A DNA stretch of 64,000 nt, taken from assembly GCA_903813345.2 (NCBI GenBank), contig CAIIXF020000003.1, forward strand, positions 9,750,218-9,814,217. The letters run 5' to 3'. The position numbers were made by a program, and so were the translations under genes. Positions 1-64,000 of this stretch are shown one piece after another (position 1 is the first letter of the stretch; every line of letters starts with the position of its first letter). Source of the DNA: Owenia fusiformis (lineage: Eukaryota > Annelida > Polychaeta > Sabellida > Oweniidae). The notes below the pieces were generated by a model. It had not been told where the DNA came from. It searched no databases and saw nothing but the letters and a program-made list of their open reading frames with translations.

Positions 1-224
1 TTGCTCGTCGGCGACCGTAGCTAAAAAAAGTTTGAGAAAATTGAAATTGTACTGCTTATCCCTCTATATTACTCTGCATATTTGTTTCGATTTTGGGAAC
101 CTACGACCGCCGTGTGGTTGCCGTATATCGAATGTGACTTATGCATCAGTCTTGTCCTCAATCCTCATATGTATGGACGTCCCTAATACTATAACCAGCA
201 GTTCAGTTCTTCTCACACTTACAG

Positions 225-338
225 ATATAAACGAGTGTGAGCAAAGTCCCTGTCAGAACGAGGGGACTTGTGTTGATAAAGTAAACAGCTACACATGTAA
301 TTGCAAGGCTGGTTATGCTGGAATCAATTGTCAGACAG
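225..338 (+). CDS. EGF exon 1 (of those visible)
   Basis: Acceptor acag|at, donor cag|gtaaca. Six cysteines, CEQSPC start, calcium-binding pattern intact. Together with exon 2 and the intron between, this block is nearly repeated at 5093-5508. Confidence 0.85.
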
Positions 339-3300
339 GTAACATTTTTTACCCGATATTCCATTGAAATTCTTTACAGGAAAGAATATGAATGTCCCTT
401 ATAGTTCCCCACACTTATTGACAGAGACGATACATACTATTGGATTTGCTTGCGTGTACCTGAATCTGGTACTTCAATACATGAATGTCCCTAATACTAG
501 TTTACAGTTCACATTTACAGTAATAAACCAGTGTGAGCCAAATCCCTGTCAGAACGAGGGCACTTGTGTTGACAAAGTGGACAGCTATACATGCAATTGC
601 ATAGCTGGATATACTGGAATCAATTGTCAGACAGGTATTTATACATATCAGTATTGAATTATTGATTTCCAAAATGACCTTAACTTGTTTTACCCAATAT
701 ATCGATGTATTATATTACAGGAAAGAATATGAACGTACAAAAATAGTTTAACACACTTCCAGACATTGACCGTAGTAGCAGTATACCTATTGTTTTTTCA
801 CGTGTATGACTAAGTCTTAGTTCAATCATGATATGTATGAATGTCTCTTATACTAATATCTCACAATTACAGATATAAACGAGTGTGAGCCAAATCCCTG
901 TCAGAACGAGGGTACTTGTGTTGACAAAGTGAACACCTATACGTGTAATTGCATAGCTGGATATACTGGAATCAATTGTGAGACAGGTATATATATGAGT
1001 ATTGAATTGTTAATTTCCAAATGACCTTAAGTTGTTTTACCCAATAAACCAATGTATTATATTTAATGAATGAATATGAACGTGGAAAATAGTTCCACAC
1101 ACTTCCAGACATTGACTGGTTTAGCCGTATACCTATTGTATTTTCACGTGTATGACTAAGTCTTAGTTCAATCATGATATGTATGAGTGTCTCTTATACT
1201 AATATCTCACAATTACAGATATAAACGACTGTGAGCCAAATCCCTGTCAGAATGAGGGCACTTGTGTTGACAGTGTGGACAGCTATACGTGTAATTGTAA
1301 AGCTGGATATACTGGAATCAATTGTCAGACAGGTATATATATGAGTATTGAATTGTTGATTTCCAAATGACCTTTACTTGTTTTACCCGATATGTATTTT
1401 ATTACAGTAATAAATATGAACACGCAAAATAGTTCTACACACTTTAAGACATTGACCGGTGTAGTCTTATACCTAATCTATTTTCACGTGTATGACTAAG
1501 TCTTAGTTCAATCATAATATGTTTGAATGTCTCTTATACTAATATCTCACAATTAAAGATATAAACGACTGTGAGCCAAATCCCTGTCAGAATGAGGGCA
1601 CTTGTGTTGACAGTGTGGACAGCTATACGTGTAATTGCAAAGCTGGATATACTGGAATCAACTGTCAGACAGGTATATATATGAGTATTGAATTATTGAT
1701 TTCCAAATGACCTTAACTTGTTTTACCCGATATATATGAATATGAACTCGGAAAATAGTTCGACACACTTTAAGACATTGACCGGTGTAGTCTTATACCT
1801 ATTTACATGTGTATTGATAGTCTTGGTTCAATCATGATATGTATGAATGTCTATTATACTATCTTACAATTGCAGATATAAACGAGTGTGAGCAAAGTCC
1901 CTGTCAGAACGAGGGTACTTGTGTTGACAAAGTGAACAGCTATACGTGCACCTGTAAGGCTGGATATACTGGAAACAATTGTCAGACAGGTACACTCCCC
2001 TCCATAAGTTTGGCAACCTTTTTATACATGTAAATTCATCAAACAATTTCCGCATGGTAGAAGTATCAAAACAGTAGTTTTCCAAAAATAAATTTTTCAT
2101 GATATTTTCGAAAAGCCGGATGTGTGATATATATAGTGATCTTTATAATCTACTATTATTGAACGCATTAGTGCATTTGTATGGTTCATTTCGTTTGCTA
2201 TAACAAGGATACATGATTTGGTCACATATTGGCAGTGCTCTTTTTAAAGTAGAATACCGGTTTGGTGAGATATATTATTTTGATCTTTATTGGTGAAATG
2301 AGTTCTGAACAATTGATTCAATCATGCATGACAGTGAATGAGTGATTTGATCACTGTCTTGATACACGTATGATACATGAAACATGCGTTGACATTTCGC
2401 TCATTTCTCATGGGGTCTACACGTCAGCTAACTCGTGAAGAACGGGCAACCGTTATTGCCCTACCCGGCTAGAACGTAAGACAACAGTTCCAAGACTGAA
2501 AACCTTCTGGCAGATGAACTTTAACATACGTGCAAGCTACTCTACTATCAGGAGAAGGTGCGATATTAGAGAATTTTCGTTATACTTATAAACCCAATAA
2601 ACAAGGTGTTTCATAATTTCCTAATTCGTCGGGAAATATCTCCTAGGACAGTAATAAAAAGGACCAATGGCATACCATCCGTACCCCCTTGATGTAAAGC
2701 ATGTTTAGTTGTGTCATATGTGTCTTCTAGAATCAAATAGGCTGATATAGCACACGGGTTTTACAGATTTATCTACTCTCAAATATATTTTTTGTAGATG
2801 ATCGTTTTGAATCACCTTGTAGAAATAACGAAGGGAGAATTAGTTCAGCTAATGAATGAGTCGAGCTGTTTGATTGGATACTATGCCTATTCAGCCGATT
2901 AATTTTAATAATCCATTCTGGTCAGTAGATCCACACATATACTATGCGGAGATCCAACTCTGTAAGTTTATAATCTGCGTATAAAGGCCCTTTTATACGT
3001 AAAAACTTAAAAATTGACCTTATAATTTCATGAGAACTTTGAAATGATCGACTCGTCCGTGTAGTGATTCACTTTAAAGGGTCTTGTTTATCGTACACTA
3101 CAAGGACCCGTCAACTAGCGTTTAGTTTATCGTGTTCATAATTGACACTAGCAATTTTAGTTCGACAAGACCCTTTAAACTATAAGTATACTTATAAGTT
3201 TTTGAAACAACTTATAACGAAAATTCTCTATTGTCACTTTTTATTTTTCATACTTTAATTTTGACGAACTTTTCGAAAATATTCATCAACTTTACGCAAT

Positions 3301-6300
3301 TATTGCTAACTATTGCCGACAATGATGGTTTTGTGTTAAAGTTTTATTATGTTCTATTAAATGTCTTTATTCTTTCAGGTTACAGAACAGAGGTCTGTAC
3401 GGTCGAATAGCCAAGAAAAAGCCTAATACTTCCCCCATCATACGACAACGACGATTGGAATGGGCAAATGTTGTCCGGCTTTGGGATGTCAATACTCATT
3501 GGTCTAAAGTAGTTTTTTTCGGATGAAACGAAATACAATATTGGAGAAACTGATGGCAGGACGATTGTGTGGCGCACAAATGCTGAGAAGTACAATCCAG
3601 AGTGCCTTGACATGGGACGAACTGTAACACGTGGTGGTCTCATGTTTTGGGGGTGTCTCGGGTATCATGGTGTTGGGGAGCTAGTCACGGCCCCTGGAGT
3701 CATCACGGGAGGGGTATATAGAGATATTTTGCAGGATAACCTTCTACCATCCATTGAACAGATATTCGGTGACAGAGAGCAGCGCTACGTCTTTCAACAG
3801 GACAACGCTCCCGTTCATACTGCAAATCAAGTTGAAGAGTGGTTCTTTCAAAGCGGCGTTAACAAAATGAGATGGCCTGCATATTCCCCAGACCAATCAC
3901 TTATTGAAAATATGTGGCATTATATTGATCGCCAGATACAGAATCTCCAAATTAACAACCTCCGCGAGCTGGAAATCGCCGTTCATAGAGCATGGGTTCA
4001 AATCCCTGGGCAGTACATCAGGAGACTCTTTGAAAGCATGCCCAGAAGAGTTCGTGCCCTTATCCTTAGTCGTAGTTATCCCACTAGATATGATTATCAA
4101 CTTGTTGACTTTATATTAGAATCACTTTTATAACATTTCTGCTTATTTAAAGTATGTTTACACCACGAGCGCAATTTCATGTTAAATAATGACAGAGTTT
4201 CATATTTTGCCTGTTTACGGCACAGTTAAGCATATAAAATGTAATATGATAATGGACAATAAAACAAAGCGACATGGCAATCATAAATTTAATATGTTAT
4301 TTTTTATGTTTGCAAAACTCGCGAAGCTATGATCGTGCACTTTCAGCACAAAAAAGCAACAAAAGATTAAGCCTTAATTACAATTCCAACGCTAAGTAAA
4401 GATTGTTGAACATCAGACAAATATAATGCCAAGATTTCATGACTTTACATAATATATTAGTGAAACTATATGGCAAAACGTTCTCTTAAAATTTCCAATT
4501 TGAAATGTTGTTCACACAAAAATCTAAAAAGGTTGCCAAACTCATGGAGGGGAGTGTATATATATGATTATCCTTTGACAAGTGTGGTTTCAGGTACACA
4601 ACACCGGGATATAGAATTGATATCTTGGAGAAGTGCGACATTTTTTCTCATTGGATAAGAACCAATCACATGATTAAAAATATTTGGGTTTATTATTTCG
4701 ATGCTGTGATACTCGTTCTCACATTGGTCAATAAGATACCACGTGGCTAAAATATATAGAGGTATTCCATGTCTCCCTGCTTAGAAAAACGTGTGAATAG
4801 TGTATTCACCGACAGTGACGTCACTTTAATATTGTGTGCTACTATAAGGGGGAAATAATATAACAAATATCGAATTCTGTGATTGTTTAATATATTCTGT
4901 ATATATTTCTGAGGGATGTTTATTCACCTCGGCCTTCGGTCTGCAGTGAATGCACCCTCAGAAACATATACAGATATTCAACTCCAGTAAATTCAGTATT
5001 TCATTGTTTCCAGCCTCGTTTTCAACTGTATGTACCATGGGGTAATCATGATATGTATGAGTGTCTGTAATACCAGTTCTTCATTGTTACAGATATAAAC
5101 GAGTGTGAGCCTAATCCCTGTCAGAATGAGGGCACTTGTGTTGACAAAGTGAACACCTATACGTGTAATTGCAAGGCTGGTTATGCTGGAATCAATTGTC
5201 AGACAGGTAACATTTTTTACCCGATATTCCATTGAAATTATTTACAGGAAAGAATATGAATGTCCCTTATTGTTCCCCACACTTATTGACAGAGACGATA
5301 CATACTATTGGATTTGCTTGCGTGTACCTGAATCTGGTACTTCAATACTGATACATGAATGTCCCTAATACTAGTTTACAGTTAACATTTACAGTAATAA
5401 ACCAGTGTGAGCCAAACCCGTGTCAGAACGAGGGCACTTGTGTTGACAAAGTGGACAGCTATACGTGTAATTGCATAGCTGGATATACTGGAATCAATTG
5501 TCAGACAGGTATATATATTTATATTTATAGGATATCCTATGATTTTGAGGAATATTATTTTTATCTATGAGGTGATATTGATATCTGCACGAGAGAGCAA
5601 AGCGAACGAGTGCTCATATCAATAATACCTATGATTTTGAAGAATATCATTTTTATCTACGAGGTGACATTGATATCTGCATGAGAGAGCAAAGCGAACG
5701 GGTGCACATATCAATATCACCGAGTAGATTAAAATTATATTCTGAAAAAATCATAGAATGTTCTTATAATCCTCCACTTACTTGTAGTGCACTAAATTTA
5801 TGATATCATTGAATATTAAATTTTATGTCAAATAGTTCAATTTGGTGGGAAATCAACATGCGCAATATATCGTCACAATATCCTCTGCATATTGGTTTTC
5901 CGGAGTATATCGTCACAATATCAACTGTATATTGGTTTTCCGGAGTATATCGTTGCGATCTCCTCCAGATATTCATTTTGCCCATTGATATCAAATTTAT
6001 TTTTTAATGTTATTATACATTCAGTTCACTAAGTGTAAGATAATATCGGAATATCCTATGTGTTTTCAAAAATATCATTTATTATATCATTGAATCGATA
6101 TGAATATCTTCATGAAAGAGCGCACGATTGTCTGTTTATCACATGGGAAATTATTTTCAGCAAAAAAGTAATTTAGGAAGCGAAGTCGAAAGAAAGCAAA
6201 GGGTAATATTTTATCGTTGTTTTCCAAATTACCTTAATTTGTTTTACACGATATGTCATTCCTTATTTTACAGAAATGTAGAAAAACGTCCCTAACAGTC

Positions 6301-9300
6301 CCTCATACTTACAGATATAGACGGGTGTAGTTTAATACCCATTGTATTTGTACGTGTATGATATGTATGAATTATCTCTAATACTGGTTCTTCACAATTA
6401 CAGATATAAATGAGTGTGGGCCAAATCCCTGTCAAAATGAGGGTACTTGTGTTGACAAAGTGAACAGCTATACGTGTAATTGCAAAGTTGGATACAGTGG
6501 TATAAATTGTCAGACAGGTATATCAAAAATAGTAGTTCAAAAATATCATTTATATCATCGAGTTGATAATGCTTTGGGGAACGGCGTATCCTATCACACA
6601 CGGAGTATTTAATTGTTATAATTAAACACTCATTCACGAGAATACTTGTTTTTGGGCTCTTATCCCAAAGATTAATGATTATATAAGGTTGCATAATCAT
6701 GATTTTGCGCTGTCATTACGTAACATTATCTCATGATTACGTAATCGTTTCTTTTGTATACAATTACGCAAGCTCTGATCGATAGATAGCCGTCTCCCCA
6801 TGCCAAAAAGTTTTGTAATATGTTATATTTTATGTAATAAAATCTATTAAAACGTACACATGTTCTTTGGATATAAGTTGTGATTTAACAAGTAATATGT
6901 TAAATCTGGTTTATATCACAGAGAACAATGTCTGTCCTACCAGTCAAATTAAAAGTCTGTTGACAGATCCAATTAGGCCAGGACAATAATTTATCTTAAT
7001 GCTATACCACCTGTCCTATAGTAGTTTGGTTTACACAGTTTTAGCTTCGCATCTTGAGGAAGTCGGACGCTTACCCGCCCCACCCCTTCGCCCCTTAATA
7101 GGGGGTATCGGGTGGCCCGGATTTCGGAGGCGGCTATCTATCTCAGCATTCGGTCCCCAGGGTGCTCTTATCCCAAAGATAAATGATTATATAAGGTTGC
7201 ATAATCATGATTTTGCGCCGTCATTACGTAACATTACCTCATAATTACGTAATCGTTTCTTTTGTATACAATTACGCAAGCTCTGATCGATAGATAGCCG
7301 TCTCCCCATGCCAAAAAGTTTTGTAATATGTTATATTTTATGTAATAAAATCTATTAAAACATACACATGTTCTTTGGATATAAATGGATATATCTTCAC
7401 GAATGAGTGTAGGATTGTATTGAAGACAGATCTCGTTAAAGAAGCGAAGTCAAACGAAAGCAAAGGGTAATATTTAATCGTTGATTTCAAAATAACATTA
7501 ACTTCTTTTACACAATATGCCATTCCTTATTTTACAGGAATGAAGAAGAACGTCTCTAACAGTCCTCCTTACTTACAGACATAGGCGGGTGTCGTTTTAT
7601 GCATATACTTGCATTTGCAAGTGTATGACTAAGTTTTACTTCAATCATATGATATGTATGAATGTCTCTGATACTAATATCTCACAATTACAGATATAAA
7701 CGAGTGTAAGCCAAATCCCTGTCATAATGAGGGTACTTGTGTTGACAAAGTGAACAGCTATACGTGTAATTGCAAAGCTGGATACAGTGGTATCAATTGT
7801 CAGACAGGTATATCAAAAATAGAAGTTCAAAAATATCATTTATATCATCGAGTTGATAATGGATATCTTCACAAATGAGCGCAGGATTATATGTTTATCC
7901 AATCGGAAATTATTTTCAGCAAAAAAATTGAAAAATATTAATTAGTAAAGACTATATTAGAGTTTTGTAGCATTGAAGACAGATCTCGTTAAAGAAACGA
8001 AGTCAAACGAAAGCAAAGGGTATAGACTGTAACCCATTCTGTAGAAGTGCTCTAGAAATGCAACCTTCCTTACATGAAAGGTTACATATTCCAACCTATT
8101 TCAAACCATCTGTATGATTATACTGGACACTTTCTGGGTAGTTGGACTTTCCATAGGGGTGGCAGACGGCCCTCAGACCAATTTATACCCCTACCCCCCA
8201 AAAACCATGGGGGTACTTTAATACCACCCAATAAAAAGAATACTAATGCATGTCAGATATTCATTGTTTTATATTGGGTAGAGCATGTTATGGTTAATAA
8301 GTGCCAGAAATTTCCAATCTCTAACTTATATGGTTACCATAGAAACAGTATTTATATCTCGAAATATTCTCAATTTGACCCCCTCCCAAATGTGTCCCTT
8401 TGTTCTTAAAGTGAAATATTTCAAAATCTGTTTGGATTTTATGGCTGCTACTTTGTCAAAATTTGTAATATTATGTCTATATTAACACTAAAACACTTAA
8501 AAGTTGATATAATGATCCTATAAATCAATAATATTTATCAAATATAGTCACACATAGCTGCTTTCAGGGAAAAGTGGGCGTGGCACTTTTTGGTACTTGT
8601 GCGCTTGTTGCAGCATTAAATGAAAAATTCAGATTACACTAACAATAATTGACATTTAATTAGCATCTACTAATGTTGTGTAACATTGTAATATGTTCAT
8701 TATCATTATTAGACACTTTAAATATTTTATATAAGTGTTATCCTGACCCTTCCCTATCATAGGTCATCAATGGTCAAATTAACTTTTAGTTTAAGTCTTA
8801 TAGGGTCCTCGGTCTTTTAAGTCTGTCAAGAGTCAAGTCTTACTTATTCATTGACTTGTTCCTAGAATATGAATGGATAAGTTCAAGTCATCTAGAGCTA
8901 TGAGTTACAATTAATTAATATGCTTGTTCAACAGGCTTCAATATTTAGAACCATTTCACCATGTTTACTGCAATTGAAAAGTAATGAACAGTTCAATCCT
9001 TTTGGTATGATATTTGATGCTAGTGTGAATTGCATAACATTTATGATTAAACTTAAATGAACTAATATAACTATGGCTATTAACCCTTCCCTAGAATCCT
9101 TCACATAACCTCTAAATCATCTTCATATCCATGGCCTAAATGGGGAAGGAGGGAGGGGTTACAAATAGTGACCGAGGATAGTTTGAATCAAAGCAAGAAG
9201 ACGTAATACTCAAAACTAGAAAGATTGGAGACCATTTATACCCTTCCTAATATTTTGCCTAATACATAACACCAAAATCTATTTTGTCAGACACTTGCTG

Positions 9301-12300
9301 ATTCTTTTATCAATACCTCAACATCAGGCAATGCATGATCTATCCAATGGATTAAAGATTATACTTGATTCTAATATGGCAAAATTAATTTTTTGTATGA
9401 GCATCATTTTGCAGTTATAATAAAATGCATCCATTCATTCATTGGCTCATAGTTAACAAAAAAACTATTCTCTGGAAGGTACAGTATAATTTCTATTAGT
9501 ATTTAGCAAAATAATTGCAAGATAAACAATTTACACATGTTTCTGATATGCTGTATTTTCAATGATTCCTTCAATAGTGGTTCGGTATATGTTTTTGAAA
9601 TACTTCAAGTAATTCCTAAACAAATCTGTTTAGTGTATGAAATCAAAAAAAGTAGATACATTTGTCCCATACTTGGACATGTTTCAGATACATATAGCAG
9701 GTTTATAAATACTTGTATTTTTATCAGCGGGCAGATATAGCTAATGTCCCGGCCTGAGAGGGCAGATATATTACACCTGGCCACTAAGTCATAATCATCA
9801 TTTGTGTATGATTAGCAATGAGGGAAGTAGCATACTAATACATATGTTAATAATCAATGATTCCAGAATATGTGGATGAATACTTAAAAAACAGGAGAAT
9901 CCTCCTAAGGCCAAGAAAACAAAATTAGACATGAATACATTCATATGGTTGAATTCTTTCTAACGCTGGCCAATTGAACAATGTGAACCAGATAAGAAAG
10001 ATTGATATGGGATAAACAGATCATCCTATAGTCAGTTCATGCTATTAGGATTATCCCTTGGTGAATATAATATATCTTCCCTCAGGACCTAAGGCCTTTG
10101 GCCAATAGAAAATATCTTCCCTCGGGACCAACGACCCTAGGCCAGACATATAATATTGGCCTCGGGATAATTCCAATACCCTGAACCTCATAGAGGATAA
10201 TCTCTATTCGTCTTCATCAATTATTATTATACATATAAATCGGGATATAAATATAACCTAAAGTAAGAAATCACATTCTCTAACTAGTAATATTTAATTT
10301 TAAAATTGGTAAATGATGATTATGTCACAATAGAATTGATGACCATGATTTATTTGAGAATAAAACAGACAAAACAAAGGCTAACAAAAATCTTTAAAAA
10401 TTTGGGTAAAACATAAATATTTTAAAATTGCTTGTTTTTCATCATTATTACTTCGATCTCCAAACCCCAAAAATTGAGTGTTACAAAATGTTTCAAGTTA
10501 AAGTATGCCTAATTTCCTGAGCAAACTAGTAAATATATAAGCAGTTGGATCTTGTTAGATATTTTCCCTCGACAATGCCTCATCTAATTCATCTATATAC
10601 AAACTACTAGATTCGAAATGTTATTTTACAGGATGGGTGTTCATGAAAGTAACACTAAACATCAGTTTTGTCATAAACTGAACAATGCAGCTAATTTATT
10701 CTCCCATCTAAGCAACAGAGCCTCTTTAAATATATTGTAATTTCAAAATTGCCTCTAATTCAAGTTCTTCAATCAAATCTAAAATGGACACAACTGGTAA
10801 TATCTTTATACCATATGAGTAGAATGTTTGTTTCTTTCAAATTCATGCTTTCGTTAGAAACATGGATATCACTAATTCATAGTTTTGATTCATATTTAAA
10901 ATCGTGTGCTTTATATATGAGGTTTAATTAATGGGAAGTTTTTAATACAGGGAAATACAATATATCTGAGGGAAATACAATATACCTCCCCGAGGGGTTG
11001 AGGGTAGAATATTGTATTTCCCAAGGGTTATACCTTGTACCCAAAATTATTTATCATATACTAAAATACGAAAATATGAGAAATTGCACAGAATGAAATT
11101 CCTGCAGGGGATTACTGAGCGGGTGATAAACCTGGCGATACATAGAGATTATCCTATATGAGGTTCAGGATATTGAGACTATCCCGAGGCAAATATAATA
11201 TATCTGCCCAAGGGCGATTATGACGGAATGGGCAGATATACTATATCTGCCCGCTCGAACGGGACGTAAAGCTATATCTGCCCGCTGATGAAAATATAAG
11301 TTTTTACAAACCTGCTATATGTACCTGAAACACGACCAAGTATGGGATAAAGCGGGATATGCAGTACATGTATATCCCCACTCACCTAAGGTATCAATTA
11401 TATTCATGCATTTTATTTACCTATAACACTAAGTATAGGATAAATAACTTTTACTGACAAATTGTATAAGTACATGATTACATTAGTCACAACTACTCAC
11501 TAAAAGGTTAACTTATTGCATGAAGAAATGTAATTCTACATGAAGATTTCAAATATGATATCACTTATTTGACTGAATTTTGAATTTTTAATGATGTAAA
11601 GCAAGATTATTTCTACTTGCATCTAGGTCTATTTCATTGTATAAGTCAACAATTAATAAGGCAAATACATATCACTGGCTTCCCTGATTCATTTAGATTC
11701 CTTGCACTTTTAAAATCATCAATAATTCATATAGGGTTGAACTATCGAATAATGAAAATGTTGCAAATGATGTGATAGATACTAAATACTATTTAGCTTG
11801 GAAATATTGCTGATATAGCTTTAATGTGATTTTATAGGAGATTAAATGTTCTATTGAGGAACTTTGATTATGTTCAATTTTCTATGATCTTTAACTTTCT
11901 GAAAAAGGTCGGGCTAAATTCTCATTAAGACGATGTTAAAAATCTTAATGTTGACTTCCTAAATGTTGAATTCTTTTGATTGTCATGAATTTAAGGTTCA
12001 CACAAAATCTGAAGATCATCTAGTTTCAAACACAATCTGAATCTCATTGAGTTTGATGCGAAAGCAGTTTTACTTTAATCCAAAATAACAAATATGGTAA
12101 ATCAATATGTGTCTATGGTAGATGCTAGCGTGTAGTCCAACCAGCACAAGTGCTGCCATCTACCTATCCATTCATCAGTTTAGCACCTAATAAGGTCAGT
12201 ACTCATGGTAAAGCTTTTGTACCTTGTCTATGGTAAAAATAAATCAAACAGAAATGTTAACTTGACACGATTGGTAATGCCCATCTTGAAAGGTGTAGGG

Positions 12301-15300
12301 ATAAAGGGAAGGGTCGGGATAACACTTATATAAAATATTTAAAGTGTCTAATAATGATAATGAACATATTACAATGTTACATAACATAAGTAGATGCTAA
12401 TTAAATGTCAATTGTTGTTAGTATAATATGTATTTTTCATTTAATGCTGCAACAAGTACACACGTACCAAAAAGTGCCACGCCCACTTTTCCCTAAAAGC
12501 AGCTATGTGTGACTATATTTGATAAATGTTATTGATTTATAGGATCATTATGAACACTTTTCAGTGTTTAAATGTTAAAATATACATATTGATACAATTT
12601 TTGACAAAGTAGGAGCCATAAAATCTAAACAGATTTGCAAATATTTCACTTTGAGATCAAAAGGACACATTTGGGAGGGGCCAAATTGAGAATGTTTCAA
12701 GATATAAATACTGTTTCTATGGTAACCATATCAGTTAGAGATTGGAAATTTCTGGCACTTACTAACCATAACATGCCCTACCCAATATAAAACAATGAAT
12801 ATCTGACATGCATTAGTATTCTTTTTATTGGGTGGTATTAAAGTACCCCCATGGTTTTTTGGGGGTGGGGGTATAAATTGGTCTGAGGGCCGTCTGCCAC
12901 CCCTATAGAAAGTCCAACTACCCAGAAAGTGTCCAGTATCATCATACAGATGGTTTGAAATAGGTTGGAATATGTAACCTTTCATGTAAGGAAGGAGTTA
13001 CAATTATCAGAGTGGGCCATAGTCTAGTAATATTTATTCGTTGATTTCAAAATAACCTTAACTTCTTTTACACAATATGCCATTCCTTATTTTACAGAAA
13101 TGAAGAAGAACGTCTCTAACAGTCCTCCATACTTACAGACATAGACGGGTGTAGTTTAATGCATATACTTGCATTTGCAAGTGTATGATTACGTTTTACT
13201 TCAATCGGAATGTATGAATGTCTCTCATACTAATATCTCACAATTACAGATATAAACGAGTGTGAGCCAAATCCCTGTCATAATGAGGGTACTTGTGTTG
13301 ACAAAGTGAACAGCTATACGTGTAATTGCAAAGCTGGATACAGTGGTATCAATTGTCAGACAGGTATATCAAAAATAGAAGTTCAAAAATATCATTTATA
13401 TCATCGAGTTGATAATGGATATTTTCACGAATGAGCGCAAGATTGTATGTTTATCCAATCGGAAATTATTTTCAGCAAAAAAAAGTTGAAAAATATTTTG
13501 AAAAAACAACTTTTAACAGAAATTGAAAAAATTGAAAAATTAGTATAGACTATATTAGAGTTTTGTAGCATTGAGACAGAACTCGTTAAAGAAGCGAAGT
13601 CAAACAAAAGCAAAGGGTAATATTTAATCGTTGATTTCAAAATAACCTTAACTTCTTTTACACAATATGCCATTCCTTATTTTACAGAAATGAAGAAGAT
13701 CGTCTCTAACAGTCCTCCATACTTACAGACATAGACGGGTGTAGTTTTATGCATATACTTGCATTTGCAAGCGTATGACTAAGTTTTACTTCAATTATGA
13801 TATGTATGAATGTCTCTTATACTAATATCTCACAATTACAGATATAAATGAGTGTGAGCCAAATCCCTGTCAAAATGAGGGTACTTGTGTTGACAAAGTG
13901 AACAGCTATACGTGTAATTGCAAGGCTGGATACAGTGGTATCAATTGTCAGACAGGTATATCAAAAATAGTAGTTCAAAAATATCATTTATATCATCGAG
14001 TTGATAATGGATATCTTCACGAATGAGCTCAGGATTGTATGTTTATCCAATCGGAAATTATTTTCAGCAAAAAAAGTTGAAAAATACTTTGAAAACAACA
14101 TTTTGAAAAAACAACATCTTTTAACAGAAATTGAAAAAATTGAAAAATTAGTATAAAAATTAGTAAAGACTATATTAGAGTTTTGTAGCATTGAAGACGG
14201 ATCTCGTTAAAGAAAAAATATCATTTATATCATCGAGTTGATAATAGATATCTTCACGAATGAGCGCAGGATTGTATGTTTATCCAATCGGAAATTATTT
14301 TCAGCAAAAAAAGTTGAATAATATTTTGAAAACAACATTTTGAAAAAACAACAACTTTGAACAGAAATTGAAAAAATTGAAAAATTAGTATAGACTTTAT
14401 TAGGGTTTTGTAGCATTGAAGACAGATCTCGTTTAAGAAGCGAAGTCAAACGAAAGCAAAGGGTAATATTTATTCGTTGATTTCAAAATAACCTTAACTT
14501 CTTTTACACAATATGCCATTCCTTATTTTACAGAAATGAAGAAGAACGTCTCTAAGTTTTACTTCAATCATGATATGTATGAATGTCTCCAATACTAGTT
14601 CTTCACAGTTACAGATATAAACGCGTGTGAGTCAAATCCCTGTCAGAACGAGGGCACTTGTGTTGCCACAGTGGACAGCTATACGTGCAGGTGCAACGGT
14701 GCATTTACTGGAACCAATTGTCAGACAAGTATATATGTTTTTATTCGATGGATTCTAAATAAACACTGGAATAGCAACAAACGGGAGCCAAATTCTTGAC
14801 AAGTTCTAATCAGAGGTTCACTTATAATTTTATAAAAGTTCACTGCATCAAAACTGATTTTTGAAAGTGCCAATGTATGCAATCTTATGCATTGAAATGT
14901 TTAGATCATGTATTTACAATGAAATATGATAACGATATATTTCCTATGATACCATATCACTCTTCTATACTTTGCATCGGGTGTTCATGAGCAACCCTTT
15001 TGTCTTATTAGTAATGATTATGTTATTTTTTTATTTGTCTGTTCCTTATGCTTTATCGGATGACGTTAGATAAGGTACTTTCAAAAATATACTAAACAAT
15101 ACAATTGGACAACCAGAGTATCTTATGCATTTCTAGTAGAGTGCATATTTATTTGCTATGTTACCATACATGTTGTAACACCAAGAAATGCATAAGATGC
15201 TTTGTTTGTCTAATTGTATTGTTGAGTATATTATTGAAAGTGCCTTAGTAACATCTAACATTCAACCGATAAACCATTAATAAGAACCAGACAAATAAGA

Positions 15301-18300
15301 AGAAATACATAGACTAATCATTACTAATAAGCCAAATGGGTTGCTCATGAACACCAAATGCAAGGTATAGTAGAGTGAACATTGGGACAGAGGTTTTCAT
15401 CACTTGACTTGAAAGCCTATGATGTAAAAAGCGAATGTCATTGTAATTGTATTATATTCATAATATAATATATGAAATAATTGATATAAACATGTAATAA
15501 ACTATCATGATAAACCATGACATCTCATTTCTTATCAACCCCGAGATGCCATGATATAATGAGCTTGATTTGGCGATCCAGGAGAGCTTAAAATTGAAGA
15601 TTTTTGAGATCTTTCATCCCAGCTCATATTTCATTTAATTGGGGTCATTAAACTTGTGTACATGTGCCTGTGCTAATATCTGTTGTTAAATACAATGCCT
15701 ATTATGTAATATATTGATGTATATGATTACATGATAACTATCACACTTATTGACAGTTATAATTCCTCCCATCTGATGTGCTCATATCACAGAATATGCC
15801 TCATAATCAGAGCATGTTTCAGGTGAAACAGAAAGATGCTATAAGTATCAGAATGGTAATGAACAACTTCATTCATTTCTTTAGAGAAGAGTTTTATTGC
15901 ATCAAGACTTTCGACTTGTATTCCCAAGCTTTTTGAATCTCGAATCTGAAAAAGATTTGGGGAAATGTCAAAATTATCCAAAGGCGTAACGTGTGCAGTA
16001 GACAGACGGACTTCGTTCTCCAAACCGAGACTAGTCTTTTACGTGGATAGAGTTAACTACATGAATGACATGCGTGTATGAATATGAAAGAGTTAATTAA
16101 GATTCAAGATTGAATCGACGTAGATGTTGCCGTAGACCTTTGATCAAGTCAATATTTTGACTTGTTATCTTTGATAATCTTTATTCAATTCAAGCTATTT
16201 GTTGATTGTATGGATAGTATATAGTTCGGTTACTTATTTAATTTATTTGTTGGTTCTTTGATCGGTTGGTCTTTCTCTTGCTAGTTGATTGCTTAGACTA
16301 GTGATATTTCATAGCATTACAGTAAGTTCTTTTGCATACCCAAATAACGTGTCTCAAATATGTAAGCATTAATCCTTTGCTTATAATCTCCTATAAGGAA
16401 ACGTTAATTATAAGTGATAGCTTATTATGCGAGAAGTGATGCAAGGGCAAAGTTTAAATTATGTGAATACATTAACACGCGGTACTAACTTCGACCGTTA
16501 ATTTGAATTTTTGACCTACCGGGTGTTTGAAAATCAAGGATGGCGAGTCTCATATTGCACCGTTTTTCTTCAAACTTATACCATTAAAAGCAAAACAAAA
16601 TTGCCTTTCTGTCGGTGCATTACTTTATTGTAAAGAGTTCCTTGTTCTAGCAGCGTTTTGGTCCCCAGCTGTTAGAAGGCCTTTTTACAGCCGGGGACCA
16701 AAATGCCGCTGCAAGTAGGGACTCTGTTGAGAAGAATAATGTACCAACAGAAAGGGATTTTTGCAATGCTTTGAATGGATCAAGTTTGAAGAAAAACGGT
16801 GCATTATGAGACTCGTAATCCTTGATTTTCAAACATCCCGTAGGTCAAAAATTCAAATTAACGGTCGAAGTTAGTACCGCGTGATTAACCAGACAATGAG
16901 GATATCAACGTTTCTCAATGACTCCTGTTTTATTTTAATTTGCAGTGTCATGTGGTGTCGATATTGTGGTTATTATTGATATATCGTGTAGGGTCATTAC
17001 CGAAAGAAAGTTAGCCGTAAATTCGTTCATGGAGAGCTTTGTTGCTGCCTTGGATATTGGACCTGGAGACGACAAAGTCCAGGTAACATCGAAATATGAT
17101 ATATCTAAGACCAATACATTCTATGTAAGGTATTGCCAAGGTTTCTTAGTACACAGTTTAGTACCAGTGTTTATTTAACAACTGTCAAAATGGGTTTAAA
17201 AATAACCTGATAAAATGTGTGAAAATGTTCACATTTTTTAAGACTTGGACCACCAAGCGTCACCTAATTAGGATTAGCTCAACACCATCTTCCATAGAGT
17301 TCATTCTTATAACCCTCACAGTTCATCAGTACAATACTGAGCAATAGAGAGGTTTCGCACAACGGGTTAGCTAAAACGTATTCGCATCCGTATATCATTA
17401 CGTTTACGGATACGTATTTCGATAATTTGCGTTTCGCAGTTCGTTTTTTGAAGTACATAATTATAAACGCATCTCAATCCGTGTCTAATTGTAGTGAAAA
17501 CTAGGGTCAAATAAAAGCCTTTATCTGATCTAAGATTTCAATACACCACTGAGAGTGTCAGCTTTCAGAATCACAACTCCATAAGTATTATTGGTGAATG
17601 CAAAAATACATATTAACCCTTTCGTCTCCAAGGGGCCATTTATTAATTTCATGAAATCAATTTCAAAATGAATATCTCTTAGGCTAGAAAAAATATTTTT
17701 TGTTGACAATAACCAATTCAGTGTCAAATTATACTTTGGGGAATATTTAAGGGTTTGAACACAGATAGGCAGGCTGAAATAGTGGTCATTGAGTGAAGTG
17801 CAGTACCGACTGCATTATGGTATAACATGCGTAAACATTTCTGTTTTCGGTAGAAATGATATTTGATATTCGAAATTAGTGTGTACATATGCGTTTACTT
17901 ATTTTTTCCTGAGAATATTAAGAATGCAGCAAGTGCGTTTTGACTTAAAGTGTGTGGTAATCTATATAGAGCGCGCGATTGTCCGTACTCGGGAACTATA
18001 AATAGGGCCAACCAAAGTTTGGTTCAGATAGGTGTGAGAGGACGGTCGAAACAGTGTGCTAAACATAAATTCGCATGTTTACAAATCTAGGTAAGTAACA
18101 TATTTTATATTGCAAATAATTATTCAAGATGTAACTCGTAAGGTATATTTTTATGTATTGATATAGTGTTGGGTATATATTTTGGATAAACATTGAAAAC
18201 TTCCACTGCATTATTTATCAGGCCGATACATATAAAATATCAACGTGTTGTGGATGATTGCACACGTAATGATAAGTACATGTGTACGACTTACTGATCC

Positions 18301-21300
18301 TTGGCATATGTACAATATGTATTGCAGAGTGGCGAACTGTACAACTGCTCAAGATATCTAAATGTTTTAATTTTGTTGATTATTCTCTTATTATATGTTG
18401 TTTACAAATACTGATTTATGTTTTGCTCGGTTCACTCCTCAGCATTCTTTCATTGAGATCAAATGATGTAATGGCGGATCTGGGCTAAAGTGCTTTAGGG
18501 CCACAATTATTGGGGCATTTCTAGGTATTTCTAGGGCATTTAGGGATGCTAAGTTGTATTGCCCCCCTCTCCCTTTTTGATTTCTGGATCTGTCCCTGGG
18601 ATGGGTCATATCAAATTACTTTTTGTGATTCAGTGAAACCTATAAATAAGCTAGCAATACGATTGAAGGACCAAAATGCAATATTGTATGATCATTTTGA
18701 GTGATATCCATTTTATTACGAATGAGCAAAGCGAAAAAAGATGTCAGAGAAGCATCAATATATACACGGGGTGCCAACTATGACGTAAAACGACCATTAA
18801 TTTGAATTTTAGACCTACCCGATGTTCGAAAATCAAGGATTGTGAGTGTCATACTGCACCGATTTTCTTCAAATTTGTTTTATACAAAGCAAAACAAAAA
18901 TGCCTTTCTGCCGATACATTGTCTTATTGTACAGAGTCTCTCGTTTTTGCAGCATTTTGATCCCCAGCTGAGAGAAACGCTTCTCAAAGCTGGGGACCAA
19001 GACGTCGCTAAAACGAGAGACTCTGTATAACAAAATAATGTACCAACAGAAAGGCATTTTTGTTGTGCTTTGTATAAAACAAATTTGAAGAAAATCGGGC
19101 AGTATGAGACTCACAATCCTTGATTTTCGAACATCGGGTAGGTCTAAAATTCAAATTAACGGTCGTTTTACGTCATAGTTGGCACCCCGTGATATAAGAG
19201 GAAAACAATCACAATTGCAGTTGTTTGTTCTCGCTGTAAATATTATCTAAACTATATGTTGTTATATGTTTCTTTTCAGTATGGCTGCAAAGAATAAAAA
19301 GTTCAAGAAGTTTATCGAACTCTCATTCAACAGTAAGGAGGAGAAGGACAACTTCAACGAGCAATGGAATGGCTTCCGCAAAAAGCGTCCAGATTTGTCT
19401 ACGATTGTGCAAGTTATGTACTATTTCTTATCCCTGGCTGTAAAATGCACAGATATTGGTAATGAAGCTGTTCCTGATGCCAATTTCCACTACAACAGTT
19501 TTGTGAACATTACCAAGGAACAAAGTAAATGTGAACGCTTATTTGTTACGTGTGAGTCGTCCATCAATTCGCTCGTTGGTGCCGTGTACAGCCTGGGTCA
19601 ACGCTGCCATTTTAGTAGAACTGCCATCGTTACTAGATTGGAAGATTTTGCGAACTTTGTGGCCACATTCACAATTTCAAATGGCAAGCACACATTTTTA
19701 TGGAAGTCATCGCCTTATATCGAAGGTTGGTCAAAATTTTTCGTGAACGAGAAAATGTCTTGTGGTGTAGTTTGTAGTGGACTTATGTATACTCCATTCA
19801 CCAGATTTTTAAATGCTACTACATTAGGAAGCACGAACGAGCGTGTTTATAATGAAACATGCAATCGTTTATCTACGATTATATCCAACGAAGCCAAAGC
19901 GTCTAAAGAAAGAGCGATACAAAATAGTTTAGCAGGCAGTGGGGCGTCTGGGATAACCATGGAGACCGATGCGTGTTTTTCTGCATTCCGCAATGCCAAG
20001 AGGAGTATAACATTTGGCCTTTGCAACGAAACGCATACTGTATTGGCAGATAAGGTGAAATCAACAAATCACGATGACAGTTCTGTCCAACGACATGAAA
20101 CGATTGCAACAAAGGAAATTCTAAATGATTTCAAACAGGAAGGAATTAAAGTTCGTTGCATCGTGCACGATTCTAACAATAGCGTGAGCAAGGTCGTAAA
20201 AGACGATTTTCCAGAAGTAAAGGAACAAAAAGACGTTTGGCATGTGATTAAAAATGTTATGTCATCTTTCAAAAAAATTTCGAAAGGGACAAAGAAAACT
20301 GAAAATATATGTTGGCATGGTCAGCTATTTGATAAATATGATGGAATTAAAAATCACATATGGTACTCCATCATGCACTCAGGAAATGATGAGACTCTAC
20401 TACGAGACAGTCTAGATGCGATCGTGTCACATTACCAAGGATACCACGAAAGTTGCAGGCTTACGAGCCATTGTGTAAGAAACCCAAGATATGCCCCATC
20501 TCGTGTGCTACTTACTGATCCAATTGCAATTGACCTCTTATCGAAATTTGTCCATGACACTTCAATATACAAAAATCCGCATCTCGTACTAGAAGGACTT
20601 AGCACAAGTTACGTTGAAGCGGCAAACAATGCTTTGCGTTCTTTTCTGCCTAAAAGGCATTCCTTTGGTGATACGTCATTTCAAGTCAGGGTTGATTTAT
20701 TTATTTTGCATTGGAATGAAAATGTTAATCGACCATTCAAGAGAGCGGTTGTTCCTCAAAACGAGGGAACTCCAAGAGAAAACAGTGGGCGAAAATATCA
20801 ATCAAAGAAAACATTTCAGTATTTGGAAAAGATTTGGATTAGTTACCTGGAAGCATAGATAAATTGTTTTTATTCGTAAACAAACGTCCAGAGAAAATAT
20901 ATAAATAGGTTGAACATAGATAAAAATGTTTTTATTAACTGTGATATATATGTTTGTTTGACTGGGTACTTTGTATCTGGTTTAGATTACAAGAATACAA
21001 TATTATGTACCCAGAAATACATTCAAAAATTGTATGTAGTGTTATATGTTTCACAGGCACAATAGCAGAGTCTTATGTTTATTTTTGGTAATACAACTTC
21101 AATATTTTATTCACAATATGAACAAAACCTTTTCTGAATTGAATAGAAATAAATAATTATAGCTTTGTCAATGTTTATTTATATTGTATATGCATCCCCA
21201 GTTCTTCACTGCCATTTGTGACCTTGATATGGCACCCCCTCCACATTTACATGTTACGTGTATGTGCGGCCCTCTAACCAGTACCAAAATGATGAACGTC

Positions 21301-24300
21301 CATTTGCCGATAATCTGAGAGACACATAAATGTATAAATCTGTCGTAACATATCTATTTAACAGTGTAAATTATGTGAATTTTCCAAAGATGATAATCCG
21401 AAAGGTCGATGTACCTTTGTAATGCAATCAGGCATTATCTGTCTTAGGAAAATTACATTCGGATGATTCCTGTGTCCAGGTGTCATCGCCCTTTTCTTCG
21501 CGACGTATTCTGGTCTTCGCCACGCTACTAAGTTTTCCATCAATGACCAGAAACGTTTATACAGCTTTTTTCTCTTGATGCGATTCCTATCTGATGGGTT
21601 ATTTTCATTGTCAAAACCAAGCCTGGGAACGACCGATATCTGCCCCACACATTTCAAGGTAGCAATGTTCACAGACCATATTGTAAGAGAGTGTCCATAT
21701 ACATAATGGTTTGTAAAAATACATACATTCTCATTCAGTTCAATACATAGTTTAATAACTTTAGAATAACATAATAAGGTATTCAACAAAAAAATCCACT
21801 TATCAATAGTGATTATATTGGTTATTTTGGAATACGAAAACAACGGGGCAGCGCAAGCATTATAAGGAAAACTGAGAATTATTTTGTACTGCACGAAATC
21901 TTCAATGCAAACACCCCTTAAAAACAAATAAACCCTTCTAATCCGAAAATGTAAACACTTTGGTCAACGTAGCTAATTGTATGAGTCCCTTAACATGAAA
22001 GCATGCACGCTTGACGTTACATCATCATATCCCTTTTGACCTCATCATATTTTTAAATATGCCTTTATAAGTACATTTATCAATGCTATAATTAGTTCCA
22101 AAGGAGCACGCGTAATCTCAACAAAGGGTTTAGAAAGGGTGTTGATCAATTGAAGAAACAAGCTGAAAATGCCATGTATGGAGTATTAGGAAAGTGTACA
22201 GAAATGAATTTACCAATTGATGTTCAATTAGAATTGTTTGATACGTTAATATTACCTATTTTGTGTTATGGCTGTGAAATATGGGAATTTTCAAAGGCTA
22301 TAAGAAATAGAAAATATTTTAAATGACTGTGGATCTTCATATATTTGGAATATACAAGAGTTTATATCAATGGATGCGTTGAAGCATATGGTGAAGAGGA
22401 AACTAAAAAATCAATTCCTACAGCAATGGCTATCAGACTTAGATAAATCTAAAACTTCATATTTTACATATTTTAACATTAAGAAAAATCTTATTTTTGA
22501 ACCCTATTTATGCCAACCAATAAGCACTAGATTATATATAACAAAACTTATAACTTCAAATCATAATCTTCCTATAGAAACAGGGAGATACATAAAAAGA
22601 CCAAGGTTAGAGAGAGTGTGTACCAAATGTAGCAGACTAGGAGATGAGTACCATTATATTTTAGAATGTAAACTTTTTGAAGATGACAGAAAAATACTTC
22701 GAGATAACTACTTCATTAGACAACCAAATATGTTAAAATTTAAAAGTTTGTTGTCAAATATTAAATATTCTGCAATTAAGTAAATTGATGAAGATTATTG
22801 GTGGTAGTGAATTAAACTAAACTGTATTATCATTGTATGTATGTGTACTATTTTATACTCACACAAGTGTGGGTAGGAATAAAGAATAAAAGAAAAAGTA
22901 AAAGAAAACTGTATAAAATAAGTGATTCACTATGTCTACGAGGGGTGATCAATAAGTAATGGACGCTTTTTTACACAGACACTTTTTATTGACCAATCCC
23001 TTTGATTTTCCTACCAATGATACATCATTCAAATATCTATCAATTCTGAAGATTTGAAGACAAAATATATAATACATGTTGATATATCCTTATTTCCGTG
23101 AAGGAGGTACAGGTACCCCGGGACCGACATTTAGGTCACATATTCAGTTTTTAGCCAGTTTGGTTTTGAGTTAGATTTGAACTTTTTGTATGCAACAAGT
23201 GTTGTATTGTTTGACATTTTTTGCTGACTGGTAACACATAAACAGAAAGTATTGTGATGTCAGAGTGTTGTATGGAAGGGGTTTGCAGGTCAATTTGAGA
23301 AAACATTGTGGAAGAAAGGGGCGGTGAGAGAAGGGAACGCCCTACTCCATATGGACAATGCACCTGCCCACAGATCTCAAAATGTTCAGAAAACAATATC
23401 CCTGGACCTCAAAATTGAGCCCTTGGCCAATGCACTATATTGTCCACATCTGCTCACATGTGACTTGTTTATTTCTATACTACTTATTTCTATAGAGAAA
23501 GGACGCAGGTTTGTTATAAAATTAACATTGATTAAATAAAACAACCCGTGCAACTGCTTCTTGCTACCATGTCAGAGAATGAATTCAGTCTGTCTCACAA
23601 TCTTGAGTTAAGAGGATGAGGAATTGTATACATGTAGCACTTGATGGAACCTATTTAGAGGGCCATGTGGAATGAATGTGGCATGAATACTACATAGAGA
23701 TGATAAAATATTAAAAATTAACTAAGGCATAACAAAATGGGGGAATTCATGACCATAATGGTTTGTTTTGTTCAGCCTGCATTCAACTGCATTGCATGTT
23801 AAACAAGCTAAAATAGCTTCAGAATATGTGATGTAAATGTCGGTCCCGGGGTACCTGTACCTCCTTCACGGAAATGAGGATATATCAACATGTATAATAA
23901 ATTTCGTTTTCAAATCGTCAGAGTTGATAGATAGTTGAATGATGTATCACTGTTAAGAAAATCGAAGGGATTGGTCTATAAAAAGCATCTGTGTAAAAAA
24001 GCGTCCATTACTTATTGATCACCCCTCGTATATCAAGCTCAAGTGAAATCTATCCAGCCAAATATTTGACCTTTATTTGAACATCTATTTACTCATATAT
24101 CGCATCTTTTTATTTCACTCAAAAGTAGAGTTCCATCTAAGCATATGCATACTTTCTTTTATAAAGTGATTCCAATAAATAGTTTCTCAGACATAACAAA
24201 CCATATAGGCATTCGTAGCCTTGCCCAAGTCGGTCTCTTACTCATCCTGATTTCTGGTGAAAGATATGACCGTCTAAAATTATTTGCCATACTGCACATG

Positions 24301-25339
24301 GACCTTTCAAATCAAATCAAATTATACACAACACACTGTGCTTGTTCATAAAGTGATACCTTTAGAACTAAAAACATATAATCGAAGGATAAAATGGGAT
24401 ACGTAAATGACCAACGTAGAAAAGCCTCATTTTCGTCTTTCCCGCATCGCTTCACGTATAAATTGAACTGACTACGCATAAATCTGGTTAGTACGTTACG
24501 GATACGGATCCGTGGAGCTAAAAAACGTTTTGCGAAACCTCTCTAATGTACAGTAAAAATTAGTCTTCTAGTAAAAATTAGTTTTTATTAGAAGTATAAC
24601 AAATCTAAAAAGCATTTTTGTCAATATTTATTGAGGCCCTGTAAACATCAGATCATATTTATAAGGACACCTTGTTCTTACAGTTAGAGATAATCACTCT
24701 CTCAAAATTGCTCATTGTCCCAAATGTTAGAGCTGATCACGTTCAGAATTGCACATCGTACTTAATTAAAATAAGATCTTGTCACATGCAAAATTGAAAA
24801 TTCAAAGATTGTAAGAGTTGGTCTTAGTCTTCAATTATTCTTGGCTTTACAGTTAGGGCTGATGACATTCGACTCTACAACGTACAGCAATTTTTATTTG
24901 AGTCGGTATAAAAACAGTGCGGATGTGGTTCAAGCACTCAGCTTTGTGGATATGCATTATGATAATAAATTTCGTCCGAGATGTGGATCACGGATAGATT
25001 TAGCACTTAGGAATGCAAGACTCACTTATTTTACACCTGCTCACGGAGTAAGAGATACATTAAGATTAAGGAACCCACCCATTCAGAATGTGGTCCTTGT
25101 GATAACATATGGTGCTATACTTCCGTCGTCAAGAGTAGCCATCACCAAAATGGAAGCAGAAAGACTTAAAACGGAATCATTTGCAAATGTATTCGTTGTA
25201 AATTTACCAGACTCCGCGAATACAAACGGAACTGTTGAATTCTCTGATATTGTGAGTGAGCCAAGTTCGAAGTTCTTGATGAATATCGGGTTCGATGAAT
25301 TACTGGATTCGTTGGGAACTATATTATTGAAAATCTGCG
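225..25339 (+). CDS. EGF-repeat plus vWA domain secreted/matrix protein gene, 5'-partial
   Basis: Overview of a multi-exon gene. Thirteen EGF exons (each exactly 114 nt, 38 codons, phase 1 at both ends) lead into a vWA domain split over two exons (16946-17082 and 24853-25339). EGF units follow the calcium-binding pattern: DINEC start, six cysteines, and the hydroxylation motif C-x-D-x4-Y-x-C-x-C. Most have the O-fucose pattern C-x4-T-C between cysteines 2 and 3. Such EGF/vWA proteins are usually extracellular matrix or adhesion proteins. The 5' exons with the signal peptide lie off the left edge. After the last vWA exon (ends TGC G, then GTAAGT) a possible terminal exon starts at 26317 behind a good acceptor (ttttgcag): it would add two residues and stop (TAG 26322-26324). 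That end is a guess. Introns are full of repeats. Confidence 0.85.
521..634 (+). CDS. EGF exon 2
   Basis: Acceptor tttacag|ta, donor acag|gtattt. Starts VINQC instead of DINEC, so the first calcium ligand D is V and the E is Q; the domain probably binds calcium weakly. Its protein sequence is the same as EGF exon 8. Confidence 0.85.
873..986 (+). CDS. EGF exon 3
   Basis: Acceptor attacag|at, donor acag|gtatat. DINEC start; ends INCET where most others have INCQT. Confidence 0.85.
1219..1332 (+). CDS. EGF exon 4
   Basis: DINDC start, CVDSVDSY core. Its protein is identical to exon 5, and the surrounding introns match, so exons 3-6 are recent tandem copies (unit about 317-346 bp). Confidence 0.85.
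1559..1672 (+). CDS. EGF exon 5
   Basis: Same protein as exon 4. The acceptor is aattaaag|at, with AAAG where all neighbours have ACAG or GCAG. The position -3 change from C to A should weaken splicing, so this exon may be skipped; skipping keeps the frame. Confidence 0.8.
1876..1989 (+). CDS. EGF exon 6, donor interrupted by a Tc1 element
   Basis: Acceptor attgcag|at. CEQSPC start and TGNNC end. The donor is cag|gtacac: the TA of its GTA is the target-site duplication of the element that begins at 1993, so intron positions from +4 onward are transposon sequence. GT itself is kept. Confidence 0.82.
2410..4133 (+). pseudogene. Tc1-type transposase, broken
   Basis: The 5' part (2410-2566) encodes [18 protein letters not shown], the usual N-terminal helix-turn-helix start, then hits stops. 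A MITE splits the gene. The 3' part (about 3380-4133) carries the catalytic core: SDET (first D, near 3515), [11 protein letters not shown] (second D) and [12 protein letters not shown] (third acidic residue). One extra T in the run at about 3509-3515 puts SDET out of frame with the preceding coding sequence. From 3567 the frame is open for 188 codons. Not able to make a transposase. Confidence 0.75.
2567..3230. mobile_element. MITE nested in the Tc1 transposase
   Basis: Ends are perfect inverted repeats TAGAGAATTTTCGTTATA / TATAACGAAAATTCTCTA. A second internal inverted pair (AAAGGGTCTTGT near 3077 and its complement near 3166) gives a fold-back core. No open frame of note. Confidence 0.65.
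4559..5092 (+). other. intron sequence after the Tc1 element
   Basis: AT-rich, no coding signal. The stretch near 4900-4985 contains a short inverted repeat (ATTCTGTATATATTTCTGAGG and its complement). Confidence 0.4.
5093..5206 (+). CDS. EGF exon 7
   Basis: Acceptor gttacag|at, donor acag|gtaaca. DINEC start. The downstream intron nearly matches the intron after exon 1, showing duplication of a two-exon block. Confidence 0.85.
5395..5508 (+). CDS. EGF exon 8
   Basis: VINQC start like exon 2, with the same protein sequence. Donor acag|gtatat. Confidence 0.85.
5509..6403. repeat. inverted/dispersed repeat in EGF intron
   Basis: Between 5520 and 5765 a unit of about 105 bp containing ATCCTATGATTTTGA and GAGAGAGCAAAGCGAACG occurs twice and then partly inverted. 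Related sequence recurs at 18697-18745 and in inverted form at 46690-46815. At 5876-5965 a 42-bp unit (GTTTTCCGGAGTATATCGT) is repeated twice. Looks like a dispersed palindromic family. Confidence 0.5.
6404..6517 (+). CDS. EGF exon 9
   Basis: [10 protein letters not shown] start, KVGYSG end region. Founder-like member of the YSGINC subgroup (exons 9-12), which share long similar introns. Confidence 0.85.
6518..7693. repeat. duplicated intron segments between EGF 9 and 10
   Basis: A segment of about 180 bp at 6655-6865 (TTATCCCAAAGATTAATGATT onward) is nearly repeated at 7170-7380. It is noncoding. A GC-richer patch at 7068-7165 is unlike its surroundings. Confidence 0.5.
7694..7807 (+). CDS. 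EGF exon 10
   Basis: [14 protein letters not shown]; six cysteines present. The 5-kb fold-back element lies in the intron after it. Confidence 0.85.
8023..13026. mobile_element. 5-kb fold-back (long inverted repeat) element
   Basis: Arms of roughly 2 kb are inverted copies: 8066-8340 matches 12720-13003 reversed, 8500-8760 matches 12290-12570 reversed, 9645-9770 matches 11240-11365 reversed, and 10165-10215 matches 11130-11170 reversed. Ends read TAGACT and AGTCTA. A 3-bp duplication GTA flanks it (8020-8022, 13027-13029); the same intron sequence without the element (AAAGGGTAATATTTA) is present at 13613-13627 and 14459-14473. I see no transposase: the arm frames at 8074 (+) and 12731 (-) are the same sequence in two orientations, not genes. 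Confidence 0.7.
13250..13363 (+). CDS. EGF exon 11
   Basis: [14 protein letters not shown]; differs from exon 10 at very few sites, so exons 10 and 11 were adjacent copies before the 5-kb insertion separated them. Confidence 0.85.
13364..14614. repeat. tandemly duplicated EGF introns
   Basis: Introns after exons 10, 11 and 12 share a block starting TCAAAAATAGAAGTTCAAAAA and running through TTATCATCGAGTTGATAA-type sequence; part of it (13978-14215) is repeated again at 14216-14455. Noncoding; records exon-plus-intron tandem duplication. Confidence 0.6.
13842..13955 (+). CDS. EGF exon 12
   Basis: [20 protein letters not shown] end. Acceptor attacag|at, donor acag|gtatat. Confidence 0.85.
14615..14728 (+). 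CDS. EGF exon 13, divergent last repeat
   Basis: [10 protein letters not shown] start, CVATVDSY core. The hydroxylation-site D is A, and the DINEC glutamate is A. It is the only repeat here with the O-glucose pattern C-x-S-x-P-C. The exon ends in A (caa|gtatat) rather than G, so the junction codon with the vWA exon is ATG. Confidence 0.82.
14958..15378. mobile_element. palindromic MITE
   Basis: About 420 bp; GGTGTTCATGAGCAACCC at 14990 pairs with GGGTTGCTCATGAACACC at 15338, and the pairing continues inward through the AATGATTA and ATCTTATGCATTTCT blocks. No coding capacity. Confidence 0.6.
16476..16883. mobile_element. palindromic MITE, CACGCGG ends, copy 1
   Basis: 408 bp, nearly self-complementary throughout. 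Termini CACGCGGTACTAACTTCG and its complement, flanked by 5-bp direct repeats ATTAA (16471-16475 and 16884-16888). Same family as 18765-19191. The frames on both strands of its arms are artefacts of the palindrome. Confidence 0.72.
16946..17082 (+). CDS. vWA domain exon, N-terminal half
   Basis: Acceptor aatttgcag|tg, donor ccag|gtaaca. Encodes [15 protein letters not shown] and on to DDKVQ: the cysteine that usually pairs with one after the domain, beta strand 1, and the metal site loop. The loop reads D-I-S-C-R instead of D-x-S-x-S. Phase 1 in, phase 0 out, joining in frame to LGLMTFD in the next exon. Confidence 0.8.
17083..17345 (+). other. start of the vWA intron
   Basis: AT-rich intron sequence, nothing recognised, up to the 7.2-kb transposon. 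Confidence 0.4.
17997..18004 (+). promoter_or_regulatory. TATA box of the transposon's transposase gene
   Basis: TATAAATA, about 90 bp before a leader exon that ends at 18090 with CTAG|GTAAGT. The matching acceptor TTCTTTTCAG is at 19270-19279, directly before the transposase ATG. Confidence 0.55.
18765..19191. mobile_element. palindromic MITE, CACGGGG ends, copy 2
   Basis: 427 bp, self-complementary, termini CACGGGGTGCCAACTATGACG and complement, 5-bp duplication ATATA (18760-18764, 19192-19196). It sits in the leader intron of the transposase gene, 88 bp before the acceptor. Confidence 0.75.
19281..20858 (+). CDS. putative DDE transposase, 525 aa, intact
   Basis: The ATG at 19281 follows an acceptor at 19278-19279; an earlier in-frame ATG at 19266 lies inside the intron. 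Candidate catalytic residues: D230 in [12 protein letters not shown]297 in [10 protein letters not shown], the motif DVWHVIKN at 318-325, and E446 in [11 protein letters not shown]. The D, D-x-W-H-x-x-K, E arrangement is seen in several eukaryotic transposase groups; I cannot place it in a named superfamily. N-terminal residues 1-60 are lysine-rich and likely contact DNA. No stop or frameshift in 1.6 kb, so the copy is young. AATAAA-like signals follow at about 21147. Confidence 0.6.
   Translation: MAAKNKKFKKFIELSFNSKEEKDNFNEQWNGFRKKRPDLSTIVQVMYYFLSLAVKCTDIGNEAVPDANFHYNSFVNITKEQSKCERLFVTCESSINSLVGAVYSLGQRCHFSRTAIVTRLEDFANFVATFTISNGKHTFLWKSSPYIEGWSKFFVNEKMSCGVVCSGLMYTPFTRFLNATTLGSTNERVYNETCNRLSTIISNEAKASKERAIQNSLAGSGASGITMETDACFSAFRNAKRSITFGLCNETHTVLADKVKSTNHDDSSVQRHETIATKEILNDFKQEGIKVRCIVHDSNNSVSKVVKDDFPEVKEQKDVWHVIKNVMSSFKKISKGTKKTENICWHGQLFDKYDGIKNHIWYSIMHSGNDETLLRDSLDAIVSHYQGYHESCRLTSHCVRNPRYAPSRVLLTDPIAIDLLSKFVHDTSIYKNPHLVLEGLSTSYVEAANNALRSFLPKRHSFGDTSFQVRVDLFILHWNENVNRPFKRAVVPQNEGTPRENSGRKYQSKKTFQYLEKIWISYLEA
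21358..21927 (-). CDS. unknown ORF inside the 7.2-kb transposon
   Basis: 189 codons, convergent with the transposase. The last 95 residues look protein-like (basic [14 protein letters not shown], then [13 protein letters not shown], then [16 protein letters not shown]); the first half is hydrophobic and may be intron or noncoding. Its start region (about 21905-21965) resembles 55196-55258 near the other transposon, hinting at a shared exon. Function unknown; probably an accessory protein of the element or a fragment of one. Confidence 0.3.
   Translation of the reverse strand: MFLRGVCIEDFVQYKIILSFPYNACAAPLFSYSKITNIITIDKWIFLLNTLLCYSKVIKLCIELNENVCIFTNHYVYGHSLTIWSVNIATLKCVGQISVVPRLGFDNENNPSDRNRIKRKKLYKRFWSLMENLVAWRRPEYVAKKRAMTPGHRNHPNVIFLRQIMPDCITKVHRPFGLSSLENSHNLHC
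22118..22915 (+). pseudogene. 5'-truncated non-LTR retrotransposon (LINE) 3' end
   Basis: Encodes the last part of a LINE ORF2: [19 protein letters not shown] near 22225-22290 (end of the reverse transcriptase domain), then after a frame break a 3' region ending in a cysteine motif ([11 protein letters not shown]...DEYHYILEC). 3' noncoding sequence ends in an A-rich tail at about 22875-22915. Dead on arrival by 5' truncation. Confidence 0.65.
22939..24028. mobile_element. mariner-like element with long inverted ends
   Basis: Ends CGAGGGGTGATCAATAAGTA and complement, flanked by TA (22937-22938, 24029-24030). The inverted arms extend about 200 bp, including GTCGGTCCCGGGGTACCTGT. Interior holds a decayed transposase. 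Confidence 0.75.
23306..23539 (+). pseudogene. mariner transposase remnant
   Basis: Reads [15 protein letters not shown], the second-aspartate region of a mariner transposase, then [12 protein letters not shown], a degraded form of the third-aspartate motif YSPDLAPCDFF, and RRF. Only the C-terminal catalytic part is left. Confidence 0.65.
24853..25339 (+). CDS. vWA domain exon, C-terminal part
   Basis: Begins LGLMTFD after acceptor tttacag and runs 162 codons to KIC, donor g|gtaagt. Contains the expected vWA strands: GLMTFDS, the region [13 protein letters not shown] where G-x-T-x-T-x-x-AL is usual, then VVLVITYGA where VVLITDG is usual. The strand-4 aspartate is tyrosine. The closing cysteine (KIC) can pair with the SCG cysteine. 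With the DISCR loop, at least two of five metal ligands are changed. Confidence 0.8.
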
Positions 25340-26400
25340 GTAAGTACTGACTGAATCTAAATATTCTAATCTAAATAAAACACTGAGCGTGCAGTGGTAT
25401 ATCCAGGAAATTAACCTGATTTAGAAAACAATTATAAATGGTCTTGTAAACATGTATCTTCAAATCACTTGTCCGTCGCTTAGAAATACATTTTTACTAA
25501 TCCTTGACATGTTTCAAGATAGATTAATACTCTTCTTATATAAGATATTCCTCAATCCAACAACCAAACACAAAATGCCGATGGCATTTCGCCCCATGAG
25601 AATAAAAATGGCCCAACTCACATTTTTGTAAAACTGAGAAATCAATTTTTGAAAGTTTAGGCATCTGTAACTTCAATACTATCTATCTGTCATTTGTGCA
25701 ATTTTTACATTCTTTTTATCAAAAATGTGTGTATACACTTAAGAATTTTGAGATTTTCTATGCCAATTTTTGAGCATATTAAAAATGGAGATAGGACAAT
25801 TCAATTCCGAGTTTTTCGTAACATCGAAAGATTAAATCTGAGCTATGTCCATGTTGCTATGTATTTCAATGGACACACATTTCTCGATTCGTTTTTTCAG
25901 AAATAAATTCAAATCTCAGTTTAAAATTGTAATATAATAATTCTTAGTCACAAGGTGTAATTCAAACAATTCGATTGGTTAGTGATACATAAAACAAAGT
26001 TTATGTATTTTTGAATTTTTTATGGAGTTAGGACAATTTGACACTGAAAAGAAGGCTATTGAGAGGAGATAACGGTAAGGGATTATCACAGTAAGAAAGA
26101 GGATGATTTAAATAGTGGAAATCTGTGAATATCTCATTTTTTTAAAAATGGCATTTGGGACATTATTATTCTCACCCGACGATTTGTTCTCTCTGGCAGA
26201 AAAGCGCTTCATTTACACAGAAAAGGAAATATCTGTTCACGTCCATATATGTCTCCATGGTGATCATTCAGCACTTGCCTACCTCATCTCGAAAGTTACT
26301 TTTTCTCTTTTGCAGATATCTAGCTACCGCTGGGATAACATCTGACGTTACCTGGACTATGGGTAAATACAATGGTTATATCTGTGCGTACGTTTAAGGA
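25340..26400 (+). other. intron or 3' region after the vWA exon
   Basis: AT-rich. A splice-acceptor-like site CTCTTTTGCAG ends at 26316 and would give a two-residue terminal exon with stop TAG at 26322-26324. No other coding signal. Confidence 0.35.
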
Positions 26401-27322
26401 GTTTACTAGACTATTGAAAGCCTTCTATGTTGTTTATTATTAAGTAGAGTATGTAGAGACATTGCTTTATATCATTCCGACTTTACCAGGTTCATTTCTC
26501 CCATTTACTGTACACAATGGATATAATAGGAATAAATATGTGTTAAAATAAAAAATAGTTTACATAGTTTAGTTTAATTTGTCTATAGTTTACACATTTC
26601 AATCATGATACATGTCAATCGTGTAACTTATAGCAATAGAAACATTAAATCAATGTAAACTTTTTCTGACAACAACTAAAAATATAAAACAGCAACTCCG
26701 AGGCGTAGAAATCCCATTCAACAGCCATGGCCGCCATTTTAGGAAATGACCGTCTATTAGCCAAATTGCCAGTGTAATATTCTTCAAAGTATTCTCATGC
26801 AAAACTTTTTTATTAAGAGGTAACATATATACCCTCTGTAAAGAAAATGTCACATTAGTGCGTTTGTCAGACAATGTTTTAATCATTACTAACTTTTTAA
26901 AATTTTCATCTACTTTTTAAAATTTCCACAAGCTCCGCCAATAATTATACCATGTGCCAACAGTTTAGTAATGAAAATGTTATGACTGATAGAAGACCAT
27001 GCACCTTTTTAATTTTCTTTACAGAGGGTGTACAATTTCAACAAAATTGCTCCACTACTTGTTAAAGGCCCACTTTGCGTATTTTCAATATGTTTGGGCA
27101 AAATTAAGACTTACCTTTAAATTCTATAGAATGTCCAATGTACTGATAGGAACCTTATCTTCCATTTGACACCAACAACAGCTCAAACGAACCACATCAG
27201 AGCTTACAATAGTAGCCTAATAAAAAAATATTTTCGATCTGTCAAGCTTTATATATCAAGTCTTTATTAATGTCATTGAGAGGTGGTAAAGTTGTGTGCA
27301 TTACATGAAATTTAATTTTCTA
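26401..27322. repeat. 922-bp segment, first copy (A-B), empty site for the DIRS element
   Basis: Part A (26401-26580) is repeated at 27323-27502 with about two differences; part B (26578-27320) is repeated at 32871-33610. Read together, A-B was tandemly duplicated and the DIRS element then entered the second copy between A and B. The first copy keeps the uninterrupted site AGTTTAATTTGTCTATAG near 26571. Confidence 0.75.
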
Positions 27323-27565
27323 GTTTACTAGACTATTGAAAGCCTTCTATGTTGTTTATTATTAAGTAGAGTATGTAGAGACATTGCTTTATATCATTCC
27401 GACTTTACCAGGTTCATTTCTCACATTTACTGTACACAATAGATATAATAGGAATAAATATGTGTTAAAATAAAAAATAGTTTACATAGTTTAGTTTAAT
27501 TTTAAGTTAAACGATCATTTTGTAAAAATGTGAAGTTTGACTGTAATTCTACCTGTTACATTGAT

Positions 27566-27620
27566 TCAATGAGGTCAAGTGAGAAAGCATTGCGCACGCA
27601 ACAGACGTTTGAAATATCAG
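27566..27620. repeat. DIRS inverted terminal repeat, left (3')
   Basis: TCAATGAGGTCAAGTGAGAA onward to GAAATATCAG; inverted match to 32800-32855 with about one difference. The outer 66 bp at this end (27500-27565) are not shared with the right end. Confidence 0.75.
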
Positions 27621-27749
27621 TCTTTAACCACTAATGTGTCCAGATGAATACAAAAGTATATTTATATTCTACTCCAGATGATGATAAATATGCATTTTGC
27701 AAGCAAACACACTGGATAGGGTGGGCCATGAAATCACATGGGAAGGGCA

Positions 27750-27868
27750 CTTGACCTCATTGAATCAATGTAACAGGTAGAATTACAGTCAAACTTCACA
27801 TTTTTACAAAATGATCGTTTAACTTAAAATTCTACCATGTTACATATTCAATGAGGTCACGTGAGATG
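27750..27868. repeat. DIRS internal complementary region
   Basis: The first part (27750-27828) is the reverse complement of the left end 27500-27578; the next part (about 27827-27868) is the reverse complement of the right end 32835-32872. The two are joined as in a circle junction, which is the defining feature of DIRS1-type elements. Confidence 0.78.
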
Positions 27869-28144
27869 TTTAAAGCCAACAGATGGACACATTATGTGAT
27901 CAAAACACGGACTTGAATGAATATTTAGGTCCGTCATGAAAAGATGAAAGGACGTCGATCTCGTCCTTTTTAGATGTAATCAAATTGATTAAGCGAATAA
28001 GTGATTACAAATAATCTTTGTTTATTACTTAAACAAGAAGTAACTAATACAAAGTTAAATACATTTTATAACATATCAAATAAATCATAATAATACATCA
28101 AACCAATCTTCTCTGGCTTAATTCTCTCAGAATAACCAAATAAA

Positions 28145-29350
28145 CTACTTTGATTCAGTTGTTTTAAGAACACTTAATCCAAAATTGTCAGAATCTTTCT
28201 GCACAGGTTTATTGTAAAACTTTGAGAATGTACTACTGGAAGACCAACCTGCTGCCTTAAGAATAACATCTAGCCCAACACCTGCATTTAGTGCTGCTGA
28301 AGTAGACGCAGAGCGTGTGGAATGAGATTTAAAGATATCGACATTAATTCCAGCATTTTTGATAGTGAGTTTGATCCACCTACTGATGGTGTCAAGAGAT
28401 ACAGCTGCATAAGGTTTCTGAAAACTAATGAGTAGCTGACTTTGGTTACCTTTTAGAGTGTCCGTGCGATAAATATAGTCTTTCAAAGCCGCACATACAC
28501 ATAATTTCACATTGCTATATCTTGGTAAAGTGAGAATTGGTAAAGATTTTCCACATTTTGATGTTTTTAAACACTGTGAAATAATAAGTTTATAACCTGA
28601 GTGTTCTTCGATGCAATTCTCAACTGTCAATGTATGCAAAGTTTGACGACGTTGACCTGTAATTAACGCCAGAAGTGTCACTACTTTAAGTGTAAGCTCC
28701 TTTAAGGATAAACGTTCATTGGGATAAAATGTCTCGAGATAGTTTAACACTACTGATACATCCCATGTTGATTCATATTTTGGTAACGGAGGTCTGTCGT
28801 TGAACACACCCTTCATAAACCTAGAAACCAAAGGGTGATTCCCAAAAGAAACAGAGTCTTGTGATATAATGAATGACAACGCTGACCTGGCCGTATTAAT
28901 AGCACTGTAGCTTAAATCGTCCTTGTAAAGAGACGTGAGGAAAACAAGTCCTATGTTCACAGATGATTGAAATGGATCAATTTTCCGTCTATAACAGAAG
29001 TGTACCCACTTACGTAAGTAGACAGCATATTGCTTTTTGGATGCAGATCGCCAAGATAATAAGATGACTTCGGTAGTGTCTTTCGAAATTCCCTGGATTT
29101 CGATGGATCGCCGGATAAAAGACATGCAGTCAAAGTCATCTTTCTCCAAAGAGGATGGCGTTTCTGTTTGTCGTACGGTAGTTACAATAACGTTCTCCTT
29201 TTGGGTAATATCACTGGGATATCGATCAAGAGTCTCAGAAGTTTCGGCCACCATGGCTGTGTTGTCCACACTGGTGCTATTACAATGGCATTGGTTATGG
29301 CATCGTGTTCGATCTTCTTTAGAACCCTCGTGATCAAACTGAAAGGACAA
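28145..29350 (-). CDS. DIRS tyrosine recombinase, 401 aa
   Basis: Catalytic residues of the tyrosine recombinase fold are present: R234 in LITGQRRQTL, H343-x-x-R346 in KSHSTRS, W369 in AAGWSS and the nucleophile Y379 in SKFYNKP. Residues about 90-190 form the SAM-like core-binding domain. The start overlaps the end of the RT ORF (29182-29350) in another frame, as is usual in DIRS elements; the real start could be an internal ATG. Reading frame intact. Confidence 0.82.
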   Translation of the reverse strand: MSFQFDHEGSKEDRTRCHNQCHCNSTSVDNTAMVAETSETLDRYPSDITQKENVIVTTVRQTETPSSLEKDDFDCMSFIRRSIEIQGISKDTTEVILLSWRSASKKQYAVYLRKWVHFCYRRKIDPFQSSVNIGLVFLTSLYKDDLSYSAINTARSALSFIISQDSVSFGNHPLVSRFMKGVFNDRPPLPKYESTWDVSVVLNYLETFYPNERLSLKELTLKVVTLLALITGQRRQTLHTLTVENCIEEHSGYKLIISQCLKTSKCGKSLPILTLPRYSNVKLCVCAALKDYIYRTDTLKGNQSQLLISFQKPYAAVSLDTISRWIKLTIKNAGINVDIFKSHSTRSASTSAALNAGVGLDVILKAAGWSSSSTFSKFYNKPVQKDSDNFGLSVLKTTESK

Positions 29351-30974
29351 AACACATACAAAGTTTCATCATTCCACTTGATATTCAATGCATCGATATT
29401 TTCAGCAACTGGATCAGGTTTCCAGGACACATAACGTGGGAGCTGATGGTTCAATCTTGAAGCGAACATATCAATTACGGGAGATGGCCAATCAGACAGA
29501 TTAATCAGTTGATTGAACACTGTTTTGTCGAGCATCCACTCTGTTTCATCATGGAGCACTCGAGATTCCTCATCAGCGTCAGTGTTCTCAGAACCTGGAA
29601 TAAATGCTGCTGAAAGCCAGATATTTCTGAAAATGCAGAATTTCCAAATATCTTTTGCTAGGTTATCACAAGCAATCGATGTGATACCTCCCATTTTGTT
29701 AACGTAAGCCAAAACCGTAGTGTTATCCGTTTCAACACGTACGTGGATGTGTGAATTTTCTCTACAAAAACATTTCAATGCAAGATATATGGCCATTAAT
29801 TCTAGAAAATTGATATGATTGGAAGCTTCTTCAGCTGACCAACGTCCACCTGTTCTAACAGAATTGGTAACACATATTGCACCCCAACCTCTTGTGCTGC
29901 TGTCTGTTCGTAACAGCATATCTGGATCTGTAACAGAAATTGGTTTAACGGATTTCGCTACATTATTAATCCACCATTGTAGGTCGGATTTTGCATCATT
30001 TGATAATTGCATGCATGCATCAAAGTTGCCTTCATTGATAGATAAAGCCTTTGTTTTATCTCTCTCAAGATTTCTATAATGAAGCTGGCCATATTGAACA
30101 CCTGGTAGAGATGATACTAATTTACCAATGATTTGTGCTACATCCCTAATTGTGCAGTTGCTACGAGACAATAATGATTTACACATAGATTTCACAACTT
30201 GTGCTTTATCACCAGGAAGTTTCACAGTCATATTGATACTATTAAGTTCGAAACCAAGAAAAGTTATTACCTGTGTTGGTGTCAAGATAACCTTTTCTGG
30301 ATGAACTATGAAGCCAAGTGTTCTGAGCAAATTGATTGTGTCATAAGTGTTCTGCTTACACTGCTCAGAGGTTTCTGCAAATAGACAGCAATCGTCAATA
30401 TATGCTACCGATAGATGACCTTCATTTCGCAATTTAGCAAAAACAGGTTTCATAATTTTGGTGTATAGTCTGGGGGCCGAAGATAACCCTTGAGCTAGAC
30501 AAGTATATTGATATAGTTGGCCCTTCCATTCAAATTGCAGAAATCTTTGAGAATCAGTAGCAATTGGCACACTATAGTAAGCGTCTTTAATGTCGACACA
30601 ACTCATGTACATATTAGGTGACACGATGTTGAGGGCATGTTGAAGATTTTCCATCTTGAAATGATGATATTCTACACTCTGATTTAAATCAGATAAGTTT
30701 AAAAATCATTCTTTTTGACCCGTCTTTTTTTGGGTAACAGGAAAATAGGTGACACGTGACCTTTTTTAGAATCATCAATTGGTACAATGATACCCTTTTT
30801 TGCAAATTTGGCAATTTCTAGATCCATGCTTTCATGATCTGACCTAGAGTAATTTGTGTTACATGGCCATTGCATTTGTTGAATATCATCATCACAAAAT
30901 TCAATCGTGTAACCACCGATAGCATCTAATATAGACTGATCTGATGTTATACGTTCCCATTCATGCAAGAACAT
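29182..30974 (-). pseudogene. DIRS reverse transcriptase-RNase H with C-terminal methylase-like domain, two frameshifts
   Basis: Upstream frame (30974 to 30699) covers RT motifs up to FLLPKK. The downstream frame (30654 to 29182) has DIKDAYYSVPI, QGLSSAP, the active site YIDD, and RNase H (LRTDSSTRGWG, FLELMAIYLAL, VETDNTTVLAYV). It ends with the region MFASRLNHQLPRYVSW...FCPFSLITRVL, which lies where DIRS elements have their methyltransferase-like domain. Extra bases in the A/T runs at 30725-30731 and about 30701-30705 break the frame between the RT fingers and palm. Coding sequence may begin upstream near 31066, overlapping Gag. Confidence 0.8.
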
Positions 30975-31069
30975 TTTAAGTCGACCACCTTGAAAATAAT
31001 TGACAGAGTTTTTAAGGGTTTGTCTTACCTTTTCAGGTGCAGTGTCTATTGTAATAGTGTCAACATGAC

Positions 31070-32428
31070 CTATTGATTGGTGGTTTTCTCGCTGGCATTG
31101 CTGGACTTGCTCTTGGCCCCTCTCCCTCTCTTGTTGGGATATCGGGTAGAGTTCCGCTGGTGGTTGTTTCTGCCGTAGCCCTGGCCTAAAAAATGGTTGT
31201 TGGAATTGTTTCCACGACCACGTCCACCGTAACCACGTCCCCTTCCTCGATTACCCCGAGTGGAAGACGGAAAAACGCCTCGCAGTTGCGTTTTATTCAT
31301 TTCTGCTATCTCTTTCACCTGTTTAGAGATGTCGTCTCCAAAGAGAAACTGGGTAATTGGCACAGATTTGGCGCACAAATGCTTGAAATTTTGATTAATT
31401 TCATGTTTGAAAAGTTCACGTCTACGCATGTTCAGTTTCATGTTTGCATAACTGCTGAATAGCATATTTTCGTACACTAATTCCGCGATGGTAGTAAGCA
31501 CATCATCATAAGCATCGGATTTTTTGCTAAGAGTCTCTTTGAGATTATCCAGTGCTTCCAATGCACGTGAAGAAGCAATTATACCCTTCACAAGGGGAGT
31601 TTGCACTTTTTGATATTTAATATCATTAGAGCGAACTTCGGCTGAGACCCGAGTCCAAATAGGTTCATTGACCTTTGTAGTGCACAATAATGGAACGTTT
31701 TCAGGCGTCTTGTGACCATCTATTTTAGATACGATATCGTCCTCCTCTGGCTTCGCCTGGATTAGTTCTGTGACGATTTCAGCCATAGCTTCAGATAAAG
31801 GAGGTCCATTATCGTCTTGTAACTTGGCCTTAGATCGAAGTTTATTCATAAGGGAAGAAAAAACTTCAGTCGATTCGGACGAGGAAGTTTTCTGCTTTTT
31901 AGCAGGTGGTTCAAGGACGTCAGGATCCTCATCCTGTTGATCAGGAATATCACCATAATCATCATATTGGCCAGCTTGGTAGTCGGTTTTCAAAGATTGC
32001 TTTATATCACCTAAAGCTTCGACCATAGTATCTTTGATACATCCCAATCCCGTGCTAATAGCATTTGTAATATCCTGTACAAAGCTCACGGGGATACCAG
32101 ATTCATTGTTCGTGGATTTACAAGGCTCACTTTCCATTGAAGAGGCAGTGGCTTCAGATGTCAAGCTTGGCGACTTCATAGTGACCGACTTGTCGGAACT
32201 TTTAGCTTTTACAGAGCTGGACTTCTTTGAAGATTTTGTCTTTGTTCCACTTTCCAAATCTTCTTGAAAGGAAGGTTTAGACTTTGATGCTTGTGACATG
32301 TTCGATTGCGTACAATTTACACAGACTAACTCTGAATGCATGAACTGATTGCTACTGAGCAGAACTGCTATTGAGCAGTTGAACGTGTCAATGATATTGC
32401 ACGTGTTTTTGTACTCAGAATTGTACAA
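31070..32428 (-). CDS. DIRS Gag-like protein
   Basis: Open for 452 codons; a likelier start is the ATG at 32299 (MSQASKSK), giving about 409 aa. Middle part is acidic and S/T-rich with PPAKKQK, a possible nuclear signal. The C-terminus is rich in RG/GRG and N (about 31110-31270) and probably binds nucleic acid in place of a CCHC knuckle. Position as first ORF supports the call. Confidence 0.65.
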   Translation of the reverse strand: MYNSEYKNTCNIIDTFNCSIAVLLSSNQFMHSELVCVNCTQSNMSQASKSKPSFQEDLESGTKTKSSKKSSSVKAKSSDKSVTMKSPSLTSEATASSMESEPCKSTNNESGIPVSFVQDITNAISTGLGCIKDTMVEALGDIKQSLKTDYQAGQYDDYGDIPDQQDEDPDVLEPPAKKQKTSSSESTEVFSSLMNKLRSKAKLQDDNGPPLSEAMAEIVTELIQAKPEEDDIVSKIDGHKTPENVPLLCTTKVNEPIWTRVSAEVRSNDIKYQKVQTPLVKGIIASSRALEALDNLKETLSKKSDAYDDVLTTIAELVYENMLFSSYANMKLNMRRRELFKHEINQNFKHLCAKSVPITQFLFGDDISKQVKEIAEMNKTQLRGVFPSSTRGNRGRGRGYGGRGRGNNSNNHFLGQGYGRNNHQRNSTRYPNKRGRGAKSKSSNASEKTTNQ

Positions 32429-32799
32429 TCATGCGACAGCACGTATAAATAACTGTTTTTGAACAGTTGAAATGTCAAAGGACGTTTTAATTCCACGCAG
32501 TGTGGTAGAAAAACGTATGCACAAAGGCATTAAAGGGTGAGTCAATATTTATTGACTGTTTCTCCCGCCTTTTTAAACAAAGGAAACGGAACGAAGAAAA
32601 TGAAATATCAAATTGACCATGTCAAAATGATGAAATAATCAGCATCATAGATAACAAAATTGTAATTATACTCTTTTGCTTCCCAACAGAATACTGATCA
32701 ATAATAAGTGAAGGTTTAATGAAAAACTTTTAATTCACTAACCGTAAATATCGCACCAAAGGCGATACGTCTGTTCTATTCGCGTGTCTGCAACACACT

Positions 32800-32872
32800 G
32801 ATATTTCAAACGTCTGTTGCGTGCGCAATGCTTTCTCACGTGACCTCATTGAATATGTAACATGGTAAAATT
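32800..32872. repeat. DIRS inverted terminal repeat, right (5')
   Basis: Ends ...CTCATTGAATATGTAACATG GTAAAA at the boundary with B'. Matches the left repeat in reverse and the internal complementary region. Confidence 0.72.
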
Positions 32873-33610
32873 TGTCTATAGTTTACACATTTCAATCATG
32901 ATACATGTCAATCGTGTAACTTATAGCAATAGAAACATTAAATCAATGTAAACTTTTTCTGACAACAACTAAAAATATAAAACAGCAACTCCGAGGCGTA
33001 GAAATCCCATTCAACAGCCATGGCCGCCATTTTAGGAAATGACCGTCTATTAGCCAAATTGCCAGTGTAATATTCTTCAAAGTATTCTCATGCAAAACTT
33101 TTTTATTAAGAGGTAACATATATACCCTCTGTAAAGAAAATGTCACATTAGTGCGTTTGTCAGACAATGTTTTAATCATTACTAACTTTTTAAAATTTTC
33201 ATCTACTTTTTAAAATTTTCACAAGCTCCGCCAATAATTATACCATGTGCCAACAGTTTAGTAATGAAAATGTTATGACTGATAGAAGACCATGCACCTT
33301 TTTTCTTTACAGAGGGTGTACAATTTCAACAAAATTGCTCCACTACTTGTTAAAGGCCCACTTTGCGTATTTTCAATGTGTTTGGGCAAAATTAAGACTT
33401 ACCTTTAAATTCTAGAGAATGTCCAATGTACTGATAAGAAACTTATCTTCCATTTGACACCAACAACAGCTCAAACGAACCACATCAGAGCTTACAATAA
33501 TTAGCCTAATAAAAAATATTTTCGATCTGTCAAGCTTTATATATCAAGTCTTTATTAATGTCATTGAGAGGTGGTAAAGTTGTGTGCATTACATGATACA
33601 TTAATTTTCA

Positions 33611-36600
33611 TAGCAATGTCGCCATCTTTTAAAACATGCACTTTGTTTAGCATGTGCGTGCACTATTAATGATCTCTGAACTTGAAATGCTTTTTCTATG
33701 TGAATTATTTTTTCTTGGTTCAATATTAAAGCAAATCAAACGTTGTTTCATCTTTGAGTGAGTGTGTGAGTAACATGTTTCAATGATTCTTTCTTTTTTC
33801 TTCTAAATTAGGTATAGTGGGCCTTTAAGTTATAGCAACTACGTAAAATAGCACACCTAAAAATGTCCACCATTTTTAGAAGGTCACTCACTAGCCAACC
33901 TGTGATAAGAAAGTGTTATACACTTCAAATTAGTCACAGCAAAATCGCTCCCTTTTTTGTTATAGCAAAAACAGTTACATATCACGCATAAAGATAAAGG
34001 GGAGGGGAGTCATGTGACACTGTACTTTTGATTAGTTCGTTTGTTGGGGGGGGGGGGGGGGGGGGTGGGGTTGTTTTCATATTATGTATACGGTTTTCCT
34101 TTTTGAGAATGCTTACATATACAAAGCATCTGTCACTATAAGTGTCACTGTAAATAAGGTATAAATCCAATGTATGAACATGTGTTTAATTTTTATGAAA
34201 TAGTAAAGGTAAAAGTCTTAACTCACTGATGCCATACTTATTTTAAAATTAAATCAACCCAAGAACATGTTTTCAGGCAATTCCAAAATTGACCCATTTC
34301 TCTGCCAAATTGTGTGATCTCTTTCTGAGGTTTGAGAATATATTAACATTCAATATTCTAATAATATCAAGATTTATTCAGGCCTTATAGTTTGGAGACA
34401 CTCTAATCCTATATTCATCGGATTCAATCAAATGTGACCTGCTTTTTTTATATCATGCTGTGTGTATTTTTCACTTCCTTGTATCAAGGTGGCTTACAGA
34501 CCTAAGCACCATCCACATTATGGCGCTTTCAGACTAACGCCGCACCATCCACATTATGGTGCTTTCAAATATAGCACCATCCACATTATGGGGCTACTGA
34601 TTTCATTTGCTATGAAGGAGAATTCAACGTTCATTCACATGTCGCAAACGAAGCGACTTCATACGCAAGAGAGTGTCACAGTCAATGCATGAGATGCCCA
34701 GATGCCAACATGTTTGTATATATTTATATTAAGTGATAAATCTTCATTATAACATATACATATATTTGTTTGTTTCCTATAAACTATTGAATAATGACTA
34801 ACCTGCCTGCCTGGATGTCAAAATATGGGTGTCCCCAGGGATAGAAGGAACATTACCCCCAGCTTATTTGAAATTTTGAATAATTGACTTAACACAAGGA
34901 TATCATCAAATTGATATATGATGATATCCCCATTTTAAATCAATGGAACCAAATAAAGAAAATAGAAACAAAAATTGTGAAATTTGAAAGTTTGACCTAT
35001 ATGTACTTTCGAAAGTTCAAAGGTTAAGGTCAAAATTGTTCTTAACAACATTCTTTATCATATTTTCACATTTTAGATTTTATAAATGATGATTTTGCAC
35101 ACAGGAATGTTTGATTTCCAGATATGCACCGACTTGACCTTTACAAGGTCACGATGACCTCAATAACACTTAAAATGTAACTGAACATTATTCCATAATT
35201 AACTCCTTAACACTGGGCGATGGTGCTTCATTTTTATTCCATCAAAATCTATGTTTTCCTAATTCGAGGCAGAATATTCCTGTATGAATATTTAAAATAA
35301 TTGTTAACAATAGCGATAACATTAAAACAAACGATAAAGCCAAATTGGCAACATACAATGCACAAATACAATAAACATTCAATGATAAATATACAATAAA
35401 TAAACAAGCCCTTATTTTAGGACAAAATAGAATTCGAATGGTCAAATAACTACATGTAAGAAGATACATGTATACTACTGCATTAATGAACATTTACAGG
35501 GTGGGCCAAGATAACAATAATGAAATAAATAAGATAATATGAATTAAACAAACAAAATGATGTAAACATGGACCAATCGTACAAACATTTTATTTGTTTG
35601 TACGATTCTCTCAGAAATGTTGTGAAAATTATGTTGAGTATTTGGAGGTTTTGTTGACTACTGACAATAGTCTTGTTGATTTCTTTTATTTAATTGTTAT
35701 TTTTGGCCCACCCTGTAAACTATAATTATCAGGAATACACTGTTGTGTAATCCTGATGGATTTACTGACTAGGTCATCTCCTTTATATATCTGCATAGCA
35801 TCAGCCTCTTTGAAGATGCACCAAAAACATATCAGAGACGACTTGATGTCTCTTTTTTAAATTCAACGAATTTTGATATTTTAAGTCTTCAGTATATTCA
35901 ATATATAATCACGCACTTAAAATTATTGTTTCGGATAATTAATTGCCGTGTCTTTATGCTTGTGAATTGTTAATTTCCAGAAACTAATTCGTGATATTTT
36001 GCAGAATTTTGATTACATGTATACAACATACTGACTTACTTCAGGGCTTAATATAAAAGGAATAGTTTGGTATATTAAAGTCTTATTATCCATTGATTCC
36101 ATTTTTCAGATTTAATTTTTGCAAATCAAGATTGGACGGATCTATTGCTATCACAGTTGCAATATAGTAAAACATTTGTAATTTGAACGCCCTTGTAAGT
36201 GTAAACATTGTCGCCAATTAGCAGGTGTTCCAATGGTTATTAGAGGTTAGATTAACCAGTCAATTGGCCACACACTATGTAAAATCCCATGATTAATACA
36301 GTATCATAAACCTATTAAACATACATATCAGTTGTTTTAATTCGTTTTAACCTGTTATCATAGGTTTTTGTATAAGACATAATTATAACAATGAATGATA
36401 CGGACTTTTTTGGAGTTTCTCCTCTGATACTTGTATAATTTGTTTTAATTTGTTATCAGCTGTTATCAGCTGTTATATTCCATCTGGTTCAACTGGGAAA
36501 AACATATTATACTGGATGATACATTTCTCTGCTCTTGCGTATAATTTGTTTACATTAGGTTACATGTTGTTGACACAACATGTTGACACTATCTTGTTGA

Positions 36601-39600
36601 CATAGACATATTGAGTGTTTTATTAAAAGCGGATATTGATAAATTAAGTTTTGACATTTGAAAGTTGTAATGAATTAATATAAATGATTTTTCAAAATAA
36701 GTCACAAGAAGTGATTAGTGCAGCAGTTGAAAGATATATTTTAGTTTTACATTTATAACGTGCTTGCAAAAACACGGGCGCCCATTTAGATTATTAGCGG
36801 TTTTATTATAATATTGGATTGCTTCAATGCGCTCCATGAAAGAAAAATGTGGGCACTTTATTAATTGAAATCAATATGTCTTAATATTAAAGCTACAGTG
36901 TTAACGGAGACAACGTAAGACTGCGACATTTTAACCCATTTCAAAATTCGGTGTTTTTATTTTCCATAACGGCTACTAGTATTTGTGTGTCATAGTTATC
37001 TCAGCTTTCGGGAATCACGGTTATCGTGATTTAAGGGCAGTTATAAATATACAAGGCGATGGTTCAAGATGGACGATTTTCATAACTGCTCAACTTCACG
37101 TTTTTAAAGAATGCTTGCCCGGCGAGGGGTTTGCTATTGCGAGAGAACAAAAACATTGATTTTTCCTAATACGTAATCATTAATACTTAATACTCAATCA
37201 TTAATCAACAACTTTTTAAACCGTCTCTCTGATTAAATATCATGCCAATTAATACAACGATTGTGTTGACAGGATTAAATGCGATATCTATGGAATTATA
37301 ATTTAATGAACTCAATAGTCTAAATGATAAATAAGTTCATAATTTAGTCTTGGCTGCCTAGTCTTGTATCATCAGAGTTGGATTGCAAATACCTCCCTAA
37401 ATCAAATATTTATAATTGTTTTTATGTCTCTGATCCAACCACTAAAGTTTAAAAGGAAGACTATAGTGTCCCGTGAATTCATTTTAATTATCTTAGACAA
37501 TAGTGAAGCGGTACAATCGTGGGAGTGTTAATTAATCGGAATGCAAGTTTGATACAAAATAACTCCTTTGGATCAAATATTTAAATTTCACTAGAGTGCG
37601 GGGAGTGGAAACGAGTCTCCATTCAAGCACTAAATATCAAAAGAAAGATTTCAGTACCCCTTAACTTCGCTCCCGGACTTCACTATTCACCACCTCCCCT
37701 CTCCCTTCCCCAATTATCTTTTATGACCCCAGATTGTTCGTTTCTGTGCCCCCCCCTGTCCATGGCAAGTAAGTAATCTACATGTATGTGTATATCGGCT
37801 CCCTCCCAATGGTGGGCAAAACCAGACATAGACATAGACATAGGCATAGACATTGAAAAGGTGAGGGGATTAAAAATAAAAATAGTTTTGTTTTAGGATC
37901 TGACTGAAATATTTTGGCACTGTTCAACGAAGCGGTTTAAGGAATTAGAGGCAGAAATAATTCCTAGATGACCTGTCTTTACTGTAATCAAGATGCTACC
38001 TAACCGCAGTTTTAAAAGTTATTTATCTTTTGTGATAATCTAATACTACTTATAGATCGGTTTTCCAAATGTAAGACCCCGTATAAGACCCTTGTTTCTG
38101 ATTGTGAAACATGTGTATGCATCAAATCCGAGGAATATTACATTATGTGAAACAATTCCAAAATGTTTTGTCTTGAACTCAATCAAATAGCAGTATATTT
38201 CAACATGTTGAAATAGTTTATTAACGTAATGTCGTGCACTATAGGTGAACGGGTTTTCAGTTTTGCTCTTTTTGTCACACTTAAATTGTGTGCTTTATTT
38301 ATTTGGAATTTGAATTTGAAAGGATGAATTCACATCCAATAAAGCTTATAGTATCATTTATTAACAGATGCATCGAGGTAGAGCCACCGTTCAAAAGACA
38401 TAAACATAACTCTGTCGAGTGCAATAAATCCATGCATATCCATTTGTAGCAAATCATATGCCAGACCAGGGGAACACAGATACCCTTCGCATTCTTACAT
38501 TGTCCGCATGTCAACCATACGGCGACCGCACGGTCAGCCTGCCTTTCGCACCTCTCATACACGTGTACAAATTCTAAGATCATATTGATTACCATTGATT
38601 CCTCGTTTTTAATCCCTGGTTTTCAAAGCCCGTTAGATGTTAATGAATGGAGATTTTTAAATGTGCTTTCATTAAACAGCCAGGATAAATAAACTATTTT
38701 TCATTTCCCAGGAATCACATAATCCGTCAAAATTCATTTAATTTAAAATGTATCTAATATATTACATGTATACAATCAGACAGACTGGCTATTCTAATCC
38801 GTTATGAAAAGCCATTTGTTTTTTCCTCTACAGGATGTTTCTGCGGAAGTTAATTTGTTTATCTTAGTGTTTAGAGGCAATGTCCTTTGACGTTTTCGTG
38901 AAATAAATTAACTCTGTGATGGACTACAATTGTATATTTTTACAGGAACAGTTACCAGAAGTAGACCACTGTTACATTATTTTCATTTTAGGTCTCTCTA
39001 ATTAGTTGCATTGCAGAAGTCTAATATTATTCTCTCCTGTGCCGAAGGTACTTATACCCGTAGCCAACGGGGGGGGGGGGGTGTTCAAGGAGTCCAACTC
39101 AACAGAATTCGAATTGAATACAAAATAAATTCATAACATATAAATATATAAATACATAATGTCTATCCAAGTCTTCTTGCCGCTATTTTCTGAACTTCAA
39201 ATGCGCCTTTTGATGTGTGATAACAAAATACTAAATAAATACTTAATGTTACTCCAGCTTGTTTTTATAGTAATTTTGCAATTAAACATGCATATTAAAG
39301 AGATAGCAATGTGTGTACTGTGTACAACCCTAATCCTCTCCCGATCAGGCCCGCGATCAGGTCACGTTTTATATGTCTCTGATGTAATAACTGCCCTGTC
39401 AACCCTCACGCATTAGGCGTGATTGTTACGCATTTGCTGGAAAAATAGAAATCACGCATCAATTTAGCGTGTATGATCAAATATCACGCAAATCACGGAT
39501 TTAATTGAAATTTTTAAAAATCGTTTTTTTTGTGAAATGCCGACATGGTAAAATACCGAACGGCGAAAAAAGCGAACGCATTCCGTTCGGTCTTTGCACG

Positions 39601-39901
39601 CGATTGCCGTTTATGTCACACATTTGGTACTAATACTCATTTATATTAATTTATCCGTCCGTCTGATTAGATTTTGTTCCCTGACTCAAACCAGAGACAT
39701 ATAAAACATATATATTTTATATGTCTCTGCTCAAACAAAGTCAACCCCGATTTCAGTTCTTAATTCTTCACTTGAAACGATATAGCCAACATGATACAAC
39801 ATGAATTTGGATTAATTATACATATATAAAGCCTATTGTTATCAAAACCCATAAATCCTCACCATATAAATATAGTTTTATTGATGACCAAAAACAGATA
39901 T
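33611..39901. other. gene-poor AT-rich stretch
   Basis: No exon signal that I can support. Contents: a G run at 34047-34066, three short copies of CACCATCCACATTATGG (34508-34590), the MITE 35497-35715, a block at 36190-36480 partly repeated in inverted form near 42040-42500, a GACATA microsatellite (37826-37853), a G run at 39069-39081, and a perfect hairpin of CAGAGACATATAAAA at 39690-39728. Confidence 0.5.
35497..35715. mobile_element. MITE, CAGGGTGGGCCA ends
   Basis: 219 bp, inverted ends CAGGGTGGGCCA, TA duplication (35495-35496, 35716-35717), central palindrome around GTACAAACATTTTATTTG. Tc1/mariner-type by TA target. Confidence 0.72.
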
Positions 39902-40109
39902 CAGGGGCGTAGCCAGCTTTCAGTCAGGGGGGAGGGGGTGCGATCGCCAAAAAGATTTCGGTTTTCAGTCAGGAGGGTACGATTGTGGCCTGAGCAGCAT
40001 TTTAAAGCTCCTTTCTTCTTCTTTCTCAGGGTTTTATTTTTATTGTTATGGGGGGGGGGGGGGGTGCGATCGCACCCATCACAACCCCCCCCCCCTGGAT
40101 ACGCCCACG
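39902..40109. mobile_element. small element with CAGGGGCGTA ends
   Basis: Left end CAGGGGCGTAGCCAG pairs with the right end CTGGATACGCCCACG (12 of 15 positions), flanked by GATAT on both sides (39897-39901, 40110-40114). Contains G- and C-runs; the 195-codon frame across it is low complexity, not a gene. Confidence 0.5.
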
Positions 40110-40114
40110 GATAT

Positions 40115-43100
40115 TTTGGCAACTTCCACGTTTACCCCCCCCCCCGTAATCATTTTTGCGCCCCCTCTAAATATCAAACCAATCAGGCGATGAGGCATGG
40201 ATCAGGATACCCTGACTCCCAAGCTGTGCGACTTCTGGCAACCGCTACACCTATATTCCCGGGGGAAATGCTTTTTCTTTTGAAAAATTATCAAATATGG
40301 TCGTGTGTGGGCAAACACGGAGGAGGAGGAGAGGGGTGCGTGCATTGCGTGCGATCCCTCATCAGTTGTGTACCTTATTTTTGTATGAATTTCTCCCGAA
40401 CAGTTATGCTAGAGGGGTTATAATATTTATTTCTGTTTTCAAATGAAATAATTTCACCCTTGCCCGATTGGCTATAATGCACATCAAATAGCATGGAGAT
40501 CAGATAATTAGATTGATTCGTTTTTTCACAATCAGATGAATTAACTTATTGTTTTCTCTGATTAAAAGGCGGTTTGAAGCTACTTTTATAGGATTTGTAA
40601 ATTCGCAATCAGACTGGCTTATTTTATTATTTAGTCAGTGCAAGAGGAGGGGACTATAATGTAGAAAATCGTTTTGATTTCGACACTAACTGAAATAATT
40701 TATCACAATAAATTGTTAAATACGGAAACAGAGACCGGTTTAAAAATGAAAAGAGAGGCAAAAAACTCTATTCATACCATGTAATTAAAACCCGGGAATT
40801 AAAAGCAATTTTAGACTGTTAGATCTTCTGTAATCAAGGTGATGTTGGTACACTTCCACCGTTAGAAAAACAAAGACTAAGACAAAGACTATATAGCAAT
40901 TAATCCTTTTGTAATCATTAAATGTTAAATGTAGATTCTTATTAGTTTCGTTGGACAATGTTCAGACTTCTGACCAAGATTTATTCATTTATGTTTGTAT
41001 TTAAAAAATAGTATTTCAATCAGACAGACGTTCTAATGAGTTAGAAAAATACATTTGACCATCACCTCTCAAGACGTTTTCAAAAGTAATCAAGTCGATT
41101 TGTTTATTTTAGTGTTTAGCATTGTTTTTCATAACTTGATGCTTCCATGAACAGAATGACTTTGAAATGAGTATTTATAATTTTAGCTTTTATACGACAT
41201 GCTTATTGTATATTTCTATATGAACGTTGTAGTTATGTGATGTAACATCGCCCCCCCCCAAATTACAGGTATACAACTTTTGGTCGGAATACTTTAACTT
41301 GCGATTAAAAGCAATTTTAGACTGTTAGATGATCTCTTATGTAATCTAGGTGATGTTGGTAGACTTCCGCAGTTAAGAAAACAAAGACTAAGACAAAGAG
41401 AACTATATAGCAATTAATCCTTTTGTTATCACTAAATGTTAGATTCTTTATTGGACAATATTTTGACTTCTGTCTCCGATTGTTATGCAGATATATGTAT
41501 ATAATCATGTGAACAACATATTACTTGGAAATTCCCATATTCATTCTCATAATGTCTTACAGCTATTTCGCAAATGACATGCATGTAAGCCTAAATAACA
41601 TGTGGACGTAATATTGCAGAACTGAGCGAAAAGAAAGGTTGAACAAATTAGATTAAGATGTTTTATTTTTTAAATGCACAAAGGGCAACAGTTGAAGAGC
41701 AAAAATTAAAGGCGTTGTGAAATAGATCGTGCTTTTGTATGATCCTCTTCTATAGTGCCCTACCCTTTGCATTCGTTCGACTTCACTTCTTAAAAGAGAG
41801 TTTCGTCTTCTCGTAGTATATAACTAGACTCTGCACGTAGCGTAATAGTGCCCCTATAAGCCATGTACAGGGGGGGGGGTGCGATTGCCCAAAAAACAAT
41901 ATCGGATTTCAGTCTGAGACAAATGGTCAAACATGAGTTTCAAAAAACTTCTAGAATTACCTTATGTAAATATTTACGTTAGCTTGTTTAATTAAGGTCT
42001 GACGTTATGAAAACAAAGTGCCATTAATTTCTGAACCGTATAATACAGTATCATCTGTTTGGTCTCGGTATATTCCAGTTTAATTTGTATTATACAAAAA
42101 ATGATATGTATAATTTGTATTATACCACTTTGAAACCTGTTATAATAGAAAATGATATGCGTATAATACTGTTTAATCTGATCCTGACTTAAATTATATC
42201 AGGTTAAACTGGAATATATTTTGGTTTAATCGGGTATCATTCTCTAATGATATTTGAGTCCGGATCAGATGTTATAATATTGAATGATACTTTCTGTGAT
42301 ATTGGATTAAACAACAAATTAAACATCAATATAAGATGTTATCACAAGTATTAATCATAGGATTTTACACAGTGACAGCGACTGTGAAAGGTGTTTCCAT
42401 TAAAAGTATTCAACTTACGACGTATATAGGTCTTCGACCTTCAAATGTATTTGAGTTATAGAAGTATAAACAATGTTCCCACTGACCAGGTGCTAAGATT
42501 TACCAGTCAATTGGCCACAGCGACTGTGTAAGGTGTTCCCATACAAAGGTATTCAACTTACAGAGGTGTTCCACTATAAAAGGTATTTAACTTATAGAAG
42601 TATTCTACTTGGTTTTACTCTTTCACAAATTCTCTTATACAATTCACATCGACATTCTTTTTAATCAAGTCGATGAAAACCGAAATCTATTTTAAGATTG
42701 ATTTCGTACACATTTCAATTGTGTTGGGCATATGGACTTCCTCGTGTTACATATGTACGACGGTCTTTAGGCTTAAGACTATCATTGTTTATGCGCTTGG
42801 ATAATTGTTTTCCATTCTACGTTGGCCTACAATTAGACATACTGTATGTGGATATCCAAATTCAGACAAACGCCATGCGAAACCACATTTAGGCATAAAA
42901 TATGCGTAACCACATTTAGGCATAAAATATGCGTAGCTACATTTTATCAAATGAAATGCATGACCACAGCTTGGCAAATAAAATGTGCAATCACATTACT
43001 GATAATACGTGTACCAAACTTAGGCAGATAATGAGAGTAGCCACAGCTAGACTCGCATAAGTAGAATGAGATTAAGACCCGCATACCATGTGTAACCACA

Positions 43101-43465
43101 TTAAGGAACATCTCCCCAAACATAGGGCCATATCCACATACAGTACGCACAGTTAGGCACGCATCAAAAAGTGTATGGGCATTTCCTTCTGCTGATCTTG
43201 TACACGATATAAAACCAAATACGTGTAGTTTCCATACGTTTAGGCACATGCATATTTAGGTATATGTATCCACGATAAGCTTCCACATTTTGGCATTTCC
43301 AATATCTTGTGTGACAATATCCAGATAGGTACAGCTAGCTATCCAATATTTTTCATATCCAGTATCCATTTTGATTAGTCTCGCTGTCAAGGAAACCATA
43401 TTTAGGTATACGTACTGCAACTGATCCGCTTTTCTAAAGGCACATACTCGTCGTCACCTCCAAAT
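40115..43465. repeat. intergenic stretch with direct duplications
   Basis: A block at about 40802-40940 (GCAATTTTAGACTGTTAGAT onward) is repeated at 41311-41460 with small indels. Imperfect repeats of a unit near 28-30 bp containing AACCACATTTAGGCATAAAAT run through 42879-43035. A pair of similar segments (GGTGTTCCCAT, ATTCAACTTAC) lies at 42385-42600. No exons recognised. Confidence 0.5.
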
Positions 43466-43742
43466 CTAAGCAATCGGGTCCATGTATTTCAAGCAAATCT
43501 GTTCTAAGTCTGTGCATGTCGTTAATATCTGCTTGGCTAATATCTGGACTTGCTCGAAACAGGCCTTATAATCAAGCCTAGCTAGTTCGGGTTGTAGGTG
43601 TATCAGTATGTTTCCTTCCGATAGGTGCCACTGCTCCGCTACTTTCAGAGTTGCTATGGCAATCACTGATGGAGGATGCTGGGTAATATTGTAGTCAGTT
43701 ATTGTGAGTTCCAGGATAAATCGTGCAATACCTTGAACTTGT
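43466..43742 (-). CDS. CCNO-like: cyclin exon 6 (stop)
   Basis: Acceptor TATTTCCAG|ACAAG completes an arginine codon with exon 5 and continues QVQGIARFILEL. Contains the rest of the C box and ends KYMDPIA. Confidence 0.82.
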
Positions 43743-46700
43743 CTGGAAATAGATAAGGTACTCAATTGGATCATTTTAAAATTTTGTAAATACTGTGATG
43801 CCTGGGTCACATTTACTCAGATTCATCGGCCGGCGCCCGGCAGATTGAGTATTTTGTTCAAAATTGCATTCGGTTTTGAACAAAATACTCAATTGGCCGG
43901 GCGCCGTAGTGAAAATCGGAGCAAAAGTGACCAAGGCATAACCACACACCTCCGATATCCGACGCAAAAGAGTAAAGAAAATACTTCTTGAATAAAGAAC
44001 ATTTTAGCAGTGCAAATATTGCGACACCATCGATCTCTTATGAAGCATTTCTTGGGCAGAATTTCTGTATTAACTCGAATCATTGAGTTACTTATGGTAT
44101 CTAATATTAACATCTGAATACTTTTTAAATCAAAACCTTTCCAATAAAGACCTATTTCGCCTGCTGAAAGTGTATAGTCGCACATTAGGGAGTTTAAGCT
44201 TGCATATAAAATCAAAACGCCAACCTATACGTATGACCAACCGCCCATACAAATGCATCGCTTGAATATCTTCCCTTCACGTTTAGGTTGTGAAAAACAC
44301 TGCAAGCTTAAACTCCCTAATATTTCATTTTTACCTTATGCCGATGGAATAGCATGCCGTGATCAGATCATCTACCAATGTTTTTACCTGAATAAGTTCA
44401 GTTTTGTTGGTGTCTCCTCATCATGGCAACAATTTAGTTGTCGCATTTGTAATGTACAATAATGCTCTAAGAAATAGTTGGATGTTGGGACGTTAAAGTC
44501 AAATCGAAGCTTCTGAAAGTAATAAAAAACATTAGCTAATGAGTGATATAAATAAAGATGGCAGTGTATTTAATATAGCCTATGAAAATATTTTACAATT
44601 CCATTTCTGCTGCCATCTTTATAATCTACGAATTCCAAAGTTGTAATAACAAAATTGGACACAAATGCTTATTTTTCTGTCCTGCTACAGCGTAGTGTGT
44701 CACCCGTGAAGAGCTTTGCGGAAACCAGTCGAAAGTGTCTAAATATTTATTTCACCAGCAATCAGACCTTGTGAATCAAGATAATCTTTATTTGAAATAC
44801 AAGAAACTGCAGATGGACTTTTGGAAAAATAAGTATGGTAAATACCAGTGTAAGCAAAATGGAAACAATACAATTACAACGAAAAGGACTCTCAACTGGT
44901 ATCTGGTTTGCTCCGAATTTTATAATTGCTTCGTGATGCTTTATACTGCAGATTAAAATGGAATATTTTTACCTGTAAAATAATGGCCTCCATCTGTATA
45001 AGTTGGTTATATGTGTAAGTGTGACACGTATAGTAGAGTAGGTCAGTCACCTCCGGCACAGAGATCTCTTCCTAAAATACAGTAGGAACTTTTAGCTATG
45101 TAATGGATACATGTGTAAGTGTGACACGTATAGTAGAGTAAGTCTGTCACCTCCGGCACAGAGATCTCTTCCTGAAATACAGTAGGAACTTTTAGCTATG
45201 TAATGGATACATGTGTAAGTGTGACACGTATAGTAGAGTAAGTCTGTCACCTCCGGCACAGAGATCTCTTCCTAAAATACAGTAGGAACTTTTAACTAAG
45301 TAATGGATACATGTGTAAGTGTGACATGTAAAGTAGAGTAAGAGTGGGGGCATGGGACCCCTTAGTGGGGCCTCACTAAAATGGGCCTTTTGTGGCATAA
45401 TTTGGGCTTTTTTGACAAATTTAACAAAAAAAAACCTTAAGTTTTCAAAATTTGGACCCGATTTTTGGTTTTAGTGGCTCACATTTTTCCAGACTCAAAA
45501 TTTGGATCTCCACCCTTGTCAATTTCTGGATCCGCCACTGACATGGGCAAGTGTGACGCTCTCATCCAAACTTAATTTGTACGTGCACGTGAACTTTGTA
45601 GAAGTATGGTCATCCCGGTGTAGAAGGGTAGGTGGTCCTATCAAATTTTGGTCCTACTCTCTATTGATTTATATGGTGACCTAAATACAATTATTTTCCT
45701 TATTATTTATACACAGTCAGGGCCAGTAAGGGCCTTAAGGAAAGGGGACCATATTCCCCAGGGGACCATAATTTCTTTTACACCGGGATTAGTTCTTCGT
45801 AGGACTGGATTGTTGACTCACTCATTTGGGGATAAAGTTACAATGAAAGTAGATGTTATCCATTGAAAAACAATTAATAGTGGAACATTTATTCGTGGGG
45901 TCATAATAGTATACGTCCACGTTCAGCTTCATTTTTAAAGGAATAGCTTAAACTCCCTTATAATTATACCTGTCACGTAACTGTTCCACGTGTAAATAAA
46001 CAAAAATCGCCAGCCCTGATATATATAAGGCTGTTGCCATAGCGATCCATCTACACCCATACCGACACCAGTCAATCTTTCCAATCCCGCAGGCGGGGAA
46101 TGCGATTGTCACCCCAGGTATTAACGCAAACAAGGCTATTACGATAAGAAACCCAGCAAAGTTCCCCAATTCTTGCTTTAAAGTTTCCATGTCCAAATAT
46201 TTAAATTAAAAGGAATATCCTAATATGACCACCTATATCGAGCTCCGTTTCTATTGAAATCAAGCTCTGCTCGTGAAATTAAAAGTTTTATTCCATGGTT
46301 GCAAGGATATAGATCGAATATCACATGAAGATATATTTGATATGTGGATCAAGATATCATATTTTAGCAAAAAATTCACAAACCATCGAATATCACTTTT
46401 AAACTATCGAATATCACGTCTTAGAAAGTGATATTCGATGGTTTGAAAAGTGATATTCGATGGTTTGAAAAGTGATATTCGATGGTTTCGAATTTTTTCA
46501 AATTTTTTTTTGCATTTTTTAATTATTTTCAAAAATATTTCAAAAAAATTCAAAATTTCAAAAATAATTTCAACATTTTTTCACATTTTTTTCAATTTTT
46601 TTTCATTTTTTCAAAATTTTTCTCAAATTATATTTTTCAACTTTTTTCGCTGATGATGATTTTCCATGGGATAAACGGACAATCCTATTGTTTTTCAAAA

Positions 46701-49700
46701 ATATCAATTATATCCACTCATGGATACAAATATCTTCACTCATTCGCTGCGCTCACTCATGAAGATATCAATATCCATTCATGGATATAAATGATATTTT
46801 TTCAAAACCATAGGATATTCCTATAATATCCACTATTAATTCTTTCCATTATTGACTCTCCCCAAACTCCTTGAAGTTTTGAGGCGCTGTACCCTCTAAG
46901 ATAAGCTAAGGCAACAGCTGTCATTCACAGTTTATTCTACGAAAATCAATTCCCTCCAAGATAACTTTTTCCAAGATAATCATGTATATTAACGTGATTA
47001 TGATGATTTCTCCAAGATATCATCTAATCCAAGATAAATTTTCTCCAAGATTTATAATTCACAGTATTAATTTTCCAAAGATTAATATCCGTTTAGGTGA
47101 CTTTTTCCAAGACTTCACCAGGATAAAACTCTTATCCAAGATTGATTCTGGCGAAGATTAATTGCACCCCGTATAGTTTCTCCCTGGAATTAATCCTTTG
47201 AAGATTAGTAGTTTGTATTTAATTGTCCTGCTGTGTTCAAAGTATAACATATTCTGAATTATTCAAGACTAAATCGAACTGTAGGACATGCAATTTCAGA
47301 GTGCACTTTGCTTTAAGTGTCACTGTAGAAATGTATAGGGTTCACTCGCCCCTTTTCAAAGATCAGATCATTGTTATACTTGACCAGTGTTTGCAGTTTT
47401 GTGTATTTAGTAAAGTAAAATCAAATACTTGTAGCGTTGTAAATGTTTGCTACCAAGGGATTAAAAACTTCAAACATGCCATCGCATTCCAGAACAATCG
47501 ACATCACAGTGAACAACCACATGAAATGAAACACGTTTAAAAACTAAATGCGATCAAATAGAGTTATATCATACAATGGGAAATGATGTCATAACTGAAT
47601 TGTAGGTTTGTTCTGCTTTGTTTAGTTAACATAACATTAATAATATTATAATTGCATATTTGCTTTTAAGATACTCACTAGTTTTGTAGCGATTAAATAT
47701 GCAGAAACTCCTAATAGCTGAAACACATTTATAGTAATGTTTGTTTGGGCCAGGAATCTGTCAATGATGTTCACAGTCAGAAAGATCGTATCAGAACTAT
47801 AGTTGCACTGATGGTGGACTTTACACAGCCATGTGATTAACTGGTCTCTCATTTCCGGTTGTATCTAAAAGGAAGATCGCACCATGACTATAATTACACT
47901 GATGGTGGACTTTACACAGCCATGTGATTAACTGGTCTCTCATCTCCGGTTGTATCTAAGAGGAAGATCGCACCATGACTATAATTACACTGATGGTGGA
48001 CTTCACACAGCCATGTGATTAACTGGTCCCTCATCTCCGGTTGTATCTAAAAGGAAGATCGCACCATGACTATAATTACACTAATGGTGGACTTTACACA
48101 ACCATGTGATTAACTGGTCTCTCATCTCCGGTTGTATCTAAAAGGAAGATCGCACCATGACTATAATTACACTGATGGTGGACTTTACACAGCCATGTGA
48201 TTAACTGGTCCCTCATCTCCGGTTGTATCTAAAAGGAAGATCGCACCATGACTATAAATACACTGATGGTGGACTTTACACAGCCATGTGATTAACTGGT
48301 CCCTCATCTCCGGTTGTATCTAAAAGGAAGATCGCACCATGACTATAAATACACTGATGGTGGACTTTACACAGCCATGTGATTAACTGGTCCCTCATCT
48401 CAGGTTGTATCTAAAAGGAAGATCGCACCATGACTATAATTACACTGATGGTGGACTTTACACAGCCATGTGATTAACTGGTCTCTCATGTCCGGTTGTA
48501 TCTAAAAGGAAGATCGCACCATGACTATAATTACACTGATGGTGGACTTTACACAACCATGTGATTAACTGGTCTCTCATCTCCGGTTGTATCTAAAAGG
48601 AAGATCGCACCATGACTATAATTACACCAATGGTGGACTTTACACAGCCATGTGATTAACTGGTCTCTCATCTCCGGTTGTATCTAAAAGGAAGATCGCA
48701 CCATGACTATAATTACACCAATGGTGGACTTTACACAACCATGTGATTAACTGGTCTCTCATCTCCGGTTGTATCTAAAAGGAAGATCGCACCATGACTA
48801 TAATTACACTGATGGTGGACTTTACACAGCCATGTGATTAACTGGTCTCTCATCTCCGGTTGTATCTAAAAGGAAGATCGCACCATGACTATAATTACAC
48901 TGATGGTGGACTTTACACAGCCATGTGATTAACTGGTCTCTCATCTCCGGTTGTATCTAAAAGGAAGATCGCACCATGACTATAAGTACACTTATTGTGG
49001 ACTTAACACGTTTATTTAAGCCTTGTATCAAATCCGACTGAAAAAAGACATTGTTTGCTTACAAAAAAAATAGTTTGTGTATTATTAATAAACTTGAATA
49101 AATTAAGTTGAATCATAAGTTACTTCTTACAATTAAATAGAAAGGATTAAGGTTTTGGTAAAATAAGTGATTTTTAAATCAATTCCTAATACAGATCTTA
49201 CCTACAATGTAAAATATGTAAATGTAAAATCAAAATTATCAGGAACAAATTTGGCAAATAAAACTGAAGTTTAAGCATAGCAGATCATAGTATAGCATCG
49301 CTTAGCACGGCCTAGCGTAGCATAGCCTAGCATCACGTCGCATAGCATTGCTTAGCATGGCATAGCGTAGCATAGCATAGCATCTCGTCGCATAACATCG
49401 CTTAGCATGGCATAGCGTAGCAAAACATAGCATATCATTTCTAAATACTATACTTAAATTAAATTACACCTACTCACATCTTTCTGATTTTCCAAGCAAG
49501 CTTTAGGATGATATATCTTCTCCAACGACTTCTTGTAGTTATACGTGTCTATAAGGTATGGAGATAGGGGATCTATATAGGGGATTTTTGGGATTTGCCT
49601 GGGTGTCGTTACATGATGTACCTTCTGAAAAAGGAAGTATTGTCATAAAGTATCAGAATAAGGGTGTTTTCATGAAGAGAGCCAAGGGGATTATTTCATA

Positions 49701-50593
49701 AATTATTCAAAACGTTAAATCGTAAATAATGCATTAAGGGAAAATCTGAAATATAAACTATTTGAATAAGAGACCATCTCGTTAAAGGAACATTTTGAAG
49801 CACTGGTTGAACACAATTTACAATCTCAGCCCAATATACACCAATGGGGCAAGATCCCACTTTCCCCATCGAGTCCCATCTTGCCACATCGAATCCGAAC
49901 TTGCCCCATCGAATCCCACGAAGTCAAATGGGACCTTGATGACTTTGCCCCATCGTGCCCAATGGAGTCCCATCGAGCTCCATGGAGTCCCATCAAATCC
50001 CAACGTGCCCCTTTGGTGTATGTTAGGCATCACACAACACGTCATATGATCGAAAATCATGGAAAGAATGAATATGTTCATTCTCTATGGGGCATGATTG
50101 GACTCACTAGGATTTTACCCCACCGAGTCCAACTTGGGACCTCATGGGACTCGATGGGGCAAGATGAGGCAAAACCCGACGAAGTTTCGGAGTCCCACGG
50201 ACTCCATGGGGCAAAATCCCAAGAAGTCCCACAAGGTCCAAAGCAATATTAAATATGGAGGTCCTAACTTGCCGTAGTGGTGTATACCGGGCTTCAAATG
50301 CTTAACAACATTAAAGCAGTAATTTCCTTAAAACCATTAAATGCAATAACATAGATATTGAAAAACTATAGATAATCATGACTTACTATAAATGATGGTA
50401 CCATTTCAGAGTTGCATGTAGGTGTTGGAGATACATCCGTAGTTTCCATGGAAGCCTCGTTGCCTAGCAACGAGTCATTTTCGGGAGTCTTTGGTAAATC
50501 TTCTTCGAATATTGGTGATAACGGCTGTTTATGATCGCAGAATGACATGTCACTGTCGGCTGAACTGTAACCCTGGTCTTGGTAGACATCCAT
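43466..50593 (-). CDS. CCNO-like: cyclin, cyclin O/P-like, six exons, complete
   Basis: Six exons join in frame (207+147+186+99+125+277 nt = 346 codons plus stop). All introns are GT-AG. The N-terminal 95 residues are acidic and S/T/P-rich. The cyclin N box follows (MRDQLITWL, FLTVNIIDRFL, FQLLGVSAYLIATKLEE), then the C box (LRFDFNVPTSNYFLEHYC ... VQGIARFILELTITDY, HPPSVIAIATL). The FQLLGV, FLEHY and SLEKIYHP-type features and the length near 350 aa fit cyclin O (required for centriole amplification in multiciliated cells), with cyclin P as alternative. Classical cyclin A/B motifs such as MRAILVDWL are diverged. RFX X-box motifs lie at the 5' end. Confidence 0.85.
43798..43939. mobile_element. 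palindromic MITE, GCCTGGGTCACA ends, copy A
   Basis: Ends ATGCCTGGGTCACATTTACT and its near complement; inner arms pair through GAGTATTTTGTTCAAAA. Same family at 53902-54041 and 54208-54384. Lies 56 bp upstream of cyclin exon 6. Confidence 0.65.
44186..44320. mobile_element. small MITE, TTAGGGAGTTTAAGC ends
   Basis: Inverted ends TTAGGGAGTTTAAGCTTGCA / TGCAAGCTTAAACTCCCTAA, 135 bp. In intron 5 of the cyclin gene. A single end of this family also appears at about 45940-45956. Confidence 0.6.
44388..44512 (-). CDS. CCNO-like: cyclin exon 5
   Basis: Acceptor CTTTCAG|AAGC, donor TTCAG|GTAAAA, 41 codons plus two bases. Encodes KLRFDFNVPTSNYFLEHYC, the linker into the C box. Confidence 0.82.
44973..45071 (-). 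CDS. CCNO-like: cyclin exon 4
   Basis: Acceptor ATTTTAG|GAAGAG, donor CAG|GTAAAA, 33 codons. Encodes EEISVPEVTDLLYYTCHTY then NQLIQMEAIILQ, helices 4-5 of the N box. Short enough to be missed by ORF finders. The first 60 nt plus acceptor are repeated upstream with a 100-bp period. Confidence 0.82.
45011..45341 (-). repeat. 100-bp tandem array derived from cyclin exon 4
   Basis: Exact 100-bp steps (45011, 45111, 45211, partial 45311). Each full unit holds on the - strand the pyrimidine tract, AG and the first about 60 coding bases of exon 4. Only the unit nearest 44973 continues into the exon's donor; the two other full units lack it. Confidence 0.85.
45342..45947. other. cyclin intron 3 sequence
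   Basis: Noncoding. The stretch ending TTTCTGGATCCGCCACTGA at 45541 resembles one terminus of a hAT-type small element; a related sequence (GGCGGATCTGGG, TTTCTGGATCTG) occurs near 18474-18596. No matching partner end identified. Confidence 0.35.
45948..46196 (-). CDS. hypothetical 82-aa membrane protein ORF in the cyclin intron
   Basis: ATG at 46196, short amphipathic start (MDMETLKQELGN), two hydrophobic segments (about residues 14-34 and 50-67), three cysteines between (PACGIGKIDWCRYGC), charged end (EQLRDRY). The composition is that of a real two-pass protein rather than random frame, but I recognise no family and its last codons run into a MITE-like end (45940-45956). It may be an exon of a nested or decayed gene. 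Confidence 0.35.
   Translation of the reverse strand: MDMETLKQELGNFAGFLIVIALFALIPGVTIAFPACGIGKIDWCRYGCRWIAMATALYISGLAIFVYLHVEQLRDRYNYKGV
46381..46490. repeat. 22-bp tandem and inverted repeat
   Basis: GTGATATTCGATGGTTTGAAAA occurs three times in tandem (46427-46490) and twice inverted just before (46381-46420), so the block folds into a hairpin. It is followed by a T/A-rich low-complexity run to about 46640 and a palindromic CACTCATGGATA block to 46815. Confidence 0.6.
46860..47215. repeat. interspersed CCAAGAT motif cluster
   Basis: The motif TCCAAGAT or close variants (CTAAGAT, CCAAAGAT, CGAAGAT) recurs more than ten times at irregular 15-35 bp spacing. No coding frame. Not a standard satellite because spacing and flanks vary. 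Confidence 0.45.
47679..47864 (-). CDS. CCNO-like: cyclin exon 3 (core of N box)
   Basis: Acceptor CCTTTTAG|ATACAA, donor CTA|GTGAGT, 62 codons, phase 0. Encodes IQPEMRDQLITWLCKVHH through AYLIATKL. Its 5' 69 nt plus the acceptor are the source, or a member, of the 91-bp array just upstream. Confidence 0.85.
47881..48972 (-). repeat. 91-bp tandem array derived from cyclin exon 3
   Basis: Twelve units in exact 91-bp steps, then a partial one to about 49004. Each unit on the - strand holds GATCTTCCTTTTAG followed by bases encoding IQPEMRDQLITWLCKVHHQCNYS, with acceptor positions at 47955 + 91n up to 48956. None has a splice donor. It precedes the true exon 3 acceptor (47864) in transcription order. 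Confidence 0.9.
49287..49437. repeat. TAGCA-type minisatellite
   Basis: Degenerate pentamers AGCAT/AGCGT with a higher-order unit of about 60 bp (CGCATAGCATTGCTTAGCATG). Lies in intron 2 of the cyclin gene, 41 bp before exon 2's donor side. Confidence 0.6.
49478..49624 (-). CDS. CCNO-like: cyclin exon 2
   Basis: Acceptor CTTTTTCAG|AAGG, donor GAT|GTGAGT, 49 codons, phase 0. Encodes the linker and first helix (YNYKKSLEKIYHPKACLE). Confidence 0.8.
49830..50289. mobile_element. fold-back element rich in CCCATCGAGTCCCAT
   Basis: Ends ATACACCAATGGGGCAAG and CTTGCCGTAGTGGTGTATA are inverted. The interior is built of short permutations of CCCAT, CGAGTC and TTGCCCCAT on both strands. Frames on both strands (49795-50252) are repeats, not genes. 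Lies in intron 1 of the cyclin gene. Confidence 0.5.
50387..50593 (-). CDS. CCNO-like: cyclin exon 1 (start codon)
   Basis: ATG at 50593; 69 codons; donor ATA|GTAAGT, phase 0. Low-complexity acidic head (SADSDMSF, PIFEEDLPKTPENDS) with possible proline-directed phosphorylation sites (LSP, KTP, VSPTP). Contains an X-box on its DNA (50459-50471). Confidence 0.8.
50459..50471. promoter_or_regulatory. X-box motif (RFX site) in cyclin exon 1
   Basis: GTTGCCTAGCAAC fits GTNRCC-N-RGYAAC, the binding site of RFX factors that switch on ciliary genes. It lies inside coding sequence, 122-134 bp after the ATG. Confidence 0.5.
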
Positions 50594-50924
50594 TGTTACT
50601 ATGTTTTGTCTGTTCCTATGGCGATTTTGTTTTTATTGTTGCTGTCCTTGCTTAAGCAATATCGTTATGGTGATCATCAACCGGGTAACATTATTTTGTA
50701 CATTCCTTGATGATGTTTTTATGATAGGCTTTGATTGAATAGATATTGTTGCTAAAATTGCTAAACTTGCTAAACTTATTTTGGTGCGGTAACATTAATT
50801 TAGTTGCTATTCTAAGTTATTTTTGTTGCTTTGACCTCACTGTCCTGATTTGGTGATCCCAATTACTAGTTTGTTGCTATAATCTCCTGAGATGCGTCAC
50901 TGCGTCTACGCTGGTCCCTCTTGT

Positions 50925-50938
50925 GTTGCTATGGTAAC
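50925..50938. promoter_or_regulatory. X-box-like motif upstream of the cyclin gene
   Basis: GTTGCTATGGTAAC, a 14-mer near-palindrome with one mismatch to the X-box consensus, about 335 bp before the ATG. A weaker one, GTAACTAAGGTAAC, follows at 50951-50964. Confidence 0.5.
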
Positions 50939-50964
50939 ACAACTGCTGGTGTAACTAAGGTAAC

Positions 50965-52436
50965 ATTAGTGCGATGATTCTAGCATGCAGGCCTACAAAT
51001 ATAAACATGTCATCAAACTTCCATAATTTTTTTGAACACCATATCTTTTTTATATATAATAGCCTGTATTCAAAGTAGTTCCGCACCTTTAGAAGAAAAA
51101 TTGAAAAAATGTCATTCTGATATTTAGTCAAAATGTACTGATAATTTACATATTACACTCCCCTTTAAAAGTTTAGCAACCAGAATTAAATCGAAAGCAT
51201 ATCGAAACCGGAATCTTAGTTATGTTCCTTGATAACAATAATTTAGAAAGTATGACAAATTTGATGAGTTTTAAATCGCCAAACATTAACTGTGTTTGAT
51301 GAATGACAAAAAGGGGGACTTCCAGTTGGCCAAACTTATTGAGGGGTGTTGCAATATTCTACCGTGAAGTGTAAAAATCGTCCAAAATATGAGGAATGTC
51401 ACCTATTTTTTCTCTTTTGGTAATTATAGTCGTGAACATGCATTAAATATTGAACTTTCTTGTCATGTATATCTAACGATCACATTTTATTCATTCAGAG
51501 TTTGAGGTGAAATAAGCATTCTCTTTGATCTTGAACTCTTGAAAACTACACTCGCAAAAAGGATTTCCTTACATGTATATTATGATGCCAAATCGGTGCT
51601 GGCATATTCATATCTATGAATCAAGGACCTCATAGAAAAGGATGCTACAGTATAATGAAAAATAAAAAAATTCCATTTTACCTGGATCTTTCTGTGTTTT
51701 TATATCCCAAACAAATTGTAACTTGGCCGCACTGAGGAAATGTCAGCAGTGTCCTGTTTCTTGAACTCAAAGATGTCCAGTGCATTTGACTTGATACTTA
51801 CATTTATTTAGGGGTGTGAGGATGGGAAATTAGGTCCAACTCAAGGTAATTACAGGTTTAAATTTGTATTTTGACCGTGTAACCCCATTGGCTCGTTTTC
51901 TCAGTTTGTTTTGTATTTTAAAGTGCAAGGTCAATTTCTAGTCGTAGTATATTCGTATGTAATAAATGTGATAACAGTTTCAAGGTGAGATTTCTCCCAA
52001 GTAGACCTTTGCGGCTGAATAGCTTAATTCTTCATAGGGAAACAATAAGGTGAGTACCTACATGTATTGTACTGAATATGGTCAACCCCAAAAATTGCAA
52101 TCATGAGGAACGCATATATGTGCTTATAATTATGCAGTTTTCTCGAAAATTAATGATACTTTTTGTATGGGTCTTGTTTTCAAATTCTATATTCCGTCTC
52201 TATTCTCAGTTAATATAAAAATACGAAATAACTTTCTTATAAATACAAAGATAAAATACATCATATTTGTTCAGATTTGTTCAAATTAGTTTAAATTTTA
52301 GGTGTTCATTTTAATTTTCCTCCGGTGTTGCCTTCTGCGCTTTGCAATTTCAAACAAGTTCAGGTGATTTAACGCGTGGGGACAAGTGACACAGAAAATC
52401 AAAGCAATAACAACATAGTATAACCAAATCATAATT
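50965..52436. other. region upstream of the cyclin gene
   Basis: AT-rich and mostly featureless. A likely small Tc1-type MITE spans about 51159-51349 (end ACACTCCCCTTTAAAAGTTT, other end CAAACTTATTGAGGGGTGTT reversed). No coding signal. Confidence 0.4.
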
Positions 52437-53165
52437 ATCCCACCGAACAAAGTTCGACGGGGTTATCGAAAAGCCGTTTGCCCGTCCGTCCGTCCGTGCT
52501 TGTGTCCGGGTAGTAACTCAAATAACGGTTGACGGATTTGATTCAAATATGGACTTATGCCTTATTGGTGTATGGCCTCTGCTGGAGAAAGAATTTTCAA
52601 TATCTTTGCAAATGGCCGCCATTTTTCGTAAAAAAATAATGTTGGATATCTCAAATACTAGTTGACGGATTTGGTTCAAGTTTTATATGCTGATGCCTAA
52701 AGACAAGGGAAATTTGCTGAAGAAGAGATTTTGAAGATGGTCGCTGTCTTTAAAATGCTGATACCTAAAGACACAGGAGCTAAAGTGGAGAACGAATTTT
52801 CAAGATGACAGCTGAAACTTAAATTGGCCACCATTCTTCATAACAGAACGTAATCTTTGATAACTCAAAAAAAAACAGTTTATGTATATACACTGTAATG
52901 GTTCAAATTTTATATGCTGGTGCCTAGAGACATGAGAGCACCACTCAAGAAGACACATTTTTAAGATGACCGCCGATTTTGTAATCCGAAAAATGTAATC
53001 TTTAATAACTCAAGTACCAGTGGACGGATTTGGTTCAAATTTTATATACTGATGCCTTCAGATAAGGAGCTCTGCTTGAGAAGAAATTCCCAAGATGACC
53101 GCCATTTATCAAAACAGTTTTTGTTCGATGGGATTTGCTACTCCGTGGAGTTGCTGCTTTCTAGT
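52437..53165. repeat. dispersed repeat with CCGTCCGTCCGTCCG head
   Basis: Starts near CCCACCGAACAAAGTTCGAC, contains a short CCGT microsatellite and four diverged copies of GACGGATTTGGTTCAAAT / TTATATGCTGATGCCT at about 52528, 52660, 52897 and 53024, ending near TCCGTGGAGTTGCTGC. Looks like a noncoding interspersed element with internal repeats. Confidence 0.5.
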
Positions 53166-53480
53166 TGAAATATATAAGGATATTAAATCTGCCTACTTCG
53201 CCATTTATTTTTAGATATTCACGAGACTGAACACATCTTGACGACAGAACTTTGAAAGCAAGACTCATTCAAAACTGCAGCGTATCGCGTTAATTGGTTA
53301 AGACGAGCCATTAGAGTGAAATCAGTTCGCCAGTTTTGTATTTCAAAATATCGAGAGCGTCTTACGCACGGGTAAGAGCCTACCCGATTTTTCCGATTTT
53401 ATATATTCCAAATGTAAATCACAACGTTTGAGATAAGTTAATATGGTATCAATGGATGGAAGTTTCCATTCTACCCATAG

Positions 53481-53656
53481 TATACACTCGTTGTTTACGG
53501 GTGTAGAGGTGTTAATTACGCCCGAGTAGGCGTAAATTACGCCCATGCAGACGTAAAATTACGGGCGTAATTTACGCCTATATGGGCGTAATGTACGTCC
53601 AAACAAGCGTACAGTATTGATTAAAGCCTACACATCCGTACACAACGGGTGTATAC
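53481..53656. mobile_element. palindromic MITE with GGGCGTAA core
   Basis: Ends TATACACTCGTTGTTTACGG and GTACACAACGGGTGTATA are inverted. The core repeats TTACGCCC / GGGCGTAA four times in hairpin order. Confidence 0.6.
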
Positions 53657-53901
53657 AGGTAGGGTGGCAAACCATAGATGGGAATATCTTTGGATATGAC
53701 GTTGTAATTAATCCAATTGTAACAATTCGAGATGGGACGGTAGCTACTGGGGACATTCTTCCATAATGCCTTTATAAAATAGAAAAACAAGCTTAATATA
53801 TTTATACTTAGATAATTTAATGTTTAAAATGTACAAGTTTTCAGTCTAACAAACAGCACAAGCATCGAAAAGAAAGACCTACGTATATGGACTTAATTAA
53901 T

Positions 53902-54041
53902 GCCTTGGCCACATTTGCTCCGATTTTCACTATGGTGTCCGGCCAATTGAGTATTTTGTGCAAAATTGAATACGATATTGAACAAAACAATCAATCGGCC
54001 GGGTACCGACCGATGGATCGGAGCAAATGTGACCCAGGCAT
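53902..54041. mobile_element. palindromic MITE, copy B
   Basis: TGCCTTGGCCACATTTGCTCC ... GGAGCAAATGTGACCCAGGCA; same family as 43798-43939. Confidence 0.65.
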
Positions 54042-54077
54042 AAGATAAATGCATTTTCGTGGAATGGATTATGAATG

Positions 54078-54190
54078 AGCACTACCTCACAAAAGTTTAA
54101 CAAGCGGGCGTCTCCTTTAAACTTAAAGAGATTGCAACACGCTTTTCAAATGGGACCTACTTCCGGTTGTCAAACTTATCTGAGGGGTGA
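54078..54190. mobile_element. short Tc1-type MITE
   Basis: Ends CACTACCTCACAAAAGTTTA and TCAAACTTATCTGAGGGGTG resemble the termini of the 1993-4556 element. Degenerate. Confidence 0.4.
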
Positions 54191-54207
54191 TCAAAGACTT
54201 CTGGTAA

Positions 54208-54384
54208 TGCCCGAGTCACAATTGCTCCCATTCGTCGACCGGCGCCCGACCGATCGATTATTTTGTTTAAAATTGGCTAATTGAGCATTTTGTTCAACAT
54301 TGAACAACTTTATTCAAAATTGAACAAAATAATCAATCGACCGGGCACCGGCTGATAAATTGGAGCAAATTTACTCAGGCATAA
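54208..54384. mobile_element. palindromic MITE, copy C
   Basis: ATGCCCGAGTCACAATTGCTCC ... GGAGCAAATTTACTCAGGCAT; inner arms pair through GATTATTTTGTTTAAAATTG. Third member of the family. Confidence 0.6.
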
Positions 54385-55261
54385 ATCATGCAAGTAAAAA
54401 AAACTGTGAAAAAAACGATCTTCATGACGTCAAAGGTTGCAAATCGCAACGTCGTCAACCTATGATATGGCTAATGTGTTCATTTTTAGAAATAAAATAA
54501 AAGCTCTTTCAGAATAAGAGAAAATCAAACTTCATCGAGGAACCAATGACGTCATCGACAATAGGTCGCATGATCTATGAAAATAATCTACTGTTATCCA
54601 AATATAGATATTTTAACATTACTACTGCTATGTACATGTAAATAAATAATTTTCTAAGAAAATACTGTATTTATGAAAGAAGCGAACGTGGAATGAAATA
54701 CTACTAATTCGAGGTAAGTATTTTAAGAAATGCATTGTTCATCAATGGTTTATAATAGCATTCGAGTTAAGCATATTGCCCAACAAATTGTTCAGGCGCA
54801 CCGCTCTCGCTAAACTATATAAAGAGATTGCCCGGTACACGATTCAGAGGTAAGCTAGGAAGGCGAACGATCTTCGTCTCGTGATGATTTCCCATATAAT
54901 CTTAACCAGGGAAGTTTCAACATTGAAATTGAAAATTACTATTAGATATACTTTGTAGATGTTATTTATGAAGCTATTTAGTGTTTGCATCAATCAAATG
55001 GCTCATTTTGAACATATAAAACGTATTTGTGTTTTGTTTCCCAGGGAATTGTATTGTATGTAGTACACACATAAATAGTGTACATTATACGTGAAAGCCT
55101 GGTTTACATAATATTGAAGGGCATGCTGATTACATGCACACGAGTACATGAATGAAGGCCTAATATTGATATACGTAGCTTGCATACCTAAATAAAAAAT
55201 AAACTCTTCTAATCCCCTAATGTAAACACGGCGGTATACGTAGCCCGATTTATCAGGGACT
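54385..55261. other. region left of the ISL2EU-like element
   Basis: 54715-54804 is one copy of the 116-bp satellite unit. From about 54805 to 55261 a non-satellite segment intervenes; its end (55196-55258) resembles 21905-21965 in the 7.2-kb transposon. No gene assigned. Confidence 0.4.
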
Positions 55262-55310
55262 TTAAGCATTTAAGAAATGTATACGCATTATATCATCAAT
55301 GGTTTACAAT
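55262..55310. repeat. satellite remnant left of the transposon
   Basis: TTAAGCATTTAAGAAATGTATACGCATT ... GGTTTACAAT, which is the part of the 116-bp unit that precedes ATAGCATTCG. Continues at 59706 on the other side of the insertion. Confidence 0.8.
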
Positions 55311-55461
55311 TCACCTTTCCATAAAGTCAGCTCATGAATATTATAATGAGCCGCTTAAAAATCTATGACGTCAATGGTAGAAACTTTTCCCGCGAAAGCA
55401 CAAATCCGGTTGAGTTACATGTAAATCTCTGGGTACTTTCAGTCAATTTAGCTGCTTCAAA

Positions 55462-57487
55462 ATGGTAAGTTATCATAAAATAATCATCGATTTGGTATTA
55501 TACATCACATTCACATATGTTTATGCCCTTTTGGTAATAATATTACTGTATCTAGGTTAGTAATTGACAAGAGATTCATTGCCGGTCATTGATCTGTTGA
55601 CAACATTGAATGGATGTACAGCAGACATTAACATTAGTTATCCGTCTCGGTAGGTGTACTTGTGTTGTACTATGTTCCGGAGGGGGCACTCTCATGTACT
55701 TTGATTATTGATTTGTATAGCTACCCTAATTACAATACAAGTTCATAATAACGATTGCTAATATCCATTGCAAATATCATATTCACCTGGTCATCTCTGT
55801 CAAATCAGATTGAGAGGTAATTCTTTACTGAGAAAAGATATTTCATGGGATATATTCCAAGGATCAACGGTAAGCTATTTTCCGAGGAAATAAAATTAAT
55901 ATTAAATCCCCATATATAATAAGATTTGTGGAGGAATTTCCGAGGTAAATATGTCATTTACGCCGACACCATAATACTGGACAGTGTTTTTCAAATGACA
56001 TATTGCATACTAGTCTTACAAATTTATTCACCGGGAAATATGAGCATCATGCGATATAAAACTTATATACCATGATTTGTGTGAAGATTGTATATCATAT
56101 GGTAAGAGATAAATAGTTCGCATTAATAATCCACGACTCACAAAAATGGTATCTAAAGTCAGAATTAGAAATATTGTACAGCAAAGATAAATGTATGCAA
56201 TTGCATAACATGAACTTTTCTTTTATTTAGGATCCAGCAGGATACCATCGATATCATTTGAATAAAAATGAGAACAACTGTCCCAAACAAAAGAAATCGG
56301 GAAAAAATTGCATTGTACCGATGTGCACGTCTTACGGGAAAGCGAAGGTTGATGAGAAGTTAGTCACATATATTAAAGTGCCAGCAAGTATGAAAAACAA
56401 ATGGCTTATTGCGATACATAGGGTTGAAGATAAAAAGTTTCAATTAACTTCATCGAGTAGAGTTTGTTCTTTACATTTTGCTGACGAAGATTTTGAGTAT
56501 CACGGATTCAGCAAGAGACGTATTTTAAAAGCAGGAATAGTACCCCACGTATTTAAATGCTGGTCAGATGTCCCTCATATGAATGTGTCTTCAAAACGGC
56601 GAAAAGACCCCTTTAATCGAGTGGAAAACAATCATGAGTTTACTGATAAAAAAACTGTATCTTCTATCCCCGAACCAAGAGGGTTACAATCCCCTCCTCT
56701 TACTCCAGTTGGTTATGAATGTAAAACGTGTACAACAAAGACATTAAAAGAAGTGAGTGCAAAACTACAAATTATCGTATTAAAGAAGGAAAAGGCTGAA
56801 CTAGAGAACAAAATATTAAAACTGAAGCTTGACATAATGAAACTGACTGCCACAAAAAACGTCAATGAACCGGATAATGACACTAAAATCCAGTGTGACA
56901 AATTACGAGAAGAAAATGAAAGGCTAAAAGCCAATGTGTTCACATTCGATAATCTTCACGAACGTTATATACCATTTTATACTGGATTTCCAAACAAACA
57001 AACATTTCTTTCTGTTCTTGCATTTCTGAATCCAGGAAAAAGCGGTGAAAACATCGCAAATCGCTCTGACAAATCATCTGAAATAAAGAAAAAATCAGGC
57101 AGGCCCCATAAACTGTCCGTGGAGGACCAATTCCTACTTTATCTGTGTAGGGTTAGACTAGGCATGTTTGAAATGGATTTGGCAATTAGATTTGGTATTT
57201 CAAAATCCACCGTGTCTAATTTGTTCCTGAAGTGGGTAAATTTTCTCTACATCACGTTGGGGTCCATGAACATTTGGCCAAGTAAAAACCAAATTCAGCA
57301 AACAATGCCAGCGTCATTTAAGCAAAAATATCCTAACACCAGAGTAATCTTAGACGCTTTTGAGATCAAATGTCAGATGCCGAAATCTCTAACCCTTAAA
57401 TCTCAAACATATTCGAACTACAAATGGGGTTTCCATTACACTCTCTGTAGTTTTTGTATTTTTCAATTGCTACAGTTTCATTTTTAA
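55462..57487 (+). pseudogene. THAP-domain DDE transposase, 3'-truncated
   Basis: The start is a three-base exon: ATG (55462-55464)|GTAAGT, joined to acceptor TTATTTAG at 56230, giving MDPAGYHRYHLNKN. THAP zinc finger follows (CIVPMC ... RVCSLHF ... IVPHVF), then a coiled coil (about 56740-56940), a helix-turn-helix of the Tnp_4 type (LAIRFGISKSTVSNLF) and the first catalytic aspartate (VILDAFEI). The sequence stops matching after QTYSNYK: second D and final E are gone, and the frame runs antisense into the other gene. Not catalytic. Confidence 0.8.
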
Positions 57488-58994
57488 TCCCATACTTCAT
57501 AGCTTCAGAGGTTTTACCAACAGAACCACCAAGCAGCTCATTTCTTATAAACTTGGAGTGTTCCTTAGTCTTTCTGTTTACAATTTGTCCGAATTTGCTT
57601 GCTGTTAATCTACATTTTCTTGAACTATGCCACAATGGTACGGTTGTTTGGCCAATTGTATTTTGCTCGAGATCGAGAGCTTCGTTGGTTGTAACTACTA
57701 CATTTGTATTGATGAAATTTAATGAACACTCGTCAAGGGGTCCGTTGTAACAAGGCAGATCGTCTCTTAAAGTGCTCCATGGGAAGGGTGGGAAATCATC
57801 GGGACAAACAATTATTTGTCTATTATCATAGTCTATTGTGTCTTCAATATGAAAATTAGGATCATTTTGGGGTATTTGATATGACAAAATACTTCCCCTG
57901 GGCACAGAAAACCCCAAGGATGTTGGCACTTGCTCTTTGTTCTGATCGCATTGTCCACTTAACAGGGTAAAATCTATTGGTGTCCCAATCTGTATAAGAT
58001 CACAATACAATCCCTTGGTGTCGATTGGTGTTTTGTCACGTCTCGGGTCAAACAACGTAGATTTAATTCCTTGACTTGTGTCTTTTCCATAATGGGGTAC
58101 AGAAACTTCAGATAGCATCACTGTATCAGACGATAATCCACTTGTTCGTGGTTTGTGCCATTTTTGGGGGTTGTCAGTACATGAATTCTCTTTTGGGAAA
58201 AATGATAATTTATTTTGTCCCATATAATCAATTTGGTACAGTAATCCTATAATATGATTGCAGTAGCCTGATTTTCCTGCTTTACATGAGCATGACGCAG
58301 ATTCTACCTCGCAATCATTTATGGTACATTTTAGCGTGTGGGGGGACGTATTTTTTCTCTGGGATGGGTAACACTTTGATTTTATATAATGATATCCGTT
58401 TGCAGTTTTGCATTCCGTACCATGAATATAATTTTCTCTGAAAAAATAGTAGCCCTTTTCAAAAGGCTTTTCGACCATGGTTGTCTTGATTTTTTTCCCA
58501 CTGTTCTTTGCATATTTTTCGATATTGCTGTATGTAAAGCCAGTAAGAGAAACGGGAAAGGAAGAAGAGAATCCTTTACTCGGGAAAACATTATCTGGTG
58601 AGGTTTCATGACTATCGCAAATGCGTTTGCGTTTGCAGGTTGTGCATTTCGATTGCTTTGCCCGTAAATTTGCATTGTTGGGGTCGGGATCATTTATTAT
58701 CAATGAATCATCTGGAACAGCTTGCGTTTTTTCAGTTTCTATTACCTTAGTTCGAAGAGCTGCTAGCGTGGATTTAAAATGAGGCTTAATCCCTCGACAC
58801 AAAAGCCATTTAACGCACTCAGATTTTCTCAGTTGACCAATTGGTTTATTAAGACTCGCACCATCAACATCATTCACTGTCAGTATACTACACGGGCAAT
58901 TACTTTGCGTTGATGTATCGATAATGTCATTATCTTCTAGAACAGTTGGAGTATCATGAGAGGAATTACTTGCAGCTTCTGCATTTTCAATCAT
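57396..58994 (-). pseudogene. SWIM zinc finger + YqaJ-type nuclease, 3'-truncated
   Basis: Start ATG at 58994, preceded by acceptor TTCTAG at 59017-59022, so there is an upstream leader exon. A SAP-like helix pair (residues 52-82), a Cys cluster (CTTCKRKRIC), then a SWIM finger (CSCKAGKSGYCNHI), then the start of a YqaJ lambda-exonuclease-like domain (CRLTASKFGQIVNRK, EAMKYGIKNETVAIEKY). The later D and E-x-K catalytic residues are absent because the frame enters transposase antisense sequence near 57425. The domain family recombines or resects DNA ends; here inactive. Confidence 0.78.
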
Positions 58995-59181
58995 ATTGAG
59001 CGCTGAAGGCTGCTCCTAGAATTATAAGTTTTAATTAATCACTCGTCAAATGGATTAAACCAAACTCATTATGAGACCATAAATAAGATAAAATGAAAGT
59101 GGGTTCTATTAATTGATTACATCAGATTCTAAGAGATCATATAGAAGTTTTAAGAGAGAGTACCCCTAGATGCATTATCCA

Positions 59182-59350
59182 TATTAATCCCGGGGGGGGT
59201 CACTGTATATAACCCTTGAACGGGTACCCTTTGGTATGGTATGGGAACACATTGAAATTCGACAGATTTGAATGGGAATATGATATCCGAGGGTTCAGCC
59301 TAGGACCCCCCGTCAAATTTTGTATATAGTGAACCCCTCGGGATATAATA
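59182..59350. mobile_element. MITE nested in the ISL2EU-like element
   Basis: Ends TAATCCCGGGGGGGGTCACT and GTGAACCCCTCGGGATATA are near-inverted, about 170 bp. Inserted in the 5' noncoding part of the YqaJ gene. Confidence 0.55.
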
Positions 59351-59705
59351 CTTAATTGAACAAACCATGCGCATGCATTATACTGGTTCTGAGGTTATAC
59401 ATATTCCGGGTAACAAGCTAGGTTAACTTCGCTTTAAATCTAATAAAAATGAAACAGACACTGCCTGTAATTGACGATTTTTGCTTCTTACTTACCATTC
59501 TTCTTTAATTTTCCTCAGATTCTACCAAACACTTAGCAAAGATGTAAATATAAGGAGAATTCTTACAGATAACTAAGACTTTCCATAGACCGCCTGTACA
59601 AATTCTAAAATGTTTCAGTCATTGACGTCATCGATTTAACTCATTTGCATACAGCCAATCAGCGCAGCGGAAATTATCGATTTTCTTGACTTTGTGGAAA
59701 GGTGA

Positions 59706-60505
59706 ATAGCATTCGAGTTAAGCATATTGCCCAACAAATTGTTCAGCATTGTAACATCTGGATCGGCATTCGAGTTAAGCATTTAAGAAATGTATACGCA
59801 TTGGATCTTTAATGGTTTACAATAGCATTCGAGTTAAGCATATTGCCCAACAAATTGTTCAGCATTGTAACATCTGGATCGGCATTCGAGTTAAGCATTT
59901 AAGAAATGTATACGCATTGGATCTTTAATGGTTTACAATAGCATTCGAGTTAAGCATATTGCCCAACAAATTGTTCAGCATTGTAACATATGGTTCGGCA
60001 TTCGAGTTAAGCATTTAAGAAATGTATACGCATTGGATCTTTAATGGTTTACAATAGCATTCGAGTAAAGCATATTGCCCAACAAATTGTTCAGCATTGT
60101 AACATATGGTTCGGCATTCGAGTTAAGCATTTAAGAAATGTATACGCATTGGATCTTTAATGGTTTACAATAGCATTCGAGTTAAGCATATTGCCCAACA
60201 AATTGTTCAGCATTGTAACATCTGGATCGGCATTCGAGTTAAGCATTTAAGAAATGTATACGCATTGGATCTTTAATGGTTTACAATAGCATTCGAGTTA
60301 AGCATATTGCCCAACAAATTGTTCAGCATTGTAACATATGGTTCGGCATTCGAGTTAAGCATTAATGTATACGCATTGTTCATCAATGGTTTACAACAGC
60401 ATTCGAGTTAATTAAGCATATTGCCCAACAAATTGTTCAGCATTGTAACATCTGGTTCGGCATTCGAGTTAAGCATTTTAAGAAATACATTGTTCAGCAT
60501 ATAAT
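59706..60505. repeat. 116-bp satellite array
   Basis: Unit starts at 59709, 59825, 59941, 60057, 60173 and 60289 (exact 116 bp), then one 110-bp unit at 60399. Each unit contains GCATTCGAGTTAAGCAT twice. Units differ at a few bases (ATCTGGATCGG / ATATGGTTCGG alternate). Copies are also present left of the transposon (54715-54804, 55262-55310). Confidence 0.88.
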
Positions 60506-60804
60506 TTATACAATGTATATTATTCTATAACTCTTTTTAGTTAGCTTTAAACTAAATACATGCTCAAAGTATTCAGGATCCTTAATTAATAGTTCGATAT
60601 CATGTTAAAGTCTCATGTTAAGAATTATAATCAAACGAGTCAGTACTTCAAGTAAAGGGTTAACATAAAAATCAGCAACTTCAAAGTCGAAGCGTTACAA
60701 TATTCGGGAAGTTATCGGTTTTTGCAGTAGATAGGACAGCGCCCTTATACACTGAACGAAAATCGAAATACCCGGGTTTTGACTATTCCCTTGGTTGAAG
60801 CATT
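60506..60804. other. 3' flank of the membrane-protein gene
   Basis: No repeat or gene seen; probably 3' UTR of the gene that ends at 60805. Confidence 0.3.
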
Positions 60805-61700
60805 TTACGTAGATGGTTCAGAATTATAGGTTAGTGGCAGCCCACTGTTATGGAGAGGTTGTTTGAAATCATTATTTTTTTCTGTGTTATTGTCTGTTGG
60901 AAGACCACCGTAGTATCGTTCACCTGTATCATCATTATTCAATGTTTGCTCCGAATTGTAATTTAGTTTTTCATATACTCGATTAGTATCGTTATTTGTT
61001 GGTTGTTTCATACCATACTTAAGAGTCTCATTTGATCTCTCTTTAACATCATTATCTATTTGTATTTTTGTATCATCATTCGATTCCAGGTCTGCATTTT
61101 CATGATTTGATTGTTGCTCGTTGTCATTATTTCGTTCAGTACCATTATCATTTGTTGTTTGGTCATACAGATCATTTTCCTGCATTTTAATATCAGATAA
61201 AGAAATTCCAAAGTTTTGTTCCTCATCAGGTTTATATTTGCCACTCTCCGTCTGAGTTTCAGTCACTCGTCCTTGGTTTTCAGGTTCACTATGATTAGGA
61301 TTAACATATTCATTTGCACCATCAGTAATGGAGGGATCATATTCAGCTTTAGAGTTTAAATCGATGGGAACATTTTTATCAGCTTCTGTCGATCCGGTGG
61401 GAGTATTTTTAGTTTTGTTCATTTCAGTGGAACCATCATCTTGCGTGTATTCGATCTTAGCGGGAACATACTCATTTGTATATTCAATCTCGGTGGGACC
61501 TCTTTTCGGTAAGTTTTTCATCCCGATGGGAGAAAAGTCATTCGCGTTATTTATTTCCGAGGGAGAGTATTCGATTGTCAAGCCATTGTTATTGGTCTTA
61601 GGTCCGTATTGTTTAACGAATGATGATTTCGATGAGTTCATGTACATTGTATTGTGGGGCATCGTTACAATATTCTTAGACCGTCGCTTTCTACCAACAA
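60805..61700 (-). CDS. cytoplasmic tail exon
   Basis: 297 codons plus stop. Repeats of EY-x-P (EYSP, EYVP, EYDP, KYKP) in the first 140 residues and two Y-x-N motifs (EYTNE, EYVNP) of the type that binds Grb2 SH2 domains when phosphorylated. The last 130 residues are asparagine-rich and low complexity. Confidence 0.75.
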
Positions 61701-62560
61701 CTGAAAAATGAAAAAATTGACATGCATTCTATATTTCATTCATCTGGTCTCGATCTGTAAATATATCGTATTGAATTGATATGTAATATTGATTTGTTTG
61801 TAAATAGTGATTTTTGCTAATTTTCCATTAATTTTATATAATGTGTAAACATGTATCGCCTTTATACAAAGGGCAATAAATATATACATACACTATAAGA
61901 AATTAATATACAAGAAAATGTGAATGCCATTTTAGAAATATATCAATTCTCTTGGTGATGATTCGATATATGTTTTCTTTTTTTTTAAATAAAATATATG
62001 AAATATAATATCTCTTAGCATACCATAAAAAATGGCGGCAGCAACTACTGCTACCAAAATGGCGACGGCTAATCCTATCCCAACATACATTCCAGTGGCA
62101 GATAAAGTTTGTTGCCTTTTTAACCAATCGGTGTGGTTTTGCGGAACAGTCGGTGGTATGAGTGTCGATGGGAATGTTCGCAGGGGTATGCGTGTTGTTG
62201 TAAGGGGTCTTTGTGTTGTTCGAGTGGGTGTTTGAGTTGTAGAGGTTATATTCACTGAGATATTCGGGGATTCTGAAAAAATTGTAGTTGTCGGTTCAGC
62301 AGTCGAAGGAGAGGTAGACGTTGTTTCTAAGTCTGCAGATGTTGTGTTTGTTAAAACAGATGTAGCAGTTGTTTCTGCAGGTGTTGAAATTGTTGACGGA
62401 AATGTTGTAGTTGTATCAGCAGATGTTGAGATTGTAGATACAAATGTTTTAGTTGTATTAGCAGATGTAAAATTTGTTTCAGCAGATGTTGTGGCGGCAG
62501 TTGTAGGTGCAGATGTAGTTAAAGGACACGGCGAAGTGTCATTTAGTCCATCAATGATTT
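60805..62560 (-). CDS. mucin-like single-pass membrane protein, last two exons
   Basis: Exon 62024-62560 (acceptor TATTTTGTAG, donor ATG|GTATGC, phase 1 both ends) encodes a threonine/serine-rich stalk of about 150 residues with repeats of TSADTTTT and several N-x-T/S sites, then W-L-K and one membrane helix (GIGLAVAILVAVVAAAIFYG, about 62026-62096). Exon 60805-61700 (acceptor TTTTTCAG) starts VVGRKRRSK, a stop-transfer signal, and adds a 297-residue polar tail rich in N, D, E, T, P. Stalk outside, tail inside. The ectodomain exons lie right of 62560, mostly beyond the window. Family unknown. Confidence 0.75.
62024..62560 (-). CDS. mucin-like stalk and transmembrane exon
   Basis: Begins in phase 1 with (x)EIIDG-like sequence and TSPCPLTT, runs through the T/S/P-rich stalk and one transmembrane helix. 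Antisense frames on the + strand (62032-62235, 62344-62571) are shadows of its repeats. Confidence 0.75.
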
Positions 62561-64000
62561 CTACAAAATAAGAAAGACATTCACATTTTAAAATGCAAAG
62601 GGAAAAACTTTTTCTGTTTTGACATTATATTCAAAGTTGAATTCATATCTTATTTTGATACGGTAATCACACACAAACAGTTATGTTAGTATAAAAGAAA
62701 ATTGATCTTGTCAGAATATTCTTGAACTATTATTAACAAATATATATAGAACTTATAAAGATACAAGACAGTTACATGTACATACATATACTATGTGATA
62801 ATAATTTCTGTATGATCGAATATTATCATTCTCATGCATATTATATGTTAATGTCACGTATATATGTAATTTGATATACTACGCATATTTTGTGTTAGTG
62901 CAATGCATTTTACGTGTAAATACAATGTAGATTTACTCCAGGGCATGCATATTTTACGTACGTGTCATGATTATTTATGTTAATTCCACGCATTTATTAT
63001 AAAATCACCATGCACATTCCATGATAGTGACATGCATATTCCATGCCATGCATATCCTATGCAAACTATTCAAATAGACATATGCTATACCTTATTTACA
63101 CTTTCTATGTACAACTATTTTTTGATTAGCATTCTAGTTTCTGATGCCAGGTTTTCTTTCTTTGCCCATAGCTCCAATTACTTGTATGAACATTTCGCCT
63201 ATATCTGTATTGCCAACCATTGGCTTTATTTTTCCCATTTCCTTTCGTTTCTGATGCATTAAGTTAAAAGAGAAGCAGTTTATTAATAGAATGTATTAAT
63301 GAATAGAAACCAAGGTAGTAGCACAATAATGTACAGGGTGTCAAATATGTCGCACCCCTCCCCATCCCCCCATTCAAACGCGATAAATGCTACCAGAGGC
63401 TAGCGCATTTACTATTAAAGATATATTCTGAACATTGAGACGTCATCAAAGTTCTTGACACTAATTGTTAGATATATTATTTGACACCCTGCAAACTCAA
63501 TCCTTGCACAGTTAGTATCCAAACCATGTCGAAACATCTTTGATAATAACGTGTTATACATTTTATTTGCAAAATCATGTATGACACCTCTTCACAAATA
63601 TTTAGTCCATGTTTCTGAGTGAGAGTACATTACGGGGCGTAGATACTTCTTGTGCTTCATGTGAATTATAAATGCTTTTTTTCTATATTAGTCACTGAAA
63701 AAGCTAACTACTGTAATGCCTAGGTAGATATAGTATTTGTATATAATTAAGTTTAATGATTTTAAGCTTTTAATTGTTAAAATGATGATACATCTAGTAT
63801 ATAGCATATAATAAAAGCAATAGAAACGTTGCGATTCTACAATCATGAGAATAATTACATAATAATTAGATATATACAATAAAGCCACGTGCCAATTCAC
63901 ATACACGATGTAAATCTAAATGGACTACAATAAATAAGTATAAGTTATGTTTCCCATGGGGGTTTACGCTAGGTACAAAGAGCATTTTGCACTAGTAGTG
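62561..64000. other. upstream intron of the membrane-protein gene
   Basis: AT-rich; no exon recognised. Contains the small element 63337-63492 and short repeats of TGCATATT/CATGCATATTCCATG (62835-63060). Confidence 0.4.
63337..63492. mobile_element. small MITE, CAGGGTGTCAAATA ends
   Basis: Inverted ends CAGGGTGTCAAATAT and ATTATTTGACACCCTG, preceded by TA; the right flank is CA, so one copy of the duplication has changed. Confidence 0.55.

Follow-up and report, generated by a model that had tools for sequence, protein, structure and literature searches.

Tandem arrays carrying copies of splice sites in cyclin genes of Owenia fusiformis

The exon-3 acceptor of a cyclin gene in the marine annelid Owenia fusiformis is preceded, within intron 2, by twelve near-identical tandem copies of itself, each of which also carries the start of the exon. 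Such splice-site arrays number four in three of 12 cyclin loci (each locus read in part): two arrays of acceptors lie in the same gene, its closest paralogue carries an array of donors, and cyclin B3 has another array of acceptors. We consider it probable that tandem duplications over splice sites expanded here as minisatellites and are tolerated through exon definition. The window that was analysed, a stretch of 64,000 nucleotides, is C3:9750218-9814217 of the 498-Mb Owenia fusiformis assembly; positions given without a locus or chromosome are those of the window.

Two acceptor arrays in one cyclin gene

The gene lies on the minus strand (50593-43466) and has six exons, GT-AG boundaries in all five introns, and an unbroken 346-aa frame (Table 1). 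The earlier note had taken it for a cyclin with exon 3 as modelled here and had ended exon 2, with its donor, at 49478; both points stand. The six-exon model with the true exon-3 acceptor agrees at all 346 aa (100%) with an annotated, unnamed Owenia protein (P0001), and exon 3 alone scored 66.3 bits against Pfam Cyclin_N (cut-off 23, E 2.7e-18). Among the best 60 of 63 matches to solved chains, the nearest were cyclin A2 (the best solved relative, E 1.3e-10) and B1, while the other 20 database matches of the protein reached 27-41% identity over 39-70% of its length. Judging by sequence, we call the gene a putative divergent A/B-type cyclin. Introns 2 and 3 (1613 and 2607 nt) both exceed the exon-definition length of 250 nt. 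Intron 2 also contains, ahead of the acceptor array, a GCATA-type repeat of 10/15 bp (49274-49438), and intron 5 has two near-perfect inverted repeats (43831-43906 and 44184-44321), which we take to be MITE-like.

Table 1. Exons of the window cyclin gene and features of its two acceptor arrays
Feature	Position	Strand	Basis
Exon 1, coding part, 207 nt, donor ATA/GTAAGT	50387..50593	-	Model and identity to annotated P0001
Exon 2, 147 nt, donor GAT/GTGAGT	49478..49624	-	Model and annotated protein
Acceptor-like TTTTTTCAG, 5' of the exon-3 array	49038..49046	-	Candidate further decoy
Diverged partial copy, 5' edge of the exon-3 array	48965..49009	-	48-nt match 48962-49009, 77%
Twelve full 91-bp decoy units, polypyrimidine tract + AG + 69 exon bases	47873..48964	-	TRF and unit alignment
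True exon 3, 186 nt, 62 codons, phase 0, donor CTA/GTGAGT, cyclin box IQPEMRDQLITWL...	47679..47864	-	Model, Pfam, annotated protein
Exon-4 array, 100-bp units, acceptor + first ~61 exon-4 bases, two full decoys + partial copy	45072..45342	-	TRF
True exon 4, 99 nt	44973..45071	-	Model and annotated protein
Exon 5, 125 nt	44388..44512	-	Model and annotated protein
Exon 6 with stop, 277 nt	43466..43742	-	Model and annotated protein

TRF placed the exon-3 array at 47782-49009 (period 91, 13.5 copies, 96% matches, 0% indels, score 2253), the 13.5 copies being the 12 full decoy units, the true copy (47864) and the diverged partial copy at the upstream edge. The earlier note had described twelve tandem 91-bp copies of the tract, the AG and the first 69 exon-3 bases, which would present 12 decoy acceptors ahead of the true one at 47864. 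TRF and unit alignment confirmed this: decoy exons start at 47955+91n (n = 0 to 11), the AG is kept in 12 of 12, and the tracts are pyrimidines ending in TTAG. Between -60 and +20, each decoy shares 70-79 of 80 bases with the true site; between -25 and +3 eleven of them match it at 28 of 28 positions and the remaining one at 27 of 28, so the local acceptor sequence cannot tell the spliceosome which site is real. Over the first 69 exon-3 bases the units differ from the true copy at three positions, all synonymous; base +12 is an A in the true copy, a G in 11 decoys and a C in one (decoy 48501). The remaining 22 bases of the unit, set in register against exon bases 70-91, agree at 13 of 22, a match that is equalled at only 0.1% of positions on the minus strand of the window and is perhaps a trace of microhomology where the duplication occurred.

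The units vary among themselves at three synonymous and five non-synonymous sites, with a stop in one unit, and the sharing of variants between adjacent units gave no significant order of duplication (0.27 for this array, 0.075 for the donor array of the paralogue). When the array was searched as DNA against the 498-Mb assembly, at least one place was returned, the window itself, and with this single place nothing suggests a dispersed repeat. The acceptor-like TTTTTTCAG is a possible further decoy and perhaps a former acceptor; a whole extra copy of exon 3 following it, at 49010-49037, was rejected, as the likeness was no better than chance (p 0.11). We also rejected concealment of the decoys by RNA structure, since three stretches of the array were unremarkable and folded no better than most shuffles (z -0.4 to -1.3). 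An Rfam scan of the window at the gathering threshold gave no match.

Each unit holds 69 of the 186 exon bases and no good donor, and is thus not a copy of a whole exon. The earlier statement that the unit has no donor is right in the sense that its best GTs agree with the nine-position consensus at 6 of 9 positions, versus 7 of 9 in each of the five true donors. Equally, use of a decoy does disrupt the frame, as expected from a unit of 91 bp, which is not a multiple of three: a premature stop is met in all 12 cases when reading on to the true donor. With exon 2 joined to any of the decoys, translation would end at residue 137-163, the stop lying 142-1143 nt ahead of the next junction. A stop that far ahead of a junction is the layout expected to trigger nonsense-mediated decay.

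A second array, absent from the earlier note, lies at exon 4 (TRF: 45004-45342, 3.4 copies of 100 bp). Its decoy exons start at 45171 and 45271, both lead to a premature stop, and base +27 of the exon (T versus A) separates the true acceptor from the decoys. Exons 1, 2, 5 and 6, each searched with 30-nt flanks, had no second same-strand match at E 0.05 within 42500-51500.

Arrays at other cyclin loci and in the genome at large

A protein search of the assembly identified the closest paralogue on the same chromosome, 5 Mb away (locus L012). With its first donor, the paralogue's exon 3 is 186 nt long, and the encoded protein is 51% identical to that of exon 3 in the window cyclin. After this exon (L012:5534-6777) there are 13 donors, 12 of them CAC/GTAAGT and the last CAC/GTGAGT, in 96-bp units that consist of the last 87 exon bases plus the donor. 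The donor array is thus the mirror image of the acceptor array of the window cyclin. The units are open and their length is divisible by three, so that 13 of 13 donors keep the frame intact; splicing at donor n would lengthen the cyclin box by (n-1) x 32 residues, and reads across the exon 3/exon 4 junction would carry GGGAAACAC or GCGAAACAC before it. The model that uses the first of the 13 donors matches an annotated 394-aa Owenia protein without a difference. Four synonymous and five non-synonymous sites vary among the donor units.

The third gene is cyclin B3 on C4, identified by 63-69% identity to named mollusc and annelid B3 proteins; an annotated Owenia B3 was not recognisable among 120 listed of 2110 matches. 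Six decoy acceptors are found at L036:4757-5615 in 123-bp units, the last interval being 119. Five of the six meet a stop at codon 3, and all six meet a premature stop when read to the true donor. The decoy tract CCTGTTTTTAG appears no weaker than the true tract CCTGTTTGTAG.

A Cyclin_N profile search of the assembly gave 17 matches, which fall into 12 loci; 4.0-9.9 kb was read around each of the other 11. The search itself listed no decoys, family searches being insensitive to fragments. In the parts read of the other nine loci no splice-site array was seen; at L014, L035, L040 and L041 there are arrays more than 60 nt from a Cyclin_N match, the comparison covering recognised exons. The notion that only divergent cyclins have arrays is ruled out by cyclin B3. 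At one cyclin locus on C2, a 19-bp array of 9.6 copies (L042:1718-1902) starts just inside the intron, past the donor of the cyclin exon, and the donor itself is absent from the repeat unit. A kinase family search, in which 124 of 876 candidates were scored, gave 144 matches; among them we spotted by eye two neighbouring matches to the same profile segment, C10:2256896-2257045 and C10:2257074-2257205, possibly a duplicated part of an exon.

The Owenia genome is rich in minisatellites. A blind sample of 20 stretches of 10 kb (200 kb), searched by TRF for arrays with a period of at least 50 and at least 2.5 copies, yielded 12 TRF rows, or 11 distinct arrays, which cover 9172 of 200,000 bases (4.6%). 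In so array-rich a genome, arrays should frequently include a splice site by chance. The two sister genes together have ~18 splice sites, of which ~0.8 would be expected to be covered by arrays without selection; three were seen, which does not prove enrichment in cyclins. None of the arrays in the blind sample was shown to span a splice site, a weak test in which 7 of 79 nearby open reading frames, from 6 of the 10 array-bearing stretches, were scanned with Pfam; one array lay inside an open reading frame with a Nucleotid_trans domain.

The window contains other repeats as well. A 116-bp array at 59705-60486 (6.8 copies), with stops in all six frames, is apparently a non-coding minisatellite. 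At 509-1992, 340-bp tandem units (4.4 copies), whose consensus in our estimation reads like an EGF-type exon, look like an ordinary whole-exon duplication. Open reading frames at 28145-32428 (minus strand) presumably belong to a DIRS-type element with reverse transcriptase and tyrosine recombinase, and one at 3567-4133 (plus strand) is presumably a fragment of a Tc1/mariner transposase.

Choice among near-identical sites and origin of the arrays

The annotated proteins, together with the synonymous nature of the fixed differences, suggest that the copy contiguous with the remainder of the exon is probably the one used. Between the true copy and all its units, five of six fixed differences over three arrays are synonymous (expected fraction 0.23, P 0.003), and six of seven if cyclin B3 is included (P 0.0009, with the expected fraction taken from the first three arrays), in a small sample of seven changes chosen after the fact. 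The donor array has a single fixed change, which is non-synonymous, and the units themselves vary without regard to coding. According to the available part of its description, the Owenia annotation was built with STAR, Portcullis, Mikado, Augustus and PASA, and 99.29% of transcripts overall have RNA-seq support (PMC9977687). Such pipelines may favour clean open frames. The annotated choice is not proof of site use, and short reads that fall within the first 69 bases fit 13 places nearly equally well. In the annotated models of both sister genes the site nearest across the exon is chosen, that is, the last acceptor in the window cyclin and the first donor in the paralogue. Either choice makes the exon as short and the intron as long as the array allows, which goes against the classical intron-proximity rule and is the outcome predicted by exon definition. 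By annotation, the mRNA contains no new intron or exon, the annotated protein being that of the single-copy model.

If the arrays arose as we favour, by expansion of splice-site duplications, the presumed ancestral state would have been altered by a small tandem duplication over the 3' splice site of exon 3 (~22 intron and 69 exon bases), and the resulting minisatellite would then have grown to 12 full copies within intron 2. Such a duplication would be self-healing, because an intact acceptor and the whole exon stay downstream. With long flanking introns, the exon would be recognised as a unit and the last acceptor would still be spliced: under exon definition, the U2AF that wins would be the one bound where an acceptor lies closest, across the exon, to the donor occupied by U1. 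The decoys would be left in the intron, with some leaking into premature-stop mRNAs, and would be nearly neutral. The exon-4 array, the 13 donors of the sister gene and the acceptor array of cyclin B3 could have arisen in the same way; recurrence in another exon and in other genes suggests that array formation is a property of the genome and not of one gene.

Where flanking introns exceed 250 nt, sites nearest across the exon are preferred, and in minigenes with two identical CAG/guaagu donors the upstream one was used exclusively, according to the accessible text of Carranza, Shenasa and Hertel, 2022 (PMC9225289). For acceptors under exon definition, the same text describes the upstream preference as reduced and, in the portion available, does not say that it reverses (PMC9225289). 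With a preference that is merely reduced, decoys could be used often, which counts against our preferred explanation. Nor would neutrality be assured, if one may argue from the human ABCA7 array that is linked to altered expression.

A regulatory role specific to this gene, which the earlier note had raised, appears less likely than tolerated minisatellites, because other genes carry arrays and the genome is minisatellite-rich. Functional decoys would bind U2AF/U2 and send a fraction of the transcripts towards mRNAs with premature stops, thereby setting cyclin dosage, possibly in a stage-dependent way. Consistent with this, premature stops follow from all 12 exon-3, both exon-4 and all six B3 decoys, the decoy acceptors are as good as the true exon-3 site, three cyclin genes have arrays, and greater length of the splice-site VNTR in human ABCA7 goes with lower expression and more exon skipping (PMC5954066, available text). 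We nevertheless regard functional decoys as unlikely: the donor units of the paralogue give no premature stop (13 of 13 open), and the same logic fails there; nine of the 12 cyclin loci show no such array in the parts read; and arrays are common in the Owenia genome. It is a rather improbable speculation that the cyclin arrays (four, in three of 12 loci) act as adjustable brakes, in which the number of decoys would set the share of productive mRNA or, with the in-frame donor array, the share carrying extra 32-residue cyclin-box segments, and mutable length would make dosage quickly evolvable.

Regular use of the decoys as alternative exon starts, with the annotation in error, would fit a local acceptor sequence that is identical in 11 of 12 decoys and an intron-proximity rule that favours upstream acceptors in short introns (PMC9225289, available text). 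It is very improbable, however, given that the frame ends early in 12 of 12 cases and that the six-exon frame is an intact cyclin. The divergence of the window cyclin (27-41% identity over 39-70% of length in those other 20 matches) might speak for a gene in decay or under relaxed constraint, with arrays as harmless debris, yet the frames of both sister genes are unbroken in every exon and correspond to annotated proteins, and cyclin B3, at 63-69% identity to named B3 proteins, also has an array; we find decay doubtful at best. An artefact of assembly or polishing deserves mention, as the genome was assembled with CANU from PacBio Sequel reads and purged of haplotigs (PMC9977687, available part) and one copy of the array was returned from the assembly, leaving no second haplotype to compare. 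The array is, however, 1.2 kb long against a PacBio read N50 of 25.75-30.75 kb (same source). Moreover, the units carry distinct point variants, the four arrays have different unit lengths and lie in three genes, and the array flanks run cleanly into exons, making an artefact hard to credit.

Competition between splice sites of equal strength is usually studied in minigenes that carry two sites. The Owenia genes offer a natural test of how the spliceosome chooses, with 13 near-identical acceptors in the window cyclin, 13 donors in its sister and seven acceptors in cyclin B3. Developmental RNA-seq has been published for Owenia, and base +12 of exon 3 lets existing reads measure the choice. Should splicing pass over the decoys, exon definition would be highly robust for acceptors, for which the published data, in the part available, report merely a reduced upstream preference; if they are used, array length becomes a source of variation in the dosage of a cell-cycle gene. 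The arrays are also a warning for gene finders and read mappers, as exon starts within them map to many places.

Comparison with known systems

Mutually exclusive exon clusters of the Dscam type consist of tandem exon copies within a gene. The Owenia arrays likewise copy exon sequence in tandem inside a gene, but their units are exon fragments lacking a good donor and not alternative exons. Classic experiments on globin reportedly used duplicated splice sites. In intron gain by tandem duplication, for which the part of the literature available to us cites 24-bp AGGT repeats of fission yeast as an example, an intron/exon junction or exonic segment is duplicated in tandem and splicing absorbs the copies, as here. 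In that process, however, a new intron (with an inserted exon) arises, whereas the annotated Owenia mRNA gains neither and only intron 2 becomes longer. The minigenes of Carranza et al., as far as the accessible text describes them, share with our genes a competition between sites of equal strength in which the nearest across the exon wins when introns are long; they carried two donors in plasmids, as against 13 natural near-identical sites, acceptors as well as donors.

A splice-site-bearing VNTR is already known from human ABCA7. In the available text of that study (PMC5954066), the intron 18 VNTR has a 25-bp unit containing the donor of exon 18, and the first GT of the array serves as the canonical donor. 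A few mRNAs (2 ± 1%) are spliced at a later copy and retain one unit, and with greater VNTR length expression is lower and exon 19 is skipped more often. As in ABCA7, the unit contains the splice site of the adjoining exon in all four Owenia arrays. By contrast, the ABCA7 unit is intronic, 25 bp long and confined to the donor side, whereas the Owenia units are 91-123 bp long with ~60-87 coding bases and three of the four arrays are on the acceptor side. Copy-number variation and a correlation with expression are known in ABCA7, whereas the Owenia arrays were read from one assembly; the earlier note had conjectured that the exon-3 array may differ in copy number between individuals. The literature that we searched (titles and abstracts, with few subscription papers) contained no acceptor-side array, no units with 60-87 coding bases and no mirrored paralogue pair. 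What is new here, beside the human precedent, are the acceptor arrays, their presence in several genes and the mirrored paralogue.
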